A stretch of DNA of 64,000 bases from Colius striatus (lineage: Eukaryota > Chordata > Aves > Coliiformes > Coliidae), in the NCBI RefSeq assembly GCF_028858725.1, contig NC_084774.1, positions 7,786,001 through 7,850,000 on the forward strand. The letters are read 5' to 3'. The notes beneath the pieces were generated by a model. It was not told the origin of the DNA. It did no database searches and worked only from the letters and a program-made list of their open reading frames with translations. Positions 1 through 64,000 of this stretch are shown piece after piece. Each line of letters begins with the position of its first letter. Positions within the stretch are counted from its first letter, which is position 1. Position numbers and translations under genes: made by a program.

Positions 1-3000
1 CTGTCCCCGCCAACCTTGAGAGCCCCATCCCTGGGACCTGGTGCTGCTGCTGCAGCAACTGTGTCCAGGAGTGCATGCCTCATAACCAAAAAGAGTATAT
101 TTGCATCTGAGGAGCAGTAGGAAAAGCCACAGAAGGCGCCTGGCTGCCTCTATGAGGATGGGCAAGGTGCCTGCTGTGGGTAGGAGGGAAGGAAGACAGG
201 TCTCAACTCCCAGCATGAGCTGTCTCAGCCAGCTGGTGACCAGCAGAATATTTGGCCTTGCAACGTGGCAGTCAGCAGGAAGCATGGGGGCCATTCAACA
301 AATCTGGCCTGGGACCAGGCCAAGCGTTTCCAGAGATAAATCTTCATCTCACTTGCAAGCTGTTTACGTTCCTTGGGCTAATATTAGTGATTCTCTTCCT
401 GTTTTCCTCTTTGCTCATGTAAAATGATGAGGCTTTGACTGCTGTGTCCACTGCTGGTAATTGAGATGATAAATCTTCCTGCTGGAGACTGGCTTTAATC
501 AGAGCATTGTGTTTGGATGCGATTTAATGACTCTCATGCTGCTGAGTTCGGGCAGGGCTCAGGAGAGGTGAGAGCCATTTATATGTTTCTTGGCTTAACT
601 GCTGCTTCCGCTTTGCTTCCTCTCAGCTGGGAGCCACGTTTTCAGATCCAGCTTCTGATGTAGCTGCCGGTGTCCAACGAGCCCTACTCCTGGCATCTGC
701 TGCTTGGTCCTTGCCATCAAGGCTCTGCTCTGCAGTCAGGCAGCTGCACTGGCAGCTACAAAACCACCCTGTGCTTCACAGCCATGGTGTGAGTGCTGGA
801 AAGCAGAGTGGCCCATCCCAGTCTTCTAATCTGCATCTTGTTCTCCCCCTTTGCTGAGATAGCAAGGAATAGATTCCACCTCTGCCTCTTCTCCCTTCCT
901 TACTAACATTACATTTTTTAATTCAGAATTGTGTGAATTTGCCCTTAACACGGGAATGTGGGTTGTACACTGCCCAGCAGTATCCATGAGCTGTGTTTCC
1001 CCAAGTGCTGCAGCCACAAACAACAGCTCATGGTCCCCTGGGCTTTCCTCAACCAGCTTCAGAGCCTGGGAAAGCTGCAGACCACCTTTCTGCATGTGGC
1101 ATCACTACATGGCTCTCACTGGAGCAGGAGTGCAAATGGTATGCATGCTTCTGCAATGGCTGGATTTGCAGCTTTTCAGATGTAAACATGCACAGTGCTT
1201 GGTTTTGCACTTGTGTGTGGTTCTGGCAGGGTAAGGACTGGATCCCAGTGTACCAGTAACATGGATCCCTTCCCTTCCTGCTGTGGCAGGGATGGCTGAG
1301 CAACTTGGCAACGCTTTCCCATCCTGTGAGCTTCTGCTGCCAGGCTTCCTGGAGAGCATTTGCCCTCAGTGTGTCGTCCAGGCAGTCACCTGTCCAGCAC
1401 CCAGGCAGGGGTAAGTTGTTGCCATTTTGCATCTGACAAGACAAGAATATTGTCCTGTTCCAATTAGTTGCATAGTTAATTAAGAGAAAACATTTGGGAA
1501 TGTGGCTGAAGATTCAGCCATAGCATTTGAGGCTTGGTCTCAGTGTCACCATGCCACAGGACAGTAGCTTTCTCCTGCTACATGACAACTTGGCACGGGG
1601 GCCAGGCCCACCCTGGGCTGTTTGTAGGCAAGTGCAGATGCTGCTGCATGGAAGCAGGGGGCAGAACTCTACTCCCCACCCCCAGCAGGCTCCAGCAGCC
1701 CTGCGATAATGCAGCCCGTGTTGGCAAAGGCAGCTGTCAGTCAGCATCCCGGAGCTCCTGCGCTGCACTGCTGTGTTTCTGGCATCTCCTCCTTGTTCTC
1801 TGCATTTTCCATGTCTCTTTCTTCAGTCTTTTCAGATTAATAGCATTCCAGCTCCTGAAGGAAATGCAGAAAAACGGCATGTTTAATTTTAATTTAGGAA
1901 AGCATTTAGGTAGCAGCCTAGTTTCCTCACTGCTGTCAATCAGGTTTTCTCAAGGCTGACATCAATTAGTTTAAAAATATTGAATGTAATTTTGCCTGAC
2001 ACAACATATTGCAGCCACTGCAAAATATAATTTATTTTAGAAGAAGAAATAATTAAACTAATTTGCATGTCAGTCAGCTGAGCTGGAATACTGAGGAGAG
2101 ATGCTGCAATCGAAGATGACTTTTTTTCCTATCCAGTTGCCCTCAGCCTGGCACATGCAACCCTCAACCCCATCTGCTGCCCAGGTGCTGTTTGGCAGAG
2201 CCTGTCCAGGGCACATTTCTGTGCCTTCCCGCAGGCCTCATCCACTCAGGCTGCTGCAGTGGCACGTGCCTTCTGTGTGCTGGAGCATGTGTAGGGGTGC
2301 ATGCAGACATTTCTGTGCGCAGGTGAGAACATTGGGCCTTGCAGATGCAAAGTTTGCATTAGGCACATCATGCCTTTCATCACAGATGTACTCCAACAAT
2401 CTTAATTGCACTTCTGACCATAAGAAATTCAGTTTATGCAACACAGTTACAGAAAGCATATTTCAGGGATGTTTTGGAGATAACTCTTTTTTAAATACAT
2501 CCAACTGTTTTTCATATTTTCCACCCATAAATCCAGGTTCTGGCTCAAGGGAAGAGGGAGGTTGATAAAGAGAGCATAGATCACAATACAGGCAAAATGT
2601 AAAGAAGCCCATGTGCTCCTCACTGGAAGAACAGACAACAAAGCAATGGTTGCATTTCTAACCTTGGTGTTCCTGGCGATCTCAACTTTTAACACTGTCT
2701 CTGAGTCAGGAGTAAGCTGAGCCTCAGGCTTCAGCTGCTTCAGGAGGGGCCAAAGGAGAGCTGCTTCATGACAGAGTGCATTTAGAAAGGACAGCAGTGC
2801 TTTGAGCTGTGCTCAGGGGAGGGGGATGTTAGCTTGGCTCTGGCAGGGGGGTCAGCAAGGTCCTTGGTGCTGTGCTGTGGTGTGTGGGTGACCCCACTCA
2901 CATGCACAGCATAAAACACTCCTGGCAGCTGCTGGCTGAGGCTGCTCCGCAGGACAGACCTAGGGCTGTGCCCAGCTCGAAATATGCTGATCACGTCCCT

Positions 3001-4713
3001 CCTGATGAGACTGTGAGAGGTGATCTCAGAGGGAAGCTGCTGTGCTCGGGCTCATCCGCGTGTCCCAGCCTGGCCCTGCAGAGCCTCTGTGGCACGTGCT
3101 GTGCTGAGAGCTCCTGGGGAGAGTTCAGCAGCGCTGGGATCGGCTCCTGCTCACAGCCAGTTTGGGCACCATGGGGCAGCAGGGGAGAAACTGCTCCTCT
3201 GGGTCATAGTAGGAAGGGGAAGAGATGGGGCCCTGGGCTGCTCCTCCTCCTGGGCTCTTTTCCTCTCCTCTCGTTCTGCCTTTTGGCAGTGCCTCCATGG
3301 CTCAGAGCTGAGCAGCAGGGACCTTTAGCCATCTTCCTGTGAGCTGAGGAGGGGGCGATGAGAGGCTGTTGTCCTTGCAGAAACTGAACCCTTTTTTCCT
3401 CCAGCTTGTTGGTGGCCCCGGTGGGCATCAGGCACAACCCTCTGCCTCCCCCAGGCTCCCTTCCCACCCTGCTGCCTCCCCCTTCCTCTCTTCCTGAAAG
3501 CAACTGCAGTTTATTTCACTGCATTAACACGCCTTTTAAAATAACACATAGTTCCAGGCTTTTAGTCACGACTTCTGCCTCCCTCCCCCTAAACCAACCA
3601 TCTAATCACCAGAGCAGCTGGTCTGGGTGAGAGGGAGTGATAACAAGAGAACAGGGTGAAGGCAGCTCTGGGGAGGGGGCTTAGGTTCCTGGCTAATTAT
3701 GGAGCAGCGCTAAATCTCCGCTCCCCTGGGTCCTCCCCCACCTGATCCGTGGGGGCCAGCATTAATTTTATAGACAAACAGGCAGCAAAGCTCCTGCCTG
3801 AGTGAGGAGAGAGGCATCAGGTCTGTCACAGCTGCAACCTATGGGTAAAACAAAGGAGATGGAGTATGAGGGAGCTCTCATGGCTGGAAGCACATGAGGT
3901 GCTTCAGCAAATATTAGGCCCTCCAGAGTGATTTATAATCTTATAGTGAGGGCTTAATGTACCTTTGCAGTGCATGGGGTAGGGCAGTGCTGCAGTGAAT
4001 GGAGCTGTGACTGCTATCCCCTCAGGGGCATGGCCCTGAGTGGCTCCATGTGTGCAGACCTGGCCCCAAGGGAGGGGAGAGCTTCCTAGGGCTGCTGCTG
4101 GCACAGGGCATGGCAGGCGAGCATAGGGGTAAAGGGGATGCCCTAGATCTTACCTTGTATTCCCCTGTGCCAGCTGCCAGATAGTACTAGGTTCAAGTTC
4201 AAGCTGCTGATGGCAACAGAGAAGCTGGTGTCTGTGTGCAATGCCCAGGTTCCAGGGCAGAAGCCTCGTGCCTTGACAGGACACGTTCACCCCTGGATCA
4301 CCTGGGTGCAGTGCAAGTGCACATGATGGATTTCATCACCACCCTGTTCTCTTGATGTGAGCTCTGCTCACTTGCCTCACAGCCGTTGCTGCTAGTCCCT
4401 GGGCTGTAAGGGTCAGGATCCAGCAGATGTGATGTTCTTGCACCTGAATTTGCGTGTGCCCTCCTGGTGCTGGCTGGCTGCTGCACAGATGCTCATCAGT
4501 GGGGACTGACCCTTATCATGAGGACTTGTTCAGGGCTTCTCAGCTTTTCCAGGATCTGTGCCGTGGGCAGGGTCGTGGGGCTGTGTGACCAATCTGCAGC
4601 AGCGGCTGTGTGGCCATGACGGCCTCTGGATGGGCAGAGGCGAGGAGGGTTTGCTCCCTGCTAGCAGCAGATGGCACCTCCTGCCGAAGCTCTGCTTCTT
4701 TATTCTGTTTCAG
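1..4713 (+). other. CDH22: CDH22 intron (partial), no exon seen
   Basis: This stretch lies upstream of the first recognisable CDH22 exon and is read as intron. I found no further cadherin-like peptide (no DxNDN, LDRE or DPD calcium motifs) on either strand. Open frames here are short and look random. The sequence is mostly moderately GC-rich, with an AT-rich island at about 1.95-2.08 kb that is listed separately. The missing upstream exons of EC1 to EC4 should lie before position 1. Confidence 0.7.
1950..2075. promoter_or_regulatory. AT-rich intronic block with octamer motif
   Basis: This AT-rich block stands out in a GC-richer intron. It carries several ATTA/TAAT cores and a perfect POU octamer ATTTGCAT at 2061-2068. 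The appearance fits a conserved non-coding enhancer of a neural gene, but only cross-species alignment could show that. It is inferred from base composition and motifs alone. Confidence 0.3.
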
Positions 4714-4835
4714 ATAATCACTCACAGGTGTCAAGAGCCTCTCTCCGTATCCGTATTCTGGACGTGAATGACAATCCGCCCGAGCTTGCCACCCCCTACG
4801 AAGCGGCTGTGTGTGAGGATGCCAAGCCAGGCCAG
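4714..4835 (+). CDS. CDH22: CDH22 coding exon: EC4/EC5 boundary
   Basis: The acceptor is ttctgtttcag and the donor is GTAGCA. The exon is 122 bases long, begins with two bases of a split codon and ends on a codon boundary. It encodes the last strand of one extracellular repeat, the linker motif LDVNDNPPELATPYEA, and the start of EC5 (VCEDAKPGQ). DxNDN and the following acidic residues are the calcium-binding linker of classical cadherins. Confidence 0.95.
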
Positions 4836-7800
4836 GTAGCAGGTGTTCCCCAGCCCTTCTCCTGGGTCTCTATCAGCGCCTGCAGCAGTCTCGTGCTGTG
4901 AGCAACGCTCTGGACTAGTGCCAGCCTGCTCATCCTTCCCCTTCTGACTGAACCTCTTCCCATGCAGCTGCTGTCATGCTGAGAACCAGTTTGCTACTGT
5001 CCTACAGCTAACCCTGCCTACAGAGGCAAAGGCTTGTCCTTCTCTGTGGCAGAAGCTGTGATGCTCTGCTGGGCTGGACCCTGTGGGAGGAGCTGTGGGA
5101 GGCTGCAATGATTCTCACCTCTGCTTTCTCCCCACAGCTGATACAGACAATAAGCGTTGTAGATCGTGATGAGCCTCAGAGCGGTCATCATTTCTACTTC
5201 ACACTGGCACCTGAAGCCACCAACAACCACCATTTTTCTCTGCTGGATATTAAGGGTAAGCCCTTCTGCAGCCTTCCCCATCCTGCAGCCTCCAGGCACA
5301 GCTGGCTGTGGGGAGGGAGATGGGGCGGTGGGTCACTCTGTGCCGGATGGAGCTCAGGATGCTTTGGGCACTGTGCAAGGCTCCTTGCCACCTCAAAATG
5401 ATGGGACTGGTCAGTTAGCAGTTGGGAGTTCCTCAAAGAGGCTATGCCAGCTTTCTTCTCTGCTGCAGCCAGCTTGAAAGCTCCTCTTGTGCTGTCTGGT
5501 TAGTCTTCAGTGTTTTCAGGACTCTCAGTCCCTTTCTTGATGCAAAATCTACATCCTGCCTGCAGGCAAGGAGATGACATGGATTTACAGATGAACACAC
5601 TCCTGTTTTGAACATTTCGATTTATCCCTGTCCAAGGTAAATCCTGGAGTGTGGGTGATCCTGGGGCTGCCATGTGGGTGGGCAGTCCTTGTGCCACTGC
5701 AAGCAGGAGCAGCTCAGGAGCTATGGGAGGCAGCGGGGCTGTGCAGCAGCTGCCCTCAGCCACTGCAGGTTATCTGGGATGTGGCTGGCAGAGACACATT
5801 TCAGAAGCACAGTTTCTCCACATTTCCTGAGGCTCTCCTTTGGGCAACACAGCTGGAGAGGGCCTTGTCTTTCCCTCTGGGAATCTCTGGGGTCCTTTGT
5901 GCCTCTGAGCTGGGACTGAGCCCCAACTGCTCTTGGCTTTGTGAGCTAGAAGGTCAGGCTGCATTGGTGTGGATGGTAGCAACCCAGAAAGAGAGTTATT
6001 AGGCTGCTTCCTAAATTTGACTGATGCTTTGGGTGACTGTAGGTGCTGACTGCAGCAGTAATTACAGCAGGGACCCTTGCAGATACTGGGATCTTCTCCA
6101 GCCAGACATGCACTTGCTTTGTCAAAGGAGCCAGCCTAGAAGGAGGCCAGCAGACCACATTGAAATGCTTCTCTGGTTTTGGTTAGATTTTTCTAAAACC
6201 ATTTTCTCCTGGTTTTGCAACTTCATCTGTTAAAAGTCTAATTTAGTTTGTTCTGAGCTTATCAGAGGGGCCTTCTGCTGACATGAGATCCTGCTTGCTC
6301 AGTCGGGTTTAACATTACTAGGGATAGTCCAAATGGAACTTGGCAAAAAGCTTCAGACGTAATTGTGAAAGGACTGTTATTGCTTTGTGTCCTAAAAAGT
6401 GCATCTGTCTCTGACCCGAGACCCTCCCCCCTGCATGCACAGGGCAGCTGTTCACAAGACCTTTGCTTCTTATCATGTAAGCAAACTTTAATCCTCTGCA
6501 AGATTTTGCCCCACACCCAGTGATTAACTTCCTTCATTTTCCCTGACAGACCTTATGAGAGTGTGTTTGAGTGCACTGAGTTACACCCTGCTGTCCATCT
6601 CTGCCTGAACCCCTTCAGGAGCTCCCCTGGCCCAGGGCTGCTGCTCTCATGTCAGCAGTCCCAGGGCCACTGCCGCTGCTCTGCCTGTCTGGCCAGAGGG
6701 ACCTGCCCAGCAGGGCTGGAGCTCGGGGGGGCTGCTTCCCTGCCTAGTGACTGCCCCTTGTTTGGGCAGTCAGGGTTCACCAGCAGCAGCCCCAGAGCTG
6801 GCACTGAAGAGGGTGCAGGACATAGGCTTGTGTGCTGCCGTCTCCCCAGAGCTGCTGCTCTCTTGAGTGGGATGAGGCTCTATTACTGCACAGGGTAATC
6901 CTTTGTGCTAAACGATCCCACAAACTTTGTGTGTGGTGCAACACTGCATAAAATGAGTAAAAGCTGGCATCACCTCCAGCCTTCTGCTCTCAGGAAAACA
7001 AATGCTGTTGCTGCAGGGTTATTCCCAGGGTGTTTGGAGGCCCTCCCGATTGCCAAGTGATTGCTGTCTTCCCAAGCAAGAGGAGGCGGCTGCCTGTGCA
7101 GATGGAGAACCCCTCATTTCTAATGTGTGCCTGTCAGTGTCATCTCCCTTTGATTTCTCCCCCTGCCCATTTCTCCAGTCCTGGGTGCACTCACCTTCAC
7201 CACCTGATCTTGTGGGTTCCCTTGCTGCATCCTCCTTCGTTCCCACCCTTGCCTCCCTCTCATGCGTTCACCCCTCTTGCACTTGTCTCTACTCCTCCGT
7301 ATAAATATCAGTGGTGACAAACTGCTACCACTAGCCCATCTGTTTCTTTGTACAAATTTGTAGCCAGTTTTGAAACGTGATTTATAAATATTGCTTTTGC
7401 AGCCAAGGAGTGACACTGATGGATGTCAGCACAGATGGATTCGTTAAGCTCTTGCTTAAATCCTTCTCTCTTTTGCGTTGCACCTACTTCCCTCAGCTCC
7501 TGCAAGGCAGCAGAAAGCTTCCTTGGGGGGGCTACTTGTCCTCAGCATGGCAGGGACGAGCATCTGCTTGGGAGCACTCCTGCGATGGTTGGTTCATCAA
7601 GCAGGGTTAGAGCACCTGCCCACAGCAGGGCTGGGAGGTGGGCAGCCTGGCTGCCCATGGCCAGCACTGAGTGAGCTGCCAGAGAGGTGTCCAAGGCTCT
7701 GAGCTATGCAGCGTGTAGGGCGAGCGCAGGGGCAGCTGCTCAGGCAGGCACCTTGCTGGCAAAACTGACCACAGGGGAGGCTGGGGAAGCAGAAAGAGTA

Positions 7801-10800
7801 AATTTACTATTGAAGTGCAGAGCCAGGCTGGGGAGAACAGGAGGGAAGGAGAGGGCAAGAACGCTGCCAAGGCTCTTCTAGGGCTCCTTATGGGCAGCAA
7901 GGAGGAAGCCTGCAAGGGTTTCAGGGAAAGCCCGGGGTGATTGCAGCCTGTGCAGTACCTGGGCATATGGCAGTAGTCATGGGGCCTGTCTGCTGCAGCC
8001 TGATACCACCTCGGTACAGTCACAACACTGCCACTTGCCCAAACCTTTCAAGCCAAAGCTGCACTGACTGGGGATGGCCCTTGCAGAGTGCCTGCAGTTA
8101 ACACCTGCAGCCCTGCTCATCAACATCCTGTGTCACACAGAGCTGCCTTGGCTCTGATGCTCTGGGTCAGAGACAGGACAGCAAAAGCTGACCCTGCAGG
8201 AGATTGCATTAGCTGGATTACAGCTGGTTTGCAGGAGTTGGGCTTTTAGAAACTGTGCTATTTCCTCCTGGTATCTCTCTTGCCTTGCTTTTGCTCCGTC
8301 CAAAGGAGTGCTCAAGCACTTCCTGATTCATCAGACAAAGAACAAGTGTCATGTGTGATAACAGCAGCCCAGATCCTCAAGTAAGATGCTCAGCAAATGA
8401 AGTGCCTAAAGGAAGAGATATAATTGGAAAAGCTTGACCTCACACAGGTCCAATTTGGGCCATTCCAAAGGTGTTCTCCATCATTTGCCCCCAAACTTAC
8501 CTTTTGCTGGGCTTCTCTGTCCTGAGAAAATTGACTAGAAAAGGATCAAAGACAATAAAAATCTGAAATAATGTTTTCCAAGAAATGCTAATTGTGTTGG
8601 AAGGGATGGTAGAAAGCATCCAAGCCCAGCAACCTGGAAGGGGTGCTAGTTAATAAGGAGTGACACATGGAGCTACTGACTCCAGAGCTTGAGGGCTAGG
8701 CAAGCAGATGTCTAAACTCTCTGCAGGTCTCATTAGGAGCATGTAATGGGTGATAGAAGATCTGAGAATCCTAACAACCAAAAGCAAAATGTTAGGATTT
8801 GAAGCTTGCCTCAGGATAAGAGGAAGCCTCCTCCAGCCCCACAGGGATGCTGTTCTCAGCACAGGCAGCACAGATGCTGATCTGATGGGGAGTGAAAAAC
8901 AGCATCAAACCTCCATGGAGGCTGAGCAAAAGAAGAATGAACAACAATGGTGCCATGGCCTGGCACCCAGAGAGCTTAGGAGAAAGAGGAGGCAAAAGAG
9001 AAAAATCAGATTCTTCTCCTACCAGAGACACCCTCCTGGGGTGAAGGGGAGGGCTGCTCCTCCCGGGCAGCTCCAGCAGCAGTGTGGCCACGGGTCCCTC
9101 CCAGGGTTGCCATGCCCAGGCACAACAGCTGCTGGAGAAGGGGAAGGCAGATGCTTGTGGGGCCCCAGGAGTCTGGGAGAGGGCAGGGAGACTCCAAATC
9201 CAAACTGGAGGTAGCTTGCTCCCTTCTGCTCGCTTAGTGCTGTTCCAGATTGAGTTATGAGAAGGATTTATTAGTTCTGTCTTTGAAGCTGCCAAGAGTC
9301 TCTTTGGAGGACTCTGAGAGACTTAATTATTATTCCTAGTGATATTATGCTACCACTAGAGTATATTGCATTCCTAGACTTTCCTCTTAGAGCAGTATTG
9401 ATGGGTCCCTGCACACTTGATGTCTGCTGTGTCTGGTGATTTGCCCCTCAGGCAGGCGGAGGTTCCGTCTCCTGTCTGTTGCACAATGCAACACAGCGTG
9501 GTCAGGGAGAGGCTGGCATAGGAAACCTACAGAGAAGATGTCAGTTTCTGTAGCAAAATGGCAATGGTAGTAAATACTTTGGCTTGGAGCTTTAAAAGAA
9601 CACCTGGCACAACCTTTAGAGTGGTGTGATCATGGCACAAAGTGCAGCCTCGTGTAGACTGGAGAGGAAAACGTGTGGAGATCCAAACTTGTGTGTGCAG
9701 GAGAGCCGTGGATTAACATCTGCTCAGACTTCTGTACCACCTCCTGGGAAACATTTTTCCTCAACCTTGTGACCCCAGAGATATACTTTGGCTCCTACAG
9801 AGAAGAGATACAAGAGGCTACAGGGCCAGGCCTGCCTAGCTTTTCCTTGCAGTGATTTAGGCTGTGATGATAGGAACAAATCTGTGCCAAGACACACATC
9901 TTGAGCCATCTGCCTTGGGTCAGCTGCATGTAAAGAAACAACTGTACCAAGAGAAATCACATTATTTTGTGGGAGGTCGCTTTGGATGCATTTTCCAGGA
10001 CACATTCCCCAGACTTAGCTTATATCATCATTTAGGTTACATTGCATGGCAGGAGCACTGCTTTTCCTGGAGCATCTCAGAAGGGAACACAGGAGTTTGC
10101 AAGTAACATGGGTGTAAATACTCAACAGAGGAAACAGTTGCCCACCGTTGCTGGGATGCTGTGGGCACAGTGAGGGGCCAGTGGGGAGGTAGCTGCAGCC
10201 ACCTCAGTGCCTGGAGGGGCTGGTCTCTGCAAGACTGGGGTCTGGCTGCACAGCCTGGGTGAGCAATGCCCAAGGTGCAGATGTGGTATTTCTGTGGATC
10301 CCTCTCCTGTAGGAAGTGCTCAGCAAGAGAGAAGATGTAGTTTCATTATGTTTGCAACAGTAGGTGTGAGTTTTGTCCCTCTCCCTAGCACTGAGTTTTG
10401 AGTGACAGAGCAAGACCTCAGCCCATCTCTGAGCAGAGCTGTCTTGTCATGCCACTGGTATATTTAAGTACTGACTGCTTTATTTTGACTTTGTGGGTTC
10501 AGCAGTGAAAATATTTCTCCCTGCTGTGCCTGGAGGTGAGGGGGCTCAGCGGTGCAAGGCACTGCCTGAGCAGCCTCAGCTGAGCTGAGGTTAGTGGCTG
10601 CAGCTCACACGTGTATTTCTCCTTGGTTTCTAGAGATTGTTTCTAAAAATACAGTGTGCCTTGTGGCAGGTCCCTAACGGGAGCTGGCTGTAAACAGAAA
10701 GGAAGTCACCAGCCTTCTGCTGCATTTCCAGAGAGGTGAGGAGCTGATGCTGCACCAGCATTCACACAGCACTGGGAGGGTGCTGGCCCAGGCGCTGGGA

Positions 10801-13800
10801 GAGCTCCTGCAGACAAGTAGCATAACTTTTCTTTAGCTGGCTCAGCCTTGATAGGAATCCACAAGATCCCGACCAAGGGCCAGAATTAGAATAGATGTCT
10901 TTTCTGATTGGAGAGCTGATTGATACAAAAAGGGACCAGTCCAACATAAATCAGGTCCAGTGAGGAGGAGGTCTGTACACAGCAGCACCTTGCTGTGAGC
11001 AGGCCAATTAGATAAAGACTGCAGACAGTCGGCAGCGACTTCTGACATCTGGCCACAATTGTTCAGCCACTATGCAATTCTTTCCTGACTGCTCTGCTTC
11101 TGGCTGGCAGTGAGGAGCACACATGAGCAGGGAGCTGAGCTGATTTTCAGTCCTTGTTCCTACCCTTCCTGCTCTAGGTTGTCTGGGTGCAGCTGCTACT
11201 TGGGTTTCTGTCTGGCACCGGGACCCTGGAGGGTCCTGTGAAGTGGCCATGTTAATGGGATCATAATGGTTTATGCTGTGCTGGCTGAGCCCCTGAAACA
11301 GCAGATGGGGAGGAGGATGGCTGGCTTGGCTGGGAGGAGCTCTGCCTGCCCCTTGGGAAGTTATAAAAGATCCTAGGGGTACTTGGCCCTCTGATGGAGG
11401 CAGGACCCTTCACCCACAGCTCTTGGGTTTGGAGTAACTGCTCTTGCAGGTTCAGTGCCACCTGCAGACCCCTGTCTGCTCTGGTCTCCACGTTGGCAAC
11501 TGATTTTTATCCTAATTCCTCAATGCAATTCTCAGAGGGTCTTCTGGAAGGTTTCTTTCCCCTCTCTCTGCTCTGACTGTGTTGTTTGCCAGCACAGCTC
11601 AGACACCCACCTGCTGTTGCTCCTGTCTCAGGTTTGCTGTGCCCTGGGTGTGCTGGCTGGTAAGACACCGAGGCTGGTCCTGAGCTGCCTGGCAAAGTGG
11701 CACGTACTGGCGTGGAGATGACCAGCTCTGGGTTGTCAGGCTTCTGAGAGGCTGTGGGACACGGGAGCAATCAGCTATGTCCCTGCTCCTCTGTGATGGA
11801 GGGAAGGGAGGTCCCATTCCCTTTTGGGCAGCTGCTGGCATTGGTGCACAAACAACAGCGGTTGTTACAAGCAAAGGAGTGTGGAGGAGCTCCCAGAAAG
11901 TCCCACTGACCGTGCTGGGGAAGTGACTTTGCTGTGGCTTTCCTTGTTCCCTGCAGACAACACAGCTGCGGTGCACACTCAGAGAGTGGGCTTCAATCGC
12001 CAGGAGCAGGATGTGTACTTGCTGCCCATTTTGGTGGTGGACAGCGGCCCCCCGGCCCTCAGCAGCACAGGGACTCTGACCATCCGCGTCTGCGGCTGCG
12101 ACAGCAGTGGGGCCATCCAGTCCTGCAACAGCACGGCCTTCGTCGTGTCAGCCACGCTGAGCCCCGGCGCCCTCATCGCCCTGCTGGTCTGCATCCTCAT
12201 CCTGGTTGGTGAGTGCCTGCCTGTCCCAGCCTCCTCCTGGGCTGCCCCGTCCCCTCTCCCTGCAGTCACACAAACGAGCACAGGACAATGGGGTGAGCAC
12301 AGTGCAGGCTCCTCTGCCACCCCTGCCCTCACTGGTAGCTGCAGCCTGGCCTGGGCCAGTGGGGGACCACCGGGGAAGCTCCCACCTTTGCCCCAGCTCC
12401 CGTGGGCTGGGCTCAGCGAGGCAGCCAGGGCAGGGCTCTGTGCCAGGCAGGAACCAGCCCGGGCTGCTGCCCAGCACAGGCTGGAGAGCTGCTGGCTTGC
12501 TCACCACCTCCATGAGCAGGAGCCAGGAGCTGCTTGCTGGCTGCTGTGCTGTCCCCACAGCGGGCCTCTCACAGATGGGGCACATATGCACCCCAGCGTG
12601 GTGGCCAAGGGAGGCAGGTGTGGAGCAGGCAGTCGTGCTCTTGCCCTGGAGCACTGGGAGGGCTGGTGTCAGCGTGTGAGTGGGTGTGGGGGCAGGACAT
12701 GGGGCTGCGGTGTGCACAAACCAGAGCATTGCCCAGGTTGGAACCTGCACTCTGGGACTGCTGCTGGCTGCCACAAGCTCGTGCTGGGCCACCACAGCAT
12801 GGCATGAAGGTGCAGCAGAAGTGTGAGCTTGTGTTCATGTGGAAGGGGCTCTGAGGGAGGGGTGTTGCAGATCCCTCAGGTTTAGCGTAGGGCAGCTGAT
12901 GGACGCTGGAGCTGTGACAGCCTCCTGGCATCAGTGCTGATGCTCAACTGTCTCCTGAGGGCTGTGGGACATTTGTGGAAGCCAGTGCTTTGTTCAGTGA
13001 AGTCTCCTCTTCTTGGCACGTCTCTGCTCCCCGTCTCCTGCTGTGTGCTCGTTCAGAAAACCGTTTCCCACAGGGTGCACTTTACACTGGTTTCATTTTC
13101 CAACGCAGTGCAAACAAATTTCTGCCTAATTGCCCAAACGAATAAAGTGCACGTTGGTGCTTTAAAGGTGATGGGATGAATGGATGATGATCCCGGACAC
13201 AGCTGCGGCTCATTGCTCAGGCTCTGTACCATCTGCTTCACGTTCACCCTCCCAACATTTGCCTGCTGTTGTGATTCATGCACCCCGCTTTCCTGCTCAT
13301 CTTCTGCAGAATCCATCCGTGTGTCTGTCCAACTGTGCATTCATCCATCCATCCCTCCTGTCTCAGCAGTCGTGTTGCATGGGAAGGGAAACTCCTGGGC
13401 TGAACCGGAGCCTGGGCAAACCTCTCTTGGAGCCACTGACACAGCACAGCTGCTGCTTGATGAGCCTGGCTGCTGGGAACCATCTGGCACGCCAGCGGGT
13501 CTCGGCTGCAGAGCCAGGGGTGCTGTGCCTCCGCTTCCTGCAGCCAAGCACGGGCTGCCCTTGCCTCACAGCAGCCCCTCAGCCCCACTCACCGTCTCTT
13601 CCTTTCCCAGTGCTGGTCCTTCTGATCCTCACACTGAAGCGACACCACAAAAGCCACCTGACATCTGAGGATGACGAGGACATGAGGGACAATGTCATCA
13701 AATACAACGATGAAGGGGGTGGTGAGCAGGACACAGAGGCCTACGACATGTCAGCCCTGCGCAGTCTCTACGACTTCAGTGAGATCAAAGGTGGTGACGG

Positions 13801-14149
13801 AGGTGGGGGACCAGGAGAAGGGGTCTTGAGCAGAAACACAGCCTCTGAGCTCCGGGCCCTTCCGCAGTGGGTGCAGAGCCCTGACCTGGACTTCTCTGTG
13901 TTCAGAGACTATATCTGCAGGAAAGTGGAGCAGGCAGATGAGGACCTCTCTGTGCCGCCTTACGACTCCTTCCAGACCTACGCCTTCGAAGGCTTGGACT
14001 CCCCCATGCCCTCCCTGAGCTCCATCAACACCTGGTCCAGCGGCTCGGAGCAGGACTTCTCCTACCTGGGGGGCTGGGGGCCCCGTTTCCGGCAGCTGGC
14101 AGCACTGTACGCGGGGCGCAGGGCGGAGGAGGACGGCGAGGAGTCGTAA
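4714..14149 (+). CDS. CDH22: Cadherin-22 (type II classical cadherin), 3' part
   Basis: CDH22 is a calcium-dependent homophilic adhesion protein of the type II cadherin family, mainly neural. It sits in the plasma membrane and links to actin through catenins. Four exons (4714-4835, 5138-5255, 11957-12208, 13611-14149) join with matching phases into 342 complete residues plus a stop. The human protein is about 828 residues, so this is roughly the C-terminal 40 percent. Visible in order: the EC4/EC5 linker motif DVNDNPPEL, EC5 with VVDRDEP, the conserved EC5 end with CGCDSSG, a hydrophobic helix (SPGALIALLVCILILV plus VLVLLILTL), a KRHH stop-transfer, a juxtamembrane DNVIKYNDEGGGEQDTEAYD p120-binding region, and a C-terminal beta-catenin-binding region ending WGPRFRQLAALYAG. 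Near identity to remembered human CDH22 separates it from CDH4, CDH6 and other paralogues. The 5' exons are outside the window. Confidence 0.96.
5138..5255 (+). CDS. CDH22: CDH22 coding exon: first half of EC5
   Basis: The acceptor is ctccccacag and the donor is G|GTAAGC. The exon is 118 bases, phase 0 in and phase 1 out. It encodes LIQTISVVDRDEPQSGHHFY and on to FSLLDIK. The segment VDRDEP corresponds to the acidic VDRDE/DxD calcium site of the repeat. The intron before it is only 302 bases. Confidence 0.95.
5256..11956 (+). other. CDH22: CDH22 intron, about 6.7 kb
   Basis: This intron lies between the two EC5 exons and runs from donor GTAAGC to acceptor ttccctgcag. I see no exon, RNA gene or recognisable transposon in it. 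Several open frames of 60-170 codons occur on both strands but show no family resemblance and look like chance in GC-rich sequence. Confidence 0.8.
11957..12208 (+). CDS. CDH22: CDH22 coding exon: end of EC5 and start of the membrane helix
   Basis: The exon is 252 bases, completing the split Asp codon and ending at phase 1 before GTGAGT. It encodes DNTAAVHTQRVGFNRQEQD, then LPILVVDSGPP, the conserved LSSTGTLTIRVCGCDSSG, paired cysteines, and the first half of the transmembrane segment (ALIALLVCILILV). The membrane helix is split by the following intron, as is usual in classical cadherin genes. Confidence 0.96.
12209..13610 (+). other. CDH22: CDH22 last intron
   Basis: This 1.4 kb intron splits the transmembrane segment. 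The donor is GTGAGT and the acceptor is ttcctttcccag. It is GC-rich at the 5' end. The long open frames that cross it are read-through of exon frames into intron and have no protein support. Confidence 0.85.
13611..14149 (+). CDS. CDH22: CDH22 last coding exon: cytoplasmic domain
   Basis: The exon begins with the second half of the transmembrane helix (VLVLLILTL) and a basic KRHHKSH anchor. The juxtamembrane p120-catenin region (EDDEDMRDNVIKYNDEGGG, EAYDMSALRSLYDF) follows, then a short glycine-rich spacer. The beta-catenin-binding tail comes next (PPYDSFQTYAFEG, SLSSINTWSSGSEQDFSYL, WGPRFRQLAALYAG). The frame stops at TAA 14147-14149. The cytoplasmic tail is conserved with human CDH22 except for a shorter glycine-rich spacer. 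Confidence 0.97.
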
Positions 14150-16660
14150 CCGTGCCGCCAGCCTCAGCCCCAGCTCTGCTCCGAGGGGCTGCCCCGGGCC
14201 GTGCGTGTCCCAACTGGGCTGAGCTGTGGGGCGGGCGGGCCAGCGGGCCATGAGCTCCTCATTAGCTGCCTCCTCCTCGGGGCACCTCTGCACCCGCACA
14301 GTGAGGCCAGAGTGCCCAAAGGGGCTGCTGTGGCCATCTTCATCTCCTTAATACCAGTACCAGTCTCCATTAAAGCACTACACATTAATTTAAGAAAGAG
14401 AAAATCTAATTCAAGAGAGTTTGGAGGGGGTTTCTCCCCCACAAATTATCATTTAAATAGATCTGTTCAGTGAGCTCAGTTCAGAAGAGGAAGAGCAAAC
14501 TGGGAGCCTTTTGTTGTCTAAATTGTTTTTGTCACTTGAGTCAGAGCATTTGAAGTGCTTTGATTTCTTTAAGAGCCTTCCTTGCAGAGGGAAACAGGCT
14601 TTTAACTTCTGTTCAGCTTTTTCCCCTTATGTGCATTCGTTTCTTTGAGTCCTCCTCCTCTCTGCACATGGGCTCCTGGGCTGCTGGCACGGTGTTGGGT
14701 TAGTGTGCCAGGCTAGGGATGCATGTGCTGGATGTGGGCTCTGAGGTCAAGTCTCTCACAGAGCGACCACCACATTGGAGTTCACTTCAAAACACAGTTC
14801 TCCTCTCAAGCTGCAACTGCTCCACCTCTCAGTTCTTAGACCTTTCTTGTAGTTTTCAGATGCTTGTGACTTGAAGGGGCTCCCTTCCCTTCTGCGCAGA
14901 TGTTGTCTGCAAGGTCCCAACGTGCCCCAAGGCTCTGGTGATGGGACAGCGACATCCAGCACACTCCCAAGGTGTGGGGCTGAGGAACGCTCTCAGAGGG
15001 GTGCAGAGCAGCAGCCCTGGGTGGGCTTTGCACCTCCTCATGCCAGGCTGGGCCCAGGGCCCAAGGCTCTTGGGCCAAGAACAAGCTTCCTACTGAACAG
15101 TGTCAGCTGCGCAGGGCAGAAGGCAGGACATTGGTGCACTTGGCCCTTCAGTGGAGGGGGACAGCTGTGTCCTGGCTAGAGGACCATGCTGTAAGGTGTG
15201 AGAACCCCAGCCCCCTGGTTTGGAGGGATAATTCCTGCTCACACCCAGCTGCCAGCAAAGCGTGACCACTGGTGATAGAAAAGCCATCCTCAGGGTGTGT
15301 GCATAAGGCAAGTTCCTGCTGGCACTGCTGTTGGTTGCTGCAGGCTGGGCAGGAGGTCTGTGACACCTCAGAGTACCCCAGGGCATCCCCATCCCAGAAC
15401 AGTGCCCTACAGGAAACCAGCATGAGCTCCCACAGCAGGGCTGCCTTTGCACGAACTCTCTGGTTTCGGGAGGCAGGTCAGGAGGAGGCTGTCAGGATGA
15501 GCCATTGCTCCTAGGGCTGCAGGTGATGCTGGAGGAGAACAGTGCCCTGTGGCTTTCCAACCTGCTGACTTCCCCAGGGTAAACTGAGCAGCAAGCTGAG
15601 CAGTGCCCTGGGGCAGCTTCTCCAGCCATGCTGCCTAGTGCAGCTCCTCATCTGTTCATGTTGGGGAAAAAAATCAATTTCATCATTGATAGGTAGCTGA
15701 TAAGGTCTCCAAGGCCTGACACATCCTGGGCTTCTCATCGGGTTTGTCCTTTTAGTTTAGTTACGGACTGTATTTTCTCTCCTTGGAGAAGATTTAACTG
15801 TAAATGTACGTGTGTTCATTTTTTTTACTGTGTTTTGCTTCCCGGCTGCTGGTGTTGGTCCTGCAGCGAGACCTGACAGCAGAGAGGGACAGGACACGTC
15901 TTTGCTGCAGCTCCTGCCCTCAGCTGCTCCTGCTCGCTGCCACCACGTCCGCCCTGATGGGAGCCACAGCTTGGCTTTTGTGCTGGGACCACCAGGAGCT
16001 GCTCGCATCTCAGGGTCTCTCTGGTCTCGCCCCAAGGATGTGGCAGGCACCCACTGCCGGCACCCAGCACGCTGCTGGTTCACTGTGATGATGCTGGGGA
16101 GGCAGCAGAGCCAGATGGCTGCTTCACACTGGCCCTTGAGTGCTGGCTCTTGCCACACCACCTCAGGCAGGTGATGCCTCACACCCCAGAGCAGGAGAAT
16201 GGAGAAAACCCTCTCTTTCCTCAGGAACGTGTTTGTCTTTTTCCCTCCGGGCCAAGGAGCTGTGCCCGAGCACCGCCAGAGCCGGCCCTTCGTCTAGCAA
16301 AAGTGTTGTGCAATAGCAGGGCTCTGTCCGTAGGAGATGGGGTCTGACAGGGTACATGTTTAGGAACCCTCCCACCGGGTTGTTCCCCATCCCCAACCAG
16401 CCAGTCTCCCCAGCACACATGCACGCAGGCTTGTGTTTTCATTTCTATCCCACGTGTAAATAGGGGAGGAGCGCGGTGCCAGCGGGCGCTCGCGGCAGGA
16501 GGCTGGCAGCTGCCTCAGCGGCTGAGGGAGTCACTTTGGTTTTCTTTCTCTACCCAAATGAAAGCAGGAGGTTGGTTTTCTCACCCTTGTTATTTTTTTC
16601 AAGGTCTTTCTAGGACCTGGAAATAAATTATTTCCTTGTCGTCTAGCCTGAGTGGTATTT
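14150..16660 (+). other. CDH22: CDH22 3' UTR and flank, end not fixed
   Basis: Sequence downstream of the CDH22 stop. A variant polyadenylation hexamer ATTAAA lies at 14369-14374, and a canonical AATAAA at 16622-16627. I cannot tell which, if either, is used. A GGGGG/CCCCC hairpin with a 5-base loop sits at 14426-14440 in AT-rich sequence. No other gene is visible. Confidence 0.4.
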
Positions 16661-19600
16661 GCTTGTTTGGCCTCGCTTTGCTGCGCTTCCCCCGCTGTGC
16701 TGCCGGGGCTGCCCTGCCCTGAGCTGCCTCCTGCACCACGCGCCCCTTGGCAGGACATAACTGCTCTGGCTCCTTCCCCTTTCTCATTGAAATGCTCATC
16801 AGAAAAAGTTTCAAGAGAAGGATCAGGTTTTCTGTCTGAATTTGAAGGAAACAATGAAAAAAAGCCCTTGGTGTTCTCCATCTCTTCAGGAGGAGGTCGG
16901 GCTGTGCTGTGTGTGGCAGGAGGTGCTGGGTGCATGCCCGGGCTGGCTGTGGTGCTGGCCTGGTGTCTGCTCCCGGCAGGAGCCGCCGTGGTGGGCGCAG
17001 GATCCTCACAGAAGCGCTGTCCTTCGGGGAGAGCGGCAGCAGCTCGTCCTGCGAAGGGCCATCGTTCCTTCATCCCGCAGAACGACAGCAGAAGGAACGA
17101 GGGACACTGCTTGCCCAGCCACAAAAGAAAGTCTGATGATGCATCTTCATGATCCTCCTTTCCCAGCCAACAGAATTCCTTAATGTTCTTTAACAAGTGC
17201 AGCTTTAGTGTTGTTGCCTCGGTGTGCTGCACAGCCCCGTCTCTGAGCAGCCCACCCCCCACAAGCACGGGGGTGCTCAGGGGCAGGGACGCGCTGCCGA
17301 GGGCTTGGGCCAGCACACGGCGGCCGGCCGGCACGGCGGCATGGCATGGCCTCGGTGGTGGCGTCACTGTGGGTCAGCAGATGGCACAGGAAGCGTTTGA
17401 ACCTCTCCATAAAGCAACAGTCATCTAAATAACATCTTGCAGTCCTCACTCCAAATCAGCTTATTGATCCCTGAGGCTTCTGAGCATTTCTGTATCCTTC
17501 ACCCTCCCCAGGCCTCCGCTCCCACCATGCTCCCTTGATTAATCACTAAATAATACGGAAGAAGCATCTGGTGACCTTTGACAACAGCAGCTAGTAGGAT
17601 GCTGCAGCAGAAGGGAGGAGTCCTGAGGCCAGAGGGTTTTTCAGACGCATCAGGTGTGCTGCCAGACCTCAATGAATGCACTATTTTCCTTTCCACAGTT
17701 GCAGCGAGTGCCTCTATGGGTGCCAGACTCAAGGAGGCCTTTTTGCTTCATGGTTAATTGCCTGCACACAGCAAGTGTGTCAGCAGTGCCCTCGCAGCCG
17801 TGTGCTCCAGCACTTCCACACACATCAGCCAGCTGCTGTTTGCAGAGATGGTTGCTGCGTGTTGGCACCCCAGCTTCTCAGTCCAGGGCCTTAGTAACAG
17901 GAACTGTCATGTTCCAGCTGCAAGCAGCATGGAGATGTGCTCTCTTTGAATCCTGTTGTCCAACTTTAGGCACCCAAACAAGCAGCCTAGTCATCTTGGG
18001 ACTCGGGATCAGGTGGGCTGGATTATCCTAGGAGCTCCCCACTGACAGAGGAAGCACCTGCAGTTAGTGTGCTCCTAACAAAGGGAGGTAACGAGAGCCT
18101 AGCATGGAGTGGGCCATGCAGAGGGATTTGCCTCTTCATTTTGTGGAGGAGTAGAGAGAGCTCAAAGCAACAAATTGCCAGCCAGAACCAGACCCTTAAC
18201 TACAGAAGAGGAGGACTGACTGGAAGCTCTGATTGCAGAAGCATCTGTGAAGATGTTTTAAGAGCTTCATGCCCCCTCAACACAATCCCCCTTTGAGGAA
18301 ATTTTTCTATAGCAACTTCTCTCTCTTCAGCAGTTACACAGCAGCCTCTGGCTCCTGGCAGGGCAGGGCAAGGGCAGGGTGATCTCATCCTTGCTTCTGC
18401 AGGAGAGGAAGAAAGTCCTGCTCTGCAGACCAATGCCTAGTGATGGAACTGTCTCAGATCCAGGGGCTGTTCTGCTGGTGAGTGTTGAGTGAAGGTGCTT
18501 CTCCCAGGTCAGTTTAGTCGTGTGTCAGCCCCAGGGGTGTGCAGCACACAGCAGGAGCAGCCGCCCACATGTGTCTGCGAGGCAGGGGTAGCACAGGGCA
18601 GCAGCAGCTGGCACCAGGGGCTGTGGCAGGAACCTGCCCGTGCCATGCCCTGTGTGCTCACGCCTGCAGCCTCAGGTAGTTCTCTGCCTGAAGAATGTCT
18701 GCTGTGGCAGCTGCTTTGCAGGAGTTCCCATGGTCTTGTGTTGTCTGAGGGCTGTGGTGCTGTGGCACCTCCATGCAAATCTTCCCCTTGTTATGCTCCT
18801 CGGGGGCTGAGGCACAACCCCACCATGTGGGATACAGCCTTCAGCTGTTTGCTGGCAGAGGACCATGCCATTTGCCACTCATATTCTGGAGGAGGGCTGC
18901 AGGGCCAGTGCCCTGTGCTATGATGGCAGTGGATGCTGCAGCTCCGCTCCTGGCCCCAGCACAGAGGTGCTGCAGCGGTCACCTCTAACACCTTCGCTCT
19001 GAGCCATGGCAAGCTCCAGAAGGCAAGGTGTCCAAGCTTCCTCTAGGGAGCTGTTTACAAAAGATGGATGTGATCTGCTGGGATCATTAAGGGGAAATGA
19101 AAAAAGGCGGTGATATCTGTACCCCCAGGAGAAAAATACATCTCTGGTAACTGAGTGCAAACAAGGCCATGTGAGCCTCTGCCTCCCACTCGCTTTGGTA
19201 ATGTGCTGCTCAGGAAGGTGATCACTTCCCCGCCCATGTTCTCTGAAGAAGCTGCTCTGCCACCAGAAAGCTGACTCCTTTAACCACCTCTGGCACAGCT
19301 AATATCACAGCTCCCTGCATCCTTTCATTTACCAAGCCCTTGAGCTTTCTTTTGGGTTGGTATCTGACTCTCGCTGATCAGCAATATCTCATTTTTGCAT
19401 CTCTGCTCTTTGTGCTCAGTGCCAATACAGCAGCTGTGCCTTGTTAGGGGTTTCTTGCTGTGCTGCATGCTCCAGTTCGTGCTCTCTCCTTGCTGTGGCT
19501 TCTCTGCACTGTCACAGCTGCTGCTGCAGCCAAAGAAGTTAGAGAGAAACAAAATGATTGAATTTTATTTGGCCATAGAATCTTGCTCCTGGGCAGTCAG

Positions 19601-20469
19601 TGGGGCTGAAACGCCCCCCTCGTCCTGCTGAGCACAGCAAAGCAATGCAATGGAGAAGGGACGTTCCTGCCGCCCGCCTCCTGCGCTATGCAGAGCCAGG
19701 CTGGCCAGCTGCCTCAGGAGCAAGTAAGGGTGGGTTTAGTGGCTGTTCTTCAGATTCTTAGGGAAGCTGGATCCAGCACAGGTGGTCAGGGTCTGAACCA
19801 GTGGGGAGAGGCAACCACTGTACCAACACAGCAAAGCGAAACCAGGGATGCCCCGTGCAGCAACGGCACAGCCCACAAAGGGCCTTCCTCAGTCCAGCCT
19901 GCCCTCCCTGCTGCCCTTCCCAACACTGGAACCCAGGTGTGAGGGGTCAGCATCTGGCATTTCATGTCACGATTTCAGGAGTAAGGAAAGGTAAAAACAG
20001 GAGCGTGAGCCACGTGCCACAGGATTTCCCCTCCTGCCCTGTGCAGGGTGGCACGCCTCTCACCCGCTTCTGCTGGTGTGCTGCCCATCCTTTGTGGATT
20101 GGATGCCAAGTGGCTGTTCTTAGGCATCCCTCATCTGTTGCCAGCAGCAGTGGTTGTCTGTGGCTCAGGGGTTGTTAACTGCCCTGTGCAGCTGCACCGC
20201 AGGTTTATGGACATGTATTTTTCATCTGTCTCTGTCGCTGCTGTAGAGGAGCTGCTCAGGTGAGCATGAATTAATCCAGCTGTTCACTGGGGGGAGCAGA
20301 CAGCAGCCACGTCTAAGCAGAATGCATCCCCTTAGCTAGTGTTTTAACCACGGTAATTGGAGAAGGTTTAATCCCTCTTCTGCTGGGGGAAGCACGCACT
20401 GCTAACAGGAACGATCCACCCCAACTTATCCCCAGCCGAGTCAGCCTGCAGCAGCTTCCTCTGCGGTCA

Positions 20470-20940
20470 GAAGTCACTCACCTTTAGCCAGGAACCAGGC
20501 AGCTGTTGAAATCCCTTCACATTGCACGCAAATTAGGCATTGAAAATACTCATTACAGCCAACATGACACGCCTTCATTATTCCAGAATAATTGTCTGAA
20601 AGGCTCAGCTCACAGCACCAGCTTCACTTGGTGCAGAAATGTGATAAAAAGAAAACAGGAAGTGCAATCAATGCTTGTAATCCTTTTAAATAAAAAGGTA
20701 CTTGCTAGTAGCTGCCAACATCTTTAAAAAGCTGTGATTTCCCTGGAGAGAGCCCTTATCAGCTATGACTGCATGTCATTCTGGCTGTCTGTCAATCCAT
20801 CAGACTTCAGTGCCACTGACATTAAGAAGCCAGGCGTTAAGATTATCACATTTAGCTGTAATGTAGCACAGATTGTGTTGACATTTGGAAAGTATTCCAC
20901 CACAGGAGCCATTTGACTTCAGTACTTTCTTCCCAAAGGA
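20470..20940. promoter_or_regulatory. AT-rich block, candidate conserved non-coding element
   Basis: A roughly 470-base low-GC block in a GC-rich neighbourhood. It is rich in ATTA and AATT cores and contains CTGTCAATCC at 20789-20798, one base off the PBX/MEIS-PREP composite in reverse orientation. There is no coding potential and no transposon resemblance. The regulatory role is inferred. Confidence 0.35.
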
Positions 20941-21224
20941 GAAAAAAAAAAAAGCTTTGAAATATTTGAGGGTGGGGGTGGAACTGCTTGTACCTGCTGT
21001 GCACTGCCCAGCCCTGGCCTGCAGCAGGGGCTACTTCCCAGGAACACTGCTCCCCAGCTCCTGCTGCTGCTCCTGGGACACAGCACGGATGAGGCGTCTC
21101 TGCAGGCAGCACACGGGGCCAGGGCTCCTTCCCTCCTCCCCGACAGGCCTCAGCTCTTCCTGTAGCGGGGATGTTCCAGGCCATGTGCAGTAGGGAGGAT
21201 AGGCTACAGGAACCATAGTAAATG

Positions 21225-21430
21225 ACCCAGAATGAACTGATCCATCTCTTTAAATAACTGTGAAACCATTTTCCAGAAAAAAAACCAAAAAAAAAGCTAA
21301 TCTGCTCTGAATGGCTCTGGTGCTTTTCCTGGGCTCCAATCAATACGTGGTCTCTGCTTTTCATGTGTAATTCACAGTAATTGCAAAAGAGCATTTTCTG
21401 AAGAAAATTACATTCTGCAAGCAGAAATGC
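21225..21430. promoter_or_regulatory. AT-rich block, candidate conserved non-coding element
   Basis: A second AT-rich block about 300 bases after the previous one, with short A-runs, CAATCAAT, GTAATTCAC and AGTAATTG motifs. It has no coding sign. Composition only. Confidence 0.25.
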
Positions 21431-23737
21431 AAAGAGATCCTTGGACCAATTACCTCCAAATCTCAGAACAAGGCATGCTGTTGGATGCATGGGCGTGCTG
21501 GAGATGCTGCAGCATCACACGGCTCAGTGTCCTGGGTTCCTCTCCAGGAAGCTGCTGGAGGTTCTGAGACATGTTACATCCAGCCAGCTTGGTCAGGAGC
21601 CAGGACCCTGGCCTATGTGCACGAGCCCACCAGCTGCAGAAAGATGGTGGCTACAGGATTGCAAGGTTAAGCAGAGACACATCCCTTCCCTGCTGCCACA
21701 GCAACAGGCATTTCTGGGAATGGAGGCAGCCATGCCCCTCACTGGGCTGTCCTGTCCAAGGCTGCACAGGCTCAGTGCTGCCTCTGCAAAGAAAGACTCT
21801 CCCATCACCCTGGGGCTACTGTGCTCCAGGATGAGCCCCTGTGAGCAGAGCTGATGTAGCCCAGACCTCCAGTCCTATCCCCTTCATCTTCTGTTTATGT
21901 TTACATTTGGTGCGTTTGTCCCACCCTTGCCCAGCCTGCTGCAGATGCCACACTCCCGGCTCCCGGGCCGAGGGGAGATGATGTGAGGTGGACAGGGAGG
22001 CAGAAGGGCGGCTGAATGGATGGGCAGATGCCCACAGCATAGCAGAGCTTCCCCAAGGCTGCCCAACATGGGATGCTGAGGTCCTGCCCAGCTTTGAGCT
22101 GTGGCTGCCTGACAGGAGGACAGGTACCTCTTTCCAAGGAGTCTGTTGCATTTCCATCAACTGCTGAAAAAACAGAGCATAATTTTCCAGGACATCATTC
22201 TAATTCTAGTGGGAAAGCTTATTACTTGTGATTTATCCATAAGAAAAAAAGAAGCCTAGTGACTTACAACTGTGTGTCTGTGGATTTGCCCATCAATCCA
22301 TCACAGGGGCTGCAGGCAGGCTCTCCACAGGGCAGGGGGAGCACGATGCAGGGGATGAGGTGAGCATGCCACTGTGATTGACATGCTGCTTTTACCATCC
22401 ATAAAGCCTCTGACATATTCCTTTTGGCTCGGTGCAGATCCGCACTGCTGAGCTCCAGCACAAATGTCATTAAAACATGTTCTACCCATGGTACCTATAA
22501 ATAATTGAGGCAGCAGGTCTGCACTAAGCTCTGTGCTGCAGCTTTCTGCTCCTCCAGTGAGGGGGCTCAGGAACACGACCTTTTCTTCTCCTATTTACCA
22601 TCTTTGAAGTGAAGAGGTACCTGGCACTTTGTCCCCACACTCGTTTCTCTGCTGTGTCCCTCAGGCCACGCAGGATGCTCCCTGAGCTTGGGGGTCTGGT
22701 GTGCTCCCTGCAGTGGGGTGAGTGCAGATGAGTGGGGCTCCAAACCTTGGTTTAAGGGCAGCCAAATGGAGGGTAGTGTGAGCAGTGCCTGGCTCCTGCC
22801 CCAGACGGTGGAGGATGCCTGGCACCTTGGCACAGGGCTTGGGGGTCTCAGTGACCCAGGCCTCCCTGGCTCAGCAGCCCCAGCCCTTGCAGTCCCTGAT
22901 GATGCCCCCTGCTCCCTCACCTGCATGAGGCTCCCAGAGCTGCCCATGGCAGCCCCTGCAGGTCTCGCTGCACCAATGCATGACCTGCACAGGCATTAGT
23001 GCATATAAACACCATCTGAAATAGCTTAATGCGCTCAGATGCATTTCCAATATTGCCACTAAATATGTGGGAAATTCACAAGCCTGTCAGGGAAATCCAT
23101 GGCTGAGAAAGTTTGTCATGGCTGTAGCCTTGGCAGTGCCTGATACAAAGCAATCCCTGTGAGCATGGCTTTCCTTGCCTGTCCAAGGCTCATGAGAACA
23201 TCCCATCTCTGTGCAAGACCCATCAGGCTGTCAGCACTGTGGGATGGTGCAGGGCCTGTCCCATCCCTTCTTGCGTGCCCTGGCACCAAGGGTGCACCAG
23301 GGAGCAGGGGCCTGGTCCTGCTGAGAGAGGTGAGCTCACACCTTCAGCAGGAGCCCCCCATGCCTCCTGTCACACATGTTCTGCCTCCCTCCGTGCCCAC
23401 AAACTAGTTGCTGCTTCTCATGACAGCCACCAGCTCCCCCGTGTCAGTGGGAGTCATTAGCAAGCATCACATTGGGAATATGCAGCATAAACACAGAGTG
23501 TCAATGCCAGCGGCCCCGTGGCTCTGCAGCCCACAGCTCCCAGTGCCCCACGGCTCGCCGGGGCTGCGTGGGCACAGCTCATTGCTCGGCACAGGGGGAC
23601 ACACATAGCCACGGCACGGGGTTCTGGTGACAAGGAACACAGTTCTGCTGTGGCTGCAGAGCCACAGGGCCCAGGCTTGGCTGGCAGCACAGCATGTGCC
23701 CATCCCAACACCATGTGCATCCCACAGGCAGGAGCAG

Positions 23738-24037
23738 GTGCAGTGTCTGTGTGTGCAGTGCCTGTGTGTGCAGTGCCTGTGTGTGCAGTGTCTGTGGGTG
23801 CAGTGTCTGTGGGTGCAGTGCCTATGGGTGAAATGCCTGCAGGTGCAGTGTCTGTGTGTGCAGTGCCTGTGTGTGCAGTGTCTGTGGGTGCAGTGCCTAT
23901 GGGTGAAATGCCTGCAGGTGCAGTCTGTGTGTGTGCAGTGCCTGTGTGTGCAGTGTCTGTGGGTGCAGTGCCTATGGGTGAAATGCCTGCAGGTGCAGTC
24001 TGTGTGTGTGCAGTGCCTGTGTGTGCAGTGCCTGCGC
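23738..24037 (+). repeat. 15-bp minisatellite, 20 units, with 75-bp higher-order unit
   Basis: Twenty consecutive 15-base units fit exactly from 23738 to 24037, with consensus GTGCAGTGYCTGTGK. Variants recur in a fixed order of five (ending TGTCTGTGT, TGCCTGTGT, TGTCTGTGG, TGCCTATGG, then GTGAAATGCCTGCAG). This gives a 75-base higher-order repeat present about three times. Because 15 is a multiple of three, long repetitive open frames appear on both strands. They are not genes. Confidence 0.95.
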
Positions 24038-25800
24038 ATGGAGGTGTGCAGGGTGCAGAAGCATGTCTGTGCTGAGGCACAGGCGCTGTGCTGTGCAGCA
24101 TGTGTATGCCCTGACAGATCATGAAGGTATATTAAACAGCAGCTGTTGGGTTCTTTCTGAGAACAGTGGTAACACAGTTGGGACCATTGTGATGTCTTCT
24201 TAATTTAAACTCATGTTGTCTTTCAGCCACGTGCTAATGAGGGCTAATGGGGAGATCAGCTTGCTGTTTGCCAGTGTTGCTGTGTGCTTTGCCATGCCCC
24301 TGTCGCTCCTGCTACCTGTCTGTCCTTGCTAGCTGGTGCCTTTCCCTGCCTCGCTGCTCCAGTGGGAAGGAACACTCGGTGTCTGCTCCCCAGGGAGCAA
24401 GCTCCTGCTCTGCATGTCAAAAACTGCTCTGCTGAGCTGTCTTCTCTGACCATGGAGCAACAGGACTCATTCAGGGAGTTTAGCTTCATGCAGTTTGTAG
24501 GAAGCCCCTGCAGTCTTTAGAGCTCTCTTGTATCACAAGCATCTACAGCACCAAGAGCCCTGACCAGACCCTGTGGCTGGGACATCAGCAGTGCTGGGGG
24601 GCTGCAGCAGGAACCTGGCAGTGCCAGCAGGCGTGGCTGGTGGACAGGCAGCCCTGTGAGTGCCAGCACTGGACAGGGGAGCAGGACCAGCGTGCCTGAA
24701 GCTCAGCTGTGATAGCTTCGCTGGAGCTTCTTCTCCCAGCCATCTCCCCAGCCCTGTGTAGCACTAATCCACATATTTATCAGGATTAATGAAGCATGCA
24801 ACAAATGTATAGGGGAGGCAAAGCAAGCAGCAGAGAGAGACAATAGATGACAGTAGGCGAGGAGGAAGATAAGGCAGTGTATGGTGCAGACCTGTGGAGC
24901 AGTACAAAGCTAAATGTGCACTCACTGCTAGGGCTGCATGGCAGTAATGTGTGCTCCCTGTGTACACGCTCCCAGACACCTGCAGGGACACACAGAAATA
25001 GTCATGCTTGCTCACCATCATGTCTGTGCACAGGCATAAGGAGAGAGATAGTCTTACCACAGATCAGCCAGCAATGTTTAAAAAGAGCCGCTGGATACTA
25101 ACACAGCCCCTTATGCCATATTTGCATACTTGCTTAATAAAAAATTATGGCTGTTCAAAGCCCAATCATTAATTACCCAGCATATTTCCTTTTAACGCTC
25201 TCCCTTTCTTATTATAGACTAAGCTGTTTTCCTGCTTATTCAGCAAAAACTCCTCACTATTCCACCAGGATGAGACGTGCAATAAATATGCACTTATTAA
25301 GCGTGTATTACCACTACACAAGCTGGGAGGAGTAATAACAGGCCCAACATAAAGCTGAAGTATTTATGCATGTACCTAGGGCCACTTTAGCTATTTATTT
25401 TCACAAAGAAATTAAATTAGATAGTTTGATAGCTCTCTGTGTGATTATGGTGGGAATTTACACAGGGCCCAGCCTGTCAGGTGGAGATGAGTGTGAAGGA
25501 AGAAGCTGATGTGAGGACAGGCTGAGGACGCTGTGTGAGGGCAGGACACTGTCTCTGACCGGGCAGGTGCTCACAGCAGTGTGCTGTCCCTCGGTGCCCC
25601 GTGCCCTGCTCTGCACCGGGAGCGTGTCACACGGGGCCCTGCGCTCGGTCACCGCTGTGACAGGGCAGAAATGCTGCGGGACACACAGCAATCGGGGGGA
25701 AACTCCTGGGACACGGAAGAGAAGCAAGTTGCCTTTTAAAAACCTTTCTTTTACTTGAAAGAATCCCAGCATCCGTGTGAGTTGGTAACTTTCATTCTTT
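24038..25800. other. Intergenic with AT-rich block
   Basis: No gene or RNA is visible. A block at about 25.08-25.45 kb is AT-rich and motif-dense: AATTAATTA, and an inverted GTGCA/TGCAC pair at 25277-25293 around ATAAATA. It looks like a conserved non-coding element. The rest is ordinary GC-rich sequence. Confidence 0.4.
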
Positions 25801-26660
25801 ACAAATGCTTTGAGACAAAAGACGTGACACCTGCGGCCGGGCTGGGCCGCTGGAGCCCCCCCATCCCGCCGGCTCCCCCATCACCGCCCCGCAGGTGGCC
25901 CGGCAATTAGCGCGCTGCCTGATTAGCGCTGATTGCGCTCCCCGCGCCCCGCCGCGGCAGAGCCGCAACCCCCCGCTCCGGGCCCGGTGTGCGTGCGGTG
26001 CTGCCGGCACCGAGCCCCTGCGGCCCAGCCCCCTGCGGCCCCCCGCCTGCCCCATCCCGCTTCCCAGGGCCCGGTGTGCGTGCGGTGCTGCCGGCACCGA
26101 GCCCCTGCGGCCCAGCCCCCTGCGGCCCCCCGCCTGCCCCCATCCCGCTTCCCAGGGCCCGGTGTGCGTGCGGTGCTGCCGGCACCGAGCCCCTGCGGCC
26201 CCCCGCCTGCCCCATCCCGCTTCCCAGGGCCCGGTGTGCGTGCGGTGCTGCCGGCACCGAGCCCCTGCGGCCCCCCGCCTGCCCCATCCCGCTTCCCAGG
26301 GCCCGGTGTGCGTGCGGTGCTGCCGGTACCGAGCCCCTGCGGCCCCCCGCCTGCCCCATCCCGCCTCCCCGGGCTCGGTGTGCGTGCGGTGCTGCCGGTA
26401 CCGAGCCCCCTGCAGCCCCCCGCCTGCCCCATCCCGCTTCCCAGGGCCCGGTGTGCGTGCGGTGCTGCCGGCACCGAGCCCCTGCGGCCCCCTGCCCCGC
26501 TTTCCAGGGACCGGCTTCCCCTCGGACTCGACCCTGTTATGCCCGAGGTCACCCTGTGCCTGTCCTGCGGCTTCCCGAAGTCTCCGAGTTACTACAGGTG
26601 GGGTATTTAAATAGCGTGCGGGAGTTTTGCGGCATCGGCGCGGGGGAGCGACAGGGAGCT
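25800..26660. promoter_or_regulatory. CpG-rich block overlapping a minisatellite, no gene attached
   Basis: A very GC- and CpG-rich stretch more than 11 kb from CDH22 coding sequence and 22 kb from CD40. Most of the CpGs belong to the 72/88-base minisatellite at 25981-26513. A TATTTAAATAG sequence follows near 26604. It may be only a GC-rich tandem repeat, or a promoter-like CpG island of an unannotated non-coding transcript. Confidence 0.4.
25981..26513. repeat. GC-rich minisatellite, seven units of 72-88 bp
   Basis: Seven copies of a unit beginning GGCCCGGTGTGCGTGCGGTG start at 25981, 26068, 26156, 26228, 26300, 26372 (variant GGCTCGG) and 26445. The first two spacings are 87 and 88 bases and the later ones 72-73. 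The longer units carry an extra CCCAGCCCCCTGCGG segment. Each unit contains GGTGC-TGCCG-GCACC, a 5-bp stem that could fold, or its GGTACC variant in two units. Confidence 0.93.
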
Positions 26661-29600
26661 GCGGGAGCCAGCCCAGCCCCTCCTGTGACCGTGGCCTTTA
26701 ATTACAGTTGATAACTTGGCATCTTTCTCAGCTCAATAGCTGGTCTCCTCGCGGGGGCACAGTGGGTAGCCCAAACCCTGTCCTGCCCATCCCCTGCAGT
26801 CGGTGCAAGCTGCTCTGCTCCTCCGTTTGCACGCATTATATCAGTGTGAACACGGCCAAGCTGCCTTCCAAGGGGCAGAGGTGTCTCTTGGAGCAGTACC
26901 CTGCTCCTGCCCATCCATCCATGCCCGTCCTGTGGTGTGGCACTGCCTGGTCGCCCTAACCCCTCTGGCAGCCATTTCCAGTGGGGGCTTGTAAAGGGAC
27001 CAGCAGCTTCCAGGCACTAGAGATGGTGTTTCGTGGCAGGGGGAGGGTGTGGAAAAGTGCCTGTGCCCGAGGGCATGGCTAAGGTGGGAGCAAGTGGGCT
27101 GAGGGCCAGGGCTGACTGTGGGATGTGCACTGTGCTCGACTTGCCAAGAGCAGTGTAGGAACTGCCGCTCTCTGGTGAAACAGGAGGGAGCACAGCTCAG
27201 CAATTACAGCACAATTAGCTCAAACAGCAGGTTGATTGTAAATTGCAGCTCTGTGCCAGCTACAAGCACGGAGTGAACGGCAGGCGGGAGCTCTCCTGCA
27301 GCCCTGCTGCCTCTGCTCAGGGACTGAGCTACGCTGGAGTTCTAGGGCCATGACCCTCAGCATCTCCCGTGGGATTTCCTGGCACCCACCCACTCCCTCA
27401 CTCCATCAGTGGTGGATGCATTAATGTGGAGCCCCATGGGCTTGCTGCAGTGTGATTCCTCTGTGGAAAGCTGCCAGGAGCACCCGGTGCAGCCATTGAT
27501 GGCCTTTCCTGGGGCTCTGGGGAACGGGAGCCAGTCCTGGGCCCTGGGCAGAGCTCCTGGGCAGCCCCCACTCCACACTGGGAGTCTGGGGCTTGGCCTA
27601 TGGCACCAGGACTGCCAGGGGTTTAGGGCCTGGGATGAGCAGTGTCACTGACTGCTGCCGTTACGGAGCTCCAAACCAGGTTTCCAGGGTGCAGCTGGGA
27701 ATCTGATGGTTCTAACACTCCCCAGCACCCATTGTAGGGAGCAGTTCAGGTGGAGAGCACCTCACAGTGAGGAGCCCCCTTCCACCCTGCTCCTGTGGTG
27801 AGAGCGATGGGGCTGAGCAGGGGCTCTCTGGGATGGCTGTGTCTGCAGTGGGGTGTCTTGTGGGTTCTGTCCCACAGACGGTGCTGGAAGTGAGGCTGGC
27901 ATGTGTGTAGAGCAGGAGTCAGCAAACAGTCACCGGGTCTGTGAAGGGAGGAGCAGGAGAGGCTCCTGAACCCCGGCTGTCCCCTCTCAGGGGGATGCGG
28001 AGGGGCCTGGGGCTGGCAGGGGGCAGCGCCTGTCAGCTTGCTGAGGCTGATGCCTTTCATCTACGAGTTACTGGCTCATGTCAGGGCAGAGCTGGAAATG
28101 TCAGAGAGTGCTGCAGGGTGACCGTGCAGAGTGGCAGATGGTCAATGATGGATTTGTCACTTCAGATTCAGGCAGTTTTTAAATATTCAGCAGAATCGGA
28201 GGTGACAGCTCATGGCAGCAGGCAGAATTTCTGTACGTCTGGGTAAGACCTCCTGGTCCCCTGGGAGGGGGAGCAAAGCAGGACAAACCCTGTCACCTCC
28301 AGGCAGTGGCTGGGGACAGCACAGCCTGGCACCGTGCCGTGCTTGGCCAGGGCACTCGGTGCTCCTGCTGCTGGTGACATGGAGGCTCTGTGGGCACGAG
28401 GCCGGTGGTGTGCCCAGTCTGCCCCTGGCTGCTCCTTGCAAGCCTGGGGCTGGAGCATCCATGCAGCATCTGTGCTGCTCGTGGCTGCCACACTTCACGA
28501 GCACCAGCCAGGCCTGCCATTAGCTCAAGGGTGCTGGCGGCTCTGGCCAGCTCTGTGTGGGGGGTTGGCACACCCCAGCCCTTTGGCGATGACTGTGGCA
28601 GCTGTGTCCCCAGGAGAGGGCCCAGCAAGTTTCCTGGGCCCAGCGGAGCAAGGGGTTTGGGGAGGCCAGCTGCAGGCTGGGTTAGGCGTGAGGAGTAGTC
28701 TGGTCACCTGGGATGAGGAATGTGGCACAAAGCCTGCAGAGCTGTCCTCCAGAGAGATGTGCCTCTGGACCGGGAACCTGTGGCCTGTCAGGTGCACATA
28801 GATGCTCTATAAATTCACAGTGGCAGCTGCCTTAAGGCAGGAGCCAGCACTGCTGTGCAGCAGTCAGCAGGGCTGCTCGGGCTGGGGGGGCAGCAAGGAG
28901 TGGGCTGTCAAGAGAGATTCTCCTTCCAGAGGTGCTGGCAGCAGTGCTGATCCAACTGCTGGTTATAAGAGACCAGTCACCAGCCATTCCTCCTGCAAGC
29001 TCAGGAGAGTCCAGTGGCACACACTGTCCTGCAAAGACTGCTTTGCACCCAGCCAGGGCTCTCATGAGGTGTGGGTAAGGACGTAGCCCTGCAAAGAGAG
29101 TCACACAAGCCAGGGAAACATCTCCTCTTGCAGGAGGAGAAGAGACAGAGTGTGGACCCTCTTTGATACGAGGAATTGTGTGGCTTTCCCTCCCTGGGGA
29201 GATACACAACTCTGTGCTGGAGATGGTGGCAGGAGAGGGAGGCAGCAGGGTCAGTGCACTAACGAACATGCTGCCCTTTGAGGGAGCCGATGTATTATTC
29301 AGTGTCCCGCATGCCTGCTGCCGAGCAGAGAGCTCTTGCTCATGCCAGCTTGATTGGCTCAGCTTCCTCGTGCTGCAGCTCATCAGGTGGAGGCCCTGAC
29401 TGCAGGGCACTGCCGACCACATGCGTTCTCATCAAATCCTGCCGGCAATGCTCACGTGCAGAGGCCTGGCTGGGGGAGATGGGGTGGGCAGCATCCTGCC
29501 CCTGGCCCTTCTCTGCTGCAGGCAGGTTTGTGGGATGGGCTCATGCAGCCCTGGGTGGGGGGACACCACCAGTGTGGCTGCCAAAGGCTGGTGCAGTGAG

Positions 29601-30879
29601 TGACCCCCAGCAGATAGGAGTGCACTTGCTGTGCAGTGATGTCTCTGCCTCCTGCCTGGCACAGGCCAGTGCTCACCCTGGGGTGGGCTGTGCCGTGCAG
29701 GGACTGTCACTCCTGCACAGCACAGCGTAGCACCCTACCCTGCATGGTGATGCTGACAGCAGCCAGCCTGAGCTCCAACCTTGGGAGCGCTCTGCAGCAG
29801 TGCAGCAGCCAAAGCCAGCACCTGCCTGGGAGCTGCTGTGTGCCCACAGCACCCCAAGCACACCCTGGCTGTCTGCAGCACCGCATTGCTTTGCAGAGCT
29901 GACTCCTCTTCATTACTGTTATCTGTTGTCAACAGCTTACGCCTGTCTTCTGCACGGTCTGCGTGATCACAGCAGCTTCCAAGACAGGGCCAGTTCTCTG
30001 CAGTAGAGCCTAGTGCCAAACTCTTCCTCCTTCGTTAGGTGCTTCTCTGATTAGCAAGGAGAAGGCAACTTGCTGGCCAGACTCTCCTGGAAGAGCTGAG
30101 CTTGGATCTAGCTCTAGCCTGCACTCAGAGTAATTTCATATCAGCAGCAGGAGGGGATGGGGAATTAATTTTGGTTCCTGCCACCCCTTCAGGCCCCACC
30201 TACGGGTGTGCAGGCAGTGCCGTGCACAGCTATGAGCCTGATGTGCTCCCGCCTTCCTCTCTTCTCCTCTCAGAGCTGCTTGAATTTCCTTGACCTGCCT
30301 TCATCACTCCTCACATTAACTGTTTCTCAGCCATCAGACACTGAGAGGACTGCAGTCTACTCTGCCCAACAGGATTTTCCCTTCTAGAAATGGAAAAAGC
30401 ATGAAGCTCTTAAGGAAACCACAGGCTATAAATCAAGTGGCAGCAGCGTCAGACAGCCCTTGGCTCTGAAGAGGCAGTGCAGGACTTGCCAGCAGAGCTC
30501 AGGTGTTTGGTGGTAGCCATCCCTCCAGGTCACTTGCAGCCCTGAGGGATGCTGGAGGAGATTGCTGTGGGACTCTCACTTGGGTCAAGGCTTCACTGTG
30601 CAGCCACAGTGTCAAAGCTGGACTCTGGGAAGCAGAAGGGCTGCCTAGCCACATGCCCACACACATGCCAGCATCCCTCGGGAGCATGGAGCAGGCAGGG
30701 CTGTCTCCAGAGTGTACTTTGGGCAGGCTGAGCCTGCCAACAGGGGCAGCTCAGCACCACACACTGTATCCCTCCCTGCTAAGTGGCAATGTAGGATGTG
30801 ACCTGGGCTGGGGACTGGCTGTGGGGGGGATGCCCTGCCCAGGCAGTAGGTCTGAGCACTCACCTCACTGAGCCACATG

Positions 30880-31110
30880 TGACTCTGGCTGGATCTGAAG
30901 AGGTTAAATCTTTCTAATCGCTCAGTAAGACCTTCTCTAAGAATTTATCTACTTTCTGCCTTCCAAGAACATATGGATAAAATCCCCCTGAGCGGGACTT
31001 ACATTTATAGCATCTATTACTGAGATCAAGGTTAATCCAGAGTAATCTAATGGGGTGAAAAGGACTTTATATAAATCTGTTTTAATCTACAGGACATGAT
31101 AGCCTGACAA
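30880..31110. promoter_or_regulatory. AT-rich block, candidate conserved non-coding element
   Basis: Low-GC block with TCTAATCGC, ATTACTGAGATCAAGG and GTAATCTAATGG motifs, without coding sign. It looks like the other AT-rich islands in this gap. Regulatory function is inferred. Confidence 0.3.
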
Positions 31111-31839
31111 GGCCATCAGAAAACTTACGTGCCATGGCTGGGGCAGGGATGGGTGCCAGGGTTGCTGTGGGGATGTGTGAGGCACAGGTGGCTCATCAAG
31201 CACCCACATCTCTGTAGTGCAGCAGGGCTGGGACACCACTCACCAGGCTAGAGCTGTGCTGGCTGTCCTGGATGCAGGTGCTGCTGCTGGCTTCAGAGAG
31301 ATTTAGCCTCTGTCCCTGTTGGGATGTTGTGCTGTGGGGCAGGGAGGCTCTAAATGCTCTTCACACTAAGTTATGAGCCTTCCCTGTAGGTGTGATTTGT
31401 CTGCGCTGGGAGAGGCAGAAGGTGAACTTCACATGTCTGCCAGCGCTGTGGCCGCATCCTGTGTGCATGCCCTGTGCTGGGCCTGGTGCCTGCAGCACAG
31501 TGCAGGGGTTGCTGCCAGACAGGCAGAGCCGAGGGGCTGCCCGTGTTGGGCTGTGGTGCCCCCGTGCCGTGGTTTGGCCACCACTGTGCTGGCTCCGGCC
31601 GCTCCCCGTGTGGGTCCCGCAGCACCCTGCCCGGTGCCTGGCACGTGCTCAGCCCCGCGTGGCACTGCTGCCTGGGCCAGCGAGGCACAGGAGGCCAAGT
31701 AAGACAGTTCTCCAGAGCATGGCATGTCGTTTTACATCTGCTCAGATGGAGACTGAGTTATCCAGGTCCCTGAGTCCCAGACCCGCCAGAAGACAGTATC
31801 TCAGCTAAACGATGCAAAAATGATTTAATGGAGGGAACT

Positions 31840-32090
31840 AATCAAGGAATCCAAGAGAGACTGCTCACCAAGGGCTGATGCAAGATTCAATTAAACTGCA
31901 GCCTTTGTGGGCTCACCATTTTAATTTTCCACAAATTAGCTTAAAAAAGGTATGGAAATGAAGATATTAGATTTTTTTTTAAGTCAAAAGGAAAAATCCT
32001 TTGAGGATTATATTAGCTATTTCACTTTAACAAACATAATTTCTGTACTCATTTTCTTGTTTTAATCTCAGCTGTTGAGATGCTGTCTCC
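31840..32090. promoter_or_regulatory. AT-rich block, candidate conserved non-coding element
   Basis: Low-GC block containing CAATTAAACTG, TTTTAATTTTCC, ACAAATTAGC and a short T-run near 31973. It has no open frame of note. Composition and homeodomain cores suggest a non-coding regulatory element. This is inference only. Confidence 0.3.
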
Positions 32091-33689
32091 ATTTCAGCTC
32101 CAGTGTCGGTGTTTTGAGAACAAGATGGGGAAGGCTGTTAACTCTTGAGGAGCAGGCCCTGCAGCCAGGCTGCTGCAGCTCCCTGGGCTCCCACGCCAGC
32201 CTGCAGGGTTGCAGCGAGGGGAGAATGCTGCAGCACAGACAGCCCTGCCCATTCATCCCCTCCTGGGGCAGTGGGTGCTGATAAGGGAGCACTTGCTGCC
32301 TCTCCAAAGGAAGCTTTGCCTCCTGACCCTGCTGACCAGCGCTGCTGCACAGGCACGGCTCGGCTGTGTGGTGGTGGCTGAGCAAGGCTGGCACAGGGGC
32401 CAAGAGTGGCTCTGCTGGGAACCTGCAAAGCCACCTTGTCCTTGCAAACGCTGTCCCCTCGTCCCTCTGCATCCTTGGAGACTCCTGTGAGGCACTCGCC
32501 AGGTTTGTCAGTGGCAGTGGGTCCCTGTGGTAGCAACAGAAATGCTGGCCCAGGGCAAGGGCAAAGCTCTGTTCCATCCCTACCTGTGCCCGGCTGGTTG
32601 GGCAGAGGCTGGTGGTGAGTGAGTCCAGTTCAGACAGGGCTGAGGATCTGCTTGGGACTGCAGCAGCTCTCAGCTCCAGCCGTCCCATGTTTTCTGTAAC
32701 TTCACCTGCTCTTGCCCTCAGGCAGCTGGAGATAAACACAGGGCAACAGTGTTGTGTGTCGGTTGCAATTTGTCTTCTTCAAGAGCAGCTCTTGTGCGAG
32801 GGATCTCCTGTGAATAGTAAGAGCTGCTGCACTGGCCGTGCCCCTGTGGGCACCCTCTGGCCTGGCTGGCTTGTCCTGCCCTGCGTGGAGCAGCCCTGTG
32901 CCTGCAGGAGCTGTGCTGGGAAAGCAGCTGGGCTGGCGGCTGTTCCACTGGGCCCACAGCCCCAGGCACTTACCCCGTGCTCAGGGACATCATCCACAGG
33001 CTTCCTGCTCATTCTCTCTCCATTGTGGGGAGTACTCCTGCATCCCTTCTCTTCCTGCTGCTGCCTGCACCTCTGCCACTGTCTGTCTGGGTCCTGCATC
33101 CACCGTCCTGCCCCGCTCACACCCTCCCATCCCACTCCATCCCCTCCTGGACCCCCCTTGTCCCGTGACAGCACCATCTGGCTTTTGGGTGACCTTGAGC
33201 TCATGTCTCCTGGAAGTGCCTCCCTGTTCCCTTCCTCCACACCTTAAGCTGGAAGGGAGATTCATTTGTCACTGTCTCTTTTAAAAGGTCCAATCTCTTC
33301 TGTGGGGTCACCTGGCTGTTCTGCCAGAAGCTCCTCGTGCTGGCACAGCTCTGCTGCAGCCACCGCAGCTGCCAGCCTGATGCACGTCATCCCCGTCCCC
33401 TTGTCCTTGGGGTCCTGCCGTGGTCCCTTTCTCTCCCTGGTCAGAGGGCACTCGGAGCCAGGGTCTGGAGGATGCCCAGGGGTGGCTGCAGCCCTGAGAG
33501 GCCCAGGGCAGCCTCTCCCAGCTCTGGAGAGGGGCTGCAGGCAGCTGTGGGGGCCAAAGGGCCCTGCAGGAGATGCTCCTGCAGCAGCAGGCTGTGAGTC
33601 CCAGCCTTGCCCCGCAGCTCGGAGCTGGCAGCAGAGGCTGTGGCCAGGGCCCTGCGGCTCCTCCCCACCCCGCACGCGCTGAACGGAGC

Positions 33690-33965
33690 TCAGTGCAGAA
33701 TTAATTTGTCATATTGACACTGATCATTTATTACGGAGCAGAGTGGAGCCCATTCATTTGAACAGAAAACATTTCATCTTATCTCCTGCCTTTTCATGCC
33801 TCAGCTCTCACTCTTTAACCTTGGACAACGAGACATTCATAATTTCCTCACTGGTTCTATGGCTCCTTTAGATAAGAAACTTATTTTTTAATCTGTCTTT
33901 CTGTTGAATTGTAAACACATTCCATTACAAAACCTGATGTACATAATGTATTTGGCACAGCACTA
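33690..33965. promoter_or_regulatory. AT-rich block with inverted TALE half-sites
   Basis: Low-GC block with the inverted repeat TGTCA-TAT-TGACA at 33707-33719 (MEIS/TGIF-type TGACA half-sites facing each other), AATTAATTTG, and TTGTAAACAC, a forkhead-like motif. There is no coding potential. Regulatory role inferred. Confidence 0.3.
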
Positions 33966-34668
33966 ATGTGGCCACATTGTGCTGCAGCCTCTGCACTGTG
34001 CCAGGCTCCCAGCCTGAGGACCAGGGGCTGCTGCTGCTGTCCCCAAAGGCTGCAGGGGCTGCCTGCAGTGGGACACAGTGCAGACACCAGCCTGGCTTGC
34101 ACTCAGCCGTGCAGGACTCCCAAAAACACTCAGTCTGGGGGACAGTGTGTGCGCGGGAGTGCATGGGGCTGTGGGGCTGGCTCTGCCCACACTGGGATTG
34201 CAGCTTGGTGAGGCTGTGTGAGAGCTGTGGCCAGAACCACTACCAGAGAAAGATGCTGTCACCACCTGATTGATTTCAGTGGTTGTCATTTGCCCTAACG
34301 TGGTCTGAGCTTGGGAGAGCATTTGTTGTTCAAGGGACCTGCTGCATGGCCAGGAGCTTTTGCAGCCCCACGTAGGAGCCCCACTGCAGCCTTGGGCACA
34401 GCAGTGCAGGGTCTGGCTTGGCCTGAAGACATGTGCAGCTGCAGAGGGACCAATTGCATCTCCAGTCCACGTAGACAGCGCTCCAACAGTAAATAGCCCC
34501 ATCAGGGCCCCTACAAGGAGAGGCCACAATTGCTTTCTGTGTGCAGGAGAGCCATATAGATAAGGCTTTCACCTCCAAGGCTCTGCTGAAAAATTAGGGA
34601 TGGGAGGGGGAAGGGAGCAAATTGAGATAAATGAGTATGCTGCATGGCATTCTGCCCACAGGATGCTG

Positions 34669-34696
34669 AAATAAAAAATCAGTAAATAAAAAATCA
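34669..34696 (+). repeat. Short AT-rich tandem duplication
   Basis: The 13-base sequence AAATAAAAAATCA occurs twice with a 15-base period. It lies 150 bases before the 15-base GC-rich array at 34849. Confidence 0.8.
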
Positions 34697-34848
34697 CCAG
34701 TCTTTATCTGGTCAGAGCCTGAATGGGCTGTGTGATAACTGTAACGGATGAGCCTGCCGTGAGAGCCTCGGAGAGGGACGCGCCGTCCCTCACTGCCACG
34801 CAGAAAGGCACCTGCCAGTGCTGCTGTGCTGAGTGAGGGGCTGTGGCA

Positions 34849-34938
34849 GGCAGCTGTGCCACAGGCAGCTCTTCCACGGGCAGCTGTGCCACGGGCAGCA
34901 CAGCTACGAGCAGTTCAGCCACGGGCAGCTCAGCCACG
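34849..34938 (+). repeat. 15-bp tandem repeat, six units
   Basis: Six diverged 15-base units with a consensus close to GGCAGCTCTGCCACG occupy 34849-34938 without gaps. In one plus-strand frame they translate to Ser/Thr/Gly/Ala-rich text, which is an artefact of the triplet period. Confidence 0.85.
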
Positions 34939-35079
34939 GCGTGCCGGGCCCCGTCTCCCCAGTGCGCTGCGCTGGCTGCCGTGCTGGTCCCAGGTGGCTC
35001 TGGGAAGGGCTCGGCTCCTTCCTCGGCGTGAAATGGACTTTTCCAAGTCGTCCTTCACAGCCAGGGAAAAGGCAGATCA

Positions 35080-35430
35080 GATGCCGAATTAGCCTGCAAG
35101 AGCCATGTTCCCGTCTCTCTTATCTAACTCACTGTAACAAGCTCTTTGCATTTATTCTACCAAATGTGCTGCAGAATTGCGTTACAGCTCATGGCTGCGA
35201 GCCATCTGTGGAGAGAAATCCAGTTATACCTTGTATAATAAGTTCCTGACAATCTTACAGAGGACTCCAGGTCATAAAAGTCTCCCAGTTTTATCGCCAG
35301 TAACAGACACGGAGAGAAATTAAGTTGTCTTATCAAATTTAGATAATATATATCCCTCTGGAGTGGAAAGTTTCTGATGGATCTTTTACAGTATTAGAAC
35401 ATTTAGAGGGGTGAATAGAAACGCACGGTG
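35080..35430. promoter_or_regulatory. AT-rich block, candidate conserved non-coding element
   Basis: About 350 bases of low-GC, non-repetitive sequence with GATA-like TTATCT/TTATCAAA/AGATAATA motifs. It is one of the longest AT-rich islands in the gap and has no open frame worth noting. Inferred regulatory element. Confidence 0.35.
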
Positions 35431-36179
35431 AGGGTGGGAGAGCATGGCGGAGCACAATGCCCTGGGGGCAACCAGGGAGCAGGAGTCTGGTATCTGCTGG
35501 GCAGAGGTGGGCTTTGGGTAGCCCTTGAAATGCAGGATGAGGTGAAGGTGTTTTGGAGGCAGGAGCCCAGTTGAGACACTGACTCTCCTCCTGCCTCCTC
35601 AGGCACTTGCATGCCATCTATTTATGAAAGCAATAACCTCCAGCAGTCTTGATATGCAAACTGTTTCCCCACTGCCTCCCGTTGCTGTGAGAGGAAGGAG
35701 CCATGGGGACGTTTGCTGAGTTTATAGGTGCTGGGGTGCAGCCAGGCTGTGCTGGGAGGCTGCCTTTGGGGTGTCCTTCGTCCCTGGGGCACGTCTGCCT
35801 GGGGCCAGTGTAGCACGTGCTCTGCAGCCTCTCTGCCACAGGCACGGGGCCAAACATGGCCAAGGTGTGGGGAAGGGGCCAATTACAGCAGCCTCTGCAG
35901 GACCGGTCAGCACACAGTGAGGTGCTGGCTGGGTCCTCCCTGCCACTGCTGGCGGGGAAAGGAGCTGAGCCCTGCTCTGTTCTGCTCAGGCAGTAGTTTT
36001 AATCTCCCTGGAGAAGGGTCTCCTGCAGAGCCCATCACCCCAGGCTCAACCTGAGCTCCATGCAAAGGCTGTGTGGGACAGACCCTCCCCACCCGGCCTG
36101 GGGGACTGAGCGCTCCTGCCCAGGGGATGTGGCTGCCTGCAGAGACAGTGCTGATGGCTCGGGAGGGCTGGGATCCTCC

Positions 36180-36540
36180 GAGCACCTGCTGGCTGTTCAA
36201 TATTTAGTTTTCTGTGAAGGCAGAGTGCAGTAGTCATGGTAATGAAGCGGGCAGGCCCAGCGTCACTGCCGTGCCGTTTATTACGGCTGTGCAGTCTCAG
36301 GCACTGGGGATGCAGACACATGCCTCACATGCCTCCCCTGAGATCCCCGTGCTAATGAGCAAAATGAATCCTCACTTCCTGATCTCTGTATTTTTAACGA
36401 CTGGTTACTTGGTCTTTTCCTTTTTTATTCACATTTGTAAAATCCATCTTGCCCTTCAGTGCAGAATTATCTGTTTAGCACCATCCTTACTTTAATCACA
36501 ATTAGCTTTCCCACTCCATTAATAAGACTCTAAATGGTGC
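36180..36540. promoter_or_regulatory. AT-rich block, candidate conserved non-coding element
   Basis: Low-GC stretch with TTCAATATTTAG, GTTTATTACGGC, GCTAATGAGC, CACAATTAGC and CCATTAATAAGAC. It is non-coding in appearance. Composition only. Confidence 0.3.
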
Positions 36541-36869
36541 TAGATCATGGGAATGAGCCTTCACAGCCATCCCAGCATCAGCCCGGGGTTTGCTCTCAGT
36601 GCTCCGTGTGCTGTGCCATATGCTCCTTCCTGGCCCCTCTGGTCCCCAGGAGGTGCTATGCCCCGCGGCTGGGAGGGCTCTGGGAGTGGGCAGGAGCTGG
36701 CACTGCTTCCCTGGCAGTCTGTGCAGATGGATGGAGCTGTTCCTGCCCTTTGCAGTGAGAGCGGAGAGGCTGGGAACTAGGATTTAACCAGAAGAGTGGG
36801 TCAAGAGCCTGCCTCACCTCCCCACATCTTTTCTTCAGAGCGTTTGGAGAACAATGCATGCAGAAGGCT

Positions 36870-36995
36870 TTTTATTTTTGTGTAGAAATGTGTGTCTAAT
36901 GAATTAGCCACGGATTGGAGCCTAACATGGGTAATTTACACTGAAAATTCACTTGCACAGAATCATCCATCAATTTCTTACCACATTAAAACCGA
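36870..36995. promoter_or_regulatory. AT-rich block, candidate conserved non-coding element
   Basis: Short low-GC block with TCTAATGAATTAGCC, an almost symmetrical homeodomain pair at about 36895-36909, next to GGTAATTTACAC. No coding sign. Confidence 0.3.
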
Positions 36996-37030
36996 TGTCC
37001 CGCCCTGGGAGTGTGTGGCTGGTGCTGCAC

Positions 37031-37170
37031 CCCGTCACTGCCTCCCAGCGCACCCCGTGGCATGGCAGAACCGTGCAGGTGCCCTCTGCAGAGGGGCTGC
37101 CCCGTCACTGCCTCCCAGCACACCCCGTGGCACGGCAGAACCACACAGGTCCCCTCTGCAGAGGGGCTGC
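37031..37170 (+). repeat. 70-bp direct tandem duplication
   Basis: Two adjacent 70-base copies begin CCCGTCACTGCCTCCCAGC at 37031 and 37101 and differ at only a few positions. It is a recent-looking local duplication in non-coding DNA. Confidence 0.9.
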
Positions 37171-37309
37171 CCCATGTGCCACAGGCAGTCGGGGCCGGGG
37201 GCTGTGCGTGGCCGTGCCGGGGATGCAGTGGGGAGTGGGGCAGCTCATCCCTCCCTCCTCCTGCCGCCTGCCCACTGCCCAGGGCCCCCCCAGGGGAATG
37301 ACTGCACAG

Positions 37310-37500
37310 GGGAATTGTTGGCACAGACGTAATTGCTGAGATAACTGCTGATTGTGGAGTTTGCAGACAAAAAAACCAGTGTGTCCGGGGTCAGTCATAA
37401 TTGGTAAATATTTGTCGATCTAATCAAAAGGCCTTTTAATTAACAATTTTGTTCTTGCAACTGGTTTAATTTTTTTCTAAGAACTTCTGCAGGAAGTCAA
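37310..37500. promoter_or_regulatory. AT-rich block with inverted SOX-like half-sites
   Basis: Low-GC block with GTAATTGC, CATAATTGG, CCTTTTAATTAAC and the inverted pair AACAA-TT-TTGTT at 37442-37453. The last resembles two SOX half-sites facing each other. No coding potential. Regulatory role inferred. Confidence 0.35.
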
Positions 37501-38504
37501 TTAGACCCAACAGATGGTGAAGAACATCCCAGCATCAGCACATCCTTCCATCTGCCACTGCTGGAGAGCAGGGCAGCCCTGCCAGACCCACGCGCCCTGT
37601 GGCAGCCCCCTGCCCGGGACAAGGCGCCCATGACCCTCACCCCCAGCACAAGGCCACGGACAGGCAGGCTTCTTGTCCCCAGGCCACGTGGGACCTGACA
37701 TTGGGCTGCCAGCACTCGGGAGAGAAATGGCTGCAGGTATGCAGGGCACTGCTGCGCGGGTATATGGGGCACACACGGTGCAAGAACACGGGGCACACGC
37801 TGTCCCGCAATGCCCCTGCCCTCGTGCCCCCTCCCCGCTGCCTCCGCGGGCGTCTCAGCAGGTGAGCTGGCAGCACCCGCACCTGCTGCTCTCCACAATC
37901 AGCAAACTGCTTTGCACAAGAGGCATCTGACGTGTCTCTTCCTCAATCAGCTGCTCTTCACACCCAGCTCCGTGCCACTTGCCACTGATTGCCCTTTGTC
38001 TCCTGCAAGGCCACGCTCTGTGGCAGCGCAGATTGATGGGACCCTGGCACCCCTGGGGCAGGCACAGGGCTGCTCCCAGCATGGCTCTGCCCTCCTCTCC
38101 ACGTGACCCATCTTCCCCACAGCTCTCATCAGGAGCAGATGCTGGGGAGACCCTGGGAAGGGCTTTCTGCCAGGCACTGGCTTTGGCCCCACGTGGGTGA
38201 GCTGCTGCTCCTGGGAAGGTGGCCAGAGAGTGTGTGGCTGGCTGGGTCTCTGGGCCAGTCTCGTGATCAGGCACGGGGTAAGTGACTGGTCCTGCAGCCA
38301 GCAGGGCAGGAGACGTGGGCAAGCACAGGGCTGGGCTGGGTGCCGGGCAGAGCGCCTGTGCCTCGGCCCTGAGCCAGGAGCAGGGCAGGAGAGGGCACAG
38401 CCACCCCAAGCATCACTGCCCAGCTGCACCACTGGCACGTGTCCAAAGTGCCAGGGAGCAAAGCACCTAAATCTCTCCTGCCAGGCCCTGCAGAGATGTC
38501 CCCC

Positions 38505-38660
38505 TTTATTCACAACTGCTTTTTAATTGCCTTTTGTCAATTACGGCGAGATGGATCGGGTTCCTCGGGGAGGCAGTAATTAGCGGGGGATGAATGCCGA
38601 GGCAGCCGAGCTCCCTCTTCACAGAGCAATGGTGATTTGTAAACCTGTCACCCAGACACT
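38505..38660. promoter_or_regulatory. Homeodomain-motif block, candidate conserved non-coding element
   Basis: Contains TTTTTAATTGCC, GTCAATTACGG and GCAGTAATTAGCG in a compact stretch flanked by GC-rich DNA. No open frame of interest. Inferred. Confidence 0.3.
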
Positions 38661-39889
38661 GAGCTTGGCTCCCTGTCACAGCCTCACCAGGGCAGCGGGA
38701 CGAGGCACCCATGGCAGCCCATCCCTGCAGAGAGCCTGAGTGCAGCCTTGGGGAGCAGGAGCAGGGAGGAGGGGGCTCAGCCCCGGGGAGGGCTCTGCAG
38801 GCAGAGGGGAGAGGAGCTGCTCGGTGCAGGCTGGGGGTGCAGGAGACCTTTGGGATGGGGCACCGCTCCTGCCAGAAAGAATTAACACCTACAGTTTCCA
38901 GCTGACTGTGGCCAGCCTCCTAATTAGGTGTGGTGACAAAGGCAATTAGTCATCCAGGTTCCCGGAGCGATGCCTGGGACCTGCAGGGAGCTCTGACCAG
39001 ATCACTGCTCTCCATGCAGCAACTACAGGCATCCTGCCTGCCACTGCCTGGCCTCCGTGGCCATCTGACCTTGAGCTTGGGATGGTCTTGCTATGGTTGC
39101 CAAAATTCATCCCTCTAGACAGCCTGGAGTCATGGGACAACCTGGGCAGTGGTCGGCTTGGCTGCATCCAGAGACGCTGCTCACCAGGGGCTTGCTCTCA
39201 CTCAGCCCCATCTGCTCCTGACACATCTCCCACAATCCTGGTTCAGGCTCTGCAGGGCTTTGGGCACTGGGGGGACGGCCACCAGCCATGGGCCACGGCC
39301 AGGCTGCCAGAAGGTCTGGCTGGGGAGAAGCACAGCCAAACCCTTGCTGCCGTGGGCTCTGCCCTGCACTGGTTGCAGCATCAGCTGTGCCCATGTTGGG
39401 GCTGCCAAAGGCTGCTGCCTGCTCTTCCTGACTCCCCTCCACCCTCCCTCTCTGCTTTGTGGCTTTTGTCTAATTCCCTACGCCCCTTTCCTATTTTTCT
39501 TCTTGACAGAAGAAGCAGGCTCATGCATCTAGAGAACTCCACAGCCCTTTCATGTAGCTGTAGATTAAATTTCCCAGCACAGTGTCTGCTGGCCTCTGGC
39601 TGAGTCAGTGTGCAGGGGTGTCCTCCCCATCCCCGGGCACGGAGCACAGTCCTGGTGGGGCTCGGTCCTTGGGAGAGGATCTCTGCAGAGGCACGGGGAG
39701 ACCCCTGCAGCCAAGCCGAGCTGAGCTGAGCAGAGCAGGGCCCTGACAGCTCTCTGGGCCATGGCTGTGGGCAAAGAGAAGGGGTCAATCTTGCATGGGC
39801 CCAGCAATCGAACTCTGCCAAGCACCCCCCAGCTTCTGCTTCCACTGCTCTGCTCTGTCCTTGACCCTGGGGAGGGTACAGCGCGTGAA

Positions 39890-39970
39890 GGCAGCCCGGC
39901 TGCTCTAATTAAACCATGTTTGCAAACTCCCGTGGTAAGCATCACTAATTATAATTAGGGAGAACAGATC
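39890..39970. promoter_or_regulatory. Homeodomain-type perfect palindrome
   Basis: A perfect 14-base palindrome, CTAATTATAATTAG, lies at 39945-39958, with a further CTAATTAAAC nearby at 39905-39914. TAAT-N4-ATTA arrangements can bind homeodomain dimers. No function is shown by the sequence itself. Confidence 0.3.
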
Positions 39971-40367
39971 TGCCTTCCCTGCCTCTTGGAGATGTGAACA
40001 AGCTCCCTGCACGCCGACCAGTCTCGGAGGGCACCAAGGGCCAGCACTGTTGGGCATCCCCCAGGCCAGGCACGGCCCCTGTGGGGTGATGGCCCCACGG
40101 GGGTCCTTGGGCTGGGGGTGCCAGGCCAAGGGCTGCAGTGCAGGGAGTGCAGCCCCTCCTCCCTCTGTGCCTGATGTGACTGCTGCCCCGCTCCCTGGGT
40201 ACACTCTCATTGTGCTTGAACCCTTGGCCTAACAATTTCACGTTTTTCCCCATTTTACTGTATTATTATTTGTCATTGCTCCTGTTGCAGTTCAGTGACC
40301 ATGAATTATTGAACGTCTGCTTGCTCAGGAGCTCTTTACTTCCACCTCAGCACACTGCTGCCTCTCC

Positions 40368-40440
40368 AGCTCCTGCCCCAGCCCCCTGCCCCCTGCCAGG
40401 GACCCCACCAGCTCCTGCCTCAGCCCCCTGCCAGGGACCC
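40368..40440 (+). repeat. Two-copy C-rich direct repeat, 42-bp spacing
   Basis: The segment beginning AGCTCCTGCC(C/T)CAGCCCCCT occurs at 40368 and again at 40410. The first copy has an extra CTGCCCC. It is a small C-rich slippage duplication. Confidence 0.75.
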
Positions 40441-42380
40441 AGTGCTGCACTGCTACATGTACAGCCCAGTCACACTCCCTGGCAGGGCTGCAGGTAAGGG
40501 GCTGCACAAGCAGCAAACTGCCTTTCTCTAGCTCTCCTTCAGCAGCTACAGGGGCTGTGGGAGCAGTGGGGAAGGCAGCTGGAGCTCATTTGCACCCTGG
40601 ATGAGTGACCCAGGCCGTTAGGTGCACATAGGGCTGATTTAGGGCAGGGTTCAACAGGTACCTGCCAGGTGATAAAAGGAGGAAAGGGAGGCAGGGTGAG
40701 GGGAAGTTTTGGTGCTCTTTCTGGGAGGATGATGGTGCTCTGCAGAGAGGCTGCAGCCATGGCCTGGTCCTTGTCTTTGGTGGGTCTGCATCCCTGCAGA
40801 AGGCTGCTGTGGGTGCCCAGACCACTGTCTGTCTGCAGCTGCCCATGCATTTGCTGTGCTGGTGATATGTGCTGCAGCTGCTGTACTGCACAGGTGAGTC
40901 TGCTGTCCAGGCCTCCAGCTCTGTCTGCTTGGGGTCCCTGCAATGCTCACCTCTGCCCCTACAACCTGTCTCTCCAAGGGCTGTGCTGGGGAAGAGGCTA
41001 CTGTATGTGTCTGATGCACACACAGCACCTCGCTGAGCTGCAGAGACCCCTGGTGCTGGGAGACCTTCCCCTGTGTGCCTGGGTAGTGTGGGCACGACCT
41101 GGCATCCTCTCCCTGCTCTTGAGAGCTCTGTACCTGTCAGTGGATAGGAACGTGTTGGTGCTCATGGAGCTGCCCCAGTGCTGGTGGCAGGACAGAGGCT
41201 GGAGCTGGGGCTATGCATTTGCAGGAGTGAGGAGGCTCTTGGTGGGTGACAGTGACCAGACAATGAAAGCACAGGCTAGCTCAGGCAGAGCCTGCCAATG
41301 CCCTGGGGCTACCTGGGAGGACAGGGCTTTCCCAGGGCTAGGGAATGTTCGCCTCCCTTGTGCTGTGCTTGGAGGCAGAGGGGAGCCTGTGTGCAGCCCT
41401 GGACAGGGGTGAGGGCACATGTGTGCCAGGTTGCTGGGCTGAGCTGTGCCAGTGGGAGCCAGTGCTGGGGTGGCTGGGATGTACCACGGCTGGAAGCACC
41501 TTAGTCCTGAAAAGCTACTGCTTTCTCCATGCTGCTTTTGTGCTTAGAGCAGAGCTGAGAAATCTCTCCTGGTATTGTGGGATTTCACAGAAGTGAAGAA
41601 TAAAGTCTCCGAACTCCCTACAGCTGCATTTTCTGAGCACTGCAACACTCTGATACCTCTGAAACACTATTAAGCACCTGGTGCTGGGTCTTCTTTGCAG
41701 CCATGTGTCCTAAATAAATCCTTTCCCCATGCTGAGCTGTGCTAATAGCCTATTGTTAAATGGCCAGCCAACACAGTACAAGATGAAGTCATTATTTTTT
41801 ACAGTTAACCCAGAAAAAAATATAAAAATCTCCAGCATCTTTCTTGTATGATGAGACTGAAACTGGGAAACTGCAAATCCCTGTGCAGTGCACTTGCTTG
41901 CCTGTGCTCACTAAGCGTGGAGGGTCAAGGGTGCTGCTTGTGCCCTACTTGCAGGGCTCCCCATGAGAAGTGCCATGGGGCAAGGAGCCCTCAGGGGCTG
42001 GGGAGCAGCATCCCTTCTGCTGGCTGCAGTGGGGCCTTGGCTTCTCTGACAAAGTAGACCAGCAGGACCCCCAGGGACACCCATTCTGCCAGGGCTGTGC
42101 TCAGCTAGGCATCCCCTGGGGCCAGTGAGCCCCCGTCCCTGCCTGCATCCACCGCCTGGTCCTGCCTTGCACCAAACCAATGCTGAGGCTGAGCAAGGAG
42201 CTGTGGCAGCCCCTGCCCAGGGCTGCTCCTTGCCCTGCAGGCTGGGGACACGCTGCCTGGCACTCGCTCACCCCTGGCACTTTGCACACCTGTGTGCAAG
42301 GTGCTGCCTGCAGACCCCAGCCCGGCTGCTCTCAGGCACCCCAGCTTATCTCTTCCTGCTGCCGTCTTGCACGTAACTGA
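40441..42380. other. Intergenic, no supported gene
   Basis: I see no gene, RNA or transposon. A 247-codon plus-strand frame at 40669-41412 is Leu/Cys/Trp-rich and has no family features, so I treat it as chance. A low-GC stretch lies at about 41.59-41.85 kb. Confidence 0.5.
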
Positions 42381-42670
42381 GCTCCCTGGGAGGCTTGCTC
42401 CGTTTTTTTCCTTTAACCTTGAAATGCAATTTCCTCCCCAAAATACCCTTTTTCCTGTAAACAACATCTCTTTAGTGAGATTACAGCAAAAATCCCTGAG
42501 CTCCCGGGTGCCGGGCGCTTTATCAGGCGGCGAGCCCCATCCGTCACGGCTGCGCGTGTCCCCGCCCCTGCTGACGGGTGATGGTCTCTTCATCATTTTT
42601 ACAGATTTATTTTACAATAATTTAATTTCTTCCTCAGCCCTGGGAAGACGAATTGGCCCCTGATGTGACT
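42381..42670. promoter_or_regulatory. Candidate non-coding regulatory block with forkhead motif
   Basis: Contains a perfect forkhead core TGTAAACA at 42456-42463, then a CpG-bearing middle (GGGCGCTTTATCAGGCGGCG), then TTTACAATAATTTAATTTC. It is non-repetitive and non-coding. Inferred regulatory element. Confidence 0.3.
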
Positions 42671-43079
42671 GGGAATTTGGAGCCAGTCTCATAAATTTCC
42701 TGCCTCTACACAAAGCTCTTTCTGGAGTCCCCACCGCAGCCGTGAGCGAGAGTCTTTAAACAACGAGGGCTGGGCTGTAAATCTCACACGGTGGCACAGG
42801 GGTGCTGCCAGAGCCATCGCTCCTCCCAGAGTCTCAGCCAGGCTGGGTAGCTCTGGGCAGGGCCACTGGCAGGCTGGGCTCTGTGGGCTTCCCTGGCACC
42901 TTCCCCATGCGACTGGGAGCTGCCGGTGGCCTGTGTTGGGGCTCTGGCTGTGCTGCTGTGTGCTGTGAGCTGGTGCTGTGCTGTGTATGGGCTGCAGGGC
43001 AGTGCTGCTGGTCCTGCTGCGGAGCTGCGCTCACTCCTGCACATCTGCCCTCGCCGCATGTGGGACTCACCACGCTTTC

Positions 43080-43220
43080 ATTGCAAGAGGCTTGCCAATG
43101 TAATTAAACTCGAGTGACTCCCCTGCCCCCAGGCACAGCCCCTCATTTCCCTTTGATTTATTATGTCTTCTTAATTTATTTAAATGAGCCTCAGTGTTTG
43201 CACAGGCTGGGAGGGTGCTG
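43080..43220. promoter_or_regulatory. AT-rich block, candidate conserved non-coding element
   Basis: Low-GC block with AATGTAATTAAACTC and TTCTTAATTTATTTAAATGAG in otherwise GC-rich intergenic DNA. No coding sign. Composition only. Confidence 0.3.
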
Positions 43221-43920
43221 GCTGAAGCTCTAATTGCGGAAGCAAAGGGAAGGCAGCAAGTGGGGCTCTGCAGGCACTTGGCCCAGGACAGGCACCTGCT
43301 GGGCTCAGGTGCCCCTGGGCACGGCTGTGGCTGCAGGGGACTGTGCTGTGGTGAGGGGCTGCAGCCAGACCCTGGGCTGAGCCTAAGGCATGGGAAGCAT
43401 CTGTAGAGCAAACGGCAGAGGTGGTTTAGCTCCTGGCACTGCGCTATGCCTGGGGCTCTGCCTCCACAGACCAGCTTTTGAGGCCAGTTTGGGGACATGT
43501 CTCTGGACACCACAGGGCAGTGGCTGCCCTGGTTCTGAGCTGGCAAAGGCTGGGGGAAAAATGCAGCCCAGGGGTCCCCTGCTCAGCCCCACTCCCAGTG
43601 TGCATGGGGACTGGGGTCCAGTAGATCTCACTGTGGTTCCCAGCCAGCTTGGGAGAGGCAGGCAGGATCCTAGAGGAGCCTGTACAGCACAGCTCCAAGG
43701 GGTCAGTCTGTGCTCAAGGCCAGAGGAAGTTCTGCTCCTCTGCAGAGTCTCCTTCCCTCCATTCCTCCTGGCTCCTCCGTTTCCCCCAGGCTGACAGGCA
43801 CTGTGCCTCCTGCCTGTCCCGTTCCTGCCCCAGCGCCTGTGTGCTCTCATGCCTGGCTGGGCTCCATGCCGTTGGCCTTGCCATCCCCAGCCTGTGTTTG
43901 CACAGCTGATTGTTCTCTGC

Positions 43921-44140
43921 TCAGTGTACTGCCTTGCACTCGTCCCTGTTGAATTTCATCCTATTTTTTCCAGTCCATTTCTCCAATTTGTCAAGATCAT
44001 TTTGAATTCTAATCCTGTCTTCCAAGATACTTGTAGTCCCTCCCAGCTTCATGTCATCTGTAAATTTAATAAGTGCTTTCTCTATTCCATCATCCAAGTC
44101 CTTAATGAAAACATTGAACAAACCAGAACCAGGGCGAGCC
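43921..44140 (-). mobile_element. CR1-family LINE fragment, reverse-transcriptase part
   Basis: Minus-strand translation gives a reverse-transcriptase stretch without a stop: GLFNVFIKDLDDGIE, then KFTDDMKLGG, then DLDKLEKWTGKNRMKFN. These match the FxNIFINDLDxGIE, FADDxKLGG and DLDxLExWAxxNxMKFN signatures of CR1-type LINE reverse transcriptases in birds and reptiles. FTDD is the catalytic YxDD-box equivalent. Only about 70 residues of a protein of roughly 900 remain, with no 3' end visible, so it is a dead fragment. It lies in the CDH22-CD40 gap. Confidence 0.88.
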
Positions 44141-47100
44141 CTTGGCCATCCAAGCACCCCAGTGCTCACGCCGTGCTCTCCATGCTTGTTGCCCAAATGT
44201 GATGAGAGATGGTGATGGAGTTTTGCCATGTTGGCTGCGCCTTACTGCATCCCCCAGTTCATGTGGGATCTCTCTGCTTTGCTGCCACAGAGTGATGCTG
44301 GGACCACGGTGTGCTGCTGGCTCTGTGGTCTGCCACAGAGGGATGGGGGTGCTGGAGCTGTGGTTAGGCCAGGAGGGGGCAGAGGTTTGTCTCAACGAGG
44401 GCTGCAGCTTGAGCTGACTCTGGCTGGTGTAGTGTCAACACATGGACTGAGCTCACAGTTCTGCATGATGTCCTGTGCAGTGAGGCAGGGACTGTGTGAA
44501 CAGGGCAGGGCTGTCAGTGTGAGGAGGGCACGTGGAGCAGCAGCAGGATGGCTCCAGTGGCTGGTGCATGCTGGGCTGGGGCATGTGGCAGTGACTGTGG
44601 CCATGAGTGGGATGCAGAGTGGAGTCCAAAAGTGGGAGAGCAAGAGCCACACACCCAGGTAATCAGTGTGGCCACAAGGGCAGCAGAGCAGCCTCTGATG
44701 GGGCTGTCCTCCCCCCTTCACAGTGCACCAGTGGAGTGCAGCAGCCCACATCCTTTGTCTTTTCCATGGGGTAGAGGCTTTCCTCAGTGCCATGGTCTCC
44801 CCCTGCCAAAGCTGCTCCTTTGGGGCCAGGGCTGCTCCTCTGGGCTACACAACAGGGACCTGGAGTCAACCCAAAGAGGAGCCACCCTGTGTCCCATCTC
44901 CCACCAGCCATCTCTCTCCTTTAATTGATTGTAGAAAGCAATTTACAAAATGCAAACTGCTGCCTGTGCCAAGCTCTGCATGTCCAGGCATAGCTTAATT
45001 TCACAGTAAAATTTCAAATGCAAAGAATGGCTTTTCCCAGCACCAGTCCATGTCCAAGCCAAGAGCTTTTCAGGTTGCATAGGCTTCACTGAGCAGCTCA
45101 GAAATGGTTCTTGCACTGCCCTGCAGAGCATGCAGCTCCCTGGAGCAGCTGCACAGCAGCCACCAGCCCTCCCAGCATGCAGGTAGTGGTTGCTGCCCAG
45201 ACTGGCCTGGCACTGCGGGACTCACCGTGGCTGCAGCCTGGCATGCAGGGACCCACAGGCCCCTGCTCTTCATGGCAACTCTGGCCAGCACCACAGAAGT
45301 GGGGGCTCAGCTGAGAGATGGTGCTGCTGCTCGGGCTCCTTTTGTGTCACAGTTATGTTGTAATTTTACGGTCAGGGTCTAGGAGGTTTGTACATACAGA
45401 TGCATTAATTCTGCATTTAGTGATACTTGAATAATTGGTGTCACATCAATTAGATTGGTTCTTGGATACTACAGTGATAAGTGCTTTGCTTTATATCCTC
45501 TGGGCTGCAGGATATGAGGGATCCCAATGGCAAGCGAGGCTGGTGAGGTTGCTGACAGCGGGCAGAGTGGGGATGGCAGAGATGTCAAGTGCTGAGAGAG
45601 CAACAGGGATCTGCTGCACATTTGTCCTTTGCAGGAGAGTGTTGAGGCCTGTGGCTGCTGTGCTGGGAATGCTGCCTCAGCCATGCAGCATGGGGGTGCA
45701 GATGTTCACTCAGGGAGGTGCTGCCAGGGTCACAAACCTCTGAGTATAATGCCCCAGTTGACCTGTCATGATGCTCCTCTGGATTAAGCCACTCACCAGG
45801 CACCTAATCCAGCATCATCTGCTGCTTCACTCGTGCCTGAGGGCTTCTCTTGCAGTCTGTGGCATAGCTTTGCATGCACAATGGACTTGCTGGCACAGTG
45901 CTGTGCACCCCAGCAGCTAACACAGAGGGGGCTCAGGTGGGTCTAGGGCAGCCCAGAGAAACCCCCACGCTCACAGGCCTGCAGTACAGATCAGCACTGT
46001 CTGTCCTATCCCTGCTGTGGATTGTAGGCAGAGGTAATTTGCAGATGACAAATATCCCTGACAGTAAATATCCCCCCCCCATCTTTCTACAAGCAGATAA
46101 GGTGGCAGCACTGTGGCAATATGGTTGCTGGAGGGAGACAAACTCTTTGGCAGTCTTAAAAGTCTATTGTGTCCCTGCAATTATTTATAGATAAACAGAA
46201 GAAAGCCAGTAAGCACAGACTGGAGCTGCACAGCTGCATTTGTTATGATGATGATGATGTTATCTCTCCCTCACACCCACATCTCCTGTGCACTGAAACT
46301 CGCTGCTGGCAACAATCAAATCCCCATCCAGTGCGAGACAGGACAGGCTGGAGCTTTTGTCTCCTCCCTGCTGACAGTCTGTTTTCCCCCACAGCAACCC
46401 AATTGCACAACTCCTCCAGCAGTTTCTCACCCCCTGGCCAAGCCCAGGAGCTGCAGCACCTGCAGTGTCACAGGATCTCAGGGTGCCCACGCAGTCCCTC
46501 CTTGGCTGCAGCAAGTCATGGAGACCAGGTGGTATTTGTGACAGTAAACTATCCCCCAGGGCTCTGGGTGCCTCGCAGTGAGGGGTGTCCCAGTGTTGCT
46601 TGTGGGGAGCATGGGACTGGCTGGGTCCTCACCAGCTCATCCAGCAGCACCCCAGAGTGTGGGTGCTCCCTGCTGCTGGGAAGAGTGCAGGGCTCAGCCT
46701 GTCAGCCTGCCCTGCTCCACATGGCCAGGACCTCCTCTCCCATTGCTCATGGCTGCAGAGGACAGAAATGGGTGTGTTTGGAGGAAGCTGTGTGAGGGAT
46801 CTGGAATTAGATGATGTGTCAGGGAAGAGCGATAGAGATTGCTGCTCATGAGTGTGCTTCTCCAACCCTGTGGAGCAGATGCCAGGGAGTGGGAAGCGCT
46901 GACTGGCATGGGAAGGGGTCAGGAAGCACCCAGAGCAGAAAGCACTTGGAGAAGTCTCTGAGCATATGGGAGTCCACAGGGAGGAGCTGGGAGCCTGGCA
47001 GTGATGGACCCACTGAAGAGGAAGGCAGGAAAGTTGCAGGTGCAAGCCTGGAATGCCCCTCTACCAGGCACGGAGGGATTCCATGGGGGAGCTGCTGTTC

Positions 47101-47339
47101 GTGTGGCATTGGGGTCCTTGACCAGCCCATGTGTCCCAGTGGCTGTCACTGGGGCAGGAGCCTCACAGCTCCCTGGGGCAAGGGGTGCAGAGCATGTCCC
47201 TGGCAGGTGCTCAGCCCCAGGGAAGCACTGGGATGAGCTCTCTGGCTGCGGATGGCAGCCACGACAGTAACAGGGAGCCCATTACTGGATGGGAGAGCAG
47301 GATGATTTTTCATTGCTTCCTTGTAATAAGAGGACAGGA
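44141..47339. other. Intergenic, no supported gene
   Basis: No gene or RNA is visible. It contains a low-GC patch at about 45.34-45.46 kb, a run of C near 46072-46080, and ordinary GC-rich sequence. Open frames are short or without family features. Confidence 0.5.
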
Positions 47340-47580
47340 GTAAGTGACTAGTACAGTTCGTTCACTCGGTAAAGATTTATACAATCACTTCATCCGGTAA
47401 TTGGTATTCTGGGGAGAGAGGGAGCTGCAGCTCCAGCATCCGCCTCTGTTTGTTTTCTCCCTGTCTTTCCCTCTTTCTCTCCCCTTTTCAGAATGAGTAA
47501 TTCTGTCCCTCACAATCCCATTTAAACAGAGCATTTGCGGAGTGAATAATTAGTTACATTCAATTAGGTCTCATGCACTC
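47340..47580. promoter_or_regulatory. AT-rich block, candidate conserved non-coding element
   Basis: Contains GGTAATTGG, a CT-rich tract near 47455-47490, GAGTAATTCTG and AATAATTAGTTACATTCAATTAGG. It is non-coding. Regulatory role inferred from composition. Confidence 0.3.
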
Positions 47581-48469
47581 TCCCTCCTCACTTTGGGGGA
47601 CAGACACGCTAATGAGACGACACAGGTCTGAGACACGGGAGCAGGCACTGAGTGTGCTGTGTGCTGGCATGGAGGGGTCAGCACCGGGGAGGCGGCGCCA
47701 AAGGGGCCAGTCTGTAGCCTGGGGCAGATGTGGGCAGACGCTCCTTTGCAGCGGAATTTTTGGGGTCAAAGGCTTCATGTTTGGGGCCAAGGCTCTGTGT
47801 CTCTGGCAGGACCCGCAGGAACTGCGGTCACATCTGTCCCCAGGACAGGGCTTGCAGTGGGCTGGTGCTGAAGTGATGCTGCCCAGCCCCTGTCAGCACT
47901 GCTGGGAGCGCAGAGCCCTGAAAGGGAGAGCTGCTGACATGCTTTTATCTCCTCTATTAAACCTAACATTAGGTTTTAAGAGGAGCCTTAAATAATGTGC
48001 CACTGCCTTTACAGTAAAAGTCGCTCCGTGTTCCAGCTGCTCCTGGCTCTGGGATTTATGGCCCTTCCTATGCCACACTGCAGGCACTCGGGTGATGGCA
48101 GGTCAGCGGCTGCAGCTGCTTCTGTTACCTGCGCTGGGTTCAGCGCTGCTGTCAGCCCCATGCCAGCAAGCCAGGGCCCGTGGCAGCTCTGCTGCTGCCT
48201 CCCCAGCACCCCGCAGGGCTGCCCTGCAGCGAGCTGGGCCCCACAGGGTGGATGTGCTGGTGGACTGGCAAGGTGAGGTGCACCGAGTCTGCCTGCTGCA
48301 GGCAGCCCTACCTGGTACACTCAGTGTCCGGCGATGCAGGGTGGAGGCCAGGGCGCTGCTGGGACTGTGCTGGATGGAAGCCCGTGTGCGTTCTCGCAGG
48401 TGGCCAGCGGCTGGGAGCTGCTACAACGCCCGGCAGCCTCAGGGGATGCTGACTGCAGGCACCAGGGGA

Positions 48470-48800
48470 GCAGCCCAGGCTCCGGGCGTGCGCACAGGTC
48501 CCCGAGCGGCGGTCCCCGGAGCATCGCTGTCTGGCGCGGGGGGCTGCGGGGGCTCACGCACACCGGGCGAGCCACGCATCCGCTTCCGTCAGGGCTGCGG
48601 GATCCGGCACCCGCGCCCGCCCGCAGGCTCCCGCCGCGGGGTCCCGCTCCCCGCCGCCCCGCGCGGCCCCGCAGCACCATCTCCCGGCCACCGCGCGCTG
48701 CTGCGGGGACCCCGCCGAGGGGAGGGCGGCGGGTGCCGGCGGCACAGCGGGACCGGCCTTTACCGGCTGCAGCGTGGGGCCCGTGCGGTGCCATAGCAGC
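48470..48800. promoter_or_regulatory. Small orphan CpG island beyond the CD40 3' end
   Basis: About 330 bases of dense CpG and GC lie 400 bases or more beyond the CD40 stop in the direction of CD40 transcription. A 234-codon plus-strand frame (48092-48796) and a 157-codon minus-strand frame (48321-48794) cross it, but both are Arg/Pro/Gly/Ala-rich and typical of random GC-rich DNA. It could be a promoter of a non-coding or antisense transcript. No gene is recognised. Confidence 0.5.
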
Positions 48801-49197
48801 CGCCCTGGGCAGGTGACTGACCTGTGCGGTGCCACAGTGTCAGCTGCAGCTGCACCTTCCACCCTGGCATCCCCTGCACCCAGGCAGTCCAAGCCCAGCC
48901 CTGGGGTCTCTTGGGGAGCAGCTCTGCTCTGCTGCACCGCAGCAGCCCTGGGCCAGTGGCTCTGGTGGGGGCTCACAGCACCTGAGCAGCCACCCTGCAC
49001 TCTGGCCCAGCCCTGGGCAGCCAGTGACCAGGCGCTGCTGTGGTACCCCCACAGCGGTCACGCTGCCACAGTCCACGGCAGCATCACAGCATTTGCAGCC
49101 AGGCCAGGTGTTAGATTTCCTCCACAGCTGGAAAGGTGACAGAGGAGATGGTGCTGACCCTGGTCCATGCTCCTGTCGGAGGCAGTGCCCCGCACCC
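48801..49197 (-). other. CD40: CD40 3' UTR region, end not fixed
   Basis: Sequence following the CD40 stop. On the CD40 strand I find no AATAAA or ATTAAA for about 1 kb. A CATAAA lies near 48054-48059 and a GATAAA near 47944-47949, both weak candidates. The length of the 3' UTR is therefore unknown. Confidence 0.4.
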
Positions 49198-49344
49198 TCA
49201 CAGCCTCTCCTGCTCTGATATGCGGCTCTCCTTGCCATCCTCCTGGGCCACAGGCTGGCCCCCAAGCAGGGTCTCCTGCACGGGTAAGTCGTCTGTCTCC
49301 TCAGGCCGCTGGTTCAGATTCTCTCCAGGCTTCCCGGCCTCTAT
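49198..49344 (-). CDS. CD40: CD40 exon 9: TRAF-binding tail and stop
   Basis: The exon encodes 48 residues and TGA (49198-49200). It contains PVQET at residues 250-254, the TRAF1/2/3/5-binding PxQxT motif, in the same numbering as I recall for human CD40. The end is LLGGQPVAQEDGKESRISEQ-ERL. Upstream is PEETDD (243-248), which fits the TRAF6-type PxExx(acidic/aromatic) pattern, whereas the human PQEINF site is not present as such. Confidence 0.96.
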   Translation of the reverse strand: MEAGKPGENLNQRPEETDDLPVQETLLGGQPVAQEDGKESRISEQERL

Positions 49345-52300
49345 CTGCACAGGGCAAGGGGTCAGGGGCCGGCAGCTATGTCTCCTCACCTCTGTGCCTA
49401 CATCTTTCCACAGGCTTCTGCTACACTTCTGTGCAGGGCAGAGCCTCACTCTGTACAGGTCCCTCTTGTGTCAGCATTTGCCAGCAGCATCCCAGCATTT
49501 CCCTAGCCCTTGTCCTGTCACAACCACGCAGCCCTAGGACTGTCCCAACCCCTCCTGCCCTGCAGAGCCACAGCCCCTATTCTCTTGCTTTCTGATGCTG
49601 GCACATCCCCAGCAGTGCCCAGGAGGGACCCCAACCCATTGCTGGAGGACTCTGGGCAGACTCACCTCCATCTCCACCCGTCGCCTGGAATCTGGATGGA
49701 AAGATGGACAGAAAAGGCAAATCAGGTGAGAGCACTCCAGCCTTGAAGGGAGCTCTCAGGGGTCAGAGCCTGAGCTAACATTGTGCCTGGTGCTGCTGCC
49801 AGGCTGGAGAGGCCGGAGGCCACAGCAGCGGAGTCGGGCTGGACCCACAGAGCACAGCGCTTTCATCCAAGAGCTGTCCCAGCTTGGGCTGCAGCAGTAC
49901 AAATGTGTCTGCTCCTCAGGGCAGAGCCCCCTGACACAGCAGGGCAATGGGCTCAAGGAGCTGTGCCCTTACCTCTGCGGACCAGGCAGTAGAGGCAGAG
50001 GCCCACGAAGCATGTGATAACCGCGGCCGTGATGGGGATCAGCACTGAGATCGAGGAGCGTCTGCCCGACTCTGCCAGGGAAGAAGGGTCAGTGAGGCAC
50101 CTGCCTGACACTGCCTCCAAGACACCAAGCACCTCTGCTCCAGAGCCAGCCCTGCAGCAACCCCTCAGAGATGAGCAGGAAGGCATCATGCTGGCTGTGC
50201 AGTCAGACCCTCCCCTCCCCAAACCACCCTCAGGCCAGAGCAGCTCCTCTGAGTGCCATGGGAGCCAGAGCACTAGGAGATCTCTGCTCTGCACCAACCC
50301 AGTCTCAGGCACTAGGCACTTACCACAGATCACATCCGAGGTGTTTGTCCCTTTCACCTTTACCACCAGCCCTTTTTCCTCACAGCTGCAGGGAAGAATG
50401 AGACCATGTAACCACAGTGGCAGCCTGAGCACACAGAAGGCCTCCAGGAAGGAACCACCAGGGCTGAGCAGCCACCAGAGCTGCACAAGAAAACATCTTG
50501 AGCTGAGCCTGCTGGGCTCCAGAGGAGCGAGTGGACACCAGGGCCTGTGCTGTGCGACGTGGACAGCAGTTACATAGCAGGGCCCCAGACTGGGGTCCAG
50601 GTCTGGAGCTGCTGGAACTGTAGAGGGCTGCCCAGTCAGGGAGACCACAGCTCTCAGAATAGCTCAGAGATGACAGGCTACAGGTGGCTCTGTGGGGAGG
50701 TAATTTCTGGGCACAAAGTGAAATCCAATGGCTGGCAGCTGAAGTGAGACTAATTCAGCCTGGAAATAAGGCTCACGTGTCTACCAGGGAGTGCAATGAA
50801 CCCTGGAGCAGCTTTTGAAAGACAGGGACAACCTGCCAGCCTGTGGCATCCTCAAAGCCAGTCTCCCCCCTCCCCCCACCGAGAGGGCTGGTGCCTCAGC
50901 TGATGACTACAGCCAAGGAGTGTGCTGGGAGGGAGAGCCTGGACAGGACTGTAGCCTCTCATCCCATGCTCCCCAGTGCAGACAACAGCGTGGACATCCC
51001 TGCAGGGGCTCGCGCTCTGTGCAGCTCAGGTGGTCACCAGCACCTGGGTGTCTGCCTTGAGCGCAGCCTCGCTGCACTCAGCTCTGCTGCTCTCACTCCT
51101 GCCCTATGCCAGCCTGACATCCCTCAGAGACCATCTCAACCACCTAGTCCCCAAGGCCACTCAAGGCTGTCAGCTCATGCTCACAGGGACTGGGCACAGC
51201 TGGGGATAGGTGATGGAGGTGGTCAGCACTCAGATGATACCTTGTCCAGGGATGGCACGGCTCAGTTTTGGAAGAGATGTTGGAGAAGGTGCCTTCAGCA
51301 CAGGGCTCGCAGGGGGATGACATCTGGGCGATGGCCTTGGCTGGAGAGGAACAGAGGTTGCAGGTCAGTGGGGGCTGTTGGAGGTGAGGGGCTGTGAGGG
51401 CCAGGGGAGCATCACTCCCTGTGGCAATGCTGCCAGGCACAGCTCCCCTCACACCCTGCTGGGGCAGCCCCCTTTTCCCTGGGGGACCTCAGGTCAATGC
51501 TGCCAGAGCATCAGTCAGTCTCACAGAGGGAGGAGTTGGTCAGACTTACCTGCCACAAAGCCAAAGCCAAGCTGGCAGGGCTGGTTCTCCACACAGGTCT
51601 GGCAGCTTCTATCAGAACAGTGCATGCCAGACTGGCACTGGCACACTGTGTTGTGTGTTGTGTTTCCTTGTGTCTTCACAACAAGGCCGGCGTCTGGGCA
51701 GAGGGAGCAGGAGTGGGGTGAGACTGGGGGACACCAGCCCCTGCAGCCCCCTCAGGCCTGAGGTGGTGGGCACGGGGAGCACTTACTGTCTTCACAGATA
51801 TCGTGTGGGGCACAGTGTCTCTCCTTGGTCCAGCTCTGCTGGTAGTGTCCACTCTCACAGCGGGTGCAGACAGAGTGTTCTGTGCCATTGCATTCGGAAA
51901 CCAGCTTTTCCCCTGCAATGAAGCCTGGTGAGGAGTGGGAAACGGGGCTTTCTCCCTTTCCAGGCAGTAGCTCCGCCAGCAGGATGGGAGAGCATAGGAG
52001 GCTGTGGATGCCAGGGCCTGATGCCACTCTGGTGGCCAGGGCTGCAGGGACAATCTCCCCTGTGGCTGCACAGGGCAAGGTAGGGAGGGCTGTTGAGTGC
52101 TGAGACAGGAGAGTGGGAGGGAGTACACTGCCTCCAGCACTCCAAGGACTGGGAAATGACCTGCCGGGGAGAATGGGAGCTGGCAAATACCATCATGACT
52201 TGGTAGTGCCAGTACCAGCACTCTCCCTACAAGCTGCTCATGCCATGGGGTCCTACGGCTGCAGGAGCACAGACAGCCCTAAGAGAGCTGAGACAAATTT

Positions 52301-53927
52301 GGTGGTGTCCAGGACATCTCCCACAGTACCCACAAGGTCCCTAGTTGCTCTAGCACTGAAGTAACAGGGAGGTGAAACTGATAACACTGCTGGCACCAGC
52401 ATGGAGGGGCTTAGTCACACCAAGCTGGGCTTCCTTTGCTGCGGCCAGGCAGCGGGTCCTGGCACTGCTAGGCCTTGGGGTCCCTGGGGAGGGGAAGGGG
52501 TCTCTGTACCTGGCTGACACCGGTTGCAGCACCTGCCCTTGTGTTCATACTGCTTATCAAAGCACGTTACAGCATCGCCAGGCTCCCAGCACTGCAAGAA
52601 ACAAGAGCTGTGAATCCATGCTGCTCCCCAGCACTGGGGCACTGCCTGGCTTCTGTGAGCGTGTGTGTGCCAACCCATGACCTCAGGTGAGGGCTTCCTC
52701 GCATCGCTCTTCCCATGCCTGTGCTAACCACAGACCGCAGCAGAGCCGCCTGCGCTGTCTGGTGGCACCAGCACTCTCTTTGAAGTGGGGTGGCAGCGAT
52801 TCTGGCAGGGTGGCCCCACATTTACACAGATTTCCTACCAGATGGTGATCACACGGTGCCCGGTGCCCCTGCCAACAGGGTCCCAGTCAGGGGCAATGCT
52901 GTTAACCATTAGCCTACCATGCCCAGAGCACTGCCAGCTCCTTCCCAAGGCTGAGGCATCAGCCACGAGGGAAAGGAAAGCCCCTGCAAGAAGAGTGGAG
53001 AAGAGGCAGGAGATCAGATCTTGGGCCAGTCCGGGTGCAGGAGGGCACCCACAGCACTGTACCCTCACACACAGCAAGCCCTGTGCTGCCCATCCTCAGC
53101 AGCCTGGCAGCTCCTGAGACAGCTGCTGGAACCTGCCCACCCCTGGGAGCAGGACGGGCTCCGCAGAGCCCTGCAGGGAGGTGAATGCAGGGCTGGCAGG
53201 AATAGGCACAGACATGGCTGGGCACAGCTGAGCCCCACGGGCCCCTCAGGCAAGCCCTGGCTCGACGGGGCAGCGATGGGGCTGAGGGCTCCGGGCGGTC
53301 TGACAGGGAATCCGGCCCCACCATCGCACGCGTCTGACACTCAACAAAAAGGGAAGTGAAAGAGCTGCAGGCAGGGCCGTCCCTGCGGCCCTTCAGCCTC
53401 CCAGCACCCGACCCGGGCTCAGGGGGACTCCGTCCACGGAGCCGGACCGTGCTCAGGGCTGCAGGGCGCGGGGCTCGAGGCCGCCCGTCGGTACCCGCAC
53501 CTCATCCCTCTCCCGGCGCAGGGCCGCGCTACAGATCCCGCTGCGGCTCGCTCCCGGCAGGAAAACGAAAGCACGGCCGCTGTGCCGTGGGGCAAGGGCC
53601 GCCCGCAGCCCCCTCCGCCGCCCCCGCCCCGCCCGCGCTGCCGGGCGCCGCTGGGGAGGCCCCGGGGCCGCCGGACCCTCGGGCTCGGGCTGCGCTGCTC
53701 GGGGCTCTCTCCGCTGCCAGCGCCCCGGCCGTGGGCCTCCCGCTCCTATAGCGCCTCGTCCCGTTCCCGTGCCAGGGGCCGCGCCAGAGCGAGCGGACAC
53801 CGCCCTACAGCGGGCAGCGAGGGAGCAGCCGCAGCCCCCCCGGCCCCTGTCCCCCACCCCCGCAGCCCCACTCACTCACCCCCAGCAGCGCGGCGCCCAG
53901 CAGCCCCACCAGCCCCAGCCGCTTCAT
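49198..53927 (-). CDS. CD40: CD40, TNF receptor superfamily member 5 (complete)
   Basis: CD40 is the co-stimulatory receptor on B cells, macrophages and dendritic cells. It binds CD40 ligand and signals through TRAF proteins to NF-kB and MAP kinases. Nine coding exons (53927-53880, 52591-52510, 51912-51787, 51693-51550, 51340-51241, 50385-50324, 50071-49973, 49691-49666, 49344-49198) join in phase into 834 bases, or 277 residues plus TGA. That is the length I recall for human CD40. Order: signal peptide (1 to about 23); four cysteine-rich domains (about 25-187) with N-glycosylation sequons NGT, NTT, NIS and NTS; a transmembrane helix (about 195-218); a basic RR and SRRR anchor; and a tail with PVQET (250-254) and the conserved end QEDGKESRISEQERL. 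It is convergent with CDH22 and divergent from NCOA5. No canonical polyadenylation hexamer is seen in the 1 kb after the stop. Confidence 0.97.
49666..49691 (-). CDS. CD40: CD40 exon 8: micro-exon in the cytoplasmic tail
   Basis: A 26-base exon, too short to be seen as an open frame by itself, encoding (D)SRRRVEME. It has a strong acceptor (ttccatccag) and donor (GTGAGT) and restores the frame between the membrane exon and the last exon. Human CD40 also has a very small exon here. Skipping it would shift the frame. Confidence 0.85.
49973..50071 (-). CDS. CD40: CD40 exon 7: transmembrane helix
   Basis: A 99-base exon encoding ESGRRSSISVLIPITAAVIT then CFVGLCLYCLVRR. About 24 hydrophobic residues (about 195-218) are followed by arginines, giving a type I membrane topology. 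Acceptor ccctggcag, donor GTAAGG. Confidence 0.95.
50324..50385 (-). CDS. CD40: CD40 exon 6: end of CRD4
   Basis: A short 62-base exon encoding (S)CEEKGLVVKVKGTNTSDVIC, which matches human [21 protein letters not shown]. Acceptor tccctgcag, donor GTAAGT. It closes the last extracellular disulfide domain and carries an NTS sequon. Confidence 0.95.
51241..51340 (-). CDS. CD40: CD40 exon 5: CRD3/CRD4
   Basis: The exon has 100 bases, acceptor tcctctccag and donor GTATCA. It encodes AKAIAQMSSPCEPCAEGTFS, NISSKTEPCHPWT, aligning with human [26 protein letters not shown]. The NIS sequon is at the position equivalent to the human NVS. It ends at phase 2. Confidence 0.95.
51550..51693 (-). CDS. CD40: CD40 exon 4: CRD2/CRD3
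   Basis: The exon has 144 bases from acceptor ctctgcccag to donor GTAAGT. It encodes NAGLVVKTQGNTTHNTVC, QCQSGMHCSDRSCQTC and NQPCQLGFGFVA, matching human NLGLRVQQKGTSETDTIC and its continuation. It carries an NTT sequon. Phase is 1 in and 1 out. Confidence 0.95.
51787..51912 (-). CDS. CD40: CD40 exon 3: CRD1/CRD2
   Basis: The exon has 126 bases, begins by completing a split Gly codon and ends at phase 1 before GTAAGT. It encodes GEKLVSECNGTEHSVCTRCE and WTKERHCAPHDICED. The NGT sequon and six cysteines are in view. This matches human CD40 KLVSDCTEFTETEC and the following CRD2. Confidence 0.95.
52510..52591 (-). CDS. CD40: CD40 exon 2: start of CRD1
   Basis: The exon has 82 bases, acceptor ttcttgcag and donor GTACAG. 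It encodes the end of the signal peptide (CWEPGDA) and the start of the first cysteine-rich domain, VTCFDKQYEHKGRCCNRCQP. The CCxxCQPG signature matches CD40 (human KQYLINSQCCSLCQPG). Confidence 0.95.
53352..53361 (+). promoter_or_regulatory. Ets-IRF composite element in CD40 intron 1
   Basis: GGAAGTGAAA is a perfect match to the GGAANNGAAA composite element bound by PU.1 or SpiB with IRF4/IRF8 in B cells and myeloid cells. It lies in CD40 intron 1, about 570 bases downstream of the start codon. Its sequence is identical to the element at 54381-54390. Confidence 0.45.
53561..53570 (+). promoter_or_regulatory. IRF/ISRE-like element in CD40 intron 1
   Basis: GAAAACGAAA matches the GAAANNGAAA core of interferon-stimulated response elements. 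It lies in the CpG island about 370 bases inside the CD40 gene. CD40 is known to be interferon-inducible, so the position is plausible. The match alone does not prove use. Confidence 0.4.
53880..53927 (-). CDS. CD40: CD40 exon 1: signal peptide
   Basis: The ATG reads from 53927 on the minus strand and encodes MKRLGLVGLLGAALLG before a GTGAGT donor at 53879. This is a short basic N-region plus a hydrophobic core, as expected for a signal peptide. The start is chosen because it is the only in-frame ATG that gives a signal peptide joining in phase to exon 2. A CpG island surrounds it. Confidence 0.9.
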
Positions 53928-54380
53928 GGCTGCGCCCCGCGGCGCCGCCGCCCGCCCTATAACGCCTCGTCCCGTTCCCGCCCAGGAAAGGGGCGTTGGG
54001 CCGCGGCCCCGGGGCTTCCCCGGCAGCGCCCGGACGGGGGGCGAGAGCAGAGCTAGGGGGGCTGAGCGCACGGGGCCGGGCGCGGGGCAGCTCCTCGCCA
54101 GCGCTCCCGGGCCCGTCGCAGCCGTCCCTCCCTGCCGGGACACACAGGCCCCCACTGCTGCTGCTCCCGGGACTCACGGGGTCCCCACTGCAGCTCCCGG
54201 CTGAGCCGCGGGGCTGGGGGATCCCGCACAAGGGGCTCAGTGTCTTGCTATCATTGTCTCCTGCCAGCCCCACAGAGCTGCTCCCTGTCTGCACCTTGCT
54301 GGGGTGGCAGGAGCCAGCTGTAGGCCATGCTGAGGAGAGTTCTGGCCCAGCCACCTCATTCCTGAGGCAGAAGTTGGAGG

Positions 54381-54390
54381 TTTCACTTCC
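54381..54390 (-). promoter_or_regulatory. Ets-IRF composite element upstream of CD40
   Basis: Read on the CD40 strand this is GGAAGTGAAA, a perfect GGAANNGAAA match, about 455 bases upstream of the CD40 start codon. The same 10-mer occurs in intron 1. Binding by PU.1/SpiB with IRF4/8 is an inference from the motif and from CD40 expression in B cells and antigen-presenting cells. Confidence 0.45.
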
Positions 54391-55343
54391 ACAACTCAGA
54401 GCTGTGCACCTGGAGAGTCCCTTGTTGCTGCCCCCAGACCCTGGCCTCTCTATGGAGTCTCCACAGATACATCAGCCTGGAAAGAGGAAGGGGCAAAAGC
54501 GCTGGGCGCCTGTCTGTGCCTCTGCCTGGCTGCCCACATCCAGCTCAGTTCCCTCGGAGTCCCCCCACAGTCCCCAGGGAAGTTCCAGGCTCCCCAGCCT
54601 GCTCTGGAGGCTTTGCTGGCTCTATCCTCGCCATCAGCCCATGTGCTCAGACAGGGACCAGTGGCTTCTCAGCATCCTCACTGCCTCGGTCACAGCCCGC
54701 TGCGCTCTGTCCTACCATGGCCGTGGTGACGCCGCCGGCCCAGCCAACACTCAGCGCCTCGGCCCCGGTCCCGAGGCTGCGGGCCGGCGCGGGGGCAGCG
54801 TGTTTCCCCGGGGGCGGCAGCAGGGTGGGCGGCCGCCTGCGCTGGATTCCCCGGCCCAGCCTCACTTCCCAGAACCGACTCACTCGAGAGCGAGAAGGGT
54901 CCCAGGGGGGCCTCGAGGGCAGAGAGCAGGAGGCAGCGGTGGGGAGGGGATTTCTGGCCCCAGCTCCCGCGGGCCTGGCTTGGGAAGTCCCCACCGATGC
55001 GTTTGTGACCCTGGGCCGCCAGCGCTACCCGCTCCCGGCTCCGTGCGGCGCGGGGGCCGCGGGGCTCCGTGCCCGGCAGGAGCTGCTCCGGCCCGGGTCG
55101 CTGTGCCGGCACAGCGTGGGCCGCTGGCGCTGCCGCGGAGCCCGACCTTTGTGCTGCGCCGGGGAGACACGGCCGGGGCCAGAACCAGGGCAGGGGCACG
55201 GGCTGCGACGGGACACGGGCCGGGGCTGGGGCCAGAGCAGGGGCCATGGCGGGTCCGGCCCGGCCGCGCCCCAGGGCCCCGCCCACCCCCGCGCGCGGCC
55301 GGGTGGCGCCACCCAGCGGCCCGCGCCCATCCGTCCCCGCGAG

Positions 55344-55445
55344 ACTACCAGTCCCAGCGTGCTTTGCGGAGGCGTCTCGCGGAGCATGCCGGGAGACACG
55401 CATCTCGCGGCGCGCCGTAAAGCGCGAGACGTCGCCATGGCGGCC
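55344..55445 (+). promoter_or_regulatory. NCOA5 core promoter motifs (ZNF143-like pair, YY1-like)
   Basis: ACTACCAGTCCCAGCGTGC followed by TTTGCGG (55344-55369) resembles the long ZNF143/THAP11 site. An inverted partial copy, GCATGCCGGGAG, lies at 55384-55394... A YY1-like GCCATGGCGGCC sits at 55434-55445. This grouping is typical of TATA-less housekeeping promoters and places the NCOA5 start at about 55.40-55.45 kb. Confidence 0.55.
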
Positions 55446-55534
55446 GTGCTTTCTCTCCGCTTTGCGACGGCGTCGTGCGGCAGCAGCGGTTGGCGCCTTT
55501 GTCCTGGCGGCGGCGGCGCGGGCCCGGCACGGCG
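55440..55534 (+). other. NCOA5: NCOA5 untranslated first exon (5' end approximate)
   Basis: A strong donor GCG|GTGAGT ends an exon at 55534 within the CpG island just after the promoter motifs. The next exon with a good acceptor on this strand begins at 58617, so this is taken as the NCOA5 leader exon. If transcription starts before 55437, the ATG there opens an out-of-frame upstream reading frame that would overlap the main start. Confidence 0.6.
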
Positions 55535-58500
55535 GTGAGTGTGCGGGGCCGGCCGGCGTTGCGGGGCCGAGCGGGCGGCGTTGCGGGGCCGGCCGGCGTG
55601 CGGGGCCGGGCGGGCGGCGTTGCGGGGCAGGGCTCTGGTGCGGCCGCGCGCGCTCCGCGGCCGCCGGGCCGGGCCGGGCGTGCCCCGCGGCCTGCGCCTC
55701 CGCCTCAGCGGACGGGAAGCGGCGGCGGGAGCGCGGGGCCGCCGGCGCAGCTCCGCTTCCTGCGGCGCGGCGGGGCCCAGCGGCGCCCGGCCCCCGGTGA
55801 AGGTGAGGCTGGCGGTCCCGCTGTGGAGGGGAGCGCGGCCCTGGAAGCCCCGCGGCCTGCGGCGCAGCTCGTGCTGCTGCCGAGAGCTGTGGGGGCCCCG
55901 GCGGGAAGGGCCTCGGGCAGTTGCGGCTTCAGCAGCCTGGCTCGGCGTCCCTCGCAGGGGGGTGGAAGCCTTCTGCATGCCGATGTTTTCCGTGTGGGCA
56001 GCGCCGCATCTGTCCGAGCGGGGCGGGCAGCTGTTGCTGCTGCCCGAGAACGGCTTTCCCGGCGCTAGGCCCGGCTTTGGGGAGCGGGGAGTGCCCGGCG
56101 GGGCTCGGCTCTTGGGCGCCGCAGGGGAAGCGTTCTGCGGGGCTGGCTTTACTGCTTTTTCCGTGCCCGGGAGCTTGCAGGCTTCTGTGTCATGTTCCTC
56201 TCAGGTCAAGCTAGTTGAACGTCCCACTTGACCTGTGTTTTGCTGTCTGAAACTGTAGCACTATTAATAAATAACTTTGTTTTTAAGCATAAGACTTTTA
56301 GGGTAATGTGGCTTGCATTAAGTTCCAGAGGTTTTATTGGCACTTGAGCTAATATGGGCTGTTCGTTGCACAAACCTGTGCAGGCGTGGCAGTTAGTCTG
56401 TGTCGGGGGGGGGACTGTCGCAGTTTAGCTGCCCAGGTTCACAGTTGGCTTCTTCCAGGTACAGTTGTAGAATAAGGCTCCATGCAGATATTAATTGTTC
56501 ACCTGGTGTCATGTGCCTGAAGCTGGGATAACATTCACTTACTCTGGTCTTAAAATTACTAAGTGGCCCTTAACTATATAACCTGTGGAGAGGAGACTGG
56601 TAAGAGGCAGTAAATATTCTTATATGAAAGTTCTCCAGTGATTCCACCAGCCTTAGTGTTTGGGACTTGTTTGTTTTGAAAGTGACCTACAAGTCAAAAG
56701 ATAGCTCCTTGTTTTTCATCATAGGGAAAGCTCTTGCACTGTCTTCTCCAGCCACCCCCTGCTACCCCGCCCTTAAGAAAAAGAAAAGGGAATTACTTAC
56801 TGCTTTTTATACTGAAAGAGAAATGTCCCCCCAGCAGCAGTGCCAGGTTTTGCTGGTGCCCTCTTGCCATGAGCATACATGACATCTCACACACACTCAC
56901 GCAGCCTGAGCATGACAGCTGGTTCCAACTTAGATATGTCCCTGCTCCCCATGGGAGCTTTGACTAGGTAGGTCTTTCTATGTTTTATAGCCACTTAATC
57001 ATTTTGAGATAATTTTGAAAACTTTTTTCCCCTCAGCTGCTGAGAACTCGAACTGCAATAGTGCAGTGCTTCTGTACAGAGATGTGGGATGAGAGTAGGT
57101 TCTGATAAGGAGGATAGATCTGTGTGTAGACAAAGTTACAGGAGGATCGAAGCAAATATGGTAGAAGAAATTACTTTTTTTTTTTAGTTGGTTGGTTGTT
57201 AGGTTTTCTTCCTCCTCTTCCCTGTTCTGGCAGTTTAGTTAATCTTAAAAAGATTTTTAGCCCAGAAGGCATCTTTTGCCTCCCATCCCTGCCAAGTGTC
57301 CTAAAAGGAGAAAAGCAAAAGGAATGTAAAGTTAACTGATATTGAGAAAACAATATTTTCTTTCTCAAATCTGAAGTAGATGGACTATTTTCATGCCAGT
57401 GAAGTGTTGTAAAAGTGTTTGTATAAAACTTATATTGACGTGTTTGTTTAGAGATCACTTTTAAGTTGCAGTGAATAGTGGTTACTGTTAGGAAGTGTGT
57501 TGGTTGTAGACTTCTCATGATTAACAGTGGAAGTTTCTGGTGATTCAGTACCTCCAACTTTCTCATGTTGTAAGCAGAAAATCCCATCCTCTGTTCCTGT
57601 AAATGAATATTTAGGAAGAATGACAACTTTGTTAAATAGTTCCCAAACCTTAAAGTTCACCTCAGAAGCTTCAGTGGTTTTCTTTCTTTCTTCCTTTCTT
57701 TCCCTTTTTTAAGCTCCTTGTAGTGGTGACTTTTAAACCAGAAAGTACAAACCCTGGGTGGGGTATGGTGGGGATTTTTTTTGTTACCTTGGTAGGGTTT
57801 TTTCTGTTGGCTTTTCCTTGCTTGTGTGTTGGGGGGTTTTGCTGTGGTTTTTTGGGTAGGTTTGTGCTATGGATGTTGCTGGCTGCTCCAGCTTTGCCTG
57901 CAGTAGTTGGGTTAAGGAACTGTACTTTGTGCTGTGGAGGTGAGGCAGCAGTACAGTGTTTATATGGGGGTGATGACATTCTCAGCTGTGGACCCGTCTT
58001 CTGTGGGAGCCAGCATCTTGATGGGGACAAGGGCATGCTGTTTAGTAGGGATAAAAGTGAGAAGCTGTGTTTTCCGGGGTTGGAAAACTAAGGTTTCATA
58101 AGTGAGGTGGTCCTAGTGTGGTCACCTAAGAGTATTTCAACAGTATTTCCTGATACCTCATTCAAAGGCTATCTTGAAATATTTGGATCCTTACTGTGCA
58201 ATGTGATGAGTGTTTCCGCTCATTAAAACATTTCATAAATTTCAGCACTTCTTACAAGCAGGCTGGAGAAATAGATACAGCAATGGATGTACTGAGAAGC
58301 TTAAAGTTAAGATGCTTTAGTGGAAAATAAGTTCTATTTCTATCTTAGTTTGGAGTTAAACCATTAAAACCTATTTTTTAGAGTAACTAGGCTTGGCACC
58401 TTTGGGTATTACTGAAACGCTCAACCAGAACGCTGCGGTGTGCGCTTCTGCCAGGCCTCTGCACCCCTCTGTTAAGATTTCTCTGGAGTGACGTTTGCGT

Positions 58501-58616
58501 CAAGCAGACCCAGTTGGCTTCTAGCGTGCAAAGCTGTGAAGTTTAATCGTGTTCCAGTTTGATGTTAATGTCATGGATTGAAATTATATGCTTGGCCGTT
58601 TTTCTTTTTTGCGAAG
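55535..58616 (+). other. NCOA5: NCOA5 intron 1
   Basis: This 3.1 kb intron passes from the CpG island into AT- and T-rich sequence. A run of G lies near 56405-56413, a T-run near 57173-57185, and a CT-rich tract at about 57679-57710. A 122-codon plus-strand frame (57723-58091) is Phe/Gly/Cys/Leu-rich and appears to come from the T/G-rich composition. No other gene is seen. Confidence 0.6.
57679..57710 (+). repeat. CT-rich simple repeat
   Basis: A (TTTC)n/(TTCC)n-type polypyrimidine tract ending in a T-run, inside NCOA5 intron 1. Confidence 0.7.
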
Positions 58617-58803
58617 AATTGGATTGGGAACGAAAGCAAAATGGCTCGAGGACGCAAGAGCAATAGCATCAAACAGAGCGACTTCACTAACAGCACCAAC
58701 CCTCAGGATTTAGAGAGAAGACTTTTTGTCGGCAATTTGCCCACAGACCACATGACTCGTGAAGAAATGGAAGAGATATTTTCAAAATATGGCAGAATCA
58801 GGG
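58617..58803 (+). CDS. NCOA5: NCOA5 first coding exon: RRM first half
   Basis: The acceptor is a strong pyrimidine tract ending gcgaag and the donor is G|GTTAGT. Translation starts at the ATG at 58641 (context GCAAAATGG), giving MARGRKSNSIKQSD, then NPQDLERRLFVGNLPTDHMT and EEMEEIFSKYGRIR. This is the beta1-alpha1-beta2 part of an RRM with RNP2 LFVGNL. Twenty-four bases of leader precede the ATG. It ends at phase 1. Confidence 0.9.
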
Positions 58804-61800
58804 GTTAGTATACTATCTTATGCCTTTTGGTGGCTGGGGATTTAGTGAGAAATATGACTTTCGTGCTTGTCAAATGCTAATTGATAGTGATGAGAGGAGT
58901 AACTAATGTTGTTCCTAAAAAGTGACCTTTTAATGATAACTTTCTATGCAAAAGTGATTCCTTTGGTACAGCTGAAACATAATGTGTATATATATCAGTT
59001 GTGTTTTAGCTTTGGGGGTCCCAGTGTCATGTTACAATCCTCCTTTGAGATTTGATGTTTCCCAGGGAATTTTCATAGTTTCTGGGTAGAAAGCTCCTCT
59101 GCTTGTTCACCTGGTGGGGGCGACAGGATGGATGACTTGGGTGTGGGTTACTGCTGTCCCTTAGTTGTAACTAGTCTTGCCCTGCTGTTGACTTTTCCAG
59201 CCCTCAGCATGTACCGTGGCTATGGGTTCGTGCAGTATGACCGTCTAGAAGATGTCCAGGCCGCTCTGGACGGTGAGAAGGGTCGTCTTTATAAAGGGTA
59301 TAGATTAGGTAAGGAAGCGGCTGCGTGCTCTCCTATTGCCCCCAGCATGTATTCTGGTGGAAAGAGTGCTTTTGCTTTAAAGCTCTCTGGGAAGGTCACT
59401 GTGGAAAACGTGTTTGGCGTTAGTCTAAAATCACTTCTACTGGTGTCTATTTGTCTTCTGAGTTATTTGCTGTAAGTGCTGTGTGGTTCATCTGCAGTGT
59501 GGTTACTCTTGCTGCTTAGGTCTTACTCTGACCTTACTTTTACGTGTTAGTGTTTGAAAAGCTTGATTAAGAAATCATTCAACACGTGAACCCTGGGAAG
59601 CAGTGGCTGAAAATTCATGTATGTAGTTCTAAAAACACTTCTAGACCAATATTTGGCTTCATCTTGACAGGTTCAGGGGAATTGGTCACACTGTTTAGCA
59701 GCTTGTTGGATAAGTAAGCTTAACATGGAATATTCTTTTGGACATGTGAAATCAATCTGTAAGTAGTGCTGTGAATACTAGGTGCTTTAAAAAGGCCATT
59801 TTCATAAAGATGAAACTAATTCTGTCCTGGGAGCCAACTTAAGAAACAAATGGTGAGAAATCCAAGAGCAACCTATTAAATGCAAACGCAAAAACATTAC
59901 CTTCAATGTAAGCCTAGGCTAATTTGTGGAAAACTAGTTTGATTTAGTAACAAAAAGAGCAATAGATAGTAACTTGTGGGGTGGTGTATGTACAGTAACA
60001 AGTACAAGCTTAAAAATGGAAATGGGGGCAAATAGACAAGGAAGGGTACAAGAAGTGATGGCCAGCATTGTCCAAGTCTAGAAGCTTAAAGAAGAACAAC
60101 TGCAGCTGCTTTAGAAGCCAAGGTGTAAGTGGAAATTAAACTTCTGGCTGACAAAGGCCACCTAGTTTTCAGTGAATGTTTTTGCTGTCTATTTTTTTTA
60201 AGAGGCAGAAGGTATTTGTAATATAATTTCCATCTCAGTAGCAAAATAGGTAAAACAGGAGCTACCAAAACTAAGACCTCTAAAAATTAAATCCAGCATC
60301 TCTGACACTCAGTGAAAGGAAGACTTGTCTGGGCCATTGATGCTGGTTTTCTAACAAGCCTTGGAAAACTGGGGGGTTTCCAGGGGCCTCGCAGAGCGCT
60401 ACAGATGTGCCAACAGGCATCATTAAGTGCAACGAGCCTGGCTGCAGCCCTGCTGAGAAAGAAGTTCTTCCACCTACCACTCAATGAGAAGGAAATAAAT
60501 TAATGATCATCAAGATAAATCCTGTCTAAGTTACTCATACCATACTCAAACTCTGCAGCTTACAGTAGCAGTGTTGATGTCAAAGGCTTCTGCAAGGTGC
60601 TCAATTCAAACTAGAAACAGCTGAAGCCATGTAGGGTTAAATGGATAAGAAGTGAATCTCAGGGTAACATAGATGGGTTTGCTCAGTGCTTTGCATGGTG
60701 TTCTGGAAAAACTGATTCCTGGACGTACAGTGCTTTTCTAAGGGACTTGGAAAGAAAACACACAATCTTATTTTACAAAGAGTATGAAATAATGAAGCTT
60801 GAGTCACTGATGATGCAATGACCTGGACTCCTTCCTAAGCTGGATGCAGGCAGAGCTGAGCTTTTGGTAAAGCCAGAAGGGAAGACCTGCACCCAGCCAT
60901 AGTGCTTTTGCCATCCTTAGCCTTACAAACCACATATTTGTAGATAGGGAGGTTCTGGTACTTGAGGAATTTTGCTGCTGGAATACTGTGTACAGTTCTG
61001 GTATGCCTGAAAAGGATAATGCTAAATTGTAGAAGCCTCGGAAAAACCTGAAGAAAGCTTAAAGAGTCGAAGAACAAGCCCTACAAAAGCCTCAAGGTAA
61101 AGGGTCAATGTGATCTGTGTGTCACTGACCTGGCAATAAGCGAGTTCCAATCTAGTAGGTATAGCTATGACAAATCCTTAAATGGAAATAAATAATGTTC
61201 TTTTACAGCAAAGTAATTTGCTTCTGGAATAACTTACTGGAGCTTTGGTGGTTTCTATGCTATGAAGACTTTTAAATTGGAATTGGATGTTTTGCTAAAA
61301 GATAAACTCTAGTTCAAAGCCACTGCTGCACTTGAGATAGGAACATGGTTAAAGAAGCTCTTGTCACCTGTGTCAGAAGGTTCAGAAGGTTGCACTGTGT
61401 GATTACAGTGGCCCTGTCATCTCAAAACCCTACAGGACAGAAGACCTTTCTTTTTTTTTTTTTAATTTTATCAGTGTTCAAATACTTCACCTGTAAATGC
61501 TGTTGGCATTAAATAAAATGTTATTAAATTGTTCATTTTGCACAAGAGAAAGATCCCTGTCAAAGGTGTTTTTTTCTTCTAGTAAAATGCTTTTGTTCAG
61601 CTTTAAATACATTTTTTAATTTGGAAGAAATGTATGGCATTGAGTGTAAAAAATCATAACAGATGTCTGCAATGGCATCTTAAAACAGAAAATAAAAGCA
61701 ATCTTAAACCAAAGAAAGCAGATAGTGTCTTGCTTAAAGATAACACTTGTCTCGAAGGGGAAAAGAAAACAGTTGCTTCAGTTACCCAGTCTGAGTGTTA

Positions 61801-63270
61801 AATATAATTGCTAAGAACACGTTAAAGGTAAAAGGCTTTGGGAGGGTTTAACTTCAGTGTGGCATTGTCCTGATACAAATGCATAGCGGTGTCTCCATAT
61901 CTTTAATGAATAAAACTGTGGGGAATAAATGCCCATCAAATTTAGTTTGTGACCATTGCAGCTGTATTTGGTCGTGGGGAGGCTGCTTTGTGGTCCTATG
62001 AATGTTGCTGTGCTGCATTTGTAGTTAGTGTTCAGATTGCACTTCTCCTCCCCCACACAAAGAGAACACGCTACTTCTTGAATGACAACAAAGCACAATT
62101 GGAACTCATCCCTTCATTCTCATTTTAATCTTGGAAGTAAGGAAGGTTAGTTTGGGAAGTTACAGAAGATGTGAAGGCTTAGTCTGCCTAGACATTGTGG
62201 CAGGTTTATTCTCTTGCAAGAGCTTTGAAAGCAGTTAATGCAAATAACTAATAAATGTTGATTACCTAAAGATTCTCAGAGAGCAGATAGGACCTAGGTT
62301 TGTTTTGTTCCTTTCCTTAAAAGACTGTCAGGGTGAAACATCTTCAGTCCTTTCTATTTGTTCTTACCCTGCTCCAGTATGTTATTTCATCCTCAGTCAG
62401 CTCTTACAGAAGGTTTTACTTCTTCACAGTAGAATGATATGAGTCCCTGCCCATTCTGGGCAACTTCACTTTTTGTGGTTGAGGACAAGACTCTTGTTTC
62501 TTCATCTCTTACTTCTTTGTTTTTCACTCCATGGTGTGTTTCATGGAGTAACTCGGAAGCCAACCAGTTTTCAAATTCATGATCTGTTGCATCAGTTTGC
62601 ATCATGTTAACAGTGGTGTTTTGAATGCACCACGTTGCCTTCGTAAGGAACTCATGCCTCAGGCTCCTTGAATCCTGTCTCCTCCATGATGGAGGCTGTA
62701 CCACTTAATGCTGCAGCAGTCCCTTGGAAGGCAGTTGCATGTGTCACTTGAGAACCCTTGGACTACTTTCAACAAGGGTAGCGACATGCTCCCTTGAACA
62801 GGACTGGCTGTGAACTTAAGACTGTGCTGGCCATCAGCTTCCTTTCTCGGAGGTTTTCAGGCTCTGCTTTTTCTCCTAGAGTCCATGAGTTGCGTTCTGC
62901 TTGCTCATAGACTGCAGAAGAAAGAGATTCTCTTGTGGAATGAAGAGTCTGGATGTAGGCCTAAACATAAAAAGCTAAAACCTCCCCCAGCTGTCTGCCC
63001 TGCTTTGAAGTCAAATAAATTTTAATTATATTGTACTATCTAAACTTAATAAAAAATTGTCAAAGTGACAATGTCTCTCTGCTGAATGGATTTTCTGGCA
63101 CCATCTGGATGTTGTTGAGCTTAAGTTGCTTTCATTTGAATTGTGCTGATGATCTTTTTTTTGTTCCATAGCATTGAACAGATGGGTTGATTATTCTTTA
63201 CAGATATTAAGAAAGCAGTGGAAAGAAGAAATATGAGTAAGGCTTCATCAAGGTCCAGTCCGGCACGCAG
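58641..63270 (+). CDS. NCOA5: Nuclear receptor coactivator 5, 5' part with N-terminal RRM
   Basis: NCOA5 is a nuclear coregulator that binds oestrogen receptors and other nuclear receptors. Three coding exons (58641-58803, 59201-59308, 63204-63270) join in phase into 112 residues. Residues 28-33 (LFVGNL) are RNP2 and 60-67 (RGYGFVQY) RNP1 of an RNA-recognition motif, ending near LYKGYRLDIKKAV. Residues 101-112 (MSKASSRSSPAR) align with the start of canonical human NCOA5 as I recall it (MNTAPSRPSPTR), and the exon ends in the same phase expected before the DPYGFGD segment. The remaining exons lie beyond 64000. The gene order CD40-NCOA5 supports the call. An hnRNP C/RALY-like RRM protein is the alternative but fits the context and residues 101-112 less well. 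Confidence 0.85.
59201..59308 (+). CDS. NCOA5: NCOA5 second coding exon: RRM second half
   Basis: The exon has 108 bases, acceptor cttttccag and donor G|GTAAGG. It encodes ALSMYRGYGFVQYDRLEDVQ then AALDGEKGRLYKGYRL. RNP1 is RGYGFVQY. Phase is 1 in and 1 out, so the frame runs from the first RRM exon into the exon at 63204. Confidence 0.92.
59309..63203 (+). other. NCOA5: NCOA5 intron 3, contains an old CR1 piece
   Basis: This 3.9 kb AT-rich intron contains a decayed CR1-type LINE 3' region (about 60.96-61.44 kb) and an AATAAA-like stretch near 61.51 kb. Minus-strand frames at 61811-62098 and 62393-62704 look unusually protein-like in composition but match nothing I recognise. No snoRNA or microRNA could be supported. 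Confidence 0.65.
60960..61440 (+). mobile_element. Degraded ancient CR1-type LINE 3' region
   Basis: The order of phrases follows the 3' part of CR1-like elements of birds and turtles. GGAATACTGTGTACAGTTCTGG (60976 on) comes first, then GAACAAGCCCTACAAAAGCCTCAAGG, then a segment TTGGATGTTTTGCTAAAAGA, CTCTAGTTCAAA and GTGATTACAGTGGCCCTGTC. The 3' ends of ancient amniote CR1 copies show these in the same order. It is heavily diverged, has no intact frame, and lies in the sense direction within NCOA5 intron 3. Identification is from memory of the family. Confidence 0.6.
63204..63270 (+). CDS. NCOA5: NCOA5 third coding exon, matches the human N-terminus
   Basis: The exon has 67 bases, acceptor ttctttacag and donor GTAAAG. 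It completes Asp91 and encodes DIKKAVERRNMSKASSRSSP, AR. From the internal Met101 it aligns with the beginning of canonical human NCOA5. It ends at phase 2 (AG), which fits an Arg completed by the next exon. It links the RRM to the body of NCOA5. Confidence 0.85.
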
Positions 63271-64000
63271 GTAAAGTACCTGGAAGCAGTGAGTTGTGCT
63301 AGGAAGGCTGGGCTTCTGGGGCAGCAGCCCAGTGGCCTGTGCTAAATGTCTGTGTCTCTTCCCCACCGCCACCTCCCTAGCCAAACGGAGATGCTCAAGC
63401 GAGACAGCTGGGACGTGGCTGCTCCACTTCTCAGAGCCCTTCTGGCGCTGACACCTCAGGAGGCACGAGGAAAACCTTGTGTCTGCTGCTGTTACTACAG
63501 CTAAGCGTTATGTTTTGCAGCACAGGTTGTAAGAGACTTGTGAGCAAGAATATACTTGATGTTTGCTCCTACGCGAAGTGTCAGAGAAGCTGAAGTGTAT
63601 CTGGAGAATGCCAAGAAGCTGTAGCATTCTCAGTACTGTGCTGCAGAGGACGTTGGGATCTTGCCTCTTCTGATGTCAAAAGCTTCCAGTGCTGAAATGA
63701 GACTGGAAAGGAGCACATCATTAAAGCACAAGAGGAAGCAAACGTCTCTATTGCGCTCTCCCACCTACATCTGGCCTTGTGCTGTCTGTACTTGGAGCCG
63801 GACCCCTTCTGTGCAGTCAGTGGTGTGTCCCTGACAACTGCTCCTGGATTCCCCCTCCTTAGCTGGCACAGTGCGTGCATTCCCCACACATCTTGTGTAT
63901 GAAGCTCTGGGCAAGTGGAGAATCACAGGCTGTCCTGTCACAGAAAGACAACTTGAGTTTCCTTTCCATGGTGTTACTAGGGAGTACATGAAGATGTGCT
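63271..64000 (+). other. NCOA5: NCOA5 intron, runs out of the window
   Basis: Sequence after the last recognised NCOA5 exon. The next canonical segment (DPYGFGD and the Arg/Asp-rich region) is not found before 64000. An acceptor-like cctccctag at 63372-63380 opens a short frame of 41 codons to TAA 63502-63504, but it resembles nothing in NCOA5. Confidence 0.55.

Follow-up and report, generated by a model that had tools for sequence, protein, structure and literature searches.

Introduction

The closest described system is the zebrafish ncoa5 gene, whose long form, ncoa5-L, carries an RRM that was aligned across ten fish species and reported as conserved (PMC9501657). In the same report RT-PCR pointed to the use of a distal start in the ovary and a proximal start in the testis, the testis-type form ncoa5-S thereby being devoid of the RRM. 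Salmon NCOA5 has also been called an RRM-containing protein and was pulled down by CpG oligonucleotides (PMC3598971), a result repeated in PMC8066739; the NCOA5 peptides given in PMC3598971 appear to come from the body of the protein and not from the RRM. Elsewhere, PMC8038597 names NCOA5 only in a table in its available text, PMC4825013 cites a paper on planarian Ncoa5, and the interaction between NCOA5 and SAFB1 is described as independent of RNA (PMC10901741). Among titles in the open literature, we found none on an RRM in bird NCOA5 or on its loss in mammals, and no relevant paper in the same literature on Neosin, the insect relative with which the initial annotation compared NCOA5, alone or together with NCOA5.

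In the present study we have analysed a window of 64,000 nucleotides of Colius striatus DNA, by which we mean the whole stretch, whose initial annotation had placed an RRM at the front of NCOA5. The core of that claim is not new, as fish studies have already described an NCOA5 with an RRM as well as a short form without it. The zebrafish report (PMC9501657) fits the RRM being old in bony vertebrates.

Results

Three plus-strand exons joined at GT/AG borders give on translation 112 codons and two bases free of stops. The coding part of exon A (58641-58803, 163 nt) encodes a basic leader and the first half of an RRM with the RNP2 motif LFVGNL, and ends at the donor GGG/GTTAGT. Exon B (59201-59308, 108 nt, with equal phase at both ends) supplies the second half with the RNP1 motif RGYGFVQY and the donor TAG/GTAAGG. 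In exon C (63204-63270, 67 nt, donor CAG/GTAAAG) the end of the RRM, made of a split D codon and IKKAVERR, is followed by a segment matching the start of human NCOA5. The assignment of exons A and B is based on the open frame and Pfam RRM_1, with the splice scores in addition for exon B, and that of exon C on the frame, the alignment to RALY and hnRNPC and a 12-mer match. No in-frame ATG lies between the stop at 58566 and the ATG at 58641, whose A at -3 and G at +4 make for a good start context. The first ATG of exon C (63233-63235), also in frame, encodes residue 101; its position fits the human start quoted in the initial annotation, and it may serve as the start of an RRM-less form.

The Pfam profile RRM_1 matches residues 28-90 over positions 1-69 of its 70 with 53.2 bits (E 2.7e-14), against a gathering score of 20.7 bits. 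The exon coordinates and the complete RRM proposed in the initial annotation are confirmed by this match and by the stop-free joining of the three segments, and the two RNP motifs that it named are present in the translation. Both motifs contain aromatic residues, which in RNP1 and RNP2 usually contact RNA. A search against all PDB chain sequences gave 149 distinct sequences at E 0.01 or better, and among the best 60 of these the closest solved structures are RALY (73.7 bits) and hnRNPC (71.7 and 65.3), the next different protein being Nab3 (45.9). Identity reaches 37/92 residues to RALY and 37/87 to hnRNPC (about 40-43%), in both cases ungapped. The window holds the RRM and 12 further residues, and the hnRNPC alignment extends weakly to residue 110. 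An AlphaFold model calculated from the single sequence, with no alignment as input, was poor (pLDDT 50.4, pTM 0.32) and did not show the strand order of the expected beta-alpha-beta-beta-alpha-beta fold. Pattern searches for relatives of the 112-residue protein in genome and viral contig collections devoid of vertebrates gave 113 and 11 matches, and tblastn confirmed 0 of them.

Splice sites between about 56.5 and 64.0 kb (513 donors and 565 AG acceptor sites) were scored from general consensus frequencies. The donor of exon B ranks 2 and that of exon C 7 among the 513, and the donor of exon A, with a score of 0.7, is weak (rank 44), which would suit regulated inclusion. Among the 565 acceptors those of exons B and C rank 18 and 29, and rank 6 is held by a candidate acceptor, TTTTTTGCGAAG/AAT, with a score of 6.7, after which positions 58617-58640 may form a 5' untranslated part of exon A. 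Upstream, between the CD40-like gene described below and the RRM-bearing gene, lies a CpG-rich stretch (55001-56500) that is probably a promoter; in its three 500-base steps the CpG observed/expected ratio is 1.00, 1.00 and 0.69 and the GC content 0.78, 0.82 and 0.54. A candidate donor at 55802 sits inside this stretch and, together with the acceptor at 58617, hints at a putative non-coding first exon. Long open frames (53963-55417 on the plus strand, 485 aa, and frames overlapping it) also occur in a stretch of 70-80% GC and probably just reflect base composition.

The end of exon B (90 codons and one base) is also the exact end of the Pfam match, and therefore the continuation of the RRM into exon C depends on the residues that follow. 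Both the RALY and the hnRNPC alignments run beyond this second junction (LD/IKKAVE), and of the nine residues after it D, I, A and E are common with RALY and hnRNPC. We took each of the 351 AG sites from 59320 to 63970 and scored the nine in-phase residues that would follow it. Because 63204 is the only one of these acceptors to give 4/9 matches to both proteins, exons A and B most probably go with exon C, which bears the methionine matching the human start. The acceptor at 61337 gives four matches to RALY and three to hnRNPC, but its acceptor score is poor (-8.5), and the remaining sites give at most three. The acceptor at 63172 outscores 63204 (8.1 versus 3.0), yet it yields 1/9 matches and a different frame. 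The 32 bases that this site would add before exon C contain an ATG with GGT TGA directly after it, which may represent an upstream open reading frame of very few codons. A retained intron after exon B was also considered; it is open for some codons, but bears no resemblance to RALY.

Residues 101-112, MSKASSRSSPAR, are identical at 7/12 positions to the start of human NCOA5 as quoted in the initial annotation; the human 12-mer, taken from there, is of limited length and biased in composition towards S, R and P. This is the highest value among 1293 stop-free 12-mers beginning with Met in the six frames of the window, the runner-up reaching 6. When the human 12-mer was shuffled 200000 times with its M kept in place, 133 of the shuffled versions attained 7/12. 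With this match, and with the RALY/hnRNPC alignment continuing across the junction, the proposal that the RRM exons join in phase to an exon with an internal methionine is supported. The two leftover bases at the end of exon C, AG, would open the next codon in the phase that we presume from the human sequence. The body of NCOA5, which has an anticodon-binding-like domain, an LXXLL motif and an RD-rich stretch, falls outside the window, beyond base 64000, and for this reason the name rests on the 12 residues, the phase and the neighbouring genes; three short patterns of human NCOA5 are absent from the plus strand of the window.

The neighbours comprise, along the window, a cadherin gene (+), a CD40-like receptor gene (-) and then the RRM-bearing gene (+). 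The first contains an open reading frame with a cadherin cytoplasmic exon (13172-14146, plus strand; PF01049, E 7.7e-26), one of two among 10 open reading frames with any Pfam match, the other being a sub-threshold Cadherin. A DVNDNPP motif of the cadherin gene is found at 4761 on the plus strand; by gene order this gene would fit CDH22. The receptor gene occupies approximately 49206 to 52723 on the minus strand, its lower bound being approximate. Its two cysteine-rich pieces (52418-52723 and 51755-52192) match TNF receptors, with RANK first (49.4 bits) and CD40 next (43.4), and as single open reading frames give sub-threshold Pfam matches only; a PVQET tail starting near 49284 on the same strand resembles that of CD40. 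This arrangement agrees with what we take to be the human order, in which NCOA5 lies beside CD40 and CDH22. From the sequence, the gene is very probably the 5' end of NCOA5.

Discussion

We propose, with a probability of about 0.88, that the locus is the 5' end of a vertebrate NCOA5 gene whose full-length product would start with a RALY/hnRNPC-like RRM, and whose short form would begin at M101 when that domain is omitted. The RRM would be encoded by two exons and the first bases of a third. The probable site of transcription initiation is the CpG-rich stretch facing the CD40-like gene, and a putative non-coding first exon would be spliced to exon A. Omission of both RRM exons, either by splicing or by use of a downstream start site, would let translation begin at the first ATG of exon C, and the resulting RRM-less protein, initiated at M101, would correspond to human NCOA5 in its canonical form. 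With the RRM retained, the coactivator would possess an RNA-binding surface of its own. One simple change, the omission of the RRM exons, would account for the long, the short and the human forms. The RRM as the front of NCOA5, advanced in the initial annotation, is upheld by the in-phase join and by the long and short forms of fish (PMC9501657); the feature itself is already published there.

Since RALY and hnRNPC are the nearest solved structures among the best 60 of the 149, and the Pfam profile is not matched beyond exon B, one could picture the RRM exons as belonging to a gene of their own, or to a decayed RALY or hnRNPC duplicate, lying upstream of NCOA5 and joined to it in phase by chance. 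We consider this highly improbable: an identity of 37/92 to RALY in an uninterrupted frame does not correspond to a recent copy, the exons are separated by introns, the similarity to RALY extends into exon C at the best of 351 acceptors, and fish NCOA5 itself carries an RRM (PMC9501657, PMC3598971). It is less improbable, though still unlikely, that the exons are genuine NCOA5 exons used in a minor or tissue-restricted form, the main product starting at M101 as in human. The weak donor of exon A, the in-frame position of the first ATG of exon C and the gonad-specific use in zebrafish, with the short form in testis (PMC9501657), would favour a minor form, whereas the intact frame, the exon B donor at rank 2/513 and the favourable context of ATG 58641 speak against it. 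Such a form is compatible with the NCOA5 gene proposed here and differs from it in quantity only.

The canonical human protein presumably lacks an RRM. It is tentatively suggested, at somewhat less than even chances, that the mammalian start lies at what was once an internal methionine, in an older coactivator that bore the RRM, and that mammals dropped both RRM exons, a direct RNA binder thereby becoming a protein that reaches RNA via partners such as SAFB1. Mammals might instead have silenced these exons, or might still include them in a minor form. If the RRM is ancestral and absent in mammals, the studies on human and mouse NCOA5 describe a truncated version, and an RNA-binding function could be tested in birds or fish, where the long and short forms described for the latter make the question open to a direct test.

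The present data add a further vertebrate lineage to the fish for which the feature has been published. The locus shares with zebrafish ncoa5-L an NCOA5 RRM encoded upstream of the start of the shorter form (PMC9501657); the species is a different one, and gonad-biased use is a feature of zebrafish. With RALY (PDB 1wf1) and hnRNPC (PDB 2mxy) it shares, by sequence, the same RRM subtype, ungapped over 92 and 87 residues respectively, whereas the proteins downstream of the RRM differ as far as is known. The likeness to canonical human NCOA5 lies in the segment that follows the RRM, where the human MNTAPSRPSPTR aligns with residues 101-112.
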